Below, piece by piece: positions 1-64,000 of a stretch of 64,000 nt of DNA (within the stretch, counting starts at the first letter, position 1; every line of letters begins with the position of its first letter). The DNA lies in assembly GCF_035593265.1 (NCBI RefSeq), contig NZ_CP141614.1, positions 992,001-1,056,000 of the forward strand. Direction: 5' to 3'. The notes beneath the pieces were generated by a model. That model had not been told where the DNA came from and made no database searches. It saw nothing but the letters and a program-made list of their open reading frames with translations. Position numbers and translations under genes: made by a program. The DNA comes from Limnochorda sp. LNt (GTDB lineage: Bacteria > Bacillota > Limnochordia > Limnochordales > Geochordaceae).

Positions 1-484
1 GTGGGTCAGCGTCGACGCCCGGCTGCCCGGCCGGCTGCTGGCCGAGGCGGTGACAGAGGGCGCGCTGGACGAGCTGGCCTCGTATCGCGTCGTGCGGCTC
101 GAGCCTCCGGCACCCGACGAGCGCGACACCCGGCTGGACCTGCTCCTGGAGCGACCGGGCGGTCGAGCCCTGGTGGAGACCAAGTCGGTGACCTTGGTGG
201 AAGGCGGGACGGCCCTCTTCCCCGACGCCCCCACCGGGCGGGGGCGGCGCCACCTGGTGCGACTGGCCGCCGCCCGTGGGGCGGGATACGAGGCCTACGT
301 CGTCTTCGTGGTACAGCGGCTCGATGCCCACCGCTTCGCGCCGCACCGGCGGGCCGACCCCGACTTCGCCCGGGCGCTGGTCGAGGCAGCGGCCGCGGGG
401 GTGCGCGTCCTGGCCGTGGCCTGCGAGGTCGAGCCGCCGGAGATCCGGATCGTCCGGCGGCTCCCGGTCGCCCTGGAGGGGTGA
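1..484 (+). CDS. sfsA: SfsA family protein (5' end outside window)
   Basis: The last 160 residues of an SfsA (sugar fermentation stimulation) homolog, read from base 2. SfsA proteins have an OB-like N-terminal part and a PD-(D/E)xK nuclease-like C-terminal domain; their cellular role is poorly settled. The visible part begins inside the family motif resembling W-V-x-V-x-x-x-L-P-x-R-L and contains VETKSVTLVE followed by ALFPDAPTGRGRRHL, both hallmark SfsA segments, with the acidic and lysine residues of the nuclease-like core. It ends in TGA at 482-484, and the stop codon lies within the stem of a strong hairpin. The missing N-terminus, probably 70-80 residues, lies upstream of the window. Family assignment is secure; function is not. 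Confidence 0.9.
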   Translation, partial: WVSVDARLPGRLLAEAVTEGALDELASYRVVRLEPPAPDERDTRLDLLLERPGGRALVETKSVTLVEGGTALFPDAPTGRGRRHLVRLAAARGAGYEAYVVFVVQRLDAHRFAPHRRADPDFARALVEAAAAGVRVLAVACEVEPPEIRIVRRLPVALEG

Positions 485-510
485 GGGCGGGGCTCGACGG
501 CCCCGCCCTC
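483..510. terminator. Bidirectional hairpin terminator
   Basis: An 11-bp perfect GC-rich stem (483-493 with 500-510) and a 6-base loop lie between the convergent sfsA and SLH-like genes. The first arm includes part of the sfsA stop codon. There is no U-tract on either strand, so it may act as a transcript end barrier rather than a classical intrinsic terminator. Confidence 0.6.
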
Positions 511-525
511 GGTCGGCTGCGCGGC

Positions 526-1785
526 TCAACCCGCGGTGCTCTGTCGCTGGGCGTTGGGGACGATGACGTCGTTGATGATGCGCTCGATGAGCTCCTGCTG
601 GGCGAGCTGGCGAGCCGTGGCCCAGTCCGATGCCAGCACGGAGCGCACCAGCTCCGGCGATACGTCCAGGCGGCGGCCGGCTTCGTCCGCGAGGCGGTCG
701 GCGGCCAGCGACTGCAGCGTCTCCCAGTCGCCGCTCATCAGGGCCTCTGCCTCCTCCGGGGCGATGCCCGCCTGGGTGAGCCGCTCGTAGATCTGCGGCT
801 TCGCACTCTCGCGGAAGCCCGCCCAGTCGCCCTGCAGGATCATCTGCCACTGCTCGGGGGTCAGCTGCCGGGCGAAGTCCTCCAGCGCCCGCCGGGCCGT
901 CTCGACCAGCTCCGAGCTGTCGAGGTCCAGGGCCAGGCCGCGCCCCTCGGCTGCCACCACCCGGGCCCGGCCGGCCAGGTCCACCACGGCCCGGACCGTG
1001 TCGCCGTCACGGAGGTCCTCCAGGGAGGCGGGCTGACCGTTGCGCACCACCACGGCGTCATCGGAGAGCCGCACCCGCACCTCGCCCAGCTCGGTGTCGA
1101 TGGAGGCGGTGCCCGTGGTCGACCGCTGCAGCTGGCCGCTCAGGACCAGGACGCGGCGGGCCTCGTAGAGCAGCTGGACGGCTTCGGCCCGCGTCGCCGG
1201 TCGCGACGCGTCGCCGACCTTGATCGAGGCGGGCAGGACGCCCGCCGCCCGGGCCAGCTCCAGCCGGGCGGCCGTCGATGAGCCGGACGGCCAGCGCTCC
1301 CCGATGGCCTCCATCCCGGCCAGGCGCAGCACCGCCCCGGTCATCTCGCCCACGGTGACGGGCAGCGCGAGGTCGACCTCGGTGTGGGAGCGGTCGGAGG
1401 AGATGAGCGCTCCCCGCTCCACCAGCGCCTGCAAGGCGGCCTGCGGGGCCGGCTTGCCCGCAGGGACGGTGACGCCAAAGGCGGCCGCTGCGGCCTGGGC
1501 GAACTCACCCAGGGTCACCGCACGCGAAGCCCTCAGCTCGTCGCCGTCGAAGGCCTCGAGCGCGCCCGTCGGAGCCAGGGCCTCCAGCGCCCGCACCAGC
1601 CCCGGGTCGGTCACGTCGGTGAACCGTCCGGCCGCCCGCTGGACCGCGGTGGATGGCCTGCCCTCCGTCGCATCCTCCGACGAGGCCCGGCCCGGCACGG
1701 CCACCCCCGTGATGACCTGCACGGCCGCGAGGATTACAATGAGGCCGAACATCCAGGCTGTCCGGCCGGAGGCTCCAATGCGCAA
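526..1785 (-). CDS. Exported protein with SLH-like repeats
   Basis: About 419 residues from a TTG at 1785, chosen because AAAGGAG lies 12 bases upstream and it directly precedes a hydrophobic signal segment (WMFGLIVILAAVQVITGVAV, residues about 11-30). Two stretches resemble S-layer homology motifs: one starting RFTDV with TLGEFAQAAAAAFGV near residues 55-110, and one around residues 190-225 with RPATRAEAVQLLYEARR. A middle beta-rich part (DTELGEVRVRLSDDAVVVRNG) resembles a small OB-like insert; the C-terminus is alpha-helical with repeated DW units (GDWAGFRE, GDWETLQS, SDWATARQ). It probably sits on the cell wall or periplasmic face. No enzyme motif was seen. The SLH call is by eye and moderately sure. 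Confidence 0.7.
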   Translation of the reverse strand: MRIGASGRTAWMFGLIVILAAVQVITGVAVPGRASSEDATEGRPSTAVQRAAGRFTDVTDPGLVRALEALAPTGALEAFDGDELRASRAVTLGEFAQAAAAAFGVTVPAGKPAPQAALQALVERGALISSDRSHTEVDLALPVTVGEMTGAVLRLAGMEAIGERWPSGSSTAARLELARAAGVLPASIKVGDASRPATRAEAVQLLYEARRVLVLSGQLQRSTTGTASIDTELGEVRVRLSDDAVVVRNGQPASLEDLRDGDTVRAVVDLAGRARVVAAEGRGLALDLDSSELVETARRALEDFARQLTPEQWQMILQGDWAGFRESAKPQIYERLTQAGIAPEEAEALMSGDWETLQSLAADRLADEAGRRLDVSPELVRSVLASDWATARQLAQQELIERIINDVIVPNAQRQSTAG

Positions 1786-2022
1786 AGACGTCGCACGCTC
1801 CTTTCCGGTCGTACCCCAGGGATTCGCCGGCCGGGAGTCGAACATCCTTTCTGTAATGTGCGGCAAACCTTGCAATGACGGCCTTTGAGGGCAGAGCCAG
1901 GAGGATGGGCCAGAGCCCGCCCGAGCTGGAGCCCGCTGGATGGCGGTGGCCGGGGCCCTGCCACAGCGGGCATGCAGGGCCAGGGCGGCCCGCCGGGCCG
2001 TCACCGGAGAGGCGGTAGGCCC

Positions 2023-4896
2023 GTGAGCGGCGTTCGCAAGCTCCTGCTCGTGGATGGCTACAGCCTGCTGCACCGAGCCTTCTTCGCCTTGCCCATGCTG
2101 ACCACCAGCGTCGGCGAGCCGACCAACGCGGTCTACGGTTTCGCCACCATGCTGGTGGGCCTGCTGGAGGAGGAGCGTCCCGACTACGTGGCCGTGGCCC
2201 AGGACATGGCGGGCCCCACGTTCCGTCACCGGCAGTTCGAGGCGTACAAGGCCCAGCGTCCGGCCATGCCCGATACCCTGCGTCCGCAGCTGATCCGCTA
2301 TGAGCAGCTGGTGCGCGCCTTCGGCATCCCCATGTACGGCGTCGAGGGGTACGAGGCCGACGACGTCATCGGCACCCTGGCCCGCCAGGCCAGGGAGGCG
2401 GCGCCCGACGTCTCGGTGTTGGTCGTCACCGGCGATCGCGACGCCCTGCAGCTCGTGGACGATCGGGTGACGGTGCTCATCACCCGCAAAGGCATCCGGG
2501 AGGTGGAGCGCTTCACCCCCGAGCGCGTGCGGGAGGTGCTGGGCATCTGGCCGGGGCAGGTGGTGGACCTCAAGGGGCTGGTGGGCGACACCAGCGACAA
2601 CATCCCGGGGGTGCCCGGCATCGGCGAGAAGACGGCGGTGGGACTCCTGCAGCGCTACCCCGACCTCGAGAGCATCCTCTTGCACCGGGAGGAACTGCCG
2701 CCGCGGGTGGCGCGAGCGCTGCAGCAGTTCGGCGAGCAGGCCCGCCTCAGCCGGCACCTGGCCACCATCGTGACGACGGTGCCCGTCGAGCTGGACTGGG
2801 AGGCCTGCCGGCTCGGCGAGCCCGACGCCTCTCGACTGGCCTCCCTGCTGCTGGAGCTGGAGTTTCGCCAGCTGCTGGCCCGTCTGGCGCGCCTCTACCC
2901 GTCGGTCGCCGAGGCGGCCGGGTCGGGGGTCAGGCCCTCCGACGCCGGCAGGAGGAAGGGGGACGACGGGGGCGACGGCGAGCGGGAGACGGTGACGGTG
3001 CAGGTCTCCGGCGGCGGAGCCACGGAGCGCCGCCTGGCCCCGGGTCGGGCTCCCTTCGGGCCGCCGGAGCTGATCGAGGCGCCGGCCCGCCTCGGCGAGC
3101 GCATCGAGGCGACGCGCCGCGCCGGCCCGGCGGCGCTGGTGGTGATCCCGGCGTCGGGCGAGCCCATGCGGGCCCCGGCCGTGGCCATCGCGGCCGCCAA
3201 CGAGGCGGGCTCGTGGATGGTGGCCACCATGGAGGCCTGGCCGTCCGGATGGGAGGCGCTGGCCCGGTGGCTGGCCGATCCGCAGGCCCCCAAGTGGTGC
3301 CACGACGCCAAGACGGCCGCAGTCGCCCTGGGGGCGAGGGGCGTCAGGCTCGACGGGGTGGAGGAGGACGTCATGCTCGCCTCCTACCTGCTCCATCCCG
3401 GGCAGGGCGACCACTCGCCGGAGGACCTGGCCATGCGCTTCCTGGGGCGCTTGCTGCAGGATGGGGCCCGGGGTGCCGAGGGAGGCGCCTCGCCGGGCCG
3501 GCGGTCCAGGGGCGCCCCCTCCGAAAGCGGGGCCGGGGCGCTCCCGGGCCTGGAGATGGTGGCGGCCGGGGAGGCATCGGTGGCCGAGGCGGTGCGGGTC
3601 TATGCTTACCAGCGGCTGGAGACCATCTACGCCCTGGCGCGGCCGCTGCGGCGGTGGCTGGAGGAGGACGGGCTCGACCGGGTCTACCAAAGCATCGAGA
3701 TGCCGCTGTGGCCGGTGCTGGCCGAGATGGAGCTGGCGGGCGTCGCCATCGACTCGGAGGCGCTGGCGCGGCTGAGCGTCGAGCTGGCCCGCCAGATCGA
3801 GGCGACGGCCGAGGCCATCTACGCCCTGGCCGGCGAGCGCTTCAACATCAACTCGCCCCGACAGCTGAGCCGCATCCTCTTCGACAAGCTCGGGCTGCCC
3901 GTCACCAAGCAGACCAAGACGGGCCCCAGCACCAGTGCGGACGTGCTGGAGGAGCTGGCCGGCGAGCACGAGATCGTCTCCAAGATCCTGGACTTCCGTC
4001 AGCTGGTCAAGCTCAAGGGCACCTACGTCGACCCCATGCCGTCGCTGGTCCACCCGAGGACCGGCCGGCTGCACACCACTTTCCACCAAGCTGTGACGGC
4101 CACGGGCCGACTCTCGAGCTCCAACCCCAATCTCCAAAACATCCCGGTGCGCACCGACCAGGGGGCCGTCATCCGCGAGGCGTTCGTAGCGGGTTTGCCG
4201 GGATGGGTGCTGATGAGCGCCGACTACTCCCAGATCGAGTTGCGCGTGCTCGCGCACATGGCCCAGGACCCCGTACTGATCGAGGCGTTCCGGTCGGGGC
4301 AGGACATCCACACCCGCACCGCCTCGGAGGTGTTCGGGGTGCCCATGGAGGCCGTCACGCCGGCCATGCGCAGCGGCGCCAAGGCCATCAACTTCGGCAT
4401 CGTCTACGGGATCAGCGCCTACGGCCTGGCCCGTGGCACCGGCCTGTCCCAGGAGGACGCCCGGCGGTACATCGCCAGCTACTTCGACCGCTACGCCGGG
4501 GTCAAGGCGTATCAGGAGCGGGTCATCCGCCAGGCCCGCGAGCTGGGCTACGTCACCACGCTGTTCGGCAGGCGGCGCTACCTGCCCGAGATCCACGCCC
4601 GGCAGTACGCCCAGCGGGCCTTCGCCGAGAGGACCGCCATCAACACCCCTATCCAGGGGACGGCTGCCGACATCATGAAGCTGGCGATGATCGCGGTGCA
4701 CCGCCGTCTGAAGGAGGAGGAGCACCAGGCCCGAATGGTGCTGCAGGTTCACGACGAGCTGGTGCTGGAGGTGCCGGAGGCCGAGGTGGAGCCGGTGGCG
4801 CGCCTGGTACGCGCCGCGATGGAAAACGTGGTACGCCTTGACGTCCCGCTGGTGGCCGAGGTCAAGACGGGGCACAACTGGCGCGAGTGCAAGTAG
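2023..4896 (+). CDS. polA: DNA polymerase I
   Basis: A 957-residue family A DNA polymerase for Okazaki fragment processing and repair synthesis. GTG at 2023 is chosen because it starts directly at the conserved KLLLVDGYSLLHRAFFALP segment of the 5'-3' exonuclease; GGAGAGGCGG lies upstream. Residues 1-290 are the 5' nuclease with the helix-hairpin-helix (GVPGIGEKTA). Residues about 340-520 occupy the 3'-5' exonuclease position, but the DxE metal site is absent (AALVVIPASGEP there), so proofreading is probably lost. The polymerase domain has motif A DYSQIELRVLAHM near 732, motif B RSGAKAINFGIVYG near 783 and motif C QVHDELVLEVPE near 907. coaE follows within 10 bases, as in many Bacillota. Confidence 0.97.
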   Translation: MSGVRKLLLVDGYSLLHRAFFALPMLTTSVGEPTNAVYGFATMLVGLLEEERPDYVAVAQDMAGPTFRHRQFEAYKAQRPAMPDTLRPQLIRYEQLVRAFGIPMYGVEGYEADDVIGTLARQAREAAPDVSVLVVTGDRDALQLVDDRVTVLITRKGIREVERFTPERVREVLGIWPGQVVDLKGLVGDTSDNIPGVPGIGEKTAVGLLQRYPDLESILLHREELPPRVARALQQFGEQARLSRHLATIVTTVPVELDWEACRLGEPDASRLASLLLELEFRQLLARLARLYPSVAEAAGSGVRPSDAGRRKGDDGGDGERETVTVQVSGGGATERRLAPGRAPFGPPELIEAPARLGERIEATRRAGPAALVVIPASGEPMRAPAVAIAAANEAGSWMVATMEAWPSGWEALARWLADPQAPKWCHDAKTAAVALGARGVRLDGVEEDVMLASYLLHPGQGDHSPEDLAMRFLGRLLQDGARGAEGGASPGRRSRGAPSESGAGALPGLEMVAAGEASVAEAVRVYAYQRLETIYALARPLRRWLEEDGLDRVYQSIEMPLWPVLAEMELAGVAIDSEALARLSVELARQIEATAEAIYALAGERFNINSPRQLSRILFDKLGLPVTKQTKTGPSTSADVLEELAGEHEIVSKILDFRQLVKLKGTYVDPMPSLVHPRTGRLHTTFHQAVTATGRLSSSNPNLQNIPVRTDQGAVIREAFVAGLPGWVLMSADYSQIELRVLAHMAQDPVLIEAFRSGQDIHTRTASEVFGVPMEAVTPAMRSGAKAINFGIVYGISAYGLARGTGLSQEDARRYIASYFDRYAGVKAYQERVIRQARELGYVTTLFGRRRYLPEIHARQYAQRAFAERTAINTPIQGTAADIMKLAMIAVHRRLKEEEHQARMVLQVHDELVLEVPEAEVEPVARLVRAAMENVVRLDVPLVAEVKTGHNWRECK

Positions 4897-4906
4897 CCCG
4901 CGCCGG

Positions 4907-5767
4907 ATGCCGGCGGCTCTCGCCCTGGGTCTGCTGGTGCGCCGGACCGCCCGGCCGCCGTCGCTGCCCGGCGGTTCGTTGGCGCACAGCCGGCGGCGCC
5001 CTCTGGTGGTGGGGCTGACCGGGGGCTTCGCGTCGGGCAAGAGCACAGTGCGGGAGATCTTCCGCAGCCTGGGAGCCGCCGTCGTGGATGCCGATGCCGT
5101 GGCGCGGGAGCTGTCGGAGCCCCAGGGCCCGGTCTGGCGGGCCGTCGTGGCTGCCTTCGGGCCCGACGTGCTGGCCGCTGACGGGCGACTGGACCGGGCA
5201 CGGCTGCGCCGCCGCATTCTCCTCGACCCGGACGCCCGACGCCGGCTCGACGCCGTCACGCATCCGGTCATCCTCTCGGAGATGCGCCGGCGGCTGGCGC
5301 GCCTGTCGAGGGATGCACCGGGCCGCGGGGCCGGTCGGGCCGTGTCCCCGGCTGTCGTGGTGGAGGTGCCGTTGCTCTTCGAGGCCGGTGAGGCGGCCCT
5401 GGACCTGGTGGATGCCGTGGTGACGGTCTGGGCCGATGAGCCGACGTGCATCCGGCGAGCCCGGGAGCGGGGCCTCTCCGACCAGGAGGCTGCCCTGGCC
5501 ATCCGGGCCCAGTGGCCGCTGGAGCGCAAGCGACGGCTGGCCGATTGGGTCATCGACAACTCGGGATCGCTGCTGGTGACCCGACGGCAGGTCGAGCGGA
5601 TCTGGAGGGTGTTGGGATCTCGGTGCGCATCGCCCTGGTGGCTCACGACAAGCAGAAGCCGACGATGGTCGAGCTCGCCCGCTCCTTTCGGGCGGTTCTC
5701 GAGCGGTGCGAGCTGGTGGCGACTGGCACGACCGGCAAGGTGGTGGCGGAGGCGACGGGGCTCTTGA
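4907..5767 (+). CDS. coaE: Dephospho-CoA kinase
   Basis: Catalyses the last step of coenzyme A synthesis, phosphorylating dephospho-CoA at the 3'-ribose hydroxyl. The P-loop [12 protein letters not shown] is near residue 35, followed by [27 protein letters not shown] and [12 protein letters not shown], all typical of CoaE. ATG 4907 gives about 30 residues before the usual start region; a TTG at 4979 is an alternative. The reading frame stays open about 145 bases into mgsA. The last 50 residues are rich in Trp, Arg and Ser and look like out-of-frame sequence, because family members normally end near [10 protein letters not shown] (about base 5615). A lost stop codon or a small indel is possible. 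The catalytic core itself is intact. Confidence 0.9.
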
Positions 5768-6027
5768 TAGCTCGGATGCAGTCGGGGCCGCTGGGCGGCG
5801 ACCAGCAGATCGGGGCCGAGGTCGCGGCCGGTCGCGTCGATGCCGTCATCTTCTTGCGAGATCCGCTCACGGCCCAGCCCCATGAGCCGGACATCAGCGC
5901 ACTCATGCGGGTTTGCGACGTCCACGACGTGCCACTGGCGACCAATGCAGCGACCGCGGCGCTCATCCTCACGGCGCTGGGGCAGCGGCTGGGCCTGGCC
6001 GATCCATGCGCTCGCCACACCGGCTGA
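5623..6027 (+). CDS. mgsA: Methylglyoxal synthase
   Basis: Converts dihydroxyacetone phosphate to methylglyoxal and phosphate, a bypass of lower glycolysis under phosphate limitation. The 134-residue product from GTG 5623 starts at the canonical [18 protein letters not shown]. It holds the phosphate-binding TGTTG, the catalytic Asp in [14 protein letters not shown], the substrate-binding [15 protein letters not shown] and [15 protein letters not shown] lies 14 bases upstream. The gene overlaps the open tail of coaE in another frame and its last 22 bases overlap the start of the transglycosylase gene, so the three are likely cotranscribed. Length matches the family (about 120-150 residues). 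Confidence 0.95.
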
Positions 6028-6581
6028 CCCCCGGCGCGGCGGCGGCCCTGCTGGCCATCCTGGCCCTTACCGTGTGGACCGCCACCAACGTCCGCACGGT
6101 GTTGCGCTGGTGGTATCCCGTCTACTACCGAGAGTCCATCGTGCGATGGTCGGCGGCCCATGGGCTGGACCCGTGGCTGGTGGCGGCGGTGGTGCGGGTC
6201 GAGAGCAACTTCCGGCCCCTGGCCACCTCGCCCCGCGGCGCGCGGGGCCTCATGCAGCTCCTGCCCGAGACCGCCCGATGGGTCTCGGGGCGCATGGGCG
6301 AGGAGCGCTTCTTCGAGGACCTCCTGTACGACCCCGAGACCAACGTACGGCTGGGTACCTGGTACCTGGCCGACCTGCTGCGAGAGTTCGACGGGCGGCT
6401 GCCCGTGGCCCTGGCTGCCTACAATGCCGGCAGGGGCACGGTCCAGCGCTGGCTCGAGCAGTCGACGTGGGACGGGAGCGAAAAGCGCCTCGAGGGCGTG
6501 CCCTACGGCGAGACGCGCCGGTTCGTGGCGCGTGTGCTGCGTTCGTGGCGGATGTATCGATGGCTTTACGCTGAATCGTAA
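6006..6581 (+). CDS. SLT-type lytic murein transglycosylase
   Basis: A 191-residue protein with a short basic N-terminus and one hydrophobic segment ([14 protein letters not shown], residues about 10-24), then a lytic transglycosylase domain. Such enzymes cleave peptidoglycan glycan strands to 1,6-anhydro products. The catalytic Glu is in [14 protein letters not shown], followed by the conserved [16 protein letters not shown] and [16 protein letters not shown]. Architecture matches Slt/MltE-like proteins of Gram-positives such as YjbJ: membrane anchor plus SLT domain and nothing else. ATG 6006 lies inside the end of mgsA. A spore-cortex or division role is possible but not shown. Confidence 0.93.
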
Positions 6582-6607
6582 CGGGTGGAAATGGCGGTGA
6601 GGGCGTC

Positions 6608-7681
6608 ATGCTGCAGTCGGAACGGGACGTCAGGGAGCTTCGGCCGGACCCGCAGCGGATCCTCTTCTCGGCCCAACACGACGAGATCCTCCAGGGCCAC
6701 ACGGCCGACATGTACTTCGTACGGACGCTGCACGTGCTGCGCAGCGAGGGCAAGGCCGACACCCCGGTGGTAGCCGAGATCTTCCCGAGGGGCGAAGGGG
6801 TGCTGGGGGGCGTGGAGGAAGCCCTGCGCCTGTTGCGAAGCCGGCCTCCCGAGCTGGGTCCCCTCGAGGTCTGGGCCATGGACGAGGGCGAGCGCTTCGG
6901 GCCCAAGGAGGTCGTCATGCGCATCCACGGCCCGTACAGCGCCTTCGGGCTGTACGAGACGGCCATCCTGGGCATCCTGGCGCAGTCGAGCGGGTGGGCC
7001 ACGGCGACTCGCCAGGCCGTGCAGGCGGCCCGGGGCAAGCCGGTCATCCTCTTCGGCGCCCGGCACGTGCACCCCGCCGTGGCCCCGGTGCTGGAGCGGG
7101 CAGCGCTGGCCGCCGGGGCGTCCGGCGCGGCGTGCATCCTGGGTGCCAAGCTGTACGGGCGGGAGCCCGTCGGCACCGTGCCGCACGCCCTCATCCTGAT
7201 CCTGGGCGACACCGTGACGGCGGCGCACGCCTATCATCGCCACGTCGAGCCGGAGGCGCCCCGCATTATCCTGGTGGACACGTACAAGGACGAGGCGGAG
7301 GAGTCGCTGCGGGTCGCCGAGGCCCTGGGCGAGGCTCTCGACGGGGTCCGTCTGGATACGCCGGGAGAGCGGGGCGGGGTGACCCCCGACCTGGTGGCCG
7401 AGGTGCGAGCCCGTCTGGATCAGGCGGGGTTCCGCCACGTGCAGATCTTCGTCTCGGGCGGGTTGACGCCGGAGCGCATCGCGCAGCTGGCCGACGCAGG
7501 GGCGGACGCCTTTGGGGTGGGTAGCTACGTCTCGTCGGCCCCGCCCATCGACATGACCATGGACCTCAAGGAGGTCGAGGGGCGGCCCGTGGCCAAGCGT
7601 GGGCGCATCCCCGGGATCCAGCCCAATCCTCGCCTGCGCCTGCGCATCGGCAGGAATGGGTCGCGGGGCATCGAACGGTAG
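6608..7681 (+). CDS. pncB: Nicotinate phosphoribosyltransferase
   Basis: A 357-residue enzyme of the Preiss-Handler NAD salvage route, joining nicotinate to PRPP to give nicotinate mononucleotide. The length and sequence fit the short bacterial/archaeal form. Visible features: ILFSAQHDEILQGHTADMYF at the N-terminus, substrate-site residues around VMRIHGPYSAFGLYETAILG, VILFGARHVHPAVAP, the phosphate-binding stretch IFVSGGLTPERIAQLADAGAD, and GVGSYVSSAPPIDMTMDLKEV close to the C-terminus. The start ATG is 26 bases after the transglycosylase stop. A 65-base gap with no clear hairpin separates it from the peptide transporter operon. Confident family call. Confidence 0.93.
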   Translation: MLQSERDVRELRPDPQRILFSAQHDEILQGHTADMYFVRTLHVLRSEGKADTPVVAEIFPRGEGVLGGVEEALRLLRSRPPELGPLEVWAMDEGERFGPKEVVMRIHGPYSAFGLYETAILGILAQSSGWATATRQAVQAARGKPVILFGARHVHPAVAPVLERAALAAGASGAACILGAKLYGREPVGTVPHALILILGDTVTAAHAYHRHVEPEAPRIILVDTYKDEAEESLRVAEALGEALDGVRLDTPGERGGVTPDLVAEVRARLDQAGFRHVQIFVSGGLTPERIAQLADAGADAFGVGSYVSSAPPIDMTMDLKEVEGRPVAKRGRIPGIQPNPRLRLRIGRNGSRGIER

Positions 7682-7746
7682 CACCAACCCCCGGGGTATC
7701 GCGCGGCTTTGGGGGAGAAGACGGACGAGGGAGGCGATGAGGTACG

Positions 7747-9606
7747 ATGCGGTGGCGATTGACCGCGTTGTTGCTCCTGGCAATGGCGGTCGCGGGGCTG
7801 CCGGCGGTGGCTGCGACATACGAGACGGCCATCTTCGAGGAGCCCACCACGCTCAACGTCTTCGCGGGTCTCGGCCCTCAGGCCACGGTCTGGAACTCGT
7901 ACGTCACCTACGGCGTCTACTACTCGACCCTCTACGGCAACGCCGCTCCCACCTTCGCGTGGGTGCCGCAGCTGGCACGTGACGTGCCGACCCCCTTCCA
8001 GGAAGTGACCGAGAACGGCCAGACGCTGTACACGTCGGACGTGGAGATCCGGGGCGGCATCCGCTGGGCGGACGGCTCGTTGCTGACCGCCGACGACGTG
8101 GTCTTCACCTACCAGACGCTGCTGGCCTTCGACGCCAACAAGCTCGGCGGCAACTGGCCCTCCTATGCCAACCCGGACGTGCTGGCCCGGGTGGAGAAGC
8201 TCAACGACTACGCGGTGCGCTTCTACCTCAAGAAGCAGCCGGGTCTCGCGGACTGGCAGTACGGCATTCTGCAGGCCCCCATCGTGCAGAAGAAGACCTG
8301 GGAGCCCGTCGTGCAGCGGGCACTGGCCAGCGAGGACCCGGTCCGGACGCTGCAGGCCGCGGAGGTGACGCCGGATGCCATCGGCGCCTTCAAGTACGGC
8401 CGGTGGGAGCGGGGCGCCTTCTTCGAGAACGTGGCCAACCCTCTGAGCTCCTTCAAGGGTGAGGTCACCGAGTTCTACCCCAACGGGGCCGTGCGGATCA
8501 CCAACTCGCGCACCAACTTCACGTGGGCGACGACGGACCCGGCGCCCGAGGGCCAGCCCGACCTTCGGGTCGAAGAGGGGCCTTACGTCGACAACGTCGT
8601 CTACCGCATCTATCAGAACCAGAACGCGGCCATCCTGGCACTGCTGCGAGGCGAGGTCTCCTACATCTTCAACTCGCTGGGGCTTCAGCGGGGCTTCGAG
8701 CAGCAGCTGCGGACCAACCCCAACGTCGAGATCATCCGCAACAATACCAACGGCTTCCGGTACCTCACCTTCAACATGCGTCGCGAGCCGTTCAACATCC
8801 CGGAGTTCCGCCAGGCGGTGGCGACGCTCATCGACCGAGAGTTCGTCACGCGCGACATCCTGCAGGGCGTGGCCTTCCCGCTGGCGACCGTCGTGCCGCC
8901 GGGCAACGAGTACTGGCACAACCCGGAGGTGACCGTCTGGGGTCAGGGGATGACCCGGGGCCAGCGGATCCAGGCTGCCGTGGAGCTGCTCAAGAAGGCC
9001 GGCTTCTCCTGGCGGCGGGAGCCTGTCGTGCGCGACGCGGCCGCGGATGACTACACGCCTGGCGAGGGCCTGATCATGCCCAACGGCCAGCCGGTGCAGC
9101 CCTTCGAGATGCTGGCGCCGGCCCCAGGCTACGACCCGTTGCGCGCGACCTTCGCGCTGTGGATCGAGCGCTGGGCACAAGAGATCGGTATCCCGCTGCG
9201 GGCCCGCCTGACCGACTTCAACACCATCTCCACCCGGGCCTATGACGAGCAGGACTTCGACATGTTCATGCTCGGCTGGAGCTTGGGCATCTACCCGGAC
9301 CACATCTACTACTTCTTCCACTCCAGCCAGGCAGGCCTGGGCGGCTTCAACGCCGGCGGCTACAACAACCCCGAGTTCGACCGGGTGGCCGAGGCCCTGC
9401 TGGATGCTCAGACGCTGGAGGAGGCCCGCGAGCTGGCCTTCGAGGCCCAGGAGTACCTGGCGCGGGATGTGCCGTACGTCGTGCTGTTCGACACGCCCGT
9501 GATGGAGGCGTACCGCCGCGACCAGATCCAGTATCCGTACACCGAGGTACTGGGCGGCCTGCAGTACATCTACGGGCTGCCCTCGACGGTGAAGGCGATG
9601 AGATAG
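7747..9606 (+). CDS. Peptide-type ABC substrate-binding protein (SBP family 5)
   Basis: A 619-residue exported solute-binding protein of the oligopeptide/dipeptide/nickel class, first gene of a seven-gene ABC operon. GGAGG precedes ATG 7747. The signal peptide (RLTALLLLAMAVAGLPAVAA) has no lipobox cysteine, so the mature protein is probably a free periplasmic protein. Family 5 features are GGIRWADGSLLTADDVVFT, RREPFNIPEFRQAVATLIDREF, and the C-terminal DMFMLGWSLGIYPDHIYYF region. The actual ligand cannot be read from sequence; oligopeptides are the default, but sugars, metals and opines use the same family. A 13-bp hairpin directly follows the gene. Confidence 0.93.
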   Translation: MRWRLTALLLLAMAVAGLPAVAATYETAIFEEPTTLNVFAGLGPQATVWNSYVTYGVYYSTLYGNAAPTFAWVPQLARDVPTPFQEVTENGQTLYTSDVEIRGGIRWADGSLLTADDVVFTYQTLLAFDANKLGGNWPSYANPDVLARVEKLNDYAVRFYLKKQPGLADWQYGILQAPIVQKKTWEPVVQRALASEDPVRTLQAAEVTPDAIGAFKYGRWERGAFFENVANPLSSFKGEVTEFYPNGAVRITNSRTNFTWATTDPAPEGQPDLRVEEGPYVDNVVYRIYQNQNAAILALLRGEVSYIFNSLGLQRGFEQQLRTNPNVEIIRNNTNGFRYLTFNMRREPFNIPEFRQAVATLIDREFVTRDILQGVAFPLATVVPPGNEYWHNPEVTVWGQGMTRGQRIQAAVELLKKAGFSWRREPVVRDAAADDYTPGEGLIMPNGQPVQPFEMLAPAPGYDPLRATFALWIERWAQEIGIPLRARLTDFNTISTRAYDEQDFDMFMLGWSLGIYPDHIYYFFHSSQAGLGGFNAGGYNNPEFDRVAEALLDAQTLEEARELAFEAQEYLARDVPYVVLFDTPVMEAYRRDQIQYPYTEVLGGLQYIYGLPSTVKAMR

Positions 9607-9620
9607 GGCGCATCACGCCT

Positions 9621-9653
9621 GCGGGGCCGCCCCGCATGCCGGGGCGGCCCCGC
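9621..9653 (+). terminator. Attenuator hairpin after the binding-protein gene
   Basis: A perfect 13-bp GC stem (9621-9633 with 9641-9653) with a 7-base loop, between the binding-protein gene and the first permease gene. It lacks a U-run. Hairpins here commonly stabilise the binding-protein mRNA or allow only partial readthrough, giving excess binding protein over membrane subunits; that role is inferred. Confidence 0.65.
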
Positions 9654-9678
9654 CGCGCCTTGCGGGGAGGCCAGGCAT

Positions 9679-10860
9679 TTGCTCAGGTTCATCGGGATCC
9701 GGCTGGTGCAGGCCGTCGTCACCTTGCTGGTCTACATGACGGTCACCTACTTCATCCTCCAGGCCATGCCGGGCGACGTGACGGTCCTCTTCACCCAAAA
9801 CCCCAGGATCACCGCCGAGGTGCGCCAGGAGCTGGCGAGGCGGCTGGGGCTGGACCAGCCCTGGTATTTGCAGTATCTCAACTACCTCAAGAACGTCTTC
9901 ACCGGTAACCTGGGCGTCTCGTTCACGCAGTACCCGCGGCCCGTGTGGGACATCATCGTGGAGCGACTGCCTCGTACGGTCGTGCTCTTCTTCACGGCCA
10001 ACGTGGTCTCGTTCTACATCGGCTTCCTGCTGGGGCGCTTCGTGGCGTGGCGCCGCGGCAGCCGCTTCGACTACGCCACGACGGCGGTGGGCGTCACCTT
10101 CTGGACCGCCTTCTATCCGCTGCTGGGCCTCATCATGATGTGGTTGTTCGCCTACTCGTTGGGGTGGCTGCCGCTCAATCAGTTCATCTCGCCCTCGGTC
10201 TGGCGTGACGCGCCCCTCTCCAGCAACGACGTCTTCACCCTGATGCTCGCCAACCTGGGTTTGTTCGTGCTGCTGTTGCTGGCCGGCCACGGTCTGGCGC
10301 TGCCCCGGATCGGCACGGTGAGCGGGCGGATCCTGACGGCGGCGGGGCTGTGGGGCGGGGGCGCGCTGGCCTCCGTGGCCTGGTGGTGGCAGTCGGGCCT
10401 GGCCCGCTACGCCCTCGACATCGTCTGGCACATGGTGCTGCCCGTGGCGACGCTGTCGCTCGTCAGCTTCGGCGGCACGATGCTGTTGATGCGCGACTCG
10501 ATGCTGGAGACCATCCGCGAGGACTACGTCATGGCGGCCCGAGCCCGGGGGCTGCCGGAGCGGACCGTCCGGGACCGCTACGCGGCCCGCACGGCCATCC
10601 TGCCGGTCATCACCAGCTTTGCCCTCAACATCGGCTTCGTCGTCAGCGGTGGCATCGTGACGGAGACCGTCTTCTCGTGGCCGGGCATCGGCCTGACGCT
10701 ACTCGAAGCGGCACGTCTTTACGACTACCCGCTGGCGACCGGCGCCTTCGCCTTCACCGGCATATTCGTGGTCTTGGCACACATCGTGGCCGACGTCTTG
10801 CACGCCCTGATGGACCCGCGCCTGCGCATCGTGGGCGGCGAGGTCACGGCCGCAGAGTAA
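9679..10860 (+). CDS. Peptide ABC transporter permease, OppB/DppB type
   Basis: A 393-residue inner-membrane permease of the BPD_transp_1 family. TTG 9679 is used because it starts the conserved LRFIGIRLVQAVVTLLVYM N-terminal helix and GGGGAGG lies about 8 bases upstream. The typical QAMPGDV and LGLDQPWYLQYLNYLKNVFTGNLGVSF motifs follow. The cytoplasmic EAA loop is DYVMAARARGLPERTVRDRY. It is longer than the usual 310-330 residues because of an additional segment around residues 175-240 carrying two hydrophobic stretches (LMLANLGLFVLLLLAG and GLWGGGALASVAWWW), suggesting two extra membrane helices. Partner of the permease that follows 19 bases later. Confidence 0.93.
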   Translation: MLRFIGIRLVQAVVTLLVYMTVTYFILQAMPGDVTVLFTQNPRITAEVRQELARRLGLDQPWYLQYLNYLKNVFTGNLGVSFTQYPRPVWDIIVERLPRTVVLFFTANVVSFYIGFLLGRFVAWRRGSRFDYATTAVGVTFWTAFYPLLGLIMMWLFAYSLGWLPLNQFISPSVWRDAPLSSNDVFTLMLANLGLFVLLLLAGHGLALPRIGTVSGRILTAAGLWGGGALASVAWWWQSGLARYALDIVWHMVLPVATLSLVSFGGTMLLMRDSMLETIREDYVMAARARGLPERTVRDRYAARTAILPVITSFALNIGFVVSGGIVTETVFSWPGIGLTLLEAARLYDYPLATGAFAFTGIFVVLAHIVADVLHALMDPRLRIVGGEVTAAE

Positions 10861-10879
10861 GGGTGGACCGAGAGGCGTC

Positions 10880-11836
10880 ATGGCACGCGCAGCGATTCCC
10901 GCAGGACCGGGCGCCGTCCCCGTCAACCTCTGGCAGATCCGGTGGAGGCTGTGGCGGCGCGGCTTCCTCGAGAACTTCCAGGTCTTCTGGGCGAGCCGCA
11001 TCGGGCCGCTGGGCCTGGGGATCATCATCTTCTTCGCGCTCTTCGCCCTGGCCCATCCCATCTTGATGGCGACGGTCTGGCCGGCCTCCGTCTACGATCC
11101 GGTGGTGGGCTACGATCCGATGATCCTGCACCCGTCGCCACCGACGCGGGGCCATCTGCTGGGCACCGACCCGTACGGGCGCGACATCCTGAGCCAGCTG
11201 ATGTACAGCACGCGGTGGGAGTTCGTGCTGGGCGTGATCTCGGCGGCCATCAGCGTGGTCATCGGCACCACGGTGGGCACGGTGGCCGCCTACTTCGGGG
11301 GATGGGTCGACACCCTGTTCATGCGGCTGGCGGACCTGTTGCTGCTCTTCCCCTTCATCGCGTTCTTGCTCGTGCTGGGCGCGCTCTTCGAGATCGACCT
11401 GTTCGACCTGGCCATCATCATCGGCCTCCTGTCGGGCTTCGGCGGCATCACCATCATCATCCGCGCCCAGGCGCTCTCGGTCGCGGTGCGCCCCTACGTG
11501 GAGGCAGCGCGCCTGGCCGGGGGGAGCCCCTGGTGGGTCATCCGCAAGCACATCATCCCCAACGTGATGCCGCTCTCCTTCCTCTACATGATGTTCAACG
11601 TCACCAGCGCCATCCTGTCGGAGGCCACGCTCTCCTTCTTCGGGCTGCTCAACGTGCGCAGCAGCTGGGGGCTGATGATCAACACCGCGGAGAGCGCCGG
11701 CTACCTGTTGATGTTCGACCAGTACTGGTGGTTGTGGCTGCCGGCCGGGCTCGCCATCACGCTGTTGTGCGCGGCGTTCTACCTGGTGGGCCGAGGGCTC
11801 GACGAGGTCGTCAACCCGCGGCTGCGGAAGAGGTGA
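10880..11836 (+). CDS. Peptide ABC transporter permease, OppC/DppC type
   Basis: A 318-residue permease, the second transmembrane subunit of the peptide-type importer. It has the N-terminal OppC-type cytoplasmic stretch and first helix (LGLGIIIFFALFALAHPILM), the hallmark HLLGTDPYGRDILSQLMYSTR, and the EAA loop PYVEAARLAGGSPWWVIRKH ending in the conserved IIPNVMPL. About six membrane segments are visible. A long periplasmic stretch between helix 1 and the GTDPYGRD motif is usual for OppC. The following ATPase gene begins 6 bases after the stop, showing tight operon coupling. Confidence 0.93.
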   Translation: MARAAIPAGPGAVPVNLWQIRWRLWRRGFLENFQVFWASRIGPLGLGIIIFFALFALAHPILMATVWPASVYDPVVGYDPMILHPSPPTRGHLLGTDPYGRDILSQLMYSTRWEFVLGVISAAISVVIGTTVGTVAAYFGGWVDTLFMRLADLLLLFPFIAFLLVLGALFEIDLFDLAIIIGLLSGFGGITIIIRAQALSVAVRPYVEAARLAGGSPWWVIRKHIIPNVMPLSFLYMMFNVTSAILSEATLSFFGLLNVRSSWGLMINTAESAGYLLMFDQYWWLWLPAGLAITLLCAAFYLVGRGLDEVVNPRLRKR

Positions 11837-11842
11837 AGCGGA

Positions 11843-12880
11843 TTGCCCCTCCTCAAGATCCAGGATCTCGAGATGCAGTACACCACCCGGCGGGGGCCCA
11901 TCCGCGCCGTCGTCGATGCCAATCTGGCGCTGGAGCCCGGCGAGTCGCTGGGGATCGTGGGGGAGTCGGGCTCGGGCAAGACCTCGCTGGCCATCTCCAT
12001 CATGAAGCTCCTGCCCGACAACGCCCGCATCACCCGGGGGCACATCTACCTGGACGGGCAGGATCTGGTGCCGCTCCCCGAACACCGGATGCGCCGGGTC
12101 CGCTGGCAGAAGGTGTCGATGATCTTCCAGGCCGCGATGAACTCGTGGAACCCGGTCTACACCGTGGGCGACCAGATCGTGGAGGTCATCCAGAACCACG
12201 AGCCCAAGGTGAGCCGGCAGCAGGCGCGCGAACGCATCGCGGAGCTCTTCCACATGGTGGGGCTGTCCCCGGAGCGCATGGATCACTATCCGCACGAGTA
12301 CAGCGGCGGCATGAAGCAGCGGGCCGTCATCGCCATGGCCCTGGCCTGCCAGCCTCGCCTGGTCATCGCCGACGAGCCCACGACGGCCCTCGACGTCATC
12401 GTACAGGAGCGCATCCTGCAGCAGCTCGACGGCATCCGCCGGCGGCTGGGCATGACGATGATCTACATCTCCCACGACGTGGCCGTCATCGCCGAGGTGA
12501 GCGACCGGGTGGCGGTGATGTACGCAGGGCGCATCGTCGAGGTGGGGCGGGCCACCGAGATCTTCAAGCGCCCGCGCCATCCGTACACCGGTGGCCTCAT
12601 GGCGTCGTTCCCCAGTCTGACGGGCCCCAAACGAGCCCTGGTCACCATCCCCGGGGAGCCTCCCAACCTGCTGGCACCGCCCGCTGGCTGCGCCTTCCAC
12701 CCGCGCTGCCCGTACGCCACCGAGCGCTGCCGGATCGAGGTGCCACCGCTGGAGGCGGCGCCGGGTGACGGCAGCGGGCACCGGGTGGCCTGCTGGCACC
12801 CATTGAGCGGGCAGGACGTGCGGGCCGACTTCGAGGCCCGGGCGGCTGCGGCGGCCAGCGCAGGGGGGGTGGGGCGATGA
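11843..12880 (+). CDS. Peptide ABC transporter ATPase, OppD/DppD type (first copy)
   Basis: A 345-residue cytoplasmic ATPase. Start is a TTG at 11843 ([13 protein letters not shown]), 6 bases after the permease stop. Visible motifs: Walker [11 protein letters not shown]-loop [12 protein letters not shown], signature [16 protein letters not shown], Walker [13 protein letters not shown], switch His in [12 protein letters not shown]. The C-terminal oligopeptide domain contains [14 protein letters not shown] plus a later ACWHP cysteine; this cluster binds an iron-sulfur centre in at least one studied DppD. The Q-loop lacks the usual EP/DP after FQ (FQAAMNS), a small divergence. It pairs with the ATPase that overlaps its stop codon. 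Confidence 0.94.
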
Positions 12881-13887
12881 GCGCGTTGACCGGGACGGCG
12901 CCGACAGCGCAGGCGGTCGAGACGCTGGTCGAGGTCGAGGATCTGCGCAAGCTCTATCCGGTGCGATCGGGCTGGCTGCGGCGCGCGCGGCTCTTCGTGC
13001 ACGCCGTCGACGGCGTCAGCTTCCAGATCCGGGAGCGCGAGGTCTTCGGGCTGGTCGGCGAGTCCGGCTGCGGCAAGACCACCACGGGCCGGCTGCTGCT
13101 GCGGGCCACGCTGCCGACCTCGGGACGCGTGGTGATGGACGGTGTCGACGTCGCACGGCTCCAAGGCCCCGAGCTGGTCGCCTTTCGGCGGCATGCCCAG
13201 ATGATCTTCCAGGACCCCTACGAGTCGCTCAACCCGCGCATGACCATCTTCGACATCCTCTCGGAGCCGTTGGCGGTCCACGGCATCGGCAACCTGGCCG
13301 AGCGGGAGCGCCGGGTGGCGGAGATGCTGGAGCGGGTGGGACTGACGCCGCCATCGGCCTTCGAGTTCCGGTTTCCTCACGAGCTGTCGGGGGGGCAGCG
13401 CCAGCGGGTCTCCATCGCCCGGGCTCTGATCCTGCAGCCCCGCTTCGTGGTGGCCGACGAGCCTACCTCCATGCTGGACGTCTCCATCCGGTCGGGCATC
13501 ATGAAGCTGCTCCTCGACCTCAAGGAGCAGCTGGGCATGACCTACCTCTACATCACCCACGATCTCGCGGTGGCCCGGTACCTGTGCGACCGCGTCGCGG
13601 TCATGTATCTGGGCAAGATCGTGGAGCTGGGCCCGGCCGAGGAGGTGATCCGGCATCCCATCCACCCCTACACCAAGGCCCTGGTGGCCGCCAACCCGGT
13701 GCCGGATCCCGAGGCGCCCAAGGCACCCATCGAGATCAGGGGCGGGGTGAGCAAGCCGGTCAATCCGCCGGCTCGTTGCCGGTTCTACGAGCGGTGCCCC
13801 ATCGCGACGGAGCGGTGCAGGCAGCAGGACCACCCGCCTCTGGAGGAGAAGGCCCCGGGTCACTGGACGGCCTGCTACGAGGTTTAG
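12877..13887 (+). CDS. Peptide ABC transporter ATPase, OppF/DppF type (first copy)
   Basis: A 336-residue ATPase starting at ATG 12877 in a 4-base ATGA overlap with the preceding ATPase, which implies translational coupling. Motifs: Walker [14 protein letters not shown]-loop [14 protein letters not shown], signature [15 protein letters not shown], Walker [12 protein letters not shown], switch His [12 protein letters not shown]. The OppF-like C-terminal extension carries [18 protein letters not shown] and a final TACYEV cysteine. Note [18 protein letters not shown] in place of the usual [11 protein letters not shown], a divergence from the second copy at 15055. Likely forms the heterodimer with the gene just upstream. 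Confidence 0.94.
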
Positions 13888-13900
13888 GGGGGAGACGCCG

Positions 13901-15058
13901 GTGGCGACCGAGACGACTACGGATCGCCGCACGAGCGCCGCCTCGGCCGATGCCGCGGCCAGGGCCAACGGCCAGGCGCCGCTTCTGGACGTGCGCAACC
14001 TCAAGACGTACTTCTTCACCGAAGACGGAGTCATGCCCGCCGTCGACGGGGTCACCTTCTCCCTGAGACGGGGCGGCACGCTCGGCATCCTCGGCGAGTC
14101 GGGGTGCGGCAAGAGCGTGACGTCGCTCTCCATCATGCGCCTGGTCCCGCAGCCGCCGGGCCGGATCGTGGGGGGCGAGGTGATCTTCGAGGGGGAGGAC
14201 CTGCTTCGCAAGAAGGAGTCGGAGATGCGCCGCATCCGCGGCAAGGAGATCGCCATGATCTTCCAGGAGCCGATGACCTCCCTCAACCCCGTCTTCACCG
14301 TGGGCAACCAGATCATGGAGGCCATCATGCTCCACCAGCGGGTCTCCAAGGCGGAGGCCCGTCGACAGGCCATCGAGATGCTGCGTCTGGTGGGCATCCC
14401 GTCGCCCGAGCGGCGGGTCGACGACTACCCCCACCAGATGAGCGGCGGCATGCGCCAGCGGGTCATGATCGCCATGGCGCTCTCCTGCAATCCCAAGCTC
14501 CTCATCGCCGACGAGCCGACCACAGCGCTGGACGTCACCATCCAGGCCCAGATCCTGGACCTGATGCGGGATCTCCAGCGACGGCTGGGGACCGCGGTCA
14601 TGCTCATCACCCACAACATGGGGGTCATCGCCGAGCTGGTCGAGCACGTGGTGGTGATGTACGCCGGCAAGATCGTGGAGTCGGCCGACGTCCGCTCCAT
14701 CTTCGCCATGCCGCGCCATCCCTACACCGTCGGCCTGCTCGAGTCGGTGCCCAAGCTCCACGAGACCCGTCAACGGCTCAAGGCCATCGAGGGCGTCGTC
14801 CCGAGTCCCTACAACATGCCCAAGGGATGCCGCTTCCATCCCCGCTGCGAGCTGGCGCGGGAGATCTGCAAGCAGCTGGAGCCTCCCATGATGCAGGTGG
14901 GGCCCACTCAGCGGGTGGCCTGCTGGCAGTACACCAACTTCGAGCCGGTGGAGATGCCCGCACCGGGCGAGGCGGTGCCGCTGTGGAAGGCGGCCGCGCC
15001 GGGGGCCGGTACGGCGGGCGGGCCGGCCACTGCGACGCGCGGGGGGCAAGGAGTGTGA
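13901..15058 (+). CDS. Peptide ABC transporter ATPase, OppD/DppD type (second copy)
   Basis: A 385-residue ATPase starting at GTG 13901, with GGGGGGAG upstream. It has a 25-residue Ala/Arg-rich N-terminal tail before [20 protein letters not shown]. Motifs: Walker [13 protein letters not shown]-loop [14 protein letters not shown], signature [16 protein letters not shown], Walker [15 protein letters not shown], switch His [12 protein letters not shown]. The C-terminal cysteine cluster ([14 protein letters not shown], then ACWQY) is present. It is not a close copy of the ATPase at 11843, so recent duplication is unlikely. Whether it serves the same permeases or another transporter cannot be told from sequence. 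Confidence 0.94.
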
Positions 15059-16158
15059 CGTCGGTGGCAAGCAGCCCTGTCAAGAGCGACAGCCAGGTCC
15101 GGGGTCCGTCGAGCCGCGACGACGTGCTCCTGGAGGTGCGCGGCCTCGTCAAGCACTTCCCCATCAGTCGCGGCGTCATCTTCTCGCGGCAGGTCGGCGC
15201 CGTGCGCGCGGTCGACGGCATCGACTTCCACATCCGCCGGGGCGAGACCCTGGGGCTGGTGGGCGAGAGCGGCTGCGGCAAGTCGACCACCGGTCGTCTG
15301 GTGCTGCGGCTGCTGGAGCCCACCCGGGGCGAGGTGCTCTTCGAGGGCCAAAACATCTTCACGCTGGGTCGCGAGCAGATGCGCCGCCTGCGTCGCCAGA
15401 TGCAGATCATCTTCCAGGACCCCTATGCCTCGCTCAATCCCCGGATGACGGTGGGCGACATCATCGGCGAGCCCCTGGTCATCCACGGGTTGGCCAGGGG
15501 GCCGGCCAAGGAGAGGCGGGTCAAGGAGCTGCTGGAGGTGGTAGGGTTGTCGGGCATGCACGCCCGGCGCTACCCCCACGAGTTCAGCGGCGGACAGCGG
15601 CAGCGCATCGGCATCGCCCGTGCCCTGGCCGTCAACCCCAAGCTCATCGTGGCCGACGAGCCGGTCTCGGCCCTGGACGTCTCCATCCAGGCCCAGGTCA
15701 TCAATCTGCTGCAAGACCTGCAGAAGGAGTACGGGCTGACGTACCTCTTCATCGCCCACGACCTGTCGGTCGTCAAGCACATCTCCAGCCGCGTGGCCGT
15801 CATGTACCTGGGCAAGATCGTGGAGCTGGCCGACAAGCACCGCCTCTTCAGCGACCCGCTTCACCCCTACACGCAGGCGCTCATGTCGGCCATCCCCATC
15901 CCGGACCCGACGGTCCGGCGTGAGCGGATCATCCTGCAGGGTGACGTGCCGAGCCCGGTCAACCCCCCCAAGGGATGCCGGTTCCACACGCGCTGCCCGC
16001 TGGCAGAGGAGATTTGCAAGGTCAAGGAGCCGGAGTTCATCGACGTCGGCGACGGCCACTACGTGGCCTGCCACCTGGTGAAGCCGGGTGATGTGCGCAC
16101 CCGCGACCTGGCGCGCCGGGTGGCTGCCGTCCAGCGGCAGCCCCAGCAGGTGGCATGA
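15055..16158 (+). CDS. Peptide ABC transporter ATPase, OppF/DppF type (second copy)
   Basis: A 367-residue ATPase starting at GTG 15055 in a GTGA overlap with the preceding stop codon; a GTG at 15064 is an alternative. Motifs: Walker [14 protein letters not shown]-loop [14 protein letters not shown], signature [15 protein letters not shown], Walker [18 protein letters not shown], switch His [12 protein letters not shown], and the C-terminal [14 protein letters not shown] cluster. This is the more canonical of the two OppF-like copies. It ends the peptide-transport operon; the next gene starts 18 bases downstream and may be cotranscribed but is unrelated. Confidence 0.94.
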
Positions 16159-16176
16159 GGGCGGCTCCGAGGGCCA

Positions 16177-16623
16177 ATGCGCTGTCCGTCGTGCGGCCAG
16201 GAGATCCTGCTCGCCGAGCGGTGCCCGTACTGCCGCCAGCCCGTGGATGTCCGAGGGAGCGGCCCCGAGCGGCAGGACGCCCCCAAGGCCGCGGCGAGCG
16301 ATGTGACGGGGCGCTTCGTCGGGCCCCTCTCGGGGGGACCGTCGGCCGAGGCTCAGGAGGTGGGGCGCGCCCCGGGGCGGCTCTCGGTCGTGGAGTGGGT
16401 GCGGCGGTTGGTCCACTACGTGCGGGATCCGGGCGTGTCGGGGTGGAAGCGAGGCCTCGTGGCGGCGGGGCTGCTGTACGTGCTGCTTCCCCTCGACTTG
16501 CTGCCGTCGCTGGTGTTGCCCGGCATCGGGTGGCTCGACGACCTGGCGGTGGTCTGGTTGGGGCTGTCGCTGCTGCAGCGGGAGCTGGCGGCCTACGTGC
16601 CGGGGCGTCGGCGGAGCCGCTGA
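16177..16623 (+). CDS. Zinc-ribbon plus DUF1232 membrane protein
   Basis: A 148-residue protein. Residues 1-20 hold a four-cysteine zinc ribbon (CPSCGQEILLAERCPYC), followed by a linker rich in Gly and Pro. The C-terminal half (from about residue 70) is a DUF1232/YkvA-like module: RRLVHYVRDPGVSGWKR, then the hydrophobic AAGLLYVLLPLDLLPSLVLP ending in GIGWLDDLAVVW. The YVLxPxDLxPd motif is the DUF1232 signature. The family is small membrane-associated proteins of unknown function. The zinc ribbon at the N-terminus may mediate protein or nucleic acid contacts. The tRNA-Leu gene follows 74 bases later. Confidence 0.8.
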   Translation: MRCPSCGQEILLAERCPYCRQPVDVRGSGPERQDAPKAAASDVTGRFVGPLSGGPSAEAQEVGRAPGRLSVVEWVRRLVHYVRDPGVSGWKRGLVAAGLLYVLLPLDLLPSLVLPGIGWLDDLAVVWLGLSLLQRELAAYVPGRRRSR

Positions 16624-16697
16624 GGCCGGTCCCACCGGCTTGACGGCGAGGCTTGCGGGTCACTATAATCGGCTCCGGCGGCTCCGGCCGTCGCGGT

Positions 16698-16786
16698 GCC
16701 CGGGTGGCGGAATTGGCAGACGCGCACGTTTGAGGGGCGTGTGGGTAACCACTCCCATCCGGGTTCAAGTCCCGGCCCGGGCACCA
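16698..16786 (+). tRNA. tRNA-Leu (anticodon GAG)
   Basis: An 89-base class II tRNA with encoded CCA (16784-16786). The acceptor stem pairs 16698-16704 with 16776-16782. The anticodon stem 16725-16729 / 16737-16741 closes a 7-base loop with anticodon GAG at 16732-16734, preceded by U33 and followed by G37. The D-arm has the Leu-type GGCGGAATTGGCAGACGC. The long variable arm (about 16742-16757) and T-arm (stem 16759-16763 / 16771-16775, loop TTCAAGT) complete the fold. It reads CUC and CUU leucine codons. An insertion sequence begins 64 bases downstream. Confidence 0.97.
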
Positions 16787-16849
16787 CTCACCACCAACCT
16801 CCCGGATGCTTCCTACGGGAATTCGTGTCCCGTGAATCCTGTTCACGCC

Positions 16850-16867
16850 GCTTAGGCGGAAGTTCAG
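16850..16867 (+). repeat. IS left terminal inverted repeat
   Basis: GCTTAGGCGGAAGTTCAG; matches the reverse complement of 18687-18704 at 16 of 18 positions. Confidence 0.8.
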
Positions 16868-16991
16868 GGGCTGGCAGCGGGTGAGACCCGCATAGCGGTG
16901 AGCATTCAAACAGGTTGAACGCGTGCCAATGTAGCCAAGAGTATGGCCCTAACGTATTGCCTTGGAAGTTGTCATGTGCTACCATTGAGCC

Positions 16992-18617
16992 ATGAGACGC
17001 GTATCCAGTGCCATGCACATCGAGACCATCCGCCGCCGGCAGGGCGACAAGGTCTACACCTACCACCTGCTGCGCCAGACCTACCGGGAAGGCGGCAAGG
17101 TGAAGCATCGGACCCTCGCCAACCTCTCCCACCTGCCGGAAGCCGTCCTGGAGCTGGTCCGGCGAGCCCTGCGGGGCGAGCCGGTGGCGCCGGTGCCGCA
17201 GACGGTGAAGATCCGCCAGTCCCGCCAGCACGGGGCCGTCGCCGCCGTCGTGGGCACCATCCGCCAGCTGGGCCTCGACCAGGTGCTCTACTCTCGCTCG
17301 GCCGACTGGGTGCGCGTGGCCCTGGCCGTCGTCGTCATGCGCATCCTGCGGCCCTCCTCCAAGCTGGGCGGGACCCTGTGGTGGACGACCACCACGTTGC
17401 CGCAGCTTCTGCGGTTGCCCCACAACGGCGAGGACGTCAACGACGTCTACCGGGCCATGGACGAGTTGCTGGCCCGCCAGGCGGCCATCGAGGCCAAGCT
17501 GGCGCGCCGGCACCTGACGCCCAACGCCATGGTGCTCTACGACTTGACCAGCGTGTACCTGGAGGGCAAGACCTGCCCGTTGGCCCGCTTCGGGTACAAC
17601 CGGGACAAGAAGCGGGGCAAGAAGCAGTTCTGCGTGGGGCTGCTCACCAACGACGAGGGGTGTCCCGTGGCCGTGGAGGTGTTCCCCGGCGACGTGGGGG
17701 ATCCCGAGACGCTGCGGGCCCAGATCGCCCGGGTCCGGGCTCGGTTCGGCATCGAGTACGTCGTGTTCGTCGGCGACCGGGGCATGATCGTCAAGGCCCG
17801 ATTGAGCGACTTGGAGGCGGTGGGCTTCGGGTGGATCACGGCCCTGCGGGCGCCGGAGATCCAGAAGCTGCGGGATGAGGGGTTCTTTCAGCCGGGCCTG
17901 TTCGACCGGCGGGACCTGGCAGAGATCGCCGACCCCGAGCGGCCCGGGGAGCGGCTGGTGGTCTGCTACAATCCGCTGGTGGCCGAGGAGCGCCGGCAAA
18001 AGCGCGAGGCGCTGCTTTCGGCCACGGAGCGGGAGCTGGCCAAAATCGAAGCCCGGGTGCGCCGTCGCCGCCGCAAGCCCATGACGGCGGACGAGATCGG
18101 CGTGGCCGTGGGGAAGGTCCTGGGCCGCTGGAAGGTGGGCAAGCACTTCCAGCTGGAGATCCGCGACGGCCACTTCGCCTTCCGGCGCAAGGAGGCCTCC
18201 ATCGCCCGGGAGGCGGAGCTGGACGGGTTTTACGTGCTGCGCACCAACGTGCCGGCCGACCGGATGGAGCCGGCCAAGGTGCAGGCCACGTACAAGTCGC
18301 TGCGGGCCCTGGAGCAAAACTTCCGCACGATGAAAAGCGCCCTGGACCTGCGTCCGGTCTACCATCGGCTGGAGGACCGGGTGCGGGCCCACGCCTTTTT
18401 GTGCATGCTGGCGTTGTACGTGCGCTGGCACATGGAGCGGGCGCTTGAGCCCCTGCTGGCGGAGGACCCTCGTCAGTCCTTCGAAGGGCTGATGATGCAG
18501 CTGGAGACGCTGCAGCGCCACACGGTCGAGGTGGCCGGTCAGGAAATCCAGATGCTCGGCGAGCCCGAGCCGCTGCACCAGCGGATCTTCCAGTTGCTGG
18601 GGGTTCCCCTGGCGTAG
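16992..18617 (+). CDS. IS1634-family DDE transposase
   Basis: A 541-residue IS4-superfamily transposase. ATG 16992 is the outermost start; ATG 17013 (MHIETIRRRQGDKVYTYHLL) matches the usual family N-terminus and may be the real one. The three acidic residues sit in VLYDLTSVYLEG, VVFVGDRGMIVKA and, after the beta-strand insertion domain, YKSLRALEQNFRTMKSALDLRPVYHR, which is the YREK-like motif region. HAFLCMLALYVRWHMER near the C-terminus is also typical. No frameshift or stop interrupts it, so the enzyme looks intact. It lies entirely within the inverted ends. Confidence 0.92.
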   Translation: MRRVSSAMHIETIRRRQGDKVYTYHLLRQTYREGGKVKHRTLANLSHLPEAVLELVRRALRGEPVAPVPQTVKIRQSRQHGAVAAVVGTIRQLGLDQVLYSRSADWVRVALAVVVMRILRPSSKLGGTLWWTTTTLPQLLRLPHNGEDVNDVYRAMDELLARQAAIEAKLARRHLTPNAMVLYDLTSVYLEGKTCPLARFGYNRDKKRGKKQFCVGLLTNDEGCPVAVEVFPGDVGDPETLRAQIARVRARFGIEYVVFVGDRGMIVKARLSDLEAVGFGWITALRAPEIQKLRDEGFFQPGLFDRRDLAEIADPERPGERLVVCYNPLVAEERRQKREALLSATERELAKIEARVRRRRRKPMTADEIGVAVGKVLGRWKVGKHFQLEIRDGHFAFRRKEASIAREAELDGFYVLRTNVPADRMEPAKVQATYKSLRALEQNFRTMKSALDLRPVYHRLEDRVRAHAFLCMLALYVRWHMERALEPLLAEDPRQSFEGLMMQLETLQRHTVEVAGQEIQMLGEPEPLHQRIFQLLGVPLA

Positions 18618-18686
18618 CCAGAAGCCTGAACGCTTGAATCCCACTCCGTTGGCGTCATTGCCGTGATTTGAGGGATATCGGGCTTG

Positions 18687-18704
18687 CTGAACTTCCGCTT
18701 AGGC
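18687..18704 (-). repeat. IS right terminal inverted repeat
   Basis: Read inward on the minus strand this is GCCTAAGCGGAAGTTCAG, the partner of the left end. Confidence 0.8.
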
Positions 18705-18960
18705 GTACCGAGCTGGAATGACGATGCCGTAGCCAGTCATGGCGAGCGGGCGCGCGGGTCCTGCCAATGGAGGCCAGCAACCAGTCGTCAATTGCACGAC
18801 ATCCGGGCTTCGTACGCGCCGCCAATCGTCGAGGGTCATGGTGCGGAAGACCTCCAGAAAGACATCGCGACACCCCTGCAGGCGCGCCAGGCGGTCGTGC
18901 GCCTAGGCGATGGCGTCGGCATACCCTTGGGCTGGAGATCCCGCTGGTGGCCTTCGTCGT
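18705..18960 (-). pseudogene. Decayed fragment, possibly DinB-family protein
   Basis: No intact gene fits this stretch. On the minus strand one frame reads AHDRLARLQGCRDVFLEVF followed by RTMTLDDWRRVRSPD (about 18898-18795), resembling the middle helix region of DinB/DUF664 proteins, where VFL-x-x-FR-x-MTL-x-DWRR is common. An in-frame TAG (complement of 18903-18905) precedes it and the expected HHL-x-x-HE-x-EHRG motif does not follow. The IS end is adjacent, so this may be the wreck of a gene hit by insertion. The identification is tentative. Confidence 0.25.
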
Positions 18961-19008
18961 GCGGTAGGGCTATCGCATGGTGGTCTTGCACGGGGCAACC
19001 CGCCGGAG

Positions 19009-19040
19009 CCGGGAGGGGCGGTTCGAGCGGCCCCTCCCGG
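19009..19040 (-). terminator. Hairpin downstream of the YceI gene
   Basis: An 11-bp perfect stem (19009-19019 with 19030-19040) and a 10-base loop, starting about 11 bases after the YceI stop on the minus strand. No strong U-run follows. Confidence 0.6.
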
Positions 19041-19050
19041 TCGACACACC

Positions 19051-19617
19051 TCAGCTCTTGCGCACGAACTCGGCCTGGACGTTGACCCGCACCTCGTCGC
19101 TGACGACCACGCCGCCGGCCTCGAGGATCGCGTTCCAGTTGAGGCCCCAATCCTTGCGGTTAAGGCGGGTCTCGCCGCTGAAGCCCACCCGCTCGTTGCC
19201 CCAGGGGTCCTTGACCCGGCCCTCGAAGGTGACGTCCACCGTCACCTCGCGGGTGACGCCCCGCATGGTGAGGTCGCCCGTCACCTTGTACCGGCCCTCC
19301 CCCACCGGCTCGATCCGCCGGCTCTTGAAGTCGAGGGTCGGATGGTGCTCGGCGTCGAAGAAGTCTGCGGACCTCAGGTGCTGATCTCGCTGCGGCTCGG
19401 CCGTGTCGATGGAGTCGACATCGATGGAGAGCTCCACCGACGCTTGATCGGGACGGTCAGGGCTGCCCACCAGCTTGCCCGTCATCTTGCGAAAGCGGCC
19501 CCGGACCGTGGAGATCATCATGTGCCGCACGGCGAAGTCGGCCTGGCTGTGAGCGGGATCGATCTCCCATACCTCCGTGCCGGCCGCGGTCTGGGACGTC
19601 GAGATTGCCTCGGACAC
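19051..19617 (-). CDS. YceI family protein
   Basis: A 188-residue lipocalin-like beta-barrel. YceI proteins bind polyisoprenoid or other amphiphilic ligands and are often linked to stress or respiration; the exact role varies. GTG 19617 is chosen because GGAGG lies 9 bases upstream. Family features: WEIDPAHSQADFAVRHMMIS, VRGRFRKMTGKLVG, SIDVDSIDTAEPQRDQHLRS, ADFFDAEHHPTLDFKS and the end VSDEVRVNVQAEFVRK. There is no signal peptide, unlike E. coli YceI, so it is presumably cytoplasmic. It follows an ArsR-type regulator in the same orientation by 59 bases and is probably coregulated with it. Confidence 0.93.
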   Translation of the reverse strand: MSEAISTSQTAAGTEVWEIDPAHSQADFAVRHMMISTVRGRFRKMTGKLVGSPDRPDQASVELSIDVDSIDTAEPQRDQHLRSADFFDAEHHPTLDFKSRRIEPVGEGRYKVTGDLTMRGVTREVTVDVTFEGRVKDPWGNERVGFSGETRLNRKDWGLNWNAILEAGGVVVSDEVRVNVQAEFVRKS

Positions 19618-19676
19618 GTCGGTCAACCTCCCTCGATGGTCTGGGCGCTCGGGGTCAGGATGCTCGCCGGGGCGGC

Positions 19677-19985
19677 TCAGTCGCCGCTCGGATCCGGGCC
19701 GGCCAGGCCATCGACCGCGGCGGGCGCATAGTGCCGCAGGACGTCCCACCGCAGGCGATAGAAGCGGTGTGCGCCCTCCCGGCGCACCTCGATGAGTTCG
19801 CAGTCCTGCAAGATGCGCGTGTGATGGGAGAGAGTCGGCCGTGACAGCCCCAGCGTCTCGGCCAGCTCCGCGCACCCCATCTCATCGCGGCGGGCCAGCA
19901 GGCGGATCATGCGGAGCCGGGTCTCGTCACCCAGCGCCCGGTAGATCCGCAGGGCGTGCCTGGCAGCCAGATCCGATGCGGTCAC
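19677..19985 (-). CDS. ArsR-family transcriptional regulator
   Basis: A 102-residue winged-helix repressor. GTG 19985 is chosen because the protein then starts at the normal ArsR position (VTASDLAARHALRIYRALGDETRLRM). The recognition helix region is LGLSRPTLSHHTRILQDCELI, and the wing is VRREGAHRFYRLRWD. The metal-box motif ELCVCDL is replaced by MGCAELAETLGL with one cysteine, so classical As/Cd sensing at alpha-3 is unlikely; thiol, lipid or other signals are possible. It lies upstream of yceI in one transcription unit. A palindrome (19997-20022) lies right before the start codon, consistent with autoregulation. Confidence 0.92.
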   Translation of the reverse strand: MTASDLAARHALRIYRALGDETRLRMIRLLARRDEMGCAELAETLGLSRPTLSHHTRILQDCELIEVRREGAHRFYRLRWDVLRHYAPAAVDGLAGPDPSGD

Positions 19986-19996
19986 CTCGCCAGCCC

Positions 19997-20022
19997 TTTC
20001 GATATTTTGACAAGCATCGAAA
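19997..20022. promoter_or_regulatory. Palindromic operator upstream of arsR-yceI
   Basis: Perfect 7-base inverted arms TTTCGAT and ATCGAAA separated by 12 bases, lying 12 bases before the arsR-like start codon. On the minus strand a weak promoter (TTGGGT, 17 bases, TATCGA) overlaps it, so binding would block transcription. ArsR operators are typically AT-rich 12-2-12-like palindromes, and this AT-rich island stands out in GC-rich sequence. Binding by the adjacent regulator is inferred. Confidence 0.6.
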
Positions 20023-20123
20023 CCCAACGCGTTACCCTTACCAATACCATGCGTCTCCCGACGTGTCAACGCGGACCCGGCGCCGGGTGCCGGACGACCA
20101 CTCGGCCACACACGGTGCCCCGC

Positions 20124-21089
20124 TCAAGCAGCGACGCGGCCGGAGACGGGTGCCCACTGCCGCCCCATCCGCTCCCGACCGAACCTCTCGGGGTGCAGGA
20201 TCTCCGCCAGGGTCTCGAGGCCGTCGACCAGCCGGGGGCCGGGTCGGCTGAAGCAGGCGCCGGCGTCGACGGCGAACAGACGCCCCTCTCGCACGGCCCG
20301 GAGCTCGCCCCACCACGCCGGAAGTCCTCCCTCGGCCAGCACCTGCCGGTACTGCCGCAGCGTCTCGTCGAGGTCGTAGCCGCACGGCATCAGCACGATG
20401 ACGTCGGGATCCGCGGCCCGGACGTCCTCCCACCGCAGGCGTCGGGAGGGCTGGCCCACCTCGCCGAGGCAGTCCTGTCCACCGGCGAGCTCCACCATCT
20501 CGGGCACCCAGCGCCCGCCGCACCACGGCGGCGCCAGCCACTCCAGGCAGAAGACCCGCGGGCGAAGAAGACCCCGGGACCGCTCCCGCACGGCCTCGAT
20601 GCGGGCCTCCAGGCCGCGTCGCACCGCTCGTCCTCGGTCGGGGACGCCCGCGGCCTCGGCCACGCGCTCGATGTCGTCGAGGACGTCCTGCAGGCGCTCG
20701 GGGGCGAGCGACAGGGTGCGGGCGGTCGGCGCGGCCTCGGGCAGCACCACCTGACAGGGGTTGGCCACGGCTCTTTGGACCTCGGCGTAGGAGACGGCGC
20801 AGACCTGGCACACACCCTGCGTCAAGACCAGGTCGGGCCCCAGGCGCCGCAACGCCTCATGGTCGAGCCGGTACGGCGAGCCCTGCTCGCGTACCACCCG
20901 GCTCACCCAGGCGTCGACCTCTTGGGGCGCGAGGTCGGCGGGTATGAGGGAAGCCGTCAGCGCCGGCACCTGCGCCACCTCTGGGGGGAAGTCGCACCCG
21001 TGGCTGCGGCCCACCAGCTGGTCCACCAGCCCCAGGGACGCCACGATCTCGGTCGCGCTCGGTACCAGCGAGACGATCCGCACAGCCAT
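20124..21089 (-). CDS. BtuF-like helical-backbone binding protein without signal peptide
   Basis: A 321-residue member of the cobalamin/siderophore binding-protein class (COG0614). ATG 21089 follows GGAGGGAAGGTG. The N-terminus goes straight into the fold (MAVRIVSLVPSATEIVASLG), so no export signal is present. VGRSHGCDFPPE, LVLTQGVCQVCAVSYAEVQ, and the second lobe with CGYDLDETLRQYRQ are visible. LTQxxCxVC with two cysteines and RVFCLEWLAPPW are typical of cytosolic members in Actinobacteria and Bacillota. No btuC or btuD lies nearby. Its role may be cytosolic corrinoid or cofactor binding; the family has no settled function in this form. Confidence 0.8.
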   Translation of the reverse strand: MAVRIVSLVPSATEIVASLGLVDQLVGRSHGCDFPPEVAQVPALTASLIPADLAPQEVDAWVSRVVREQGSPYRLDHEALRRLGPDLVLTQGVCQVCAVSYAEVQRAVANPCQVVLPEAAPTARTLSLAPERLQDVLDDIERVAEAAGVPDRGRAVRRGLEARIEAVRERSRGLLRPRVFCLEWLAPPWCGGRWVPEMVELAGGQDCLGEVGQPSRRLRWEDVRAADPDVIVLMPCGYDLDETLRQYRQVLAEGGLPAWWGELRAVREGRLFAVDAGACFSRPGPRLVDGLETLAEILHPERFGRERMGRQWAPVSGRVAA

Positions 21090-21225
21090 CACCTTCCCTC
21101 CGACAGGGGGTGGGCTTGAGGGTTCACGCCTCGGTCCGCCGGCTCCTGCAGGCCCGGCGGGGCCCAAAGGGGCAGAGGAGCCGGCACGGCAGGGGAGGGC
21201 GGGGCGCCGGCGAACCGAGTCACGC

Positions 21226-22194
21226 ATGGATACGGCCATGGATACGGCCATCGTCGTGGAGCATCTGGTCAAGCGCTACCGGGACGTCGTCGCCGTGGAC
21301 GGCGTCAGCTTCACCGTCCGGCGCGGCGAGATCTTCGGGCTTCTCGGCCCCAACGGGGCGGGCAAGACCACCACCCTGGAGGTCCTGGAAGGGCTGCGGG
21401 CGCCCGACGCAGGGCGCGTCGAGGTGGCCGGCATCGACGTTCGCCGCCATCCACGCCAGGTGAAGGCGCGGATCGGCGTCCAGCTCCAGGACGCGGGGTT
21501 CTTCGGCCGGCTGACCGTGCGGGAGACCATCGGCCTGTTCGCCAGCTTCGCCGCCAGGCCCCGGCCGGTGGAAGCCCTGATGGAGGAGCTCAGTCTCCAG
21601 GACAAGGCCGGGACTCAGGTGCGACACCTGTCCGGCGGCCAACGCCAGCGCCTCTCCATCGCATGCGCCCTGGTGGGCGACCCCGAGATCGTCTTCCTCG
21701 ACGAGCCCACCACGGGCCTGGATCCCCAAGCCCGGCGGGCGCTGTGGGATGTGATCTGGGCCATCCGCGCCCAGGGTCGCACGGTCGTGCTCACCACCCA
21801 CTACATGGAAGAAGCCCAGGCGTTGTGCGACCGGGTCGGCATCATGGACCACGGTCGGCTGCTGGCCCTCGGCACACCCATGGAGCTGATCGAGCGGCTG
21901 CTGCCCGAGGCCAGGGTTTACGTGCGACCGATCGACGAGGCCCCGGCGGGAGCCGGTGGCGGGGATGTCGCCCCTCCGATGGTGGACCGCCTGAGGGCCT
22001 TGCCGGGCGTCACCCGGGTGGACCAGACCGGCGACGGCCATCTGGTCCTGCTCACGGCGCAACCGGAGTCGCTGCTGCAGCAGTTGGCCGGCGAGGCGCA
22101 CGAGGGCCGGCTCCGCTACTCCAGCCTCCGCGTCGAACGCGGCACCCTGGAGGACGTGTTCCTGCACCTCACGGGTCGGCGGCTGCGAGACTGA
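21226..22194 (+). CDS. ABC-2 type exporter, ATPase subunit (CcmA/DrrA type)
   Basis: A 322-residue ATPase. Motifs: Walker A GPNGAGKTTTLEVLEG, Q-loop GVQLQDAGFFGRLTVRE, signature [15 protein letters not shown], Walker B IVFLDEPTTGLDPQ, switch His LTTHYMEEA. The C-terminal domain with VERGTLEDVFLHLTGRRL is typical of multidrug/antibiotic exporter ATPases. Two possible ATG starts lie 12 bases apart because a 12-bp unit, ATGGATACGGCC, is tandemly duplicated at 21226-21249 (MDTAMDTA). No strong ribosome site sits close to either. The permease starts 9 bases after the stop, forming a two-gene exporter operon; the substrate is unknown. Confidence 0.92.
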   Translation: MDTAMDTAIVVEHLVKRYRDVVAVDGVSFTVRRGEIFGLLGPNGAGKTTTLEVLEGLRAPDAGRVEVAGIDVRRHPRQVKARIGVQLQDAGFFGRLTVRETIGLFASFAARPRPVEALMEELSLQDKAGTQVRHLSGGQRQRLSIACALVGDPEIVFLDEPTTGLDPQARRALWDVIWAIRAQGRTVVLTTHYMEEAQALCDRVGIMDHGRLLALGTPMELIERLLPEARVYVRPIDEAPAGAGGGDVAPPMVDRLRALPGVTRVDQTGDGHLVLLTAQPESLLQQLAGEAHEGRLRYSSLRVERGTLEDVFLHLTGRRLRD

Positions 22195-22203
22195 GGGCCG
22201 CGC

Positions 22204-23331
22204 GTGCCCGCCCCGGCATGGGAGGGACGAGGGGAGTTGCGAGGCTTTCTGGCCGTGGCAGCCATGAGCTTCCGCATATGGTGGCGCGACCGCGGCTCGG
22301 TCTTCTGGGGTGTCGTGTTCCCGCTGCTGTTGATGGGGCTCATCGGCAGCGTCTTCGGGCGTGCCGACTCGCTACAGCTGACCGTGACGGTGGAGGGCCC
22401 CGCCCCCGATGGGCCTCCCGGCCCCGCGGCAGGCGTGGCGCGGGGCCTGCAGGAGGCGATGCGTACCATCCCGCCCGTCCGGCTCGTCGACGAACCGCTC
22501 GACCGGGCGCTGGAGCAGCTTCGCCGCGGCAATCGCACCCTGGTGATCGAGGTGCTGCCCGAGGCCCCGCCGGGGCAGGTGGCGCGGGTGGTGGCCTACA
22601 TCGATCGCTCCCGCCTGCAGACCGGTGAGGCCGCACTGGCCGTCTTGCGGGACGTGCTGGCACGCATCGAGCGCAGCATGACGGGCGTCCCCGAGTTGCT
22701 GGCCCTCGAGACCCGGGCGGTCAGCGGGGAGGCCTTCTCGATGTTCGACTTCCTGCTGCCCGGCGTGATGGCCATGAGCATCATGCAGACGGGGCTCATG
22801 GGCGTCACCTGGACCATCGCCGAGTACCGGGACCAGCGCATCCTCAAGCGCGTGCTGGCCACGCCCTTCCATCCCATGGCGTTCTTGCTCGGGCTCCTCG
22901 TCCGCTTCACGCTGGTGACGCTGCTGCAGGCCGTGATCATCCTGGCCGTGGGCGTGCTGGTCTTCAAGGCGAAGGTGGTGGGCAGCCTCGCGACGCTGGT
23001 GGGGCTGTCGGCCCTGGGCGCCGGCGTCTTCCTGACCATGGGGTTCAGTATCTCGACGCTGGCGCCCAGCGCGGAGTCGGCCAGCATGATCGGCAGCGTG
23101 ATCAACTTCCCCATGATGTTCTTGTCGGGCACCTTCTGGCCCAAGGAGATCATCCCCGACGCCATGCAGCCCGTGGTTCGGGCGCTACCGCTCACGCCCC
23201 TGGTGGACAGCATGCGGGCGGTGGCGGTCGAGGGCGCGGGGTTGGGGCCCTACGCGGGCGGGCTCCTGTACCTGACGGCCTGGGGCCTCGTGGCCCTGGC
23301 CGTCGCGGCCTGGCGTTTCCGGTGGGAGTAG
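22204..23331 (+). CDS. ABC-2 type exporter, permease subunit
   Basis: A 375-residue membrane protein starting at GTG 22204. It has an N-terminal helix (VFWGVVFPLLLMGLIG) then a soluble loop of about 150 residues (residues 50-185) outside the membrane, and five C-terminal helices starting near FDFLLPGVMAMSIMQTG. EYRDQRILKRVLATPFHP is the conserved cytoplasmic coupling element, and FLSGTFWPKEIIPDAMQ is the ABC-2 motif before the last helices. Architecture matches COG0842 multidrug efflux permeases. It pairs with the preceding ATPase. The convergent esterase gene begins 33 bases downstream. Confidence 0.92.
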   Translation: MPAPAWEGRGELRGFLAVAAMSFRIWWRDRGSVFWGVVFPLLLMGLIGSVFGRADSLQLTVTVEGPAPDGPPGPAAGVARGLQEAMRTIPPVRLVDEPLDRALEQLRRGNRTLVIEVLPEAPPGQVARVVAYIDRSRLQTGEAALAVLRDVLARIERSMTGVPELLALETRAVSGEAFSMFDFLLPGVMAMSIMQTGLMGVTWTIAEYRDQRILKRVLATPFHPMAFLLGLLVRFTLVTLLQAVIILAVGVLVFKAKVVGSLATLVGLSALGAGVFLTMGFSISTLAPSAESASMIGSVINFPMMFLSGTFWPKEIIPDAMQPVVRALPLTPLVDSMRAVAVEGAGLGPYAGGLLYLTAWGLVALAVAAWRFRWE

Positions 23332-23364
23332 GGGGAGGCCTGGGTGAGCAGGAGGCCCGCCCGG

Positions 23365-24024
23365 TCAGCGCAGCGCGGGCGGCCTCGCGCCATCGGGATG
23401 ATGAAGCCACGGCGCCATCCAGGCCCGCACGGCATCGAGCTCCTCCGGCGCCAGACCGTGGCCGGCCTCCTGCCAGCGCACGGTGAGCTGAGCTTCCCCG
23501 CGCCGCAGCCACTCGGCCAGCGCTTCGACCGCCTCGGCCGGGGCCAGCGGATCCCTGCGCCCGGCGGCGATGAAGACGGGTTTACCGGCCAGGCCCGGCG
23601 CCATATCCGGCTTGAGCGGCAGCACGGGCCGCAGCAGCACGGCTCCGGCCAGCGCGTCAGGGTGAAGGAGCAGCACGGCGGCGGCGATGTTGGCCCCATT
23701 GGAGTACCCCACGGCCCATACCCGTGAGGGATCCAAGCCGTAGCGGGACGCCGCCGCGGCCACGAAGCGCTCCAGCTCCCCGGCCCGCAACCGCACGTCC
23801 TCCACGTCGAAGACGCCCGGGGCGAGACGCCGGAAGAAGCGGGCGTTGCCGCCCTCCAGCACCTTGCCACGGGGGGCCAGCAGGTGGGCGGCGGGTGCCA
23901 GCTGCCGACCCAGGGGCACCAGGTCGTGCTCGGTGCCGCCGGTGCCGTGCAGGAGCAAGAGGGTCGCCGGGCCCCGGCCTGGCTCGTAGACGTGCACGAA
24001 CCCGAACCCCTCGGCCACGGACAT
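23365..24024 (-). CDS. Alpha/beta-hydrolase (carboxylesterase)
   Basis: A 219-residue serine hydrolase of the phospholipase/carboxylesterase type. ATG 24024 has GGAGG about 5 bases upstream and overlaps by one base the TGA of the dioxygenase gene (TGATG), so the two are translationally coupled. Motifs: oxyanion LLLHGTGGTEHD, nucleophile elbow VGYSNGANIAA, catalytic Asp in AAGRRDPLAPA, and His in WQEAGHGLAPEEL. In Bacillus the paralogous hydrolase MhqD is encoded with ring-cleaving dioxygenases under the quinone-responsive MhqR; the same pairing here suggests a quinone or aromatic detoxification role. No MhqR-type regulator is adjacent. Confidence 0.92.
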   Translation of the reverse strand: MSVAEGFGFVHVYEPGRGPATLLLLHGTGGTEHDLVPLGRQLAPAAHLLAPRGKVLEGGNARFFRRLAPGVFDVEDVRLRAGELERFVAAAASRYGLDPSRVWAVGYSNGANIAAAVLLLHPDALAGAVLLRPVLPLKPDMAPGLAGKPVFIAAGRRDPLAPAEAVEALAEWLRRGEAQLTVRWQEAGHGLAPEELDAVRAWMAPWLHHPDGARPPALR

Positions 24025-24980
24025 CAAGTCCTCCCTACGCCCCAGCGGAGCGTCACGGGCGGCAGCGCCGCCTCGATCCGGGCCCGGTGCGGCTCCAGCC
24101 AGGGCGGCAGCACCAGACGCTCGCCCAGGCGGTCCAACTCCTCGTCGACGGCGAACCCGGGACCGTCGGTGGCGAGCTCGTAGATGACCCCGCCCGGCTC
24201 CTGGAAGTAGACGGACTTGAACCAGAACCGGTCGATGACCGGGGTGGGCCGACACCCTGCCACCTCGACTCGGGTGCGTACCTGGCGCTGCTCGGCGTCG
24301 TCACGGACTCGCCAGGCGACATGGTGGATGACGCCGGGTCCCCACGAGCCGGGCGGCGCGCCGGGCACCTCCCGGATGTCCAGGTAACAGCCCGAGCCGC
24401 CCCCCTCGACGCCGAAGCGATGCCAGCCGTCCTCTTGGCCCTGCGCCTCGAAGCCCAGCACCTCGGTCAACAACCGGGCGCTCGGGGCCAGCCTGCGTTG
24501 CCACAATCGCACCGAGTGCAGCCCTCGCACCTGGTAGGCGGCGGGCACCGGACCGGTGGCCCACGGCGTGAAGGGCCGCTGGAGGGCCCCTTCGCTCTCC
24601 ACCAGCGCCACGCTGATGCCGTCGGGATCTTCGAAGGGCAGGGCGCTCTCGCCGAAGCGCCACTCGACCGGGCCGGGGCGGACCCCATGGGCGAGCAGGC
24701 GCTCGTGCCAGTGAGCCAGGCTGCCCGGCGGCACGGCCAGCGCCACTTCGACGATCTGGCCGGCACCTTTCCTGCCCCGGTCGGCGTGGGGCCACGGGAA
24801 GAAGGTAAGATCGGTGCCGGGGTGGCCCTCCGCGTCGGCGTAGAAGAAGTGGTAGGTGCCGGGGGCGTCCTGGTTGACGCTCCGCTTCACGAGCCGCATG
24901 CCGAGCACGCCGGCGTAGAACTCCAGGTTGGTTTGCGGGTCGCCGGCGATGGCGGTCACGTGGTGGATGCCGTGAACCAT
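24024..24980 (-). CDS. Ring-cleaving dioxygenase, MhqO-like (VOC superfamily)
   Basis: A 318-residue glyoxalase/extradiol dioxygenase-type enzyme with two VOC modules. ATG 24980 is chosen because it precedes the conserved GIHHVTAIAGDPQTNLEFY; a GTG at 25019 would add 13 residues. Likely metal ligands are His in GIHHVTA, His in GVIHHVAWRV and Glu in GGVIYELATD, the usual set for Fe(II) enzymes of this family. KRSVNQDAPGTYHFFYAD and GTDLTFFPWP are diagnostic for the MhqA/MhqO/MhqE group, which handles hydroquinone-like compounds. Coupled to the downstream esterase. Confident on family, less so on substrate. Confidence 0.9.
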   Translation of the reverse strand: MVHGIHHVTAIAGDPQTNLEFYAGVLGMRLVKRSVNQDAPGTYHFFYADAEGHPGTDLTFFPWPHADRGRKGAGQIVEVALAVPPGSLAHWHERLLAHGVRPGPVEWRFGESALPFEDPDGISVALVESEGALQRPFTPWATGPVPAAYQVRGLHSVRLWQRRLAPSARLLTEVLGFEAQGQEDGWHRFGVEGGGSGCYLDIREVPGAPPGSWGPGVIHHVAWRVRDDAEQRQVRTRVEVAGCRPTPVIDRFWFKSVYFQEPGGVIYELATDGPGFAVDEELDRLGERLVLPPWLEPHRARIEAALPPVTLRWGVGRT

Positions 24981-25075
24981 GCGGTCCAACCAGCCCTTCA
25001 CGAGAAATGGGCTCGTCACAGTGTAGCGAAGCGGCCACCCGGCGGGATGCTTCGGTCGGAGGAGGCGGTAAGGAG

Positions 25076-25870
25076 TTGGGGGGAGCGGGACGCCTGCACG
25101 GCAAGGTCGCCGTGGTGACGGGAGCGGCCCGGGGCATCGGCAGGGCCGTGGCCCTGCGCTTCGCCGAGGAGGGCGCCCGAGCCGTGGTGGTGCTGGATGT
25201 GCGCCAGGAAGAGGGCCACGAGACCGTCCGGATGGTGGACGAGATAGGGCAGGGCACGACCACCCGAGGGCTCTTCATGGCGGTGGACGTGAGCCGTCCC
25301 GAGCAGGTCGAGGCGGCAGCCCGGCGGGTCGAGGCAGAGCTGGGGCGATGTGACGTGCTGGTCAACGACGCAGGGATCAGTGGCCGCCCCATCGGTGACG
25401 GGCCGGTGCATCGCTGCACGCTGGAGGCCTGGGAGCGGGTCATCGCCGTCAATTTGACGGGCGTCTTCTTGTGCAGCAAGTACTTCGTGCCGTTGATGAT
25501 GAGAGGCGGCGGAGCCGTCGTCAACGTGGCCTCCGACGAGGCTCTCGTCGGCGCACCGCCGCCGACGGACACCCACGCCTACTCGGCCAGCAAGGGCGGG
25601 GTGGTGGCCCTGACCAGGGCCATGGCGGTCAGCTTCGCGCCGCATCGGATCCGGGTCAACGCCGTGGCCCCGGGATGGGTGGCCACCCCTATGACGGCCG
25701 ACCTGCTGTCGGACCCGACGGAGGCCGCCCGGGTGTCGGCGGCGTGCCCCATGGGTCGGGTGGCCGCACCGGAGGAGATAGCCGCCGCCGTGCTCTTCCT
25801 GGCCTCGGATGACGCCTCTTTCGTCACCGGTGCCGTCTTGCCGGTCGAGGGCGGTTCGACTGCGTGGTGA
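25076..25870 (+). CDS. Short-chain dehydrogenase/reductase
   Basis: A 264-residue NAD(P)-dependent oxidoreductase. TTG 25076 is preferred because GGAGG lies 10 bases upstream and the Rossmann fold begins soon after (LHGKVAVVTGAARGIGRAVA). Cofactor residues: VVVLDV at the end of beta-2 (an Asp there favours NAD(H)), NDAGI, and the catalytic tetrad Asn in VNLTG, Ser in NVASDEA, and YSASKGG. C-terminal PVEGGSTAW is typical of classical SDRs. Substrate is not predictable. It is divergent from the dioxygenase gene across a 95-base gap; both may act on related aromatic or alcohol substrates, but that is a guess. Confidence 0.92.
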   Translation: MGGAGRLHGKVAVVTGAARGIGRAVALRFAEEGARAVVVLDVRQEEGHETVRMVDEIGQGTTTRGLFMAVDVSRPEQVEAAARRVEAELGRCDVLVNDAGISGRPIGDGPVHRCTLEAWERVIAVNLTGVFLCSKYFVPLMMRGGGAVVNVASDEALVGAPPPTDTHAYSASKGGVVALTRAMAVSFAPHRIRVNAVAPGWVATPMTADLLSDPTEAARVSAACPMGRVAAPEEIAAAVLFLASDDASFVTGAVLPVEGGSTAW

Positions 25871-25915
25871 GCGCCGGGCCGGCGGCGGCCATCCGGCCTG
25901 CCACGGCCCGGCCCG

Positions 25916-26263
25916 CTAGGGGCTGTGCGGGATGACGCAGATGAAGCGCAGGACGCCGTCACCCGTGTTGCGCATGCGGTGCGGCTTGTCGGGTGGCACG
26001 TAGATGACCGTGCCCGGCCCGATGGGCTGCTCTCCGTGCTCGTCGCCGGCCATGCCCTGGCCTTCCAGCACGTACATCTCCTGTTCGTACCAGTGATGGT
26101 GCAGCGGGATCTCGCCACCCGGCTCCACCTCGAAGACCCGCATGGCATATCGCGGCGCACCGTTGGCCTTGCCGATCACCCAGCGCAGCCGGACGCCCTT
26201 GCCGGCCGGTGCCTGCTCCATGGGCACCGTCGACTCGTGGAAGACCTGGATCTCCTCGGGCAT
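25916..26263 (-). CDS. Cupin-domain protein
   Basis: A 115-residue single-domain cupin starting at ATG 26263, with GAGGGGGCC upstream. Cupin motif 1 is IPLHHHWYEQEMYVLEG (three His and a Glu as metal ligands) and motif 2 is GTVIYVPPDKPHRMRNTG with the fourth ligand His. Such small cupins bind a divalent metal and act as isomerases, dioxygenases or sensors; this one has no feature that decides. It converges with the SDR gene 45 bases away. Length and both motifs are complete. Confidence 0.9.
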   Translation of the reverse strand: MPEEIQVFHESTVPMEQAPAGKGVRLRWVIGKANGAPRYAMRVFEVEPGGEIPLHHHWYEQEMYVLEGQGMAGDEHGEQPIGPGTVIYVPPDKPHRMRNTGDGVLRFICVIPHSP

Positions 26264-26464
26264 ATGGCTCAGGCCCCCTCGCCCGGGCGGAGCGGCATGA
26301 GGCCGCCCCGCTTCCTCGTCGCAGCCTGGGGTTCGTGGGCTCCTTGCGGCCTCCTGCTGTGCGGCGCGCCCATCGCCCCGCGGCACTCGACCCGCGTCGC
26401 CGGCGTAGGCTGGCTCAGGTCGCGAGCACCTGGAGAAACGAGCGGAAGAGAGCGGCACCGGCAC

Positions 26465-27760
26465 ATGGGTGTCACGGTTGGCCCGTCGGGCGACTTCGGA
26501 GAATACCGCCGGCTGCTGGCGAGCCTGACCCTCTACGAGAGGCTGGTAGGTCGGCGCCCCGGATCCGTGCTGCAGCTCGGCTGCGGCGCGTGCCGAGGCA
26601 TCGACGTCCTGCGGGGCATGGGGTTGGATGCCGCTGGCGCGGAGAGCCTGCCCGAGTTGCTCGAGGGCGCCCTGGAGGAGCACCCCTACGTGGTGCGGGC
26701 CATCCGCCACCGGGTGCCACTCGCCCCCGCATCCTACGACCTCGTCGTCTCCTTCGGCTACCTGCGACGGTACGGATGCCACGAGATGGGGCCGGTCGTG
26801 CGCGAGCACCTACGGCTGGCCCGGCACCTGGCCGTCATGCAGCTCCCGGACACGGGAGCCTGGGCCTCGCCTAGCGATGGTGGTGGCAGCCGCCCCCGGT
26901 GCGTCCGCCCGGTCGAGTGGTGGACGTCACTGGCGCGGTGGGTGGGCGCCCAATCGGCCTTCGAAGAGGACGGGTGGCTGATCGCCATGCCGGGCGAGGC
27001 GGGGCGGCCTCCCCGGCGACGACGGGCCGGCGGCGACCCTGCGGTCTCCATCGTCATCCCGTGCTACAACCTGGGGGCCTACCTGGCCGAGACCCTCGAG
27101 TCGGTACACCGGCAGACCCGCGACGACTGGGAGGCCATCGTGGTCAACGACGGCAGTACCGACGACACCGCGGCCCGGGTGGAGGAGGCCTTGCGACGGC
27201 ACGGGGATGACCGGTTGCGGTACGTGGAGCAGCCCAATCGGGGGTTACCGGCTGCCCGCAACGCGGGCATCCAGAGCGCCCGCGGCCGGTACATCCTGCC
27301 GCTGGACGCGGACGACCTGCTGGATCCGGCGTTCCTGGAGGAGACCGTCGAGGTGCTGGAGGCCTTCCCCGAGTTGGGCATCGTCTACACGCACCTGCAG
27401 GCCTTCGGCAGCGAGAGCTGGCAAGCCGCCTGCCCGCCGTGGCATCCCTGCCGGCTGCTGGACCAAAACCGCCTCCCTTATGCGAGCCTGTACCGGCGGG
27501 AGGTGTGGGAGAGCGTGGGCGGCTACGACCCTGCCATGCGGGAGGGGTACGAGGACTGGGAGTTCTGGGTGGCGGCCGCGGAGGCGGGATGGCGGGCGAC
27601 ATGCGTCCCCAGGGCGCTCTTCTTCTACCGCCGAAGGCCGGGCTCCATGCTCAGCCACTCCATGAGGCACCACACGCGGCTCCACGACCGCATCCGGTCC
27701 AAGCACCACCGGCTGGCCGAGCGCTGCCGGCAGGCGGGCCGTCCTGCCGCCGGCAGGTGA
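26465..27760 (+). CDS. Methyltransferase-like domain fused to GT2 glycosyltransferase
   Basis: A 431-residue two-domain protein. Residues 1-185 look like a class I SAM-dependent methyltransferase: VLQLGCGACRGIDVLRGMGL is the glycine-rich motif I, ESLPELLEGALEE an acidic loop, and ASYDLVVSFGYLRRYGCHE motif IV-like. Residues about 197-431 are a GT2 fold: VSIVIPCYNLGAYLAETLES, IVVNDGSTDDTAARV, RGLPAARNAGIQSARG, the metal-binding LPLDADDLLDPAF, and ASLYRREVWESVGGYDPAM followed by GYEDWEFWV. ATG 26465 has a weak GGAAGAG upstream. No signal or membrane segment. It converges on a cysteine-rich gene and shares a terminator with it. Probably modifies a sugar on a surface molecule; the acceptor is unknown. 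Confidence 0.85.
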   Translation: MGVTVGPSGDFGEYRRLLASLTLYERLVGRRPGSVLQLGCGACRGIDVLRGMGLDAAGAESLPELLEGALEEHPYVVRAIRHRVPLAPASYDLVVSFGYLRRYGCHEMGPVVREHLRLARHLAVMQLPDTGAWASPSDGGGSRPRCVRPVEWWTSLARWVGAQSAFEEDGWLIAMPGEAGRPPRRRRAGGDPAVSIVIPCYNLGAYLAETLESVHRQTRDDWEAIVVNDGSTDDTAARVEEALRRHGDDRLRYVEQPNRGLPAARNAGIQSARGRYILPLDADDLLDPAFLEETVEVLEAFPELGIVYTHLQAFGSESWQAACPPWHPCRLLDQNRLPYASLYRREVWESVGGYDPAMREGYEDWEFWVAAAEAGWRATCVPRALFFYRRRPGSMLSHSMRHHTRLHDRIRSKHHRLAERCRQAGRPAAGR

Positions 27761-27778
27761 GGTCGCCCGCAAGAAGGG

Positions 27779-27812
27779 GCCGCCGGGGCGGACACGAGTC
27801 CACCCCGGCGGC
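27779..27812. terminator. Bidirectional terminator hairpin
   Basis: A perfect 10-bp stem (27779-27788 with 27803-27812) between the convergent fusion gene and the cysteine-rich gene. A degraded copy of it survives at 28707-28730 in the decayed duplicate. Confidence 0.65.
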
Positions 27813-27847
27813 GATGGAAGCAGGCCTGCGTCTCCTGCCAGGCCCCG

Positions 27848-28438
27848 TCAGAGCTCTGGGACTGGAGCCATGGTCGGCAACGGCGTCGGCGTGGGGCAGA
27901 GGAGCACCGTCTGCGGCGGCGGCGTGGGCGGACACGCCGGCTGGGCCTGCGTGCAGACCCGAGGGACGCACAGCTCCGCGGGCACGCAGATCTTGAGTGG
28001 CGCCTTGGACTCGAACTGCAAGCAGATGGCCTGCTCGCAGCAGACGGTCAGGCCGTCCTCTGAGACCTGGCACGGCCCGCACTCGCCGGTGACCTCGACC
28101 TGCTTCGTGGTCCCAGGAGGCGCGAACAGGCTGGTCGTGTGGAACGACGTGGCGGTGGCGGTGAAGGTGCAGACCACGAGGCCGTTTTCTCGGATGGTGA
28201 TCTCCTTCACCTTGTCGACGCGCGCCGTGACCGTGTGGATGTCGCCGGGGCCCGGCGTCTGGCTCACGATGGTGGCCGTGAGACTCAAGATGCGGCACTC
28301 TGCCGTCGCCGTGGCGGCCACCGGCGGGTTGCACTGCGTCGGGATGGTGAAGCAGTCGGTCTCGGTGATGGGCAGGACGCACCAGTCGAAGACCTTCAGG
28401 GCCAGAATACAGACCTGCTCCTTCGAATTGTTGGCCAT
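27848..28438 (-). CDS. Cysteine-rich protein of unknown function, possible spore-surface protein
   Basis: A 196-residue protein with 16 cysteines and no signal peptide or membrane segment. ATG 28438 is preceded by GAGGGGGAAG. The N-terminus has VCILALKVFDWCVLPITETD; the middle is rich in Thr and Val with alternating beta-strand character; ECGPCQVSEDGLTVCCEQAI carries five cysteines; the C-terminal 35 residues are proline-rich and end in PTPTPLPTMAPVPEL. High cysteine in a protein without an export signal resembles spore coat or exosporium crust proteins such as the CotY/CotZ class, but no definite homology is recognised. A partial, deleted copy of its gene lies immediately upstream. Flanking glycosyltransferases suggest a glycosylated surface structure. 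Confidence 0.6.
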   Translation of the reverse strand: MANNSKEQVCILALKVFDWCVLPITETDCFTIPTQCNPPVAATATAECRILSLTATIVSQTPGPGDIHTVTARVDKVKEITIRENGLVVCTFTATATSFHTTSLFAPPGTTKQVEVTGECGPCQVSEDGLTVCCEQAICLQFESKAPLKICVPAELCVPRVCTQAQPACPPTPPPQTVLLCPTPTPLPTMAPVPEL

Positions 28439-28611
28439 GGACAGTCTTCCCCCTCATTCGCCTGGTATCGAGCCAACAGCGATGGCAGGGTATGCCGAGG
28501 GGAAGGCCGCCTGCAGATACTGAAGGACCAAACGATCCCCAATGAGGGCCGCGGTCCCCTGGCCTTACAATCCCCACCGACTCGGGGCTCAGGGGGCACC
28601 TCCCTCCGACC

Positions 28612-28687
28612 CGATACAGTCGAGCGGTGGCTGTCCCTGGTGCGGTGGGTGCAGGCGCCCAATCGCCTCGCGACTCGGAGGAGGTGA
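28612..28687 (+). pseudogene. Remnant of a second methyltransferase-GT2 fusion gene
   Basis: This stretch reads LRPDTVERWLSLVRWVQAPN and resembles 26905-26975 of the intact fusion gene, which reads VRPVEWWTSLARWVGAQSAF. It then jumps to sequence matching the 3' end: AGGTGA with the stop at 28685-28687 corresponds to 27755-27760. The whole GT2 domain is missing between. It is a deletion remnant of a paralogous gene, still in the original reading frame at its stop. Confidence 0.6.
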
Positions 28688-28925
28688 GCTCGCCTACGAA
28701 AACAGGCGCCGGGGCGAGTCTGCCCCGGCGGGGAGGGAGAAGCCTGCCCGTATCTTCCGCAGGGTTCCGTCTGGGACTCGAGGAGGGGGGCGAGCTCGGG
28801 TTCGGCGACGGCGTGGGACAGAGGAGTAGCGGTGTATGACGAGCGGGAGGCGGGTTGCAGATACCGGAGAACCAGTAATCCCCTAGTGAGCGCTGCGGTC
28901 CTACGGCCTTACAATTACCCCCAGC
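28688..28925 (-). pseudogene. Remnant of a second cysteine-rich gene with its terminator and promoter region
   Basis: 28688-28836 aligns by eye with 27761-27910 (terminator hairpin, then the last codons of the cysteine-rich gene; CGGCGACGGCGTGGGACAGA matches CGGCAACGGCGTCGGCGTGG closely). About 28851-28925 aligns with 28506-28575, the upstream region of that gene, sharing TGCAGATAC and GGCCTTACAAT. The coding sequence between is deleted. The retained upstream element now lies in front of the CAP-domain gene and may supply its promoter (TACAAT at 28910-28915). Confidence 0.6.
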
Positions 28926-28951
28926 AATAGCACAGTCTGGGGGGATGAGCG

Positions 28952-29569
28952 TTGCCTAACAAGTCCGGGGTCGCCTTCCTGTTGCTCGCGGCTTGCCTCG
29001 CCGTCGCAGCTGCCTCTCCGTTGCTCCTGCCCACCGACACCGCACAGGCGGCCAGCTCCAGCTCCAGCTACGTTTGGGAGTTTTACAAGAAGTACCTGCC
29101 CGACGGCTCGTGGAGCATCGGCGGGCAGCCCAAGTCGCCTGCTCCCACCCCCCCGGCGCAGCCGCCCGTGACGCCTCCGGCCCCACCTGCGCCGCAGCCA
29201 CCCGCCCCGCCATCCAAGCCGCCGGCCGCGCCGGCCACCGACGTCCAGCGCCTGCTGGAGCTCCTCAATGCCGAACGCCAGCGCCGGGGGGCGGGGCCGC
29301 TGGAGCTGGATCCCACGCTCAGCCAGATGGCAGCCGCCAAGGCCAGCTACATGGCGGCCAACGGGTACGGCAGCCACTACGTCCCCGGCTACACCTACCC
29401 CCACCTGACCGAGAACCTGACGGGGGCCTCCAACGTCGAGCTGGCTCACTACCTCTTCCTGGCCAGTCCGTCGCATGCCAAGGCCATGCTGAATCCGCGG
29501 TTTACGGAGGTCGGGATCGGGGTGGTGCCCGCCGGCGGCGGGGTGCTGGTCATCGAGCTCTTCAGGTAG
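28952..29569 (+). CDS. Secreted CAP-domain (SCP/PR1) protein
   Basis: A 205-residue exported protein starting at TTG 28952, with GGGGGGA upstream. The signal peptide (VAFLLLAACLAVAAASPLLL) is followed by a Ser-rich patch (ASSSSSYVWEF), a 40-residue proline-rich linker (residues about 60-95) and a CAP domain (residues 98-205). CAP features: LLELLNAERQRRGAGPLELD, LSQMAAAKASYMAANG, SHY in place of the usual first His-containing FSH, TENLTGA (the conserved Glu-Asn) and SPSHAKAMLNPRFTEVGIGV. Bacterial relatives such as YkwD are common in spore formers; activity is mostly unknown. A signal-peptide Cys is not followed by a lipobox context. Followed by a good terminator. Confidence 0.88.
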   Translation: MPNKSGVAFLLLAACLAVAAASPLLLPTDTAQAASSSSSYVWEFYKKYLPDGSWSIGGQPKSPAPTPPAQPPVTPPAPPAPQPPAPPSKPPAAPATDVQRLLELLNAERQRRGAGPLELDPTLSQMAAAKASYMAANGYGSHYVPGYTYPHLTENLTGASNVELAHYLFLASPSHAKAMLNPRFTEVGIGVVPAGGGVLVIELFR

Positions 29570-29601
29570 ACAAGCCTTCGGACCCAGGGGGACCTGCAGC
29601 G

Positions 29602-29635
29602 GGAAGGGGCCATGGTGGGGGCCCCTTCCTGTTTT
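29602..29635 (+). terminator. Intrinsic terminator of the CAP-domain gene
   Basis: A perfect 10-bp stem (29602-29611 with 29620-29629), 8-base loop, followed by TGTTTT. This is the clearest classical terminator in the window. Confidence 0.85.
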
Positions 29636-29684
29636 GCTGGTCATACGCTGTAGCGCCGGTTGTCTCCCGAGGAGGGAACATGCC

Positions 29685-31013
29685 ATGGGCTGCAACTGCG
29701 ACCGACCCCCGGGGTCCCTGACGTCGACCCAGACCGCCGTAGCGGATGGGGCTGCCCGGGAGCCAGACGAGTCGCCTCCGGCCGCCGGGCCGGCGAATGC
29801 GCCGGAGCGGCGGCCGGGGGCGCTGGAGGGACGGCCGGAACTCCCTACGTCGGTCCGGGCCGTCCAGTTTCCGGACCGCAACGTGGACGGTCTCTACCCG
29901 GACCGCCTGATCGAGCGCGTGTGGCGCGCTTCTCAGCCCGTCGGCCCAGGGATCGGATGGCCCGGAGCGAAGTCCGTGCTGGCTCCGGATCCGGTGGAGG
30001 AAACCTCTACTATCCGCCGCGTTGCGGAGCCTGAGCAAGCTCCCGAGCCGCCCGCCGCGGGTGAGGAGCCCGGGGAGCCGAGACGAGGCTCCCTGTCCCG
30101 GTTGCTCGGCAGGCTGGCCAGGCAGCCGGCCCGGCCCTCGCGCCTGACCTTGCCCGAGTTTAGCATCATCATCCCTAATAAGGACGAGGGCGAGCGGCTC
30201 CTGCAGACGGTCCGCTCCGTGCTGGACAGCCAGGGGCCGTCTTTCGAGGTCATCGTCGTGGATGACCGATCCCGTCGGCCGCCCGACCTGCACGGGCGGT
30301 GGCCCAACGTGACGCAGCTCGACGGGCCCGGCCTGGGGGTGGCGCCGGCCCGTAACTTCGGGGCGAGCCGTGCTCGCGGGCGATACCTCGTCTTCATCGA
30401 CGCTCATGTATGGGTGCCCCCCGACTGGCTTGCCCGCATCGAGAGGGCCTTGCGCGCGGATCCCACCCTGGCCGCCGTGAGCCCCGGCATCGCGGTGGAA
30501 GGAGACGTCGGGACCGTAGGGTGGGGGCTGACGTGGGACGAGCGGCTCAGCATCCGCTGGCTCCCTCGGCCCGAGAGCGCCGTCGCCGAGGTGCCCCTGT
30601 TGCCCGGCGGCTGCGTCGCCGTGCGCAAGGAGGTCTTCGACTCGAGCGGAGGCTTCAACCGGGGCTTCCGCGGGCACGGATACGACGACCAGGAGTTCTC
30701 GCTGCGGCTGTGGCTGCTGGGGCACCGCCTGGCGTGCCTTCGCGACCTGACCGTGGTGCACCACTTCCGCACCGAGTTCCCCTATCCGGTGGAGCCCTGG
30801 CATCACTACTACAACCAGCTCCGGATGGCCGTCTCCCACTTCAACGAGGAGCGGATAGGCAAGGTGCTGTCGCTGCTGCGGGACGTCATCGATCCGTCCC
30901 TGTTGCTGGCCCGGCTCTTCACCGACGACACCCTGGAGGACCGCAGGCGCTGGCTGGAGGTCCGGGCACACGACGACGACTGGTTCATGAGCCGCTTCGG
31001 CATCCCCTTCTAG
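29685..31013 (+). CDS. GT2-like glycosyltransferase with DxH motif and polypeptide-GalNAc-transferase-like features
   Basis: A 442-residue protein starting at ATG 29685 behind GAGGAGGGAAC. Residues 1-145 are disordered, Pro/Glu/Arg-rich and begin MGCNCDRPPG with paired cysteines; LPTSVRAVQFPDRNVDGLYP is a short ordered patch. The GT-A domain starts at about residue 155 with EFSIIIPNKDEGERLLQTV, then VIVVDDRSRRPPDL, PARNFGASRARGRYLVFIDA with HVWVPPDWL, giving a DAH metal motif instead of DxD. GGCVAVRKEVFDSSGGFNRG then HGYDDQEFSLRLWLLGHRL match the galactosyltransferase-type acceptor motif. DxH plus this motif are known from polypeptide GalNAc-transferases (GT27). Protein O-glycosylation is inferred, not shown. 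Confidence 0.82.
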   Translation: MGCNCDRPPGSLTSTQTAVADGAAREPDESPPAAGPANAPERRPGALEGRPELPTSVRAVQFPDRNVDGLYPDRLIERVWRASQPVGPGIGWPGAKSVLAPDPVEETSTIRRVAEPEQAPEPPAAGEEPGEPRRGSLSRLLGRLARQPARPSRLTLPEFSIIIPNKDEGERLLQTVRSVLDSQGPSFEVIVVDDRSRRPPDLHGRWPNVTQLDGPGLGVAPARNFGASRARGRYLVFIDAHVWVPPDWLARIERALRADPTLAAVSPGIAVEGDVGTVGWGLTWDERLSIRWLPRPESAVAEVPLLPGGCVAVRKEVFDSSGGFNRGFRGHGYDDQEFSLRLWLLGHRLACLRDLTVVHHFRTEFPYPVEPWHHYYNQLRMAVSHFNEERIGKVLSLLRDVIDPSLLLARLFTDDTLEDRRRWLEVRAHDDDWFMSRFGIPF

Positions 31014-31057
31014 CCGGTCGAGCCGGCGGGCCGTGCCGGCCCGGCCGCGTCATGCGG

Positions 31058-31086
31058 TTGACAGGGAAGGAGTGTGGGTTTAACCT
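31058..31086 (+). promoter_or_regulatory. Sigma-A type promoter of the metal transport operon
   Basis: A consensus -35 TTGACA (31058-31063), 17-base spacer and a -10 TAACCT (31081-31086). Transcription would start near 31093, within the palindrome that follows. Confidence 0.7.
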
Positions 31087-31087
31087 T

Positions 31088-31107
31088 GTTTTAGACACGA
31101 CTAAAAC
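31088..31107. promoter_or_regulatory. DtxR/MntR-type operator
   Basis: Perfect inverted arms GTTTTAG and CTAAAAC around six bases, immediately downstream of the -10 element and 14 bases before the start codon. The TTTAG-N6-CTAAA core fits operators of the DtxR/MntR/TroR repressors. The only DtxR-type protein in the window is fused to the permease of this same operon, suggesting autoregulation. Confidence 0.75.
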
Positions 31108-31121
31108 CGAGGAGGGCGCCC

Positions 31122-31919
31122 GTGCCTGTGGCCCTGGAAGTCGACAACCTCAGCGTGGCCTATCACCAGCGTCTCGTGCTGCGGGGCGTCTCCTTGCGGT
31201 GTCCCTCCGGCGTGGTGATGGGCGTCGTAGGGCCCAACGGAGCGGGCAAGTCCACGCTCTTCAAGGCCATCCTGGGGCTCGTCCCTCCGGCGGCGGGCAG
31301 CGTGCGCCTCTTCGGAGAGACCGTCGCCCGGCAGCGCCGGCGGGTTGCCTACGTGCCCCAGCGGGAGCAGGTCGACTGGGACTTCCCGGCCACGGTGAGG
31401 GACGTGGTGATGATGGGCCGGGTGCCGCTGTGCGGCTGGCTGCGCCGGCCTTCACCCGTGGACGACGAGCGGGTCGATGCCGCGCTCTTCGAGGTAGGCA
31501 TGGCCGAGCTGGCGGACCGCCCCATCGGGCAGCTCTCGGGGGGGCAGCAGCAACGGGTCTTCATCGCCCGGGCTCTGGCTCAGGGGGCGGACCTGCTGCT
31601 GCTGGACGAGCCCTTCGTGGGGGTGGACGCAGCCACGGAGGCCGTCATCTACCGCATCATGGGGCGCTTGCGGGACCAGGGCAAGACCATCGTGGTGGTC
31701 AACCACGACCTGAGTGCCGTGGATCGCTACGACCTGGTCGCCCTCGTCAACGGGCGCCTGGTGGCGCTGGGACCCCCCTCGGAGGTGTTTACCCCCGACA
31801 ACTTGCGGGCCACCTACGGGGGCCGGCTGGCCATCCTGGACCGCGTCGAGTCCACGTGGCACCCCGCCTCGGGCGCGCACGCTGCCGGGAGACCGGGCGA
31901 GGGCCCCCTCGCACCGTAA
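31122..31919 (+). CDS. Metal (Mn/Zn/Fe) ABC transporter ATPase
   Basis: A 265-residue ATPase of the manganese/zinc/iron chelate class (MntB/TroB/ZnuC). GTG 31122 follows GGAGGGCGCCC. Motifs: Walker A GPNGAGKSTLFKAILG, Q-loop YVPQREQVDWDFPATVRDVV (the VDWDFP segment is diagnostic of the Mn/Zn class), signature [15 protein letters not shown], Walker B LLLLDEPFVGVD, and switch His VVNHDLSAV. First gene of a three-gene operon behind a promoter and DtxR-type operator. The last 20 residues are a variable Ala/Gly/Pro-rich tail. Confidence 0.94.
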   Translation: MPVALEVDNLSVAYHQRLVLRGVSLRCPSGVVMGVVGPNGAGKSTLFKAILGLVPPAAGSVRLFGETVARQRRRVAYVPQREQVDWDFPATVRDVVMMGRVPLCGWLRRPSPVDDERVDAALFEVGMAELADRPIGQLSGGQQQRVFIARALAQGADLLLLDEPFVGVDAATEAVIYRIMGRLRDQGKTIVVVNHDLSAVDRYDLVALVNGRLVALGPPSEVFTPDNLRATYGGRLAILDRVESTWHPASGAHAAGRPGEGPLAP

Positions 31920-31931
31920 GGAAGGCGAGGC

Positions 31932-33461
31932 ATGGCGGTGGACTTCGACGTCTTCGTCGAACCCTTGCGCTACCCCTTCATGGTACGGGCCCTGCTGGCC
32001 GGCCTCAGCGTCGGCATCGCCGGGGCGGTCATCGGGAGCTTCCTGTTTGTGCGCCGGTGGTCCTTGCTGGGCGACGCCATCTCCCATGCGGTGCTGCCCG
32101 GAGTGGCCATCGCCTACCTGCTCTCCTGGCCCTACTTCCTGGGCGCGCTGGCCACGGCTCTGCTGACCGCGGTGGGCATCGGCTTCGTGGAGCGCAACAC
32201 CCGCATCAAGTCCGACGCCGCCATGGGGATCCTGTTCATCGGCGCGTTTGCAGCGGGGCTGGCCGTGCTCAGCCGGGTCCGCTCCAGCGTCGACGTCTTC
32301 CACATCCTCTTCGGCAACGTGCTGGGGGTGTCGCAGGGAGATCTGCTCCTCACCGCGGCCGTCGGTGCCGGCGTCGTGCTGCTGGTGGGCGCGCTCTTCA
32401 AGGAGCTTCAGCTGTGGGCCTTCGACCCCCTCACCGCGCAGGTGTCGGGGCTTCCGGTCGGATTCCTGCACTACCTGGTGCTGGTCCTGCTGTCGGCAAC
32501 CATCGTCTCGGCGCTGAGGGCCGTGGGCATCGTGCTGGCCCTGGCGATGCTGGTGACGCCGCCAGCCACGGCCTACCTGTTGACGCGCCGCTTCTCGGAG
32601 ATGATCGTCCTCGCCGCGGCCATCGGCGCGCTGTCGTCGGTCGTCGGGCTTTACCTGTCGTTCTACCTCGACCTGGCGTCGGGGCCTGCCATGGTGCTGG
32701 TGGCCACCGCGGCGTTCGTGCTGGCGCTCTTGTTCGCGCCGGAGCAGGGGCTGGTGGCCCGCGGGGTGCAGCGGCTGCGGACGGCCCGCCAGGTGGCCGA
32801 GGACGACCTGCTCAAGGCCCTGCACGAGCTCTCCGGCCAGGGAGGCCCGGTGAGGCTGGCCGCCCTGCAGGCGGACACCGGCCTCGGGCGCTCGGCGCTG
32901 CGGCGGCTGGTGCGCCGGCTACGCAGGGCGGGCCTGGTGGAACTCGGGTCCGGCGACGACGTGCGGCTGCTGGAGCCGGGGGTGCGCAGGGCGAGGGACC
33001 TCATCCGCTCCCACCGGCTGTGGGAGCGCTACCTGACCGACGTGGCGGGTATGCCGTGGGAATCGGTGCACGAGGAGGCGCACCGGCTGGAGCACGTGAC
33101 GCCGCCGGGGCTGGCCGCCGAACTGGCCACCGAGCTGGGCGACCCGGCCCGTGACCCGCACGGTGCTCCCATCCCTACCGCCACGGGAGAGCTGCCGGCC
33201 AACGATGACGTGGCCCTGGACGGGCTCGGGGTGGGGCAGGGGGGCCTGGTGATGCGTGTCGAGGACGAAGACCCGGTGCTCCTGCGCCGCCTCAAGGAGG
33301 CGGGCATCGTCCCGGGCGCGGTGGTGATCGTGCAGCGCCGGACAGGCCGCGACCTCTACCTGCAGGTGAGCGACGGCGCCGCCGACGGACGACAAGATGG
33401 CGCTCCGACCTGCAGGCTCCGGGACGACGAAGCGGCCCGGGTGAGGGTGCGCCCGGCATGA
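31932..33461 (+). CDS. Metal ABC permease fused to a DtxR-family metalloregulator
   Basis: A 509-residue protein joining two usually separate functions. Residues 1-275 form an ABC-3 permease: VIGSFLFVRRWSLLGDAISH, AVLPGVAIAYLL, NTRIKSDAAMGILFIGAFA, FHILFGNVLGVS and LALAMLVTPPATAYLLTRR are canonical, with about eight helices. Residues about 290-340 are a winged helix (ALQADTGLGRSALRRLVRRL, RRAGLVELGSGDDVRLLEPG). Residues 350-415 match the DtxR metal/dimer domain (SHRLWERYLTDVAGMPWESV, HEEAHRLEHVTPPGLAAEL). Residues about 440-490 look like a FeoA/SH3 domain (LLRRLKEAGIVPGAVVIVQR). The same order occurs in chlamydial YtgCR, where the repressor is released by proteolysis. The protein is continuous with no stop or frameshift. 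Confidence 0.92.
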   Translation: MAVDFDVFVEPLRYPFMVRALLAGLSVGIAGAVIGSFLFVRRWSLLGDAISHAVLPGVAIAYLLSWPYFLGALATALLTAVGIGFVERNTRIKSDAAMGILFIGAFAAGLAVLSRVRSSVDVFHILFGNVLGVSQGDLLLTAAVGAGVVLLVGALFKELQLWAFDPLTAQVSGLPVGFLHYLVLVLLSATIVSALRAVGIVLALAMLVTPPATAYLLTRRFSEMIVLAAAIGALSSVVGLYLSFYLDLASGPAMVLVATAAFVLALLFAPEQGLVARGVQRLRTARQVAEDDLLKALHELSGQGGPVRLAALQADTGLGRSALRRLVRRLRRAGLVELGSGDDVRLLEPGVRRARDLIRSHRLWERYLTDVAGMPWESVHEEAHRLEHVTPPGLAAELATELGDPARDPHGAPIPTATGELPANDDVALDGLGVGQGGLVMRVEDEDPVLLRRLKEAGIVPGAVVIVQRRTGRDLYLQVSDGAADGRQDGAPTCRLRDDEAARVRVRPA

Positions 33462-34450
33462 GGCCCTCTCGGAGCCCGCGGGCGGCTGTGAGCCGTCATT
33501 TCGCCGGCCTGGTCGCGGTGCTGGTCGTGGCGGCGGGCGGCACGGCGGCCGTGTGGGCTGCCGCCTCGTCGTGGCAGCGAAGCCTGGGGGCCGGCGAGGG
33601 GGGAGCGGCTCGCCCGCTGGTGGTGACGAGCATCACCATCATCGCCGACCTGGCCCGGCAGGTGGGCGGCGATCGGATCCGGGTGCACAGCCTGCTGGGG
33701 CCCGGGCAGGACCCCCACACCTACCAACCGACGCCACGGGACGCCTTGACCGTCTCCCTTGCCGACCTGGTGTTGATCAACGGGCACGGCCTCGACTACT
33801 GGGCAGAGCGGCTGGTACCCGACACGGTGCGGAGCCGGCGGCTCGTCCCGCTGGCCGAGGGCGTCGACGGACCGCTGCTGCCGTGGCCGGGGAGCCACGG
33901 GGGCACGGATCCCCACCTTTGGATGGACCCCGCCCTGGTGGCCGGGTACGTGGAGCAGATCCAGGATGCCCTGGTCCGCCTGGACCCCTCCGGCGAGGAA
34001 GTCTTCCGCCGCAACGCCGCCGGCTTCGTCGACCGGCTCCAGCGGCTGGACGCCTGGATCGAGGGGCAGATAGCCCTCGTCCCGCCGGAGCGGCGCAAGC
34101 TGGTGACCACTCATGACGCGTACCGCTACTTCGGGAGGCGCTATGGCGTCGAGGTGCTGGACACGGTCTGGGGCATCACCACGGAGGAGGAGCCCTCCGC
34201 GCACCACCTGGCCCAGCTCTTCCGCAACCTGCGGCAGCATGGGGTGCCGGCCTTCGTCGAGACCACCATCAACCCGCAGATCATGGAGGAGATCGCCGCG
34301 CAGGCGGGGGTGGCCATCGGCGGCAAGCTGTACGCCGACGCGCTGGGCCCGTCCGGCAGCGGCGCCGAGACGTACGAGGGCATGATGCGGTACAACGTCC
34401 GCGTCATCGTCGACGCCCTTCAGGAGGCGGCACGCTCGCCGGCCAGGTAG
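33458..34450 (+). CDS. Metal ABC transporter substrate-binding protein (ZnuA/MntA/TroA type)
   Basis: A 330-residue cluster A-I binding protein; ATG 33458 overlaps the preceding stop (ATGA). The N-terminus is a signal or anchor (FAGLVAVLVVAAGGTAAVWA) without lipobox cysteine. Metal ligands by alignment: His in GQDPHTYQPTPRD, His in GGTDPHLWMDPALV, His in KLVTTHDAYRYFGRRYG and Glu/Asp in the FVETTINPQIMEEI to KLYADALG stretch. No His-rich loop is present between the first two ligands, which leans toward Mn or Fe rather than Zn. Last gene of the operon; its 3' end overlaps the convergent channel gene by 31 bases. Confidence 0.93.
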   Translation: MRPSRSPRAAVSRHFAGLVAVLVVAAGGTAAVWAAASSWQRSLGAGEGGAARPLVVTSITIIADLARQVGGDRIRVHSLLGPGQDPHTYQPTPRDALTVSLADLVLINGHGLDYWAERLVPDTVRSRRLVPLAEGVDGPLLPWPGSHGGTDPHLWMDPALVAGYVEQIQDALVRLDPSGEEVFRRNAAGFVDRLQRLDAWIEGQIALVPPERRKLVTTHDAYRYFGRRYGVEVLDTVWGITTEEEPSAHHLAQLFRNLRQHGVPAFVETTINPQIMEEIAAQAGVAIGGKLYADALGPSGSGAETYEGMMRYNVRVIVDALQEAARSPAR

Positions 34451-35493
34451 ACGGTGCGCACGGGCAGCGCGAAGCGGATCCCCTCGGCCTGGAAGCGCCG
34501 GTGGATCTCCAGGTTGATGCGCTGCTGGATGTCCATGTAGAGGGTGTAATCGGGCGAGAGCACGTAGTAGACGATCTCGAAGACCAGCCCGTGATCCGCG
34601 TAGCGGGCGAAGTGCGCCCGGTCGAAGCGGACGCTCTGCTGCGACTCCACGATCTCCCGCAGCATGGCCGGGATGGCCGCCAGCTTCTCGTAGGGCGTCT
34701 CGTAGCTGACGGCGACGGTGAAGGCGATGCGCCGCTGCTCCATGCGCTTGTAGTTGCGGATGCGGCTGTTGAGCAGGTCGGCGTTGGAGAAGACCAGCTG
34801 CTCGCCCCAGAGGCTCCGGATGCGGATGGTCTTGAGCCCGATGCGCTCCACGGTGCCGAGGTAGTCGCCGACGACGATGAAGTCGCCCACCACGAACGGC
34901 TTGTCCAGGATGATGGAGAGCGCCGCGAAGAGGTCGCCCAGCACGTTTTGCACCGCCAGGGCGACCGCGATGCCGGCGACCCCGAGGCCTGCCACCAGGG
35001 CCGTGATGTCGATCCCGACGTTGCGGAGCACCACCAGCAGCACCAGCGTCCACAGGACGAGCCGGGCGGCCAGCGCGACGAGCGACACGACCGACGCGGC
35101 CTCGGGGTCCAGCTGCCCTTGCGTGGCGAAGGCCCGTGAGACCCCGTGCTGGATCAACCCGTTGCCCAGCAGCGCCCCCTGCAGGAAAAGGGCGACGACT
35201 GCCGCGCCCCGCAACGCCTGTGCCAGGGAGCCCGGCACCTCCAGCGCCAGAGAGGCAGCGTACAGGGCCAGCACGGCGAAGACCAGGCGGTTGGACCGGC
35301 GTCCCAGCAGATCGGCAGCCAGGCGCATCCCCGCGCTGTGAGTCGCTTCGGCCTGGGCCGCCAGGCGCCGTTGCCCGATCCGCTTGGCCAGGTCGAGCCC
35401 GGCGTAGACCGCGACGAAGATGACGGCGGCCAGAACCCAGCGCCACAGAGTGTTGTGGGTCAGCAGCGATTGCAGGACGTTCGGCAACGCCAT
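34420..35493 (-). CDS. MscS-family mechanosensitive channel
   Basis: A 357-residue membrane protein relieving hypo-osmotic stress. ATG 35493. Five hydrophobic stretches are visible, one more than in the minimal MscS: residues about 17-36, 68-86, 90-108, 137-158 and 165-184. TM3 carries the Gly/Ala-rich pore pattern (VAGLGVAGIAVALAVQNVLG), followed by DLFAALSIILDKPFVVGDFI and the beta-domain VGDYLGTVERIGLKTIRIRS. The C-terminal cage domain (AFTVAVSYETPYEKLAAIPA, IEIHRRF-like NLEIHRRFQAEGIRFALPVR) is complete. It overlaps the convergent metal-binding-protein gene tail by 31 bases. Confidence 0.93.
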   Translation of the reverse strand: MALPNVLQSLLTHNTLWRWVLAAVIFVAVYAGLDLAKRIGQRRLAAQAEATHSAGMRLAADLLGRRSNRLVFAVLALYAASLALEVPGSLAQALRGAAVVALFLQGALLGNGLIQHGVSRAFATQGQLDPEAASVVSLVALAARLVLWTLVLLVVLRNVGIDITALVAGLGVAGIAVALAVQNVLGDLFAALSIILDKPFVVGDFIVVGDYLGTVERIGLKTIRIRSLWGEQLVFSNADLLNSRIRNYKRMEQRRIAFTVAVSYETPYEKLAAIPAMLREIVESQQSVRFDRAHFARYADHGLVFEIVYYVLSPDYTLYMDIQQRINLEIHRRFQAEGIRFALPVRTVYLAGERAAS

Positions 35494-35578
35494 CCCCCCC
35501 GACGGCTCCGGACGGCCCCGGTCATGGCAGGGCTCGACACGGGCAGTATACCACGGGGCGCTCCGGTGGCCGCCCGCG

Positions 35579-36817
35579 TCAGGCCCGGTGGCGGCTCAGG
35601 ATGCGCTCGCCGGGGTCGAAGAGCTCCTGGAAGAGGTCGACGGCGCCCCGATCTGTCAGCGAGGCCAGGTAGTACGCCACGGTGCGCGGCGAGGGCGGTT
35701 CGCTGCGGAGGTGGCGGGGGAGCAGGTCCGGCTCCCGGCTCAGCACCTCGAAGAGGCGGCTCAGCACGTAGCGCCCACGGAAGTTTTGGCGGCGCACCAT
35801 GGGGCTCTCGTAGACGTGCTCCACGAGGAAGTCCAGGATCTGCCGCAAGCCGGCCTGCACCTCCGGCGACAACCGGATCACCGGCTCGGGGGCCCTCACC
35901 GCCTCGGCGTGCGTCGTGACCCCCAGTCGGGCGGCCGCAGCTGCGGATGCCTCCCAAACATCCCAGATGAGTCGATCGATGAGGTGGCGACGGGCGCGGC
36001 GGGCCACCAGGCGCTCCTGCTCGCCGTCTCCCAGGCGCGCCGCGAGGGGTGACCCGTCCATCTCCGCCAGGGCCCGCTCCCACGCCTGGCGCCATACATC
36101 CAGGCCGGAGGTGCCGAGCAGCCGCTCCGGCGTCACCAGCCCTACGGCGACGGCGTCCTCGAGGTCATGGGCGCAGTAGGCGATGAGGTCGGCCAGGTTG
36201 ACCACCTGAGCCTCGGGGGTGGGTTGTGGATACTCATCGAACCCCGTCACCGGCTGGTCGAACGGCGTCTCGTGGCGGGCGATGCCCTGCCGTACGGCGA
36301 AGGTCAGATTGAGCCCGGGGTGCTGGGGGTAGGCCTGCTCCAGCTCGTCCACCACCACCAGGGAATGGCGGTTGGAGTCCCACCCCGACGGGTCGCCGGA
36401 CCGCTTGACCAGCTCGTCGAGGGCCCGCTCCCCGGCATGGCCGAACGGCACGTGGCCCACGTCGTGGCCCAGCGCGATGGCCTCGGCTAGCGGCTCGGTC
36501 AGGCGCATGCCGGTGGCCAGCGTGCGGGCGATCTGCGCCACCTCCAGCGTGTGCGTGAGGCGGGTCCGGTAGAAGTCGCCCTCGTGGATGATGTAGACCT
36601 GGGTCTTGTGCTGCAGGCGGCGGAAGGCCTGGCTGTGGACGATCCGGTCCCGGTCGCGCCGGAAGTCGTCACGGGGATCCGGATCGGCCACCGGGTAGCG
36701 GCGCGCGGTCCAGGGGGGCGAGGCGGGTGTGGCGAGCCGGCTCAGATCGGGTGCCTCGCGCCGCAGGGCCGGCCCGCCGGCCGCCGCCGACCCCTCGGAA
36801 TGCTCCCGCCTGGTCAC
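35579..36817 (-). CDS. dgt: Deoxyguanosinetriphosphate triphosphohydrolase-like protein
   Basis: A 412-residue HD-domain dNTPase that hydrolyses dNTP to deoxynucleoside and triphosphate. ATG 36817. Family pattern: DFRRDRDRIVHSQAFRRLQH, KTQVYIIHEGDFYRTRLTHT, LEVAQIARTLA with the metal His, LGHDVGHVPFGHAGERAL with the HD pair, and the downstream NLADLIAYCAHDLEDAV with the last metal Asp. The N-terminal 40 residues are variable. C-terminal helices (VARRARRHLIDRLIWDVWEA and VYESPMVRRQNFRGRYVLSR) match type 2 dGTPases. Separated from the flavin reductase gene by 19 bases and probably cotranscribed with it. Confidence 0.94.
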   Translation of the reverse strand: MTRREHSEGSAAAGGPALRREAPDLSRLATPASPPWTARRYPVADPDPRDDFRRDRDRIVHSQAFRRLQHKTQVYIIHEGDFYRTRLTHTLEVAQIARTLATGMRLTEPLAEAIALGHDVGHVPFGHAGERALDELVKRSGDPSGWDSNRHSLVVVDELEQAYPQHPGLNLTFAVRQGIARHETPFDQPVTGFDEYPQPTPEAQVVNLADLIAYCAHDLEDAVAVGLVTPERLLGTSGLDVWRQAWERALAEMDGSPLAARLGDGEQERLVARRARRHLIDRLIWDVWEASAAAAARLGVTTHAEAVRAPEPVIRLSPEVQAGLRQILDFLVEHVYESPMVRRQNFRGRYVLSRLFEVLSREPDLLPRHLRSEPPSPRTVAYYLASLTDRGAVDLFQELFDPGERILSRHRA

Positions 36818-36836
36818 GGTGTACGGCCTCCCTGGC

Positions 36837-37319
36837 TCACCCGCCGTAGAACCAGCCGGTGTCCCACATCTCCAGCGGGCGCGCCGCAGGATCGGCCAGC
36901 CCTGCCTCCACCACTTCGGCCACGAAGACGGTGTGGTCGCCGCGCTTGACGGCGTCGGTGACCCGGGCCTCCAGCCACGCCGGTAGCTCCGTCAGGATGG
37001 GGGAGCCCGTGGCCGGACCCGGGCGGAAGGGATAGCCGTTGAGGCGACCCCCGCTGACCTCGGTCGGGCGGAAGAAGGCCTGAGCCACCTCCTTCTGGTC
37101 GGCGCCGAGGATGCCGACGGCGAAGGCCCGGCTCCGCTCCACGAGGGCGTGGAGACGGCTGTCGACCTTGAGGCCCACCATCACCAGCGGGGGCGAGAAG
37201 GAGGCCTGCGACAGCCAGTTGACCGTGCCGGCTGCCAGCTCGCCCTGATGAACGGCGGTCAGGACGTAGAGGCCATACGTCAACTTGCGCAGGACCTGCT
37301 TGCGGATCTCCGCATCCAT
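36837..37319 (-). CDS. Flavin reductase-like, FMN-binding protein
   Basis: A 160-residue split-barrel flavoprotein of the flavin reductase/HpaC class. ATG 37319 is chosen because GGAGG lies 8 bases upstream. The N-terminus (VLRKLTYGLYVLTAVHQGEL), then GTVNWLSQASFSPPLVMVGL and VERSRAFAVGILGADQKEVA are the FMN-binding elements of the family; TGSPILTELPAWLEARV and GDHTVFVAEVVEAGL follow. It could supply reduced flavin to a monooxygenase or act as an NAD(P)H:flavin oxidoreductase, but rubredoxin-linked high-molecular-weight relatives have a similar core. Divergent from the CbiX-like gene with a 34-base gap, so the two promoters must overlap coding or each other. Confidence 0.88.
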   Translation of the reverse strand: MDAEIRKQVLRKLTYGLYVLTAVHQGELAAGTVNWLSQASFSPPLVMVGLKVDSRLHALVERSRAFAVGILGADQKEVAQAFFRPTEVSGGRLNGYPFRPGPATGSPILTELPAWLEARVTDAVKRGDHTVFVAEVVEAGLADPAARPLEMWDTGWFYGG

Positions 37320-37353
37320 GCCGACGACCTCCTCCTGGACGAGGGGCACCTCG

Positions 37354-37899
37354 ATGTCCTATTATCGTCTGGCCATGAGCGACTCGGCTACCGTCATCGT
37401 CCTGGTCATGCACGGCGAGCCTCCCCGCGACTTCCCCCGGGAGGCCGTCGGCCAGTACTTCGCCCTCCACGAGCAGGTGGCCTCGGCCCCGCCCGACCGG
37501 GCGCAGGCCCTTCGCGAGCGACTGGCGTCGGTCGAGGCGCGCATGCGAGCCTGGCCCCGGTCGGCGGCCAACGATCCGTTCTACGCCGGCTCGGTGGCGC
37601 TGGCCCGGGCCCTGGAGCAGGCGACGGGCCTGCCGGTGCGCCTCGCCTTCAACGAGTTTTGCGCACCGTCCGTCCCGGAGGCCCTCGATCAGGCGGCCGC
37701 CAGCGCCCGACGGGTGGTGCTGGTCAGCCCCATGATGACACCTGGCGGCACCCACGCCGAGTCGGACATCCCCCGGGCCGTCGACGCGGCCCGTCGCCGG
37801 CATCCCGACGTGGAGTTCGTCTACGCCTGGCCGTACGACCTCGACGAGGTGGCGGCCTTCCTGGCGCGCCACCTCAGGCGGTACGCTGGGAGGGCGTAG
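37354..37899 (+). CDS. CbiX/ferrochelatase-like protein
   Basis: A 181-residue single-domain class II chelatase-like protein. ATG 37354 is preferred over ATG 37375 because GAGGGG lies 7 bases before it. VIVLVMHGEPPRDFP gives the catalytic-type His, and VVLVSPMMTPGGTHAESDIP gives the second conserved His in the position of the CbiX GGHxxxDIP motif; FVYAWPYDLDEVAAFLARHL is the C-terminal pattern. Such proteins insert Co, Ni or Fe into sirohydrochlorin or related tetrapyrroles. There is no cobalamin or sirohaem operon here, so the substrate is open. Its 3' end overlaps the convergent kinase gene by 26 bases. Confidence 0.75.
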   Translation: MSYYRLAMSDSATVIVLVMHGEPPRDFPREAVGQYFALHEQVASAPPDRAQALRERLASVEARMRAWPRSAANDPFYAGSVALARALEQATGLPVRLAFNEFCAPSVPEALDQAAASARRVVLVSPMMTPGGTHAESDIPRAVDAARRRHPDVEFVYAWPYDLDEVAAFLARHLRRYAGRA

Positions 37900-38593
37900 A
37901 GGCCGTCGGTGCCTGCCGGGGCCGGGGCAGCCAGACGTAGAAAGTGGTGCCCTGGCCCGGGGCGCTCTCGAACCAGATCCGCCCCCCGTGCTCGGCTACG
38001 ACGCGCTCGCAGATCGCGAGGCCCAGGCCCGTGCCCCGCTGCTTGGTGGTGTAAAAGGGCTCGAAGATCCGTCGGGCCTCCTCGGGACCGATGCCGCTGC
38101 CCTGATCCTGGACGCACAGCGTCACGCCCTCGGCGTCGGCCGTCTGCCACAACCGCACCGTGCCGGGACCGGGGGTCGCCTCCACCGCGTTTTGCACCAG
38201 GTTGATGAGCACGTCCCGCAGCGCGTCGGGATCGGCCCAGATCCCCTCCTCGTCGCCGGAGGCGGGGCCCTCGACGACGAGCTCGATCCCCTGCTGGCGT
38301 GCGACCGCCGAGAAGAGGAGACTCACCTCCTGGAGCACGGCGGATACCCGGCAAGGACGGGGCTCGAGGGAGATGGGCCCTTGCAGGCGTTTGAAGCGCT
38401 GGAGAGCCATGTCGAGGCGGTCGATGGTGGCCAGGATCCTCGCGGCATCCTGGCGCGGATCGGTGCTCAACCCCACGGCGATGATCTGCGCCTGGGCACG
38501 CGCCAGGCTCAGGTAGTTGCGCACCTCGTGGATCAGGGCCGGCACAGGTTCGCTCCACGTCGGACTCGCGCCCGCACGAAGACTCCCGGACAC
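37874..38593 (-). CDS. Sensorless histidine kinase
   Basis: A 239-residue cytoplasmic kinase from GTG 38593, preceded by GAGG. It consists of only the transmitter: H-box VPALIHEVRNYLSLARAQAQ near residues 18-36, then HATPase with N-box DVLINLVQNAVEATPGPGTV, G1 VQDQGSGIGPEEARRIF, F-box EPFYTTKQ and G2 GTGLGLAICERVVAEHGG. The HEVRN form of the H-box is typical of the NtrB/KinB/PhoR-like HPK4 subgroup of sporulation and nitrogen kinases. No PAS, GAF or transmembrane sensor precedes it, and no response regulator is adjacent. The signal may come from a protein partner. Confidence 0.9.
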   Translation of the reverse strand: MSGSLRAGASPTWSEPVPALIHEVRNYLSLARAQAQIIAVGLSTDPRQDAARILATIDRLDMALQRFKRLQGPISLEPRPCRVSAVLQEVSLLFSAVARQQGIELVVEGPASGDEEGIWADPDALRDVLINLVQNAVEATPGPGTVRLWQTADAEGVTLCVQDQGSGIGPEEARRIFEPFYTTKQRGTGLGLAICERVVAEHGGRIWFESAPGQGTTFYVWLPRPRQAPTASTPSQRTA

Positions 38594-38803
38594 CTACCTC
38601 ACCCCGCATCCTTGTTCGCGTGGAAGGCCTGGGTGCCGCGTTGGCCGGTAACCTGTCCCAAACGTTTCGAATGTTTCCGATGAGACCGCCTCGGTGGCAT
38701 GCCCCCTCCGACTTTCAACCGTTCGGGGTCCGGCTCGCCATTCCTGGCGGACCTTTCCTGGGGTAGGAGAGGGCGGGCATGCCGTCGAAACCCGGCTAAG
38801 ACA

Positions 38804-38903
38804 TCGAGCGGGGAGCTGGGGAGAGCCCGGCTGAGAGGAGGGCCGCCGTGCCGCCCTCGACCCGACGCACCCGATCCGGGTAATGCCGGCGTGGGGACCT
38901 CGC
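38804..38903 (+). ncRNA. TPP riboswitch (THI element)
   Basis: The conserved THI-box parts are present in order: GGGGAGC near 38811, CCCGGCTGAGAGGA around 38827-38840, a variable P3 arm, then GACCCGACGCACCCGATCC (from about 38859) and GGGTAATGCCGGCGTGGGGA (38878-38897). Outer bases CGAG and CTCG close P1. It lies upstream of thiE and is followed by a strong hairpin, so TPP binding likely favours termination. Exact 5' and 3' edges are approximate. Confidence 0.93.
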
Positions 38904-38919
38904 AGGATCTCACCGCATC

Positions 38920-38953
38920 ACCGGGCCGCCCGGACGGGCGGCCCGGTCGTCTT
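38920..38953 (+). terminator. Riboswitch-controlled terminator
   Basis: A 12-bp GC stem (38920-38932 with 38935-38947, apical loop about 4 bases) followed by CGTCTT. It stands between the TPP aptamer and thiE, in the usual place for the expression platform. The alternative antiterminator pairing was not worked out. Confidence 0.75.
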
Positions 38954-39009
38954 CGGACAGGGGGGCACGACGGCGCCCGACCCGCTCGCCCATCGGGGAG
39001 GGGGAGGGT

Positions 39010-39678
39010 ATGAGCCGGCGAGTCATGGACCTGTCGGTCTATGTGGTGACGGACCGGGATCTGGCCCGGGGCCGCCCGCTGGACTCCGTCGTCGCCGCGG
39101 CCATCGCGGGCGGGGCGACCGCCATCCAGCTTCGCGAGAAGCGCGCCACCACCCGGGAGTTGGTGGAGCTGGCGCAGGCGTTGCGCCGTCTGACGCACCA
39201 GGCCGGCGTCTCGCTCATCGTCAACGACCGCATCGACGTGGCGCTGGCGGTGGACGCCGACGGGGTGCACGTGGGACAGGACGACATGCCGGCGCGCCTG
39301 GCCCGGCAGCTCATCGGGCCGGAGCGCATCCTGGGCGTGACGGCGGGCACCGAGGAGGAGGCCCGGCGAGCGCAGGAGGACGGCGCCGACTACCTGGGCT
39401 GCACCGCGGTCTTTCCCACGGCCACCAAGCCCGACCACCGGGAGCCCCTGGGCCTCGACGGCCTGCAACGGCTGGCCAGGGCCGTGAGCATCCCCGTCGT
39501 GGCCATCGGCGGCATCCACGCCGGCAACGCGGCCGACGTGCTGGCCCGGGGAGCGGCCGGCATCGCGGTGGTCTCGGCGGTGATGGCGGCCGACGACGTC
39601 GAGTCGGCCACCCGTCAGCTCCGCCGCATCGTCGATGAGGTCACGACCCACGGAGCGGGAAGGAGGAGCCGTCCATGA
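39010..39678 (+). CDS. thiE: Thiamine-phosphate synthase
   Basis: A 222-residue TIM-barrel enzyme that joins HMP-pyrophosphate and thiazole phosphate to thiamine monophosphate. ATG 39010 follows GGGGAGGG. Motifs: LSVYVVTDRDLARGR, TAIQLREKRATTRELVE, LIVNDRIDVALAVDADGVHV with GQDDMP, GTEEEARRAQEDGADYLGCT, AVFPTATKPD and VVAIGGIHAGNAADVLARGA with the phosphate-binding end VVSAVMAADD. The stop overlaps thiM by four bases. First gene of the riboswitch-controlled operon. Confidence 0.96.
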   Translation: MSRRVMDLSVYVVTDRDLARGRPLDSVVAAAIAGGATAIQLREKRATTRELVELAQALRRLTHQAGVSLIVNDRIDVALAVDADGVHVGQDDMPARLARQLIGPERILGVTAGTEEEARRAQEDGADYLGCTAVFPTATKPDHREPLGLDGLQRLARAVSIPVVAIGGIHAGNAADVLARGAAGIAVVSAVMAADDVESATRQLRRIVDEVTTHGAGRRSRP

Positions 39679-40505
39679 CGACGCGCCAGGCCGAGTTGCG
39701 CCAGCGCGCCGCGCGGGCGCTGGCCGCCATCCGCACCCAGCGTCCGCTGGTGCACCACATCACCAACTTCGTCGTGATGAACGACACGGCCAACGTCACC
39801 CTGCAGGTGGGCGCCTTGCCGGTCATGGCCCACGCCCGGGAGGAGGTGGGCGAGATGGTGGCCATGGCCGGGGCCCTGGTCCTCAACATCGGGACGCTGA
39901 CGCCCGACTGGGTGGAGGCCATGCTGGAGGCGGGGCGGCGCGCCAACGCCTCGGAGATCCCCGTGGTGCTGGACCCCGTGGGCGCCGGCGCCACCACGCT
40001 GCGCACCCAGAGCGCCCGGCGGCTGCTCTCGGAGCTGCGGGTGCGGGTCGTGCGGGGCAACGCCGGCGAGATCGGGGCCCTCTACGGGACAGGGGGAATC
40101 GTCAAGGGCGTGGAAAGCCTGGGCGGCGTGGACGACCCCGTGGGCCTGGCGCGCCAGGCGGCCCGGGCCTGGGGGACGGTCGTCGCCATCACCGGCAAGC
40201 GCGACATCGTGACGGATGGCAGCCGGGTGTTGGGCGTCGACAACGGTCACGCCTATCTTACGACCCTGACGGGCACGGGCTGCATGAGCACCACCATGGT
40301 GGCTGCCTTCGCCGCGGTGGAGCCCGACGGGGTGACGGCGGCGGCGGCGGCGCTGGCCTGCTTCGGTCTGGCGGCCGAGTGGGCCGCCGAGGAGGCCCGG
40401 GGGCCGGGCAGCTTCAAGGTGGCCCTGCTGGACGCCCTGCATCGCCTGGGGCCCGAAGATCTGGAGCAGGGGGCGCGCATCGAGGTGGTGGCGGGTGACG
40501 TCTGA
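39675..40505 (+). CDS. thiM: Hydroxyethylthiazole kinase
   Basis: A 276-residue ribokinase-like enzyme that phosphorylates 4-methyl-5-(2-hydroxyethyl)thiazole, a thiazole salvage step feeding ThiE. ATG 39675 overlaps the thiE stop (ATGA). Motifs: PLVHHITNFVVMNDTANVTL, VLDPVGAGATTLRTQSARRL, VVRGNAGEI, VVAITGKRDIVTDG, and the anion-hole/catalytic LTGTGCMSTTMVAAFAAVEP with the Cys typical of ThiM. Length matches the family (260-280). With thiE and thiL but without thiC/G/H/S here, the operon represents a salvage branch. Confidence 0.96.
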   Translation: MTTRQAELRQRAARALAAIRTQRPLVHHITNFVVMNDTANVTLQVGALPVMAHAREEVGEMVAMAGALVLNIGTLTPDWVEAMLEAGRRANASEIPVVLDPVGAGATTLRTQSARRLLSELRVRVVRGNAGEIGALYGTGGIVKGVESLGGVDDPVGLARQAARAWGTVVAITGKRDIVTDGSRVLGVDNGHAYLTTLTGTGCMSTTMVAAFAAVEPDGVTAAAAALACFGLAAEWAAEEARGPGSFKVALLDALHRLGPEDLEQGARIEVVAGDV

Positions 40506-41520
40506 GACGCCCAGATCCGAGCCGGTGTCGGCGGTCGGCGAGTTCGGCCTCATCGAGCGCCTGGCCAGGCGACTGCGGCCCCCCGACCAGGACGTGGTGG
40601 TGGGCATCGGCGACGACGCGGCGGTCGTGCGCCTGGGCCGGGGCCGGCACCTGCTGGCCACCTGTGACGTGCAGGTGGCGGGGGTGCACTTCCTGGCCAA
40701 CCGGGTCGACCCCTTCGCCCTCGGACGGCGGTGCGCGGCGGTCAACCTCAGCGACATCGCCGCCATGGGCGGCAGGCCGACGCACTTCCTGGTCTCCCTG
40801 GGGCTGCCCCCCGAGACGCCGGTGGCCTTCGTGGAGCGCCTCTACGAAGGGCTGGCGCAGGAGGCGGCACGCTTCGGGGCCGACGTGGTGGGCGGCAACG
40901 TCAGCCGCTCGCCCGTGCTCTTCATCGACCTGACGCTGCTGGGCGAAGCCGGGGACCAGGTGCTGCGGCGCAGCGGCGCGCGACCCGGCGACCGGGTGCT
41001 GGTGACGGGGCGGCTGGGCGCATCGGCGGCGGGGCTGGCGGTGCTCGCGCAGCCCGGCCTGGAGGCGTCGGAGGACGATCGCGCCCGGGTGCTGGAGGCG
41101 CACCTGACCCCGACGCCCCGTCTGCTCGAGGCGGGGGCCATCGTCGCGACCGGCGGCGCCACCGCCATGTTGGACGTCAGCGACGGCCTCGCGCAAGACC
41201 TGGGGCATCTGTGCGATGAAAGCGGGGTGGGCGTGCGGGTCTGGGCGGGGTCGCTGCCTGTCGACGAGGCGACCCGGCGGGTCGCGCGGGCCGCGGGCCG
41301 GGACCCCCTCGAATGGGCCGTGGGTGGCGGCGAAGACTACGAACTGCTCTTCACCGCCCGCCCCGAGGCGGTCGAGGCGCTGATCGCGGCGGTGGGACGG
41401 GCCGCGGGCACCCCCGTCTCGGTCATCGGGGAGATCCTGCCCGCCGAGCGGGGCCGGTGGCTGGTGTTGCCCGACGGCCGCGAGGTGGCGCTGGGGGTCC
41501 GCGGCTGGTCTCACTTCTGA
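40495..41520 (+). CDS. thiL: Thiamine-monophosphate kinase
   Basis: A 341-residue PurM-like ATP-dependent kinase making thiamine pyrophosphate from thiamine monophosphate. GTG 40495 overlaps thiM by 11 bases. Motifs: GEFGLIERLARRL, VVVGIGDDAAVVRLGRG with the metal Asp pair, LATCDVQVAGVHFLANRVDP, RRCAAVNLSDIAAMGGRPTH, VVGGNVSRSP, VLVTGRLGASAAGLAVL and MLDVSDGLAQDLGHLCDES, all family signatures. C-terminal GGGEDYELLFTARPE is present. Last gene of the TPP riboswitch operon; the phosphorylase gene follows 67 bases later. Confidence 0.96.
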   Translation: MTSETPRSEPVSAVGEFGLIERLARRLRPPDQDVVVGIGDDAAVVRLGRGRHLLATCDVQVAGVHFLANRVDPFALGRRCAAVNLSDIAAMGGRPTHFLVSLGLPPETPVAFVERLYEGLAQEAARFGADVVGGNVSRSPVLFIDLTLLGEAGDQVLRRSGARPGDRVLVTGRLGASAAGLAVLAQPGLEASEDDRARVLEAHLTPTPRLLEAGAIVATGGATAMLDVSDGLAQDLGHLCDESGVGVRVWAGSLPVDEATRRVARAAGRDPLEWAVGGGEDYELLFTARPEAVEALIAAVGRAAGTPVSVIGEILPAERGRWLVLPDGREVALGVRGWSHF

Positions 41521-41587
41521 GGCGCGCCGGCGTCGCCGCATCCTGCGCCGGCAGCCGGCGGTGCCGGCGACGAGAGAGGTGAAGGCG

Positions 41588-43234
41588 TTGGAGAAGCGTC
41601 CGCGGGTCGGCTACCTGTGCATGGAGTGGGGGCTCGACCCATCCCTGCCGCTGTACGCCGGCGGGCTCGGCATCCTGGCCGGGGACATCCTCAAGGCCGC
41701 CTACGATCTGCGCTTCCCCATGGTGGGCGTCGGCATCCTCTGGCGTCAGGGCTACGTCCGTCAGGTCGTGGAGGATGGCCGTGTCATCGACGCCTATCCC
41801 CGCTACGACGACGTCCGTCTCCAGCTCCAGGAGACGGGCGTCGACGTGACGGTGGAGATCCGTCGGCGCCCCGTGCGCATCAAGGTGTGGAGGCTCGACG
41901 GACGGAGCCGACCCGAGGGCGCTCGCCATGCCCCGCTCTTCCTGCTGGACACGGATCTGCCCGACAACGCCGACCGGTGGATCACGGGGCAGCTGTACGG
42001 GTGGTTCGGCGAGGAGCGGGTCGCCCAGGAGATGGTGCTGGGCATCGGCGGCGTGCGCGCGCTGCAGGCGCTGGGCCTGGAGCCCGAGCTCTTCCACTTC
42101 AACGAGGGCCACGCGGTGCTGGCCGGCCTCGAGCTGATCCGGCAGGGCATGGAGCAGGGCCTGCCCTTCGAGCAGGCGTGGCAGGCAGCTCGGCGGCGCA
42201 TCGTCTTCACCACGCACACGCCCGTCAAGGAGGGCAACGAGGTGCACCCCCTGGATCTGCTGGAGTACATGGGGGCCTTCTGCGGGCTCAACCGGCGCCA
42301 GATGATCCGGATTGGCGGTGACCCGTTTCAGATGACGGTGGCCGCGCTGCGTCTGGCGCGGGCCGCCAACGGGGTCTCCGAGCTCCACGGCCGCACGGCC
42401 CGCCGGATGTGGGCCGACGTGACCAACGCCCCGCCCATCCAGGGCATCACCAACGGGGTGCACGTGCCCACCTGGCAGGATCCACAGATGGCCGCGGCCT
42501 ACGCGTCGGGTGAGGACCTGTGGGCCGTCCACCAGAGCCTCAAGCAGGAGCTCATCGACTTCGTCGAGCGGCGCACGGGGGTCCGGCTGGCCCTCGACCG
42601 GCTGCTCATCGGCTTCGCCCGGCGTGCGGCCCCCTACAAGCGCGCCGACCTCATCTTTCGCGACCCCGACGTGATCGGGCCGCTCTTGGAGTCGGGTCGG
42701 GTGCAGATCATCTTCTCCGGCAAGGCCCATCCCCTGGACGACCGGGGCCACGAGATCGTCCAATCGCTCATCGCCATGCAGCGGCGCTACCCCCGGGCGG
42801 TCGTCTTCTTGCCCGACTACGACATGGCCATCGCCCGGATGGTGACCCGCGGGGCCGACGTCTGGCTCAACAACCCGCGCCGGCCCATGGAGGCGTCGGG
42901 GACGTCGGGGATGAAGGCCGCTATCAACGGGGTGCTCAACCTGAGCGTGCTCGACGGCTGGTGGCCCGAAGCGTGCCGGCACGGCGAAAACGGCTGGCAG
43001 ATCGGCGGCGGGTACGAGGGGCCCGACGCGGACGCCCACGACGCCCGGTCGCTGTATGAGACGCTCATGGGCGAGGTGCTGCCGGCCTACGAGGGCGATC
43101 GGGCCCGCTGGGTGCGGATGATGCGGGAGAGCATCGCCTCGGTGGTCGAGCGCTTCTCGGCGAGCCGCATGCTGCAGCGCTACGCCGAGGCCCTCTACCG
43201 CGGCGGCGCGGCGGAGCCGGTGGCGGGTCGCTGA
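41588..43234 (+). CDS. glgP: Alpha-glucan (glycogen/maltodextrin) phosphorylase, short form
   Basis: A 548-residue GT35 enzyme releasing glucose-1-phosphate from alpha-1,4-glucans. TTG 41588 is preferred since GAGAGGTGAAGG lies directly before it; a GTG at 41561 is possible. Hallmarks: CMEWGLDPSLPLYAGGLGIL, GDILKAAYDL, NEGHAVLAG, TTHTPVKEGNEVHP, NGVHVPTWQDP, FARRAAPYKRADLIF, and the pyridoxal-phosphate site EASGTSGMKAAINGVLNLSV. It lacks the long N-terminal regulatory domain of classical phosphorylases and resembles the archaeal/Thermotoga-type short GlgP. It fits the glucan-utilisation genes further downstream. Confidence 0.94.
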   Translation: MEKRPRVGYLCMEWGLDPSLPLYAGGLGILAGDILKAAYDLRFPMVGVGILWRQGYVRQVVEDGRVIDAYPRYDDVRLQLQETGVDVTVEIRRRPVRIKVWRLDGRSRPEGARHAPLFLLDTDLPDNADRWITGQLYGWFGEERVAQEMVLGIGGVRALQALGLEPELFHFNEGHAVLAGLELIRQGMEQGLPFEQAWQAARRRIVFTTHTPVKEGNEVHPLDLLEYMGAFCGLNRRQMIRIGGDPFQMTVAALRLARAANGVSELHGRTARRMWADVTNAPPIQGITNGVHVPTWQDPQMAAAYASGEDLWAVHQSLKQELIDFVERRTGVRLALDRLLIGFARRAAPYKRADLIFRDPDVIGPLLESGRVQIIFSGKAHPLDDRGHEIVQSLIAMQRRYPRAVVFLPDYDMAIARMVTRGADVWLNNPRRPMEASGTSGMKAAINGVLNLSVLDGWWPEACRHGENGWQIGGGYEGPDADAHDARSLYETLMGEVLPAYEGDRARWVRMMRESIASVVERFSASRMLQRYAEALYRGGAAEPVAGR

Positions 43235-43307
43235 GCGAGCCGCGGCGGTCGTGGGCCGGGGTGGGGGGTTGGTAAGATAGGGGGCGAGAGGAGGGGATGG
43301 GCCGGGG

Positions 43308-43649
43308 ATGCGCATCGAGTTCCTCTACTGGGAGGAGTGCCCCTCGCACGACGAGGCGCTGCGGCGGCTGAGGGAGGTCCTCCAGGAGGAGGGGGTGGAG
43401 GATCCCATCCAGATCGTCCGGGTCGACACCGACGAGCAGGCCGAGCGGCTCCGGTTCCCCGGGTCGCCCACCATCCGCTTCGACGGGCAGGACATCCAGC
43501 CCGAGGGCGCTCGGCGCATGGGCACCGCGCTGACGTGCCGCACCTACTGGGTGGACGGGCGGATCTCCCCGCTTCCCACCAAGGCCATGATCCGCGAGGC
43601 GCTGCACCGCGCCCGGACGCCAAGGAGGGAGATCGGATGGCAGCCTTGA
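43308..43649 (+). CDS. Small thioredoxin-fold protein
   Basis: A 113-residue protein starting at ATG 43308, with GAGGGGATGG upstream. The beta-alpha-beta start MRIEFLYWEECPSHDEALRR has CPSH in the position of a redox CxxC, and PGSPTIRFDGQDIQPEGARR has the cis-Pro strand of the thioredoxin fold. A third cysteine is in ALTCRTY. This matches the small thioredoxin-like proteins often annotated near mercury-resistance and ABC genes; no enzyme activity is established. Overlaps the next gene by 13 bases, so the two are probably coexpressed. Confidence 0.75.
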   Translation: MRIEFLYWEECPSHDEALRRLREVLQEEGVEDPIQIVRVDTDEQAERLRFPGSPTIRFDGQDIQPEGARRMGTALTCRTYWVDGRISPLPTKAMIREALHRARTPRREIGWQP

Positions 43650-44173
43650 AGATCGGCGATCCCATCATCGACTTCGACTTGCCCGCGACCGACGGCCAGC
43701 GCTATTCGCCGGCATCCTTCCGGGAGAAGCCGGTGCTCGGGGTCGTCTTCTGGTGCAACCACTGCCCCTACGTGCAGGCATGGGAGGGGCGCGTCGTCGA
43801 GATCCAGCGGCGATACGCAGACAGGGGCGTGCAGCTGGTGCTGATCAGCAGCAACGACCCCGCCCAGTACCCGCAGGACAGCTTCGCGGCCATGACCCAG
43901 CGCGCCCGGGAGAAGGGCTACCCCTTCCCCTACCTCTTCGATGAGACGCAGCAGGTGGCCAGGGCCTACGGGGCCACCCGCACGCCGGAGATCTTCCTCT
44001 TCGACGGGGAGCGGCGCCTGCGCTACCACGGCCGACCCGATGACAACTACGAGGATCCGAGCGCCGTGACCCGGCCCTACCTGCGCGACGCCATCGAGGC
44101 GCTGCTGGCGGGGCGGCAGCCGTCGACTGCCGAGACGGAGCCGCAGGGCTGCACCATCAAGTGGCGGCGCTGA
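43637..44173 (+). CDS. Thioredoxin-family peroxiredoxin-like protein
   Basis: A 178-residue thioredoxin-fold protein of the AhpC/TSA-like redoxin class. ATG 43637 has AAGGAGGGAG upstream. LKIGDPIIDFDLPATDGQRY starts the fold; GVVFWCNHCPYVQAWEGRVV provides a CNHC active site; ATRTPEIFLFDGERRLRYHG holds the cis-Pro loop; and the C-terminus ends PQGCTIKWRR, a third cysteine typical of this subgroup. No signal peptide, so it works in the cytoplasm. Likely partner of the small thioredoxin-like protein that overlaps it. Confidence 0.88.
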   Translation: MAALKIGDPIIDFDLPATDGQRYSPASFREKPVLGVVFWCNHCPYVQAWEGRVVEIQRRYADRGVQLVLISSNDPAQYPQDSFAAMTQRAREKGYPFPYLFDETQQVARAYGATRTPEIFLFDGERRLRYHGRPDDNYEDPSAVTRPYLRDAIEALLAGRQPSTAETEPQGCTIKWRR

Positions 44174-45541
44174 GAGCCATCCTGCTGGCGGCGGTCTGGC
44201 TGAGCGTGGCCTGGGCCGGTGGGGAGGCGCGGTCCCAGGCCGCCGCCGGGTCGGGCCCGGAGCCGGCGGCGGCCGTTCGGGGCAATGGATGCTCATAGCC
44301 GGGGCCGCCTTGGGGAGCGCTGGCCGGCCGCGCAGGAGGCGGCACGCGGGCCCGAGCACCTGGAGCCGCGAGCCGGGTTCTACACGGGCGTCCGGCTCTG
44401 CACCGACGCAGGGCCCTGGCGCTGGGCGCTGGGGGTGGCGGCCGACGGCCTGCACGTGCCTTTCCGGCAGGCCCACGGCGTGTGGGAGCCGGCGGCACTG
44501 GGTCTCCACGCTGCTGCGGGTCCGACAGGTCGGCTCGACACCCTCTGGGTGGAGTACGGGACCATGGCCGCCGGGGCGACGTGCGACGGCTCGTGGGCGG
44601 GGCCGCCCCTCGACCAGGCGGCGGCGCCAGGGGGCTGGCGTGTCTGGGTGGGGCGGCGGCCCCTGGAGATGGCCGGGGCGCTGGGCTCGACGGAGCCGCC
44701 GACGGGCCCCGGGGTCGACCAGCTGGGCATCGAGTGGACGTGGGGCCCGTGGCGCTACCGCAAGGCGCTGGGGCGCCTGTCACCCGGCGAGCGCTACGTC
44801 TCCGTGCACCGCCTCTACCTGGGGCCTCTCGACGGATGGTGGGGGCGGGTCGGGCTCTCCTTCTACGAGCTGGGGGTGGTGAGCCCCCGCTTCGCAGCCC
44901 TGCCGGTGACGTGGCTGCCCTTGTGGCCGGGTTACCTGACCCAGGACCTGGAGCTCGGCGGAGTGGGCAACAACGACGCTAACTTCTACATGGGCCTGGC
45001 CGCTCGCCTCGAGCGGCCGGCGGGCTGGGTGCGGGCCGTCGACGCCGAGCTCCTGGTCGACGACATGCCGCAGGTGCCGTGGAAGCGCCAGGTCTACCAG
45101 CTCGGTGCCGCGCTGCGGTTCGAGTTGGGAGACCGCCTGGACCTGTGCTACTCGCGCACCCACAACTATGTCATCACCTTTCAGGAGCCGTCCCTGAGCC
45201 TGCTGCACCAAGGCCGGCCCCTGGCCTACCCCGAGGGCCCCGACGTCGAGGCGTGGGAGCTCGGCTGGCGGCTCTCCGGCCACTGGAGGTTGTCGCTGGA
45301 GTGGCGACGGCGCGGAGAGGGGCGGATCGGGGACGCCTGGGAGTGGGAGCCCTCTCGCCTCGAGGCCGGCAAGGCCCGGGAGTTTCTCGCCGGCACCGTG
45401 GAGCACGCGTTGCTGGTCGGGGTGGAGGGGCGACGCGGGACGTCGCGATGGGTGATCCAGGCGGGGCCCGTCTGGGACACGGCCGGCGTCGCCGGAGCCC
45501 GGAGCCTGCTGGCGGGTATCCGCCTGTCTCGATCCATTTGA
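44161..45541 (+). CDS. Outer-membrane beta-barrel, Wzi-like, apparent frameshift near its signal peptide
   Basis: The main frame, open 44219-45541 (stop TGA), is a barrel-like protein of about 420 residues with alternating aromatic strands and no N-terminal signal; its first usable ATG is at 44285. Just upstream, another frame starts at GTG 44161 with a clear signal peptide (AILLAAVWLSVAWAGG) but hits TAG at 44296. Joining the two by a one-base shift between 44219 and 44298 gives one exported barrel. YRKALGRLSPGERYVSVHRL, GLSFYELGVVSPRFAALPV and DANFYMGLAARLERPAGWVR with ELLVDDMPQVPW resemble capsule assembly Wzi-type barrels. The protein ends in GIRLSRSI without a terminal Phe. A real frameshift, a sequencing error, or two chance frames are all possible. 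Confidence 0.55.
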
Positions 45542-45587
45542 CCTGCCCTGGAAGGATCGCGAGAGGGACGAGTCGAAGGCTGGGCGT

Positions 45588-45634
45588 GCAAACGATAGCA
45601 CAATCCAACCGCGAACCATCGCGCAAACCTTTGC
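45588..45634. promoter_or_regulatory. Two LacI-type operators upstream of the GH57 gene
   Basis: GCAAACCTTTGC at 45623-45634 is a perfect 12-base palindrome and GCAAACGATAGC at 45588-45599 shares its left half. Both fit the GCAAACG-type operators of LacI/GalR sugar regulators; centres are 35 bases apart. They lie 41 bases before the GH57 start, and a LacI-family gene directly follows GH57. Binding is inferred. Confidence 0.6.
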
Positions 45635-45674
45635 CAGACCGGGGCCCGCCCGGGTCGGACAGGGAGGCTCGTCC

Positions 45675-48600
45675 ATGCACGGAGCGGGAGTGCGGGATCG
45701 GGGACGCGTCTGGCAGCGGGTCGTCCCCTTGCTCGTGGCCCTCCTCGCCCACGGCAGCCTGACGGTCGCCGGGGCCCTGGCGGCCCCGGACCGGCCGCTC
45801 CACGTGGCCCTCATCTGGCACATGCATCAGCCCTACTACAAGGACCCGAGTTCCGGGATCTACCGGCTGCCCTGGGTGCGCATGCATGCCGTCAAGGACT
45901 ACTACGACATGGTGGCCATGCTCGAGGAGTACCCCCGGATGAGGGCGACGTTCAACCTGGTCCCATCGCTCGTCATGCAGCTCGAGGAGTACGTCGAGCG
46001 AGGCGCCAGGGACGTCTACCAGGTCCTGACGGAGAAGCGGCCGTCCGAGCTGACCGATGACGAGAAGGAGTTCGTCCTGCGGCGCTTCTTCGATGCCAAC
46101 TGGGACAACGTCATCAAGCGATACCCCCCATACTGGGAGCTCCTCCAGAAGCGGGGCACCTCGGGCACGGACGCCGAGATCGCCCGAGCCAGGGAGACCT
46201 TCACCGATCAGGACTTCCTCGACTTGCAGGTCTGGTTCAACCTGGCCTGGATCGACCCTGACCTCATCGCCGAAGACCCCACGATGAGGGCCCTCGTGGA
46301 GAGGGGCTCGGGCTTCACGGAGTCCGACAAGCGTGCGGTGCTCGCCAAGCATCGGGAGATCATGGGCCGGGTCATCGGTGTCTACCGCCGGCTCATGGAG
46401 AAAGGCCAGATCGAGGTCATCACCTCGCCCTTCTACCATCCCATCCTGCCGCTGGTGTGGGACACCAACACGGCCCGCCTGGCGAGCCCGTCGCTCAGGC
46501 TCCCATCCCATCGCTTCGCCCAGCCGGGGGACGTCGTCACACAGCTCGAGAGGGCGGTGGCCTTCTACCGGGAGCGGTTCGGACGGGATCCGGCCGGACT
46601 GTGGCCTTCCGAGCAGGCGGTCGGCCAGGGGATCGTCAGCTATGTGGCCAGCGCGGGCTTCCGGTGGATGGTGAGCAGCGAGGGCGTGCTGGCTCGGTCC
46701 CTTGGGGTCGAGCTGCGTGGCACCAGTGGCGAGCTGCTGAGGCCCGAGGTGCTGTACCGTCCCTACTGGGTCACGGCCGGCGGACGGCAGGTGGCGATGC
46801 TCTTCCGTGACCTCGTGCTGTCCGACCGTATCGGCTTCCAGTACGCCGGGATGCCGGCCGCTCGGGCGGTCGACGACCTCATCGGCTACTTGCACGCCAT
46901 GCAGCGCCGTCTGTCCGACCAGCCGGGGGAGTTCGTGGTCACCATCGCCCTCGACGGGGAGAACGCCTGGGAGTGGTACGCCAACGATGGCAAAGAGTTC
47001 CTCGACGAGCTCTACCGGCGCCTCAGCACCGATCCGCGGCTCGAGCCCGTCACCGTCAGCGAGTATCTGGCGGCCCACCCGCCCCAGGACGTCATCGAGT
47101 CGCTGTGGACGGGCTCCTGGATCGCCGACAACCTGGAGACCTGGATCGGCGAGGAGGAGGAGAACCGCGCCTGGGACTACCTCTACGAGGCCCGCACGGC
47201 GCTGGTGCGCTACCAGGCCTTGCACTACGACGACCCCGGTGCCGAGGCCCGCATCCAGGCCGCTCTGGAGCACCTGTACGCCGCCGAGGGTAGCGACTGG
47301 TTCTGGTGGTACGGGGCCGACCAGGACTCGGGCAACGACCCGGCGTTCGACGCGCTGTTTCGGGCGCACCTGGCGGCGGTCTACGAGTCCATCGGTCAGC
47401 CCGTGCCCGAGTATCTGGAGTTGCCCATCGTGGCTCCCCCGTTGGCCAGGGCCGCCTCGGCGACCACCGGGCGGCTGACGGCGCGGGTGGACGGGGCCGT
47501 CGGCGCGGGCGAGTGGGACCAGGGCCTTCGCTTCGACGCCGAGGCCCGGCCAGACAGCCCGGTCGACGCCCTGTGGGTGGGTTACGACGACGGGCGCCTC
47601 TACCTGCGGGCCGATCTGAGCGCACCGGCCAGCCGCCTGCGTGACACCGGCACGGATCTGCGGGTCTACCTGTCGCATCCCCGGTACCTGACGGTCAACG
47701 CCCGGCCGCGCGAGGCCTCGCAGGGGCAGGGTGCTCCTCCGCTCGGCTTCGGGATCGCCTACGAGCTGCGAGCCGACCTGGGGCGCACGCCCGTGCGCCT
47801 GCAACTGTCGAGGGCGCTGGGTGGCGGCGAGTGGGAGCTGGTGGCCGAGCTGCCCGAGGAGGCGGTCGCGCTCGGTGACGCACCGGACGGCCGGGGGGCC
47901 GTGCTGGAGGCCGCTGTCTCGTGGGGCGAGGTGGAGCTCCAGGCTGCCGAAGCCGTCATGCTGGCCCTCGTCGCCTTCGACGGGGCGGGCGGGGTGCACG
48001 TCCTTCCCTCCGCGGGGCCAGTGCGCGTGCAGGTGCCCGAGGTGATCCGGGGCGACCTGGTCTTCGCGTGGGACGACCCCGTCGGCGACGACCACGGACC
48101 GGGCACCTACGTCTACCCGGGTAACGCGGTCTTCCAGCCGGGCGTCTTCGACCTGAGGCGCTTCGAGGTCTTCGACGAGGGCAACGACGTCGTCTTCAAG
48201 GTGTGGCTGGCCGGCCCCATCGACAACGTCTGGGGTTCGCCCATCGGCCTCTCGGTACAGACCATCGACATCTACCTGGACACCGACCGGGTGCCGGGCT
48301 CGGGAGAGACGGCGGCCCTGGGAGGCCGGCGGGCCACGTTCGCCCCGGAGTGGGCGTGGGAGTACGCCATCTGGGTGGAAGGGTGGAACCAGCGCGTCTT
48401 CGCCGCCGACGCGGTCCAAGGTGGAGCCGCACCGGAAGGGGGAGCGGGGCCGCTGCGGGTCAGCGTGGATGCCGCCGAGCGCTCCGTGACGGTGCGGGTG
48501 CCCAAGGCGGTCATCGGCGAGCCGCGACCCAGCTGGGGGTACCAGGTGCTGATCCTGGGGCAGGAGGGCTACCCCGAGGGCGACTCGCTCAGGGTCCGGG

Positions 48601-48800
48601 AGGTCAAGGCCCATCGCGCGGAGTGGCGATTCGGTGGTGGCGACGATGGCTCCTGGGACCCCAACGTCATCGACATGCTGGCACCATCGGGCACCACGCA
48701 GGAGGCCATCCTGAGCGCCTACAGCGTGACCGGGCAGCGTCTGGCCGTCGTGCCGATGGTGTCGGGCAGCGGGCCTCAGGAGGCCGGGACGTCGCGGTGA
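45675..48800 (+). CDS. Secreted GH57 family glycoside hydrolase (amylopullulanase-like)
   Basis: A 1041-residue exported enzyme for alpha-glucan breakdown. ATG 45675 follows AGGGAGG. Signal peptide: VVPLLVALLAHGSLTVAGAL. The GH57 barrel begins with HVALIWHMHQPYYKDPSSGI; ITSPFYHPILPLVWD, the nucleophile region GLWPSEQAVGQGIV near residue 308 and VTIALDGENAWEWYANDGKE near residue 424 with the putative acid/base Asp follow; GSDWFWWYGADQDSGNDPAF closes the catalytic part. Residues about 600-1041 comprise two beta-rich modules; the second (VFAWDDPVGDDHGPGTYVYP onward) is a glucodextranase-C/DOMON-like carbohydrate-binding domain. Its stop overlaps the LacI-type regulator start. Substrate could be starch, glycogen or pullulan. 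Confidence 0.9.
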   Translation: MHGAGVRDRGRVWQRVVPLLVALLAHGSLTVAGALAAPDRPLHVALIWHMHQPYYKDPSSGIYRLPWVRMHAVKDYYDMVAMLEEYPRMRATFNLVPSLVMQLEEYVERGARDVYQVLTEKRPSELTDDEKEFVLRRFFDANWDNVIKRYPPYWELLQKRGTSGTDAEIARARETFTDQDFLDLQVWFNLAWIDPDLIAEDPTMRALVERGSGFTESDKRAVLAKHREIMGRVIGVYRRLMEKGQIEVITSPFYHPILPLVWDTNTARLASPSLRLPSHRFAQPGDVVTQLERAVAFYRERFGRDPAGLWPSEQAVGQGIVSYVASAGFRWMVSSEGVLARSLGVELRGTSGELLRPEVLYRPYWVTAGGRQVAMLFRDLVLSDRIGFQYAGMPAARAVDDLIGYLHAMQRRLSDQPGEFVVTIALDGENAWEWYANDGKEFLDELYRRLSTDPRLEPVTVSEYLAAHPPQDVIESLWTGSWIADNLETWIGEEEENRAWDYLYEARTALVRYQALHYDDPGAEARIQAALEHLYAAEGSDWFWWYGADQDSGNDPAFDALFRAHLAAVYESIGQPVPEYLELPIVAPPLARAASATTGRLTARVDGAVGAGEWDQGLRFDAEARPDSPVDALWVGYDDGRLYLRADLSAPASRLRDTGTDLRVYLSHPRYLTVNARPREASQGQGAPPLGFGIAYELRADLGRTPVRLQLSRALGGGEWELVAELPEEAVALGDAPDGRGAVLEAAVSWGEVELQAAEAVMLALVAFDGAGGVHVLPSAGPVRVQVPEVIRGDLVFAWDDPVGDDHGPGTYVYPGNAVFQPGVFDLRRFEVFDEGNDVVFKVWLAGPIDNVWGSPIGLSVQTIDIYLDTDRVPGSGETAALGGRRATFAPEWAWEYAIWVEGWNQRVFAADAVQGGAAPEGGAGPLRVSVDAAERSVTVRVPKAVIGEPRPSWGYQVLILGQEGYPEGDSLRVREVKAHRAEWRFGGGDDGSWDPNVIDMLAPSGTTQEAILSAYSVTGQRLAVVPMVSGSGPQEAGTSR

Positions 48801-49909
48801 GCACCTCGGGGCGGGCCAGTGCCCGGAGACGGGGCCAGGCGAGCGCGACCGGTTCGCGGGCGTTTGCTAGCGAGGGACGAGTCACCATCCGGGACGTGGC
48901 TCGACTGGCCCAGGTCTCGCCATCCACCGTCTCCCGGGCCATGGCTGGCAACCCGCGCATCAGCGAGGCGACCCGGGCGCGGGTGCTGGAGGCCATGGAG
49001 CGCCTGGGCTACCGGCCCAACGCTATTGCCCGCAGCCTGGTCACGAGGACGTCCCGAACGTTGGGGATCGTGCTGTACCGGCCCGCCGACGAGGCCTTCG
49101 CCCATCCCTTCTTCGCGGAGGCGCTGCGGGGCGTGGCGAGCGTGGCACAGGCCAACGGCTACAGCCTGCTCGTCACCACGGCCGAGACGTACGAGATGGA
49201 GGCCCAGCAGTGCCTGGCCATGCTGGAGGAGCGCAGGGCCGACGGCGCCGTGCTGCTGGCCTCGCGCTCCTCCGACCCGCTGGTGGCCAGCCTGCTGCAG
49301 CGGCAGCATCCCTTCGTCGTGCTGGGCCGGGTCCCCGACCGAAGGTCCGTCTACTGGGTCAACAACGACAACTTCCAGGCGGCTGCCATGGTGGTGCTCC
49401 ATCTGCTCCAGCTCGGGCACCGAGAGCTGGCCGTGGTGGGAGGCCGGCCCGAGTTGGTGGTGACGCAGGACCGACTGGAGGGCGTCACCTCCACCTTGCA
49501 GGAGGCGGGCTTGGGCCTGGCCCCCGAGCGGATCGCGCTCGGCGACTTCACGTGGGAGCACGGCTACCGGGAGACGTCCCGCCTGCTGGCCCAAGGTCGG
49601 CCTCCCACCGCGATCGTCGCCATGGACGACGTGCTGGCCGCAGGCGTGATACGGGCCGCCCGAGAGCGGGGCCTCGAGATCCCCCGGGACCTCTCCGTCG
49701 TCGGGTTCAACGACGACCCGATGGCCCAGCTCCTGACCCCGCCCTTGACCACCGTGCGCATCCCGGCGAGGGAGCTCGGCGAAGCGGCGGCACGTCAGCT
49801 CATCGACCGCCTCGATGGCAGGATACCCCCCGTGCGCCACGTCGTCCTGCCCGTCGAGCTGGTGGTGAGGGGTACGACCGGCCCCCCGCCGGCTCGGGGC
49901 GTGAGTTAG
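48797..49909 (+). CDS. LacI/GalR-family transcriptional regulator
   Basis: A 370-residue sugar-responsive regulator. GTG 48797 overlaps the GH57 stop (GTGA), giving a 28-residue Arg/Ser-rich tail before the headpiece IRDVARLAQVSPSTVSRA, then NPRISEATRARVLEAMERLG and YRPNAIARSL (hinge). The ligand domain shows HPFFAEALRGVASVAQANGY, HPFVVLGRVPDRRSV, DDVLAAGVIRAARERGLEIP and SVVGFNDDPMAQLLTPPLTT. Located between secreted glucanase and MalEFG, it probably controls both through the operators at 45588-45634. No operator copy was seen before malE. Confidence 0.94.
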   Translation: MSTSGRASARRRGQASATGSRAFASEGRVTIRDVARLAQVSPSTVSRAMAGNPRISEATRARVLEAMERLGYRPNAIARSLVTRTSRTLGIVLYRPADEAFAHPFFAEALRGVASVAQANGYSLLVTTAETYEMEAQQCLAMLEERRADGAVLLASRSSDPLVASLLQRQHPFVVLGRVPDRRSVYWVNNDNFQAAAMVVLHLLQLGHRELAVVGGRPELVVTQDRLEGVTSTLQEAGLGLAPERIALGDFTWEHGYRETSRLLAQGRPPTAIVAMDDVLAAGVIRAARERGLEIPRDLSVVGFNDDPMAQLLTPPLTTVRIPARELGEAAARQLIDRLDGRIPPVRHVVLPVELVVRGTTGPPPARGVS

Positions 49910-50019
49910 CGAGGCCGGGGTCGGGGCCGGCGAAGGGGGTGAGCTCCGGGGGCTGGTCGTCACGTCGATGAGACGGGCGTAAGGCACGTAGGACGGGCCA
50001 TGCGGAAGGAGGAGCCTTG

Positions 50020-51237
50020 ATGCGCATCGTCAGCAGGCTTCGGGACGTGCTGACCGTGGCCTTGTCGGTCGCGCTGGTATCGACCTTGAGCTTGGGAGCG
50101 GCGGCGGCCGAGGAACGCCTGGTCATCTGGTCGAGCGAGGCCCAGGTGCCGGCGCTTCTGCCCATGGCGCAGCAGTTCGAGGAGATGTACGGGATCCCGG
50201 TCCAGGTGACGGAGCTCGGCTTCGGCGACATCCGGGCCAACTTCAGCGTCGCCGCCCCGACGGGCGAGGGCCCCGATCTGATCGTCGGCGCTCACGACTG
50301 GGTGGGGGAACTGGCCCGCAACGGGTTGCTGGAGCCCATCCAGCTGACGCCGGCCGAGCGCGAGGAGTTCACCGAGGTGGCCCTGGACGGCTTCACCTAC
50401 GGGGGCCAGCTCTACGGCATCCCCTATGCCATCGAGGCCATCGCCATCATCTACAACAAGGAGCTGGTCCCGACGCCCCCTGCCACCTTCGACGAGCTGT
50501 TGTCCGTCGCTCGCCGGTTGACGGATCGTAACCGCCGCCAGTACGGCTTCCTCTATCCCAACACGGACGCCTATCACTCCTTCCCGTTCCTCTCGGCGTA
50601 CGGCGGCTACATCTTCCGCTTCACGGAGCAGGGCTTCGACCCCGGCGACGTGGGACTCGACAGCCCCGGGGCCATCCAGGGGGCCCGCATCATCCAGCGG
50701 CTGGCCGTCGAGGGCCTGGTGCCCCAGGGGACGGACTACCAGACCATGCAGGGACTCTTCACCCAGGGGCAGGCCGGCATGATGATGACGGGACCCTGGG
50801 AGGTCGACAACGTCAAGCGCGCGAGGATCAACTACGGCGTCGCCAAGCTTCCGACGTTCGACGGCAACGTGGCGCGTCCGTTCGTCGGAGCCCAGGGGTT
50901 CATGATCAACCGGTTCAGCCCCAACAAGATCCTCGCCATGGAGTTCCTGCGCGAGTTCATCATGACCAAGGAGGGCCAGCTGGCCATCTGGCGAGAGGAC
51001 CCGCGCATCCCCGCGTTGCGGGCGGCCTTCGAGGAGGTGGCCGACGATCCCGACATCGCGGCCTTCGGCGCCAGCGCCGCGGACGGCATCCCCATGCCCA
51101 ACATCCCGGAGATGGCGGCGGTCTGGGGAGCGCTGGGCGACAAGCTGACGCTCATCGTCAACGGGGAGCAGGACCCCGAGTCGGCGATGAAAGACGCGGC
51201 GCGCCAGGTGCGTGACACGCTCGCGGCGGGTCGGTAG
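50020..51237 (+). CDS. malE: Maltose/maltodextrin-binding protein
   Basis: A 405-residue SBP family 1 protein. ATG 50020 follows GGAAGGAGGAG. The signal peptide (VLTVALSVALVSTLSLGAAA) has no lipobox cysteine. Mature start EERLVIWSSEAQVPALLPMA, GPDLIVGAHDWVGELARNGL, YGGQLYGIPYAIEAIAIIYN and LFTQGQAGMMMTGPWEVDNV are MalE family segments, the last with the ligand-stacking Trp. Length and order match maltodextrin-binding proteins of MalE type. First gene of the importer operon; a hairpin follows before malF. Confidence 0.92.
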   Translation: MRIVSRLRDVLTVALSVALVSTLSLGAAAAEERLVIWSSEAQVPALLPMAQQFEEMYGIPVQVTELGFGDIRANFSVAAPTGEGPDLIVGAHDWVGELARNGLLEPIQLTPAEREEFTEVALDGFTYGGQLYGIPYAIEAIAIIYNKELVPTPPATFDELLSVARRLTDRNRRQYGFLYPNTDAYHSFPFLSAYGGYIFRFTEQGFDPGDVGLDSPGAIQGARIIQRLAVEGLVPQGTDYQTMQGLFTQGQAGMMMTGPWEVDNVKRARINYGVAKLPTFDGNVARPFVGAQGFMINRFSPNKILAMEFLREFIMTKEGQLAIWREDPRIPALRAAFEEVADDPDIAAFGASAADGIPMPNIPEMAAVWGALGDKLTLIVNGEQDPESAMKDAARQVRDTLAAGR

Positions 51238-51265
51238 GCGGGGTCGTCGATCCTGACGGCCATGC

Positions 51266-51303
51266 GAGGAGGGGGCGAGGCGGTCGGCGCCCCCCCTCCT
51301 CTC
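51266..51303 (+). terminator. Attenuator hairpin between malE and malF
   Basis: A purine-rich arm GAGGAGGGGGCG at 51266-51277 pairs with CGCCCCCCCTCCTC at 51290-51303 allowing a bulge. No U-run. Equivalent in position to the hairpin after the peptide-binding protein gene, suggesting a general device for excess binding protein. Confidence 0.55.
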
Positions 51304-51319
51304 GGCGGAGGCGAGTGAA

Positions 51320-52927
51320 TTGCGGACGCCAGTCACGGGACGAGGGGATCTCCGACCAGCCGCACCCTACGGTGGGCTGGCGCGGGGAGTGGGCCACCTG
51401 GCGAGGCTGCTGGCGCTGGGGACGCTGGATGCGCTCGGCGCCTGGTTGGCGGCGCGCCTGTACCTCGACGGCGCTGTCTGGCCGGCCGTGGCACTGGTGG
51501 CGGGCCTGGTGGGGACGACGTGGGTCTTCACCAGCCGGCGGGCCTACCCGCTGCGGTACGTGTGGCCCGGACTGGTCTTCTTCACCATCCTGGTGGTCTA
51601 CCCCATCGGCTACACGATAGCGGTTGCCTTCACCAACTACGGCACGGGCCACCTGCTCTCCAAGCGCCAGGTCATCGAGCAGTTCGAGTCGGCCCTGTAC
51701 GTGCCCGAGGGCGCGAGTCGGGTGCCGTACGCGGCCTTCGAGGGACCCTCGGGCACCATCGAGCTGGTCGCCCGCGTGGGGCCGGAGCGGTGGCTCCTGT
51801 TGAAGGATGACCGTGCGGAGGTCCTCGACCCCCAGGAGGCGGGTGTGGAGGACCTCGATGGGGACGGCCGGGCCGAGCGCTTCGGAGGGCGAACGGCCCT
51901 GACCGGCGCGCAACTGGCTCGCAGGCTCTCGCAGCTGCGTGCGGCGCGCTTCGAATGGGGCGACTCGGTCCTGCGGGTGGTGAGCCTGAGAGACCTGGAG
52001 CAGGCGCGGCACGCCTACGATTACGACCCGGCGTCCGATACGCTGGTGGACCGCCGCACGGGCGATGTCTACCGGCCCGTCAAGGGCTACTTCACCAATG
52101 ACGTGGGACAATTCCTGGAGCCCGGCTTCGTCGCGCCGGTCGGGCTCGAGAATTTCGTCCGGCTCTTCACCGATCCCGCCATCTCGCGGCCGTTCGTCAG
52201 GGTCTTCGTCTGGACCTTCGTCTGGGCCGGCCTCACGGTTGCCATCCAGTTCGTCGCGGGCCTGGCCCTGGCGCTGCTGCTCGACGACCCGTACCTGCGC
52301 CTGCGCAACCTCTACCGGAGCATCCTCATCCTCCCGTACGCCATCCCGGCCTTCATCTCGGCCCTGATCTGGGTCGGCCTGCTCAACACCGAGGTGGGGG
52401 TCATCAACGACATCCTGCAGGGCCTCTTCGGCATCGGACGGATCCCGTGGCTCCAAAACCCGTTTTGGGCCAGGGTGGCCCTCTTTCTGGTCAACCTCTG
52501 GCTCGGCTATCCTTACATGATGATCGTCACGCTGGGGGCCTTGCAGAGCATCCCGTCGGAGCTGTACGAGGCGGCGCTGGTGGACGGCGCCCGCCCATGG
52601 GACGTGCTGCGGACCGTGACGTTGCCGTTGTTGATGGTGGCGGTCTCGCCGCTTCTGGTGGGGTCCTTCGCCTTCAACTTCAACAACTTCAACGTCATCT
52701 ACCTGGTGACGGGCGGCGGGCCGCCGATGGCAGGGGCCCAGACCCCCGCCGGGCACACCGACATCCTCATCTCCTACACCTACCGCCTCGCCTTCCAGGG
52801 GGGACAGGGCACGCAGTTCGGGTTCGCAGCGGCCATCTCCATGCTCATCTTCGTCATCGTGGCCGTGGTGAGTGCCATCAACTTCCGCATGACCGGCGCC
52901 TTCGAGAGGGTGAGCGAGAATGTATAG
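51320..52927 (+). CDS. malF: Maltose-type ABC permease MalF
   Basis: A 535-residue permease. TTG 51320 follows GGAGGCGAG. Two N-terminal hydrophobic hairpins precede VWPGLVFFTILVVYPIGYTI; a periplasmic P2-like region of about 150 residues (residues 115-265; including DPQEAGVEDLDGDGRAERFG) separates helix 3 from the membrane core, as in MalF proteins. The core ends with the EAA loop (LYEAALVDGARPWDVLRTVT), and TLGALQSIPSELYEAALVDG is canonical. GGGPPMAGAQTPAGHTDILI is the typical MalF loop near the C-terminus. It overlaps malG by 8 bases. Confidence 0.94.
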   Translation: MRTPVTGRGDLRPAAPYGGLARGVGHLARLLALGTLDALGAWLAARLYLDGAVWPAVALVAGLVGTTWVFTSRRAYPLRYVWPGLVFFTILVVYPIGYTIAVAFTNYGTGHLLSKRQVIEQFESALYVPEGASRVPYAAFEGPSGTIELVARVGPERWLLLKDDRAEVLDPQEAGVEDLDGDGRAERFGGRTALTGAQLARRLSQLRAARFEWGDSVLRVVSLRDLEQARHAYDYDPASDTLVDRRTGDVYRPVKGYFTNDVGQFLEPGFVAPVGLENFVRLFTDPAISRPFVRVFVWTFVWAGLTVAIQFVAGLALALLLDDPYLRLRNLYRSILILPYAIPAFISALIWVGLLNTEVGVINDILQGLFGIGRIPWLQNPFWARVALFLVNLWLGYPYMMIVTLGALQSIPSELYEAALVDGARPWDVLRTVTLPLLMVAVSPLLVGSFAFNFNNFNVIYLVTGGGPPMAGAQTPAGHTDILISYTYRLAFQGGQGTQFGFAAAISMLIFVIVAVVSAINFRMTGAFERVSENV

Positions 52928-53777
52928 ACGGCCGGGCCTGCTGGGTCAGGTATGGCGCCAGGCGTTGGCCCTCGCAGCCGTCGCGTTCGCGCTCTTCCCG
53001 GTGGCGTGGATCCTCTCGGCATCCCTCAGCCCCACCAACACCCTGGTGGGACAGCGCCTCATCCCCAAGCAACCCTCTCTCGAACACTATCGAGAGCTGT
53101 TCTCCAACCCCGCCCACCCCTTCGGCTTGTGGCTGTGGAACAGCATCAAGATCTCTGCCATGGCCGCTGCGCTCACCATGGCCATGGCGGCACTGGCGGC
53201 CTACGCCTTCTCGCGGTTCCGCTTCAGAGGGCGGCGGGCCGGGCTGTTGACCTTGCTGCTGGTGCAGATGTTTCCCCAGATGCTGGCCATGGTCGCCATC
53301 TACCTGATGCTGCTCGGCATCGGGCGCTACTTCCCGGCTATGGGCATCAACACCCACGGAGGCCTCGTCCTGGTCTACCTCGGTGGGGCGCTGGGCTTCA
53401 ACACCTATCTCATCAAGGGGTACTTCGACACCATCCCGCGCTCCATCGAGGAGTCGGCCATGATGGACGGCGCGACGCCGTTTCAAGCCTTCCTCCACGT
53501 CATCCTGCCCCTCGCCCGGCCGGTGCTGGCGGTCATCTTCCTGCTGGCGTTCATCGGCACCTACTCCGACTTCCTGCTGGCCAGCATCCTGCTGAGGGAC
53601 CGAGATCTGCTTACCTTCGCCGTCGGGCTCCGGATCTTCATCACCGGTCAGTACTCGACACGGTGGGGCATGTTCGCCGCGGCCTCGCTGGTCGGGGCGT
53701 TGCCCGTGGCGACCATCTTCTACCTGCTGCGCAACCAGTTCGTCTCGGGCCTGACGCAGGGGGCGGTCAAGGGATGA
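52920..53777 (+). CDS. malG: Maltose-type ABC permease MalG
   Basis: A 285-residue permease, the smaller partner of MalF. ATG 52920 lies in the end of malF. Six helices are evident; AFALFPVAWILSASLSPTNT is the first, and AYAFSRFRFRGRRAGLLTLL leads to helix 3. The EAA loop is SIEESAMMDGATPFQAFLHV ending ILPLARPVLAV. TQGAVKG at the end is a MalG-type C-terminus. The stop overlaps the start of the GH13 gene (ATGA). No MalK-type ATPase is encoded in the window, so a shared MsmX-like ATPase elsewhere is expected. Confidence 0.94.
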   Translation: MYRRPGLLGQVWRQALALAAVAFALFPVAWILSASLSPTNTLVGQRLIPKQPSLEHYRELFSNPAHPFGLWLWNSIKISAMAAALTMAMAALAAYAFSRFRFRGRRAGLLTLLLVQMFPQMLAMVAIYLMLLGIGRYFPAMGINTHGGLVLVYLGGALGFNTYLIKGYFDTIPRSIEESAMMDGATPFQAFLHVILPLARPVLAVIFLLAFIGTYSDFLLASILLRDRDLLTFAVGLRIFITGQYSTRWGMFAAASLVGALPVATIFYLLRNQFVSGLTQGAVKG

Positions 53778-55684
53778 CCGCGGAGTCGGGGCCCCTGGTC
53801 GACCACCGGGCTGAGTGGCCCATGGCCTCCCAGCCCTCACCGGGGCGGCTGCGTGTCGTCTTGCGAAGCGCCCGAGGACAGGTCGCCGAGGCCTCCGTGG
53901 TCTGGGCGGACCGCTACGCCTGGCAGGTGGCGCTGCCGGCCACCGGCGGCGCCCGCTCGGCCTGGCAGGAGCGGCCTTGCCACCATGCGGGTCACGACGC
54001 GCACTGGGACTATTGGGAGGCGGAGCTGGAGCTGGCGAGCGGTCGCTTCGCCTACTGGTTTCGGGTCGTCTCGGCCTCCGGCGTCTGGTGGGTCGGCGAG
54101 GGCAGGATGGGGCGGGGTCGTGAGGGGGTGTGGCCCTTCGAGTGGCCTCATGCGCTGGCCGCCGAAGGGCCCCAGGTGCCCGAGTGGGCGCGCGGCGCTT
54201 TCTTCTACCAGATCTTCGTGGACCGCTTCTTCAATGGCGACCCCTCCAACGACCCGCCGGGGACCCGACCCTGGCCGGCCCGTCCCCTGGAGCCCGTGGC
54301 CAGGGGTTCCGGCATCTTCTACGGCGGCGACCTGGCGGGCGTCATGGCCAGGCTGCCGTACCTGGCGGAGCTGGGCGTGGATGCCATCTACCTGACGCCC
54401 ATCTTTCGCTCGCCCACCAACCACAAGTACGACACCGAGAGCTAGCTGGAGGTGGACCCGGCCTTCGGGACCGCCGAGACGCTGGCCGAGCTGACCCACC
54501 AGGCCCACCGCCACGGCATCCGGGTGCTTCTCGACCTGGTATTCAATCATTCGGGCGACCGCTTCTTCGCCTTCCAGGACCTCTTGATGCGGGGCGCCGC
54601 ATCCCCGTACCGAGATTGGTACTTCCCCCGCGGACTGCCCGTCATGCAGGAGCCGCCCAACTACGAGACCTTCGCCGACCACGTGGCGACCATGCCCAAG
54701 CTCAACACCGCGCACCCCGAGGTGCGCCGCTACCTGGTGGGCGTGGCCCGTCACTGGATCGAGCGGGCCGACGTGGACGGCTTCCGCCTTGACGTGGCCA
54801 ACGAGGTGGCGCGGGTGCTGTGGCGGGAGCTGATGGAGGCGGCGAAGGCCTCAAAGCCCGACGTCTTCGTGGTGGGCGAGGTGTGGCACCGCGCCTCGTC
54901 GTGGCTGCGGGACGGCTGCTTCCACAGCGTCATGAACTACCCCTGGCGCTCGGCCGTCATCGACTTCCTGGCCCGGGATGCCATCGGGCCGGCGGCGTTT
55001 TGGGAGTACCTGGAGGGGTTGCGTCTCGCCTACGCGCCCCCGGCCAGCGACGCCCTGGTCAACCTCATCGGGAGCCACGACACCCCTCGCTTCCTCACGC
55101 TGGCGGGCCGCCAGCTCTGGCGATTGCGCCTGGCGCTACTCTTCCTGTTTGCCTACCCGGGCATCGCGCAGATTTACTATGGCGACGAGGTGGCGATGGA
55201 GGGCGGGGACGACCCTGACTGCCGGCGGCCCATGGACTGGGAGCCGGGACCGGACGGACAGGCCGTGCGCGAGCTGGTGCGGGCCCTGGGGCAGGCGCGG
55301 CGGCGCCACCCGGCCCTGCGCACGGGGCGGCTGCGGCTGGCCGGCCTCGATTCTCGAGCCGGGGCCCTGGCCTTCTGGCGCATCCTGCCCGGGCAGGGAG
55401 CCTGCCTGGCGGTCCTCAACCGCGGCAACGAGCCCTGGCAGCTCCCGCTCGCCACTGCATGGCGGGCGGCCGGGCCGGACGCCTCGCTCCCGGGACCCGA
55501 GGCCATGCGGCTGGAGGTCACCACCGCCGGCGACGGTGCCTCGGGGCCCGTGCCCCCGGGCTCGGCGCCGGAGCCCGGAGGGGCCCTGATGGGTGAGGGC
55601 ATCTTGAGGGTGCCGCCCCGCACGGGCCTGCTCCTGTCGCTGGCCCCGACCGTCGGCCGCGAGGATCCGCCGGTCCGCCCGTGA
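53774..55684 (+). pseudogene. GH13 cyclomaltodextrinase/neopullulanase-type enzyme interrupted by one in-frame TAG
   Basis: Two open stretches lie in the same frame and together make one 636-codon GH13 protein: ATG 53774 to TAG 54443-54445, and the continuation to the stop at 55684. An N-terminal CBM34-like beta domain (LRVVLRSARGQVAEASVVWA, residues about 25-105) precedes the barrel (ARGAFFYQIFVDRFFNGDPS). The TAG is codon 224, in the family segment NHKYDTxSYxExDP, exactly where Tyr is expected (TAC/TAT). All catalytic parts remain downstream: VDGFRLDVANEV (nucleophile Asp), VFVVGEVWH (Glu) and IGSHDTPRFL (His-Asp). A downstream restart without the N-terminus would lack part of the barrel. 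No signal peptide: a cytosolic maltodextrin hydrolase. A single nonsense mutation or a base error explains it. Confidence 0.88.
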
Positions 55685-55711
55685 ACTGATTGCAGAGGGC
55701 GACCGACGGGA

Positions 55712-56416
55712 ATGGAGAGCATCGCCAATCGGCTGGCGTCGATCCGCCAGCGCATCGAGGCCGCGGCCCATGGCTGCGGCCGCAATCCGGCCGAGATAGG
55801 GCTGGTCGCCGTCAGCAAGGGGGTCGACCCGGACCGGATCCAGGAGGCCTACGCCTGCGGCCTGCACCTCTTCGGTGAGAACCGCGTGCAGGAGCTGGTG
55901 GCCAAGGTGGAGGCCCTGCAGGGCCGTGGCCTCGACGCCCTGGAGTGGCACATGGTCGGCCACCTGCAGCGCAACAAGGCCCGTCACGTCGCGCGTCACG
56001 TCACGGTACTGCACTCGCTGGACAGCCTGGCCCTGGCCCAGGAGCTGGATCGCCACCTGAGCCGGCTCGGACGTACGCTGGACGTCCTGGTGGAGGTCAA
56101 CGTCTCGGGCGAGCCGACCAAGTGGGGGGTCCACCCCGACGAGGCGCCAGCCCTGGTGCGAGCGGTGGCGTCCGTGCCGACCCTGCGGTTGGTGGGTCTG
56201 ATGACGGTGGGCCCGCGGACCGACGACCCGCAGGCGGTGCGGGCTGCCTTCCGCACGCTGCGGCACCTGCGGGATCGCATCCGCGACGAAGGGTGGGCGG
56301 GGCCTGCCTTCGCCCATCTGTCGATGGGGATGTCCTCCGACTTCGAGGTGGCCATCGAGGAGGGTGCCACCCTCCTCCGGATCGGGACGGCCCTCTTCGG
56401 CCCTCGAGCGGGGTGA
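55712..56416 (+). CDS. YggS/PLPBP family pyridoxal-phosphate homeostasis protein
   Basis: A 234-residue single-domain PLP-binding TIM-barrel. ATG 55712. The PLP lysine is in IGLVAVSKGVDPDRI; FGENRVQEL, WHMVGHLQRNKARHVARHV, VLVEVNVSGEPTKWGV, LMTVGPRTDD and AHLSMGMSSDFEVAIEEGAT with RIGTALFGPR complete the family pattern. It buffers intracellular pyridoxal phosphate and affects amino-acid balance. In many Bacillota yggS sits in a division gene cluster upstream of sepF; that context is absent here. Starts 27 bases after the GH13 gene. Confidence 0.95.
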   Translation: MESIANRLASIRQRIEAAAHGCGRNPAEIGLVAVSKGVDPDRIQEAYACGLHLFGENRVQELVAKVEALQGRGLDALEWHMVGHLQRNKARHVARHVTVLHSLDSLALAQELDRHLSRLGRTLDVLVEVNVSGEPTKWGVHPDEAPALVRAVASVPTLRLVGLMTVGPRTDDPQAVRAAFRTLRHLRDRIRDEGWAGPAFAHLSMGMSSDFEVAIEEGATLLRIGTALFGPRAG

Positions 56417-56515
56417 GGGGCGCCCCTGTGAGTTGGGCTCGCCTAAACCGTCGGCTCCGGCTTGGCTAAGGCGGCTCCCGGTGGATAGACTGCGCCCGGG
56501 GGGAGCCGAGGAGCG

Positions 56516-57394
56516 GTGGCGTCCGCACGGGTCAGCCGGGGCATCCGGGTCGGTCTCGTCACCATCGTCGTCAACCTGGTCCTGGCGGCTGCCAAGGTGG
56601 CAGCCGGGTGGTGGGGGCGTTCGTACGCCCTGGTGGCGGACGGGGTCGAGTCGCTGACCGACATCGGCACCACGCTGGGTTTCCTGGCGGCACTGCAGCT
56701 GGGCGATCGCCCGCCCGACGCCGACCATCCCTACGGCCACCGCCGGCTCGAGTCGGAGCTGACCCGGCTGCTGACTCTGGGGCTCATCGCGGCCGGCGGC
56801 CTCATCGGCTGGCAGTCGCTGCGGAGCCTGGGGCAGCCCCTTCGTCCCGACTGGGTGGTGCCAGCCGTCGCGCTGGTCTCCATCGGGGTCAAGGAGTGGA
56901 TGTTTCACTACACCGTCCGGGCGGGGCGACGCCTGGCGAGCCCGGCCCTGGTGGCCAACGCCTGGCATCACCGCTCCGACGCCCTCACGTCGGTGGTGAC
57001 CCTGGTGGCGGTCGTCGGGGCCATCCTGGGATGGCCCTGGCTCGATCCCCTCGCCGGCCTCACCGTGGCCGGCGTCATCGTCTGGGTCGCCGCCCGCCTC
57101 TACTGGCGGGCGACCCGGGAGCTGATCGACACGGCGCCACCCCGGCCGATCATGCGGCGCCTGATGGATACCGCCCGCAAGACGCCGGGCGTCCAGCGTG
57201 TGATGCGGCTGCGTGCCCGGCTGCACGGCGACCGGGTGCTGGCCGACCTGGTCATCGCCGTGGATCCGGGCCTCACCGTGGAGCGAGGCCACGACATCGC
57301 CGAGTCGGTCGAGCAGGCCCTGCACCGGGCCTTGCCGGAGCTCTTGGACGTGACGGTGCACGTGGAGCCCGGCCTCAGCCGAAGCGCCCGGTGA
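56516..57394 (+). CDS. Cation diffusion facilitator transporter
   Basis: A 292-residue divalent metal/proton antiporter. GTG 56516 lies close to GGGGGGAGC and GAGG. Six helices: first [20 protein letters not shown], then the metal site [16 protein letters not shown] with two Asp in helix 2 and [19 protein letters not shown] with the His-Asp pair in helix 5. The [13 protein letters not shown] loop after helix 2-3 is diagnostic. A C-terminal cytoplasmic metallo-chaperone-like domain follows ([20 protein letters not shown]). The HxxxD/DxxxD set suggests Zn or Fe/Mn efflux. Its 3' end overlaps the convergent pstB by 20 bases. Confidence 0.93.
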
Positions 57395-58229
57395 TGTAGG
57401 CCTCGGTACGAGGGTCCCGGGGGTTGGAGAAGAGTCGCTCGGTCTCGTCGAACTCCACCAGCTCCCCCATCAGGAAGAAGCCCACGTAGTCCGACACCCG
57501 CGCCGCCTGTTGCATGTTGTGGGTGACGATGACGACGGTGACCGAGTGCTTGAGCTCGGCGATGAGGTCCTCGATGCGTTGCGTGCCGACGGGGTCGATG
57601 GCGCTGGTCGGCTCGTCCATCAGGAGCACCTCGGGCGAGACGGCCAGTGCCCGTGCGATGGAGAGGCGCTGCTGCTGACCACCGGACAGGCCCGTCGCCG
57701 GGGCGCCCAGACGATCCTTGACCTCGTCCCACAGGGCCGCCTGGCGCAGGGCCCGCTCCACCGCCTCGTTGAGCACGGGCCGCCGGCGCTCGCCGGCCAG
57801 ACGCAGGCCCACGGCGACGTTGTCGAAGATGTTCATGGTGGGGAAGACGACCGGCTTCTGGAAGACCATGCCTACCCGGCGCCGGATCGCGATGGGGTCC
57901 ACCCTCGGGGCGTAGATGTCCTCGCCGTCCAGCAGCACGGTACCCTCCACGCGCGCCGACGCGGTGAGGTCGTGCATGCGGTTGAGCACCCGCAAGAACG
58001 TGGTCTTGCCGCAGCCCGACGGCCCGATGAGCGCGGTGACCCGGCGGGAAGGGATGCCGAGGCTCACATCGTGCAAGGCCCGGCGCTGCCCGTAATAGAC
58101 GGAGACGTGGCGGGCCTCCATGGCCAGCGCAGGGGCCGTGCGTCTCGCCATTCGCTCTCTCTGCGGCTCCTCGGCCACCAGGACTCCCGGGGGCCCCTGG
58201 TCGAGTGCGGTCTTGGCCAGCATCGCCAT
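57375..58229 (-). CDS. pstB: Phosphate ABC transporter ATPase
   Basis: A 284-residue ATPase of the high-affinity phosphate importer. ATG 58229 follows GGAGGAGGTC. Motifs: Walker [40 protein letters not shown], signature [20 protein letters not shown], Walker [21 protein letters not shown], switch His [18 protein letters not shown]. The typical [20 protein letters not shown] end is present. It is the last gene of pstSCAB; no phoU follows, the next gene being the convergent CDF transporter. A 37-residue N-terminal extension precedes the fold. Confidence 0.95.
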
Positions 58230-58254
58230 GCGATGACCTCCTCCGACGGCCTTC

Positions 58255-59097
58255 TCAAGCCCGTTGCCGCGTCATCCATCGAGCCGCCAGCGTGGCCGAC
58301 AGGATCAGCAACACCAGCACCAGCGAAGCTGCCCACGCCTGGGCGTGCCACTCGCGGAAGGGGCTGATGGCGTAGACGAAGACCCGCAGCGGCAGGCTGT
58401 CCATGGGCCGGGTCGGGTCGAGGCTCAGGTACGGGTTGCCGAACGCCGTCAGCAGCAGCGGGGCCGCCTCCCCGGCGACCCGGGCCAGGGCCAGCAGCGC
58501 TCCCGTCACGATGCCGTAGCGTGCCGCGGGCAGCACCACCGAGACCGTGACCCGCCAGCGGGGCAGGCCCAGGGCCATGCCGGCCTCCCGCAGCTCCCGG
58601 GGCACCATGCCCAGCGCGCTCTCGGTGGCGCGGATGACGATGGGGATCATGAGCAGGCCCAGCGCCACGGCTCCCGCCAGCGCCGAAAAGCTGCGCATGG
58701 GACGCACCACGAGCTCGTAGGCGACGAGCCCCATGATGATGGCCGGCATGCCGCCCAGCACGTCGCCCACCAGGCGCACCATCGGCGCCAGCCGGTGCTG
58801 GCCGTACTCCGACAGGAAGATGCCGCCGCCGACCCCGATGGTGACGCCGATGAGGCTGGCCATCAGGTTGATGACCAGGCTGCCGACGATGGCGTTGCGC
58901 ACGCCGCCCCCCGGCTCGCCGACGGGCGCCGGATCGCGGATGAAGAAGGCGAGATTGAGGGCCCCGATGCCCTCCCGCACCACGTAGCCCAGCACCAGGA
59001 AGAGGGGCAGCAACGCGATCGCTGCCCCCATCGCCACGAGCAGGGCCATCGCGCGGTCGCGCAGGCGGCGATGCCCGGCAGCCGGCGCGGCCCTCAT
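58255..59097 (-). CDS. pstA: Phosphate ABC transporter permease PstA
   Basis: A 280-residue membrane protein. ATG 59097 overlaps the pstC stop (ATGA). PstA hallmarks: [53 protein letters not shown] and the loop [40 protein letters not shown] matches the region before the last helix. Six helices are evident. It forms the channel with PstC. pstB starts 25 bases downstream of its stop. Confidence 0.95.
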
Positions 59098-60101
59098 GCC
59101 GCACGCCCTCCCGGGGTGAGGCGGCGGACGAGCCAGCGAGCGGCGAGATGGACCGCCACGGCCAGCAGGAAGAGGTAGAAGCCGACGGCCACGAGGCTCG
59201 ACAAGTGCAGGTCGTCGACGGCCTCGGTGAACTCGTTGGCGATGACCGATGCCATGGTGGCCCCCGGCCCGAAGAGGCTGCTCGGGATCTGGTGGGTGTT
59301 GCCGATGACCATGGTCACCGCCATGGTCTCACCCAGGGCACGCGCCAGGGCCAGGATGACGCCGGCCACGATCCCTCCTCGGGCATAGGGGAGGATGGCG
59401 GTGCGCACCACCTCCCACCGGGTGGCGCCCAGGGCGTAGATCGCCTCTCGCTGCTCGGCGGGCACCTGCCGGATGGCGTCGCGTGCCACCGAGGCGGTGA
59501 ACGGCACGATCATGATGGCCAGCACCAGCACGGCCGAGAGGACCCCGAACCCGGCCGGCGGGCCCAGCCAGGTCAACAGCCACGGTGCCGTCTCCGCTGC
59601 CCACAGGTAGACGGCCAGCTCCACCGCCCGCACCGCCGGCACCAGCACGAAGATGCCCCACAGTCCGTAGACCACGCTGGGCACGGCGGCCAGGAGATCG
59701 GCCAGGTAGGCGACGATCTGCCCGAGCCATCCCGGCGCGTACTCCGTCACGAAGAGGGCGACGGCCAGCGCCGGCATCACCGACAGCGCCAGGGCGGCGA
59801 AGCTGGTGATGAGCGTACCGGCCACGAAGGGAAGGGCGCCGAAGCGCAGCTCCAGCGCCGGGTCCCATCGCATCCCGGTCAGGAAGCCCCACAACCCGAA
59901 GCGCTGCAGCGCCTGGGCGCCCCCGGCGTACAGGTGGTAGGCGGTGAGGGCCGCCGCGAGCACGACCCCCATGGCCAGGCCGAGCACCAGGGCGAAGAAG
60001 AGGCGATCGCCCGCAGGCCCGTACAGGAGCCTCCGGCGAAGCCCGCCTCCCGTGCCGTGGCCCTGGGCGGGCGCATCCGGGCCGCGGGTCGCACGCGTCA
60101 T
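59094..60101 (-). CDS. pstC: Phosphate ABC transporter permease PstC
   Basis: A 335-residue membrane protein; ATG 60101 is used as it starts 22 bases after the pstS stop, and upstream starts would overlap pstS. The N-terminal cytoplasmic tail (residues 1-25) is Gly/Arg-rich. PstC motifs: GLWGFLTGMRWDPALELRFG, TLITSFAALALSVMPALAVA, VTEYAPGWLGQIVAYLADLL, AAVPSVVYGLWGIF, and EQREAIYALGATRWEVVRTA. RALGETMAVTMVIGNTHQIP is the signature near the fifth helix. Partner of PstA. Confidence 0.95.
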   Translation of the reverse strand: MTRATRGPDAPAQGHGTGGGLRRRLLYGPAGDRLFFALVLGLAMGVVLAAALTAYHLYAGGAQALQRFGLWGFLTGMRWDPALELRFGALPFVAGTLITSFAALALSVMPALAVALFVTEYAPGWLGQIVAYLADLLAAVPSVVYGLWGIFVLVPAVRAVELAVYLWAAETAPWLLTWLGPPAGFGVLSAVLVLAIMIVPFTASVARDAIRQVPAEQREAIYALGATRWEVVRTAILPYARGGIVAGVILALARALGETMAVTMVIGNTHQIPSSLFGPGATMASVIANEFTEAVDDLHLSSLVAVGFYLFLLAVAVHLAARWLVRRLTPGGRAA

Positions 60102-60123
60102 GGCCTCGTCGGACGCCGAGATA

Positions 60124-61272
60124 TCATCTCGCCCCCTCGCCTGCGGACAGCCTCGGCTGGCGCGTGCCGGCACCCGCCAGCAGCGGCTCGCCGCGGAAGT
60201 GGAGGCCCATCAGCAACGCCTCCGCCCGCCTCACCACGGCCTCCGGCAAACGGGCATAGTGGAGCGACTCGTTGTAGCGTTGCCCCTCGTGCACGATCCA
60301 CCACAGCAGCTCGGCCAGCGCCCGGGCCTGCCCCACCGATGGCGTGCTCAGACTGAGATCCTGGTACACCAGCAGCCAGGTCAATCCTGCGATGGGGTAG
60401 CCGTCGGGGGCCTCGGTGTCGGTCAGCGAGACCCGGGTGTCCGGCGGCATCGGGACGACCGCGGCGGCCGATACGCTCTCCAGCGTGGGCAGCATCCATC
60501 GCCCGGCCCGGTTTTGTACCATGCCGAACGACATGCGCTCGCTCAGGGCGTAGACCATCTCGACGTAGCCGATGGCCCCCGGGATCTGCCGGACGAGGCC
60601 GGCCACCCCCTCGTTGCCCTTGCCCCCGAGGCCGGTGGGCCACGCGACGCTGGTGCCGACGCCTACCCGCTGACGCCAGCGGGGCGACACCTTGGCCAGG
60701 TAGTCCGTCCAGACGAAGGTGGTGCCCGACCCGTCGGCGCGATGCACCACCACCACCGGCAGGGGCGGCAGGGCGACGCCCGGGTTGAGCCGCTGGATAC
60801 GCGGATCGTTCCATCGGGCCACTTCGCCCAGGTAGATGTCAGCGAGCAGGTCGCCGGTAAAGCGCAGAGGTCCTTCGACGCCGGGGAGGTGATAGCTGAC
60901 CACCACCGCCCCCAAAGCGGTGGGGATGTGCAGGACCGGGCCCGGGTACTGAGCCATCTGGTCGTCGGCGAGGAAGGCGTCAGAGGCGCCGAAGTTGACG
61001 GTGCGCTCCCGGAGCTGTCGCTGGCCTCCGCCCGAGCCGATGGACTGGTAGTTGACCCGTACGCCCGTGAGCCGGTGATAGACGTCGAAGTAGCGGGAGT
61101 AGAGAGGGTACGGAAGCGTCGCCCCCGCCCCGGTCAGGGCCTCGGCCGCCCTCGCCGCTACCATGCGGTGGGGGCCGTCGAACGCCCCACCGAGCAGCAG
61201 GGCCATGGCCACCACCAGGGTCGTCGCCAGGTGCGGCGGCCGTGGGCGGGCCGTGCCGACTCTCCTGCTCAC
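60124..61272 (-). CDS. pstS: Phosphate-binding protein PstS
   Basis: A 382-residue exported binding protein. GTG 61272 has AGGAGGCGGTGAG directly upstream. The signal peptide (LATTLVVAMALLLGGAF) has no lipobox cysteine. Phosphate-site segments: ALTGAGATLPYPLYSRYFDV, INYQS-type VRVNYQSIGSGGGQRQLRER, NFGASDAFLADDQM, VVVVHRADGSGTTFVWTDYL and VAGLVRQIPGAIGYVEMVYA. First gene of the operon, transcribed from the divergent region around 61334-61362. PhoP-box-like repeats were not clearly recognised. Confidence 0.95.
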   Translation of the reverse strand: MSRRVGTARPRPPHLATTLVVAMALLLGGAFDGPHRMVAARAAEALTGAGATLPYPLYSRYFDVYHRLTGVRVNYQSIGSGGGQRQLRERTVNFGASDAFLADDQMAQYPGPVLHIPTALGAVVVSYHLPGVEGPLRFTGDLLADIYLGEVARWNDPRIQRLNPGVALPPLPVVVVHRADGSGTTFVWTDYLAKVSPRWRQRVGVGTSVAWPTGLGGKGNEGVAGLVRQIPGAIGYVEMVYALSERMSFGMVQNRAGRWMLPTLESVSAAAVVPMPPDTRVSLTDTEAPDGYPIAGLTWLLVYQDLSLSTPSVGQARALAELLWWIVHEGQRYNESLHYARLPEAVVRRAEALLMGLHFRGEPLLAGAGTRQPRLSAGEGAR

Positions 61273-61333
61273 CTCACCGCCTCCTGAGAAGGCCGTGATT
61301 CCGGCCCTATCGTGGCGGAGCGGTGTTTCCCGG

Positions 61334-61373
61334 GTTATACGGCCTTGTTTCGATCCCGTTAAGGCTGTATCGT
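61334..61373. promoter_or_regulatory. Divergent promoters between pstS and the ABC-2 exporter
   Basis: Minus strand: TTAACG (61362-61357), 17 bases, TATAAC (61339-61334), reading toward pstS. Plus strand: TTGTTT (61345-61350), 17 bases, TATCGT (61368-61373), reading toward the exporter. They are interleaved, so transcription from one could affect the other. Motif matches are moderate. Confidence 0.5.
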
Positions 61374-61401
61374 GCAGCCAGAGAGGGGAGTCAGCGACTT
61401 C

Positions 61402-62352
61402 GTGAGCCTGGTGCTCGAGGGCCTGGTCAAGCGCTTCGGCACGGTGGAGGCGTTGCGGGGCCTGAGCCTCGAGATCCCTCGGGGCACGGTCTTCGGCCTC
61501 ATCGGCCCCAACGGGGCCGGCAAGACCACCACGATGCGCGCCATCCTGCGGATCGTCGAGCCGGACGCCGGACGCATCGCCTGGGACGGGCAGCCCGTGG
61601 AGCGGCTGCCGCTTTCCACCTTCGGCTACCTTCCCGAGGAGCGGGGCCTGTACCCCAAGATGCGGGTGCGCGAGGAGCTTCGTTTCTTCGGAGAGCTCCA
61701 CGGCATGCTACGCCGATCCATCGACGAGGCCGTGGAGCGATTCGCGGAGCTGCTCCGCATGCACGACATCCTGGATCGCAAGGTGGAGGACCTCTCCAAG
61801 GGCAACGCGCAAAAGGTGCAGTTCGCGGCCGCCTGCATCCACCGCCCTCCGGTCTTGATCCTGGACGAGCCCTTCGGCGGACTCGACCCTGTCAACGTGA
61901 GGCTCTTCAAGCGGGCCGTGGGGCGACTGCGAGCCGATGGCACCACCATTCTCTTCTCCAGCCATCGCATGGAGCATGTGGAGGAGCTATGCGACGGCGT
62001 CTGCCTCATCAGCGGGGGTCGGGTCGTCATCCAGGGACGCGTCGACCAGGTGCGCCGCGCCACCGGGCGGCGGGTGCTGCGGCTCGCGTGGGAGCAGGAG
62101 GACGAAGGCGCCCGGGCCTTGCTCGACTCGCTCGTGCGGCGCGGGTGGCAGGTGTCGCAGGGGGCCAACGGGGTCTGGCAGATCAGCTGGACCGACGGGC
62201 AGGTGGAGACGACTGAGGAGGCCCGCGATCTGCTCGCCTCGGCGACCTCGGTGGGGCTCGTGCGGCTCTGGGAGCTGACCTACCCCTCGCTGGAGGACGT
62301 GTACGTCGAGACGGTCGGGGCAAGCGCCCTGGAGGAGGACGCGGTGGCATGA
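61402..62352 (+). CDS. ABC-2 exporter ATPase (NatA-like)
   Basis: A 316-residue ATPase. GTG 61402 is chosen because GAGGGGAG lies 11 bases upstream and the likely promoter would exclude the GTG at 61372. Motifs: Walker A GPNGAGKTTTMRAILRIVEP, Q-loop GYLPEERGLYPKMRVREELR (PEERG is typical of the NatA/YhaQ group), signature variant LSKGNAQKVQFAAACIHRPP, Walker B LILDEPFGGLD, and switch His FSSHRMEHVEELC. C-terminal domain ends TYPSLEDVYVETVGAS. ATG of the permease overlaps its stop. Related to Na+ or antibiotic exporters. Confidence 0.93.
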   Translation: MSLVLEGLVKRFGTVEALRGLSLEIPRGTVFGLIGPNGAGKTTTMRAILRIVEPDAGRIAWDGQPVERLPLSTFGYLPEERGLYPKMRVREELRFFGELHGMLRRSIDEAVERFAELLRMHDILDRKVEDLSKGNAQKVQFAAACIHRPPVLILDEPFGGLDPVNVRLFKRAVGRLRADGTTILFSSHRMEHVEELCDGVCLISGGRVVIQGRVDQVRRATGRRVLRLAWEQEDEGARALLDSLVRRGWQVSQGANGVWQISWTDGQVETTEEARDLLASATSVGLVRLWELTYPSLEDVYVETVGASALEEDAVA

Positions 62353-63617
62353 GCCGAGCGGTGTGGGTGATCGCCCGACGCGAGTGGCGAGCGCTGGTCT
62401 CCTCCCGGGCGTATCGCTTCGCCACGCTGGTGGGGGCCCTGGCCCTGCTGGCGCTGTCGCTCTTGCCCCTGTTGCTGACACGGGCGCAGCAGGAGTCGCC
62501 CTCGACCGTGGCGGTGGTCGACGAGGCCGGGGGTGTCCTGGAGCAGATGCGGGCCGTGGAGGCGGTGCTGCCACCGGCCCTGAGGCCACCGGTGGAGTGG
62601 CGCCCGGCGGGTTCGTCGCCCATGGCCGAGGGGGCGAGGGACCTGACGCTCCACATCCGCCGAGCGGCGGACGGCGAGCTGGAATGGGTGGTGACAGGTG
62701 AGCGCGTCGACGACGCGGTGGTGCGCGGCCTGCAGCAGGTGGCCACCCCCGTGGCGGTGGCGGACCGCTCCCGACGCCTGGGCATCGAGCCCGAGGTGGC
62801 TGTCTCCCTCCAGGCGCCCGCCCGGGTGCGGGTCGAGTCGGGCGGAGCCGCCGACGTGACCGCGGGCGCTGCGGCGAGCGTGGACGGGCCCCCGGTGGGG
62901 GAGATCATGGCGCTGATGTTGATGCTGATGCTGTACATGACCCTCACCCTCTACGGGTCCGTCGTGGTCAACGGCGTGACGGCCGAGAAGGGCAGCCGTG
63001 TCGTGGAGATGCTGCTGGTGGCGGCGCGGCCGGGCGAGCTCCTGCGGGGCAAGCTGCTGGGGATCGCGGCGGCGTCGCTGGTGCAGTACGCGATCTGGGC
63101 CGCGGTGGGCTCCATCGCCTTCGTCTTGCAACGGGGGGCGCTGGGGGCGCAGCTGAGCCAGATGCTGGGAGCGCCCGTCGAGCTCCAGGGGATCCCCCTG
63201 CGGCTCGTGGGTTACCTGGGGCTCTTCTTCGTGCTGGGCTTCACCAGCTTCGGGGCCCTCTTCGCGGCGTCGGCCTCCCTGGCCAGCCGCCCGGAGGAGT
63301 CCTCGCAGACCATCTGGCCCCCCATGGTGCTGATCGTGGCCGGCTACATGCTGGCCGTCTTCTCCTTGCCGGACCCGGCATCCCGCCTGGCGGTCGTCAG
63401 CTCGGTGCTGCCCTTCGTGGGGCCTCTGGTGATGTTCGTGCGCATCGCGCTGGCACAGCCGCCCCTGGTGGATGTCGCGCTCAGCGTGGGCGTATCGACG
63501 CTGACCGCCTACCTGACGCTGCGGCTGGCCGAGCGGGTCTACCGGACGTCGCTGCTGCGCATGCGACGCACCTCGTGGTCGGCGGCCCTGCGGGAGGGGA
63601 GGGGGGCTGCCCGGTGA
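62349..63617 (+). CDS. ABC-2 exporter permease (NatB-like)
   Basis: A 422-residue membrane protein, ATG 62349 overlapping the ATPase stop. One N-terminal helix (FATLVGALALLALSLLPLLL) is followed by a 150-residue external domain with QESPSTVAVVDEAGGVLEQM, then a cluster of C-terminal helices starting VGEIMALMLMLMLYMTLTLY. GVTAEKGSRVVEMLLVAARP is the NatB/COG1668 signature with the conserved EKxxR(V/T)xE motif, and RGKLLGIAAASLVQYAIW follows. Forms an exporter with the preceding ATPase. The next gene starts inside its stop codon. Confidence 0.93.
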   Translation: MSRAVWVIARREWRALVSSRAYRFATLVGALALLALSLLPLLLTRAQQESPSTVAVVDEAGGVLEQMRAVEAVLPPALRPPVEWRPAGSSPMAEGARDLTLHIRRAADGELEWVVTGERVDDAVVRGLQQVATPVAVADRSRRLGIEPEVAVSLQAPARVRVESGGAADVTAGAAASVDGPPVGEIMALMLMLMLYMTLTLYGSVVVNGVTAEKGSRVVEMLLVAARPGELLRGKLLGIAAASLVQYAIWAAVGSIAFVLQRGALGAQLSQMLGAPVELQGIPLRLVGYLGLFFVLGFTSFGALFAASASLASRPEESSQTIWPPMVLIVAGYMLAVFSLPDPASRLAVVSSVLPFVGPLVMFVRIALAQPPLVDVALSVGVSTLTAYLTLRLAERVYRTSLLRMRRTSWSAALREGRGAAR

Positions 63618-64000
63618 GCGGCCTGGTGGCGGTCGCCCTGTACGTGGGGGCCATGCTGGCCTTGAGCCCGATGGGGGAGGGGCCTGCGGCCACCGTGGAG
63701 GATGCCGTCTCGGCCGCCGCCGCAGCGATGGCCGACGCCCACCTCGACCAGCACCGTCCGCCGTCGTGGGGGCAAAGCTCCGACGGCGACCCGGATCCGG
63801 TGCGACCGCTGATGGAGGCCGCCTCGGCGGTGGGGTCCCCTTACGGGCTGGGTGCACTGCTGGCCGGCGTCGCACTGGTGGACCCCGACACCGCCCTGGC
63901 GGGAGCCCAGGCTCTGGCGGGGGCCGGCATGACGACCGTCGCCGTCAAGGCGGTCCTGGGCCGCTTGCGCCCGTCGACCGGAGCCGGCGCCGGCGAGTGG
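63614..64000 (+). CDS. PAP2-family phosphatase, N-terminal part (continues past the window)
   Basis: An open frame from GTG 63614 (overlapping the preceding stop, GTGA) to the window end, 129 codons visible. N-terminal segment LVAVALYVGAMLALSP is a signal peptide or anchor. Near the end, VKAVLGRLRPSTGAGAGEW contains the K-x6-R-P motif of type 2 phosphatidic acid phosphatases; the SGH and SRxxxxxHxxxD motifs lie beyond the window. A role in lipid or undecaprenyl phosphate dephosphorylation is likely. Coexpressed with the exporter. Confidence 0.8.
   Translation, partial: MSGLVAVALYVGAMLALSPMGEGPAATVEDAVSAAAAAMADAHLDQHRPPSWGQSSDGDPDPVRPLMEAASAVGSPYGLGALLAGVALVDPDTALAGAQALAGAGMTTVAVKAVLGRLRPSTGAGAGEW

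Follow-up and report, generated by a model that had tools for sequence, protein, structure and literature searches.

A GH13 gene at the end of a maltodextrin importer operon in Limnochorda sp. LNt is interrupted by one in-frame TAG, which raises the question of whether the gene has been lost, whether the stop is a wrong base in the assembly or whether the cell translates through it. The locus lies in a stretch of 64,000 nucleotides, here called the window, from a genome of one contig (3,019,339 bases). The operon order is lacI-malE-malF-malG-GH13 with the GH13 gene last, and the importer context claimed in a preliminary description was confirmed by the identification of a LacI regulator, a solute-binding protein and two permeases. 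The genes of the region, by position in the window, are:

45675..48800, + strand: GH57 alpha-amylase with a glucodextranase C-terminal domain, upstream of the importer operon
48203..49909, + strand: lacI-family regulator, ending in TAG (mechanical open reading frame; homology from about residue 226, the real start lying further in)
50017..51237, + strand: malE-like solute-binding protein, ending in TAG
51320..52927, + strand: malF-like permease, ending in TAG
52920..53777, + strand: malG-like permease
53774..55684, + strand: interrupted GH13 gene of neopullulanase/cyclomaltodextrinase type, its start overlapping the malG stop (ATGA)
55712..56416, + strand: yggS (PLP-binding protein), downstream of GH13 and syntenic in the sister genus

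The yggS start lies 27 bases 3' of the end of the GH13 frame, and the same genome carries an intact GH13 paralogue at G000:916300.

On translation, the frame 53774-55684 comprises 636 codons and a terminal TGA, and the TAG at 54443-54445 is its sole internal stop. The two halves had been described as lying in one frame and joining across this codon. Indeed, they match consecutive parts of the Pfam Alpha-amylase profile (1-54, then 58-387), and reading through the stop raises the score to 237 bits, from 58 and 158 for the separate halves; the first half also matches Alpha-amylase_N. Within the gene we distinguish the following features:

53801..54091, + strand: N-terminal Ig-like (CBM34-type) domain (Pfam Alpha-amylase_N, residues 10-106)
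54209..55312, + strand: GH13 catalytic TIM barrel (Pfam Alpha-amylase), cut by the stop in its N-terminal part
54440..54442, + strand: AGC (Ser223), a codon that is otherwise Asp or Asn in 103 homologues
54443..54445, + strand: in-frame TAG replacing conserved Tyr224 (from translation and homologue comparison)
54692..54706, + strand: MPKLN motif, conserved region V, the neopullulanase-group signature
54791..54793, + strand: catalytic nucleophile Asp340, 3' of the stop
54878..54880, + strand: acid/base Glu369, 3' of the stop
55079..55081, + strand: transition-state Asp436, 3' of the stop

The last three residues, D340, E369 and D436, are invariant across 102 sequences; all are intact in the interrupted gene and, as the preliminary description had it, all lie downstream of the stop.

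We compared the interrupted codon with 23 same-class sequences, from homologues gathered in 40 related genomes, and with 80 further loci from a profile scan of GTDB genomes (103 homologues in total). The column reads TAC in 18, TAT in three, TTT in one and GAC in one of the former, and encodes Tyr in all 80 of the latter (TAT 55, TAC 25). Tyr is thus present in 101 of 103 homologues, in agreement with the earlier assignment of the stop to a family Tyr position. The preliminary description had also proposed looking for the same codon in related genomes: no homologue among the 103 has a stop there, and the matches of the 80 GTDB loci contain no internal stop at all. The TAG therefore interrupts a frame that relatives keep open, as expected for a nonsense pseudogene.

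Gene order from lacI to yggS (lacI-malE-malF-malG-GH13-yggS) is conserved in the sister-genus genome G002, where a one-piece GH13 orthologue occupies the same place, and in G003, which also has an orthologue. The nearest relative found shares 69-71% protein identity with the GH13 product. In the same-genus and sister-genus relatives there is no stop at this site, nor was the gene found in two parts, an arrangement that the preliminary description had set against its own reading. The same-genus genome G001 carries the orthologue behind an extra GH13 gene. Its operon is split over two contigs that, from matching end sequence, appear to meet in this second GH13 gene, between malG and the orthologue. 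The extra gene (L099:1-327 and L033; contigs C154 and C262) has a signal-like N-terminus, and the contigs break within it. In the draft genome G003, malE, the GH57 gene and the GH13 start each lie in two frames (L037, G003:C6:177000-195000), a pattern that points to frameshift errors in the draft.

The codon immediately 5' of the stop departs from the relatives as well. Column 223 holds Asp in 98 and Asn in five of the 103 homologues, and Ser (AGC) in the window; where relatives have GAC or GAT followed by TAC, the window has AGC TAG, about three base differences within six. The site is therefore a small local cluster of changes, and the earlier proposal of one base change holds for the stop codon itself but overlooked the neighbouring D-to-S change. 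At 61 columns conserved to at least 95% in 102 sequences, D223S, Y224stop and P465A are the gene's only departures; of these, P465A also occurs in G002 and G003 and is shared by the clade. The D223S change and the stop could reflect one multi-base mutation, two successive events (D-to-S first, the stop later) or a consensus error at this site. A template switch or gene conversion as the source of AGAGCTAGCTGG was considered and rejected, the sole other genomic copy (2880871) having unrelated flanks. A diffuse loss of conserved residues was likewise set aside: six departures, among them a G380D/D381G swap, were counted relative to 13 relatives, but with 101 homologues the D223-Y224 pair alone is prominent. 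The Asp380-Gly381 of the window (54911-54916) is Gly-Asp in the majority of homologues (of 80, 73 have the Gly and 65 the Asp). The stop itself sits within CTAG, a word strongly avoided in the window genome. CTAG occurs eight times in the window against 97 expected and 70 times in the 400 kb around it against about 363 expected, an avoidance of about five- to twelve-fold overall.

TAG serves as an ordinary stop in this genome, as had been noted from other genes. It terminates 17 of 59 checked genes (those with ends agreeing with G002), including lacI, malE and malF just upstream, and RF1 is present (537.7 bits). No CUA anticodon occurs among the 48 tRNAs found, and no PylS match exceeds the cut-off (best 29.9 bits versus 178, a weak match as in most control genomes), such that the pairing of a CUA tRNA with a cognate synthetase, on which recoding of UAG by Pyl or a suppressor tRNA depends, was not found in these searches. 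Taken together, these results mark TAG as an ordinary terminator and leave recoding unsupported. An internal TGA flagged in another GH13 of two relatives, taken up as a candidate for selenocysteine or other recoding in paralogues, was rejected because it falls in the match overhang, 5' of the likely start.

Functional readthrough or recoding, whereby some full-length enzyme would be made under the control of the stop, is thus very unlikely. A low dN/dS of the read-through frame and reports of in-frame stops under purifying selection in bacteria (PMC7918605) accord with it, but programmed readthrough predicts a stop conserved among relatives, and none of the 103 homologues has one; moreover, TAG is a common terminator here, and dN/dS covers the whole branch rather than the time since the stop arose. 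More doubtful still is the idea that UAG readthrough yields a small amount of full-length enzyme, with the stop setting the level of maltodextrin breakdown as a strain-specific dial. Least probable is a split enzyme made from two separate working genes, the second starting near GTG 54452. This GTG stands two codons past the stop with GGAGG beside it; however, GGAGG overlaps the GTG and so leaves no room for the spacing that a ribosome site needs, the TIM barrel would be cut internally, and no relative examined has a two-part gene.

The main rival of recent inactivation is a local sequencing or polishing error in the consensus, in which case the genome would have a sense codon and the GH13 gene would be intact. 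We regard this as unlikely, though clearly less so than readthrough. The 1.9-kb frame shows no second stop or frameshift, and GC3 is 0.89 and 0.92 on either side of the stop, similar to the neighbours. A single lesion, the stop, in 1.9 kb allows no more than about 0.01-0.05 substitutions per site of neutral drift, the bound varying with the assumed indel rate. In a codon model of five sequences, dN/dS was 0.027 on the window branch compared with 0.021 elsewhere, a coarse estimate with synonymous sites near saturation, and there was no signal of relaxed selection (lnL -7691.59 versus -7691.68, a gain of 0.09). Such an unrelaxed dN/dS is what a recent stop would give, but an intact gene masked by a wrong base would give it just as well. 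An error would also account for two neighbouring conserved codons being jointly aberrant and for a stop within an avoided word, and of 73 interrupted genes that were resequenced in M. smegmatis, 28 proved to be sequencing errors (PMC1852416). Against this, an error would require substitutions, whereas long-read errors are typically indels, and the frame is unbroken. When 400 kb of the window genome were compared with 400 kb of G002, no convincing internal stop other than the TAG at 54443-54445 emerged in a conserved true coding frame, indicating that the assembly is not error-ridden there; this count was screened rather than exact, the automatic rule for true versus shadow frames being imperfect, and the other matches with internal stops were shadow frames in the wrong strand or frame, set aside by eye.

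The likely origin of the sequence also speaks against an error. The sequenced strain is probably Geochorda subterranea LN, the genome of which was assembled from Nanopore reads and polished twice with Illumina data (PMC11456536). The window genome is closed and belongs to a family of Limnochordia that has two closed genomes, the other being G002. A GH57 gene adjoining the maltodextrin operon was described for LN, without a counterpart in L945 (PMC11456536); in the window a GH57 gene adjoins the operon, and G002 has none there. LN is reported to hydrolyse starch, dextrin and maltodextrin and to leave maltose unused, and L945 to use neither maltose nor maltodextrin (PMC11456536). If L945 is G002, its GH13 gene is intact and yet maltodextrin is not used, so the growth data do not decide the matter.

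Of the possibilities raised in the preliminary description (inactivation, base error or readthrough), recent inactivation thus fits best: in the sequenced strain, a nonsense mutation has probably inactivated the GH13 gene very recently. The ancestral product would have been a cytoplasmic neopullulanase/cyclomaltodextrinase-type enzyme cutting imported maltodextrins. A local mutation in the strain's lineage would then have replaced the conserved Asp-Tyr codons by Ser-stop, and translation would end after 223 residues. With termination 5' of all catalytic residues, this GH13 copy is, as far as the sequence can tell, almost certainly inactive, and would represent a very young pseudogene within an otherwise intact importer operon. 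Given a frame without decay, any loss must be very recent when set against the split from the nearest relative found; whole-branch dN/dS is no measure of the time since the stop arose. That the bases are correct and that the product is inactive are both inferred, and other hydrolases in the genome presumably cover the loss. Early termination would leave about 1.2 kb untranslated, and expression of yggS could drop by polarity if it lacks its own promoter.

If this reading is true, the operon, conserved in relatives, has very recently lost one step. If the window is Geochorda subterranea LN, the GH13 gene counted in the maltodextrin operon by the species description is interrupted here, which calls for caution in annotation; any explanation of growth on starch from this operon depends on the codon at 54443-54445.

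Compared with known enzymes, the best solved relative is 1bvz (alpha-amylase II/neopullulanase 2; phmmer E 1.9e-139, residues 10-554), and maltogenic amylase and cyclomaltodextrinase are also among the best. In common with these GH13_20 enzymes, the gene encodes a CBM34-type N-domain, the TIM barrel, the full catalytic Asp/Glu/Asp triad and MPKLN (as TMPKLNT, residues 306-312 of the read-through protein), a motif that marks the neopullulanase group in conserved region V (PMC9781549). Unlike them, it has Ser-stop in place of the Asp-Tyr that follows the HKYDT motif, and its reading frame is not continuous. Judged from sequence, the gene is thus a descendant of GH13_20 that encodes no working member as it stands. 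Young bacterial pseudogenes and interrupted coding sequences offer a further parallel, sharing a single nonsense lesion, intact relatives and no further decay; if the lesion is real in the strain, we see no difference from them, and the event is of an ordinary, known kind.
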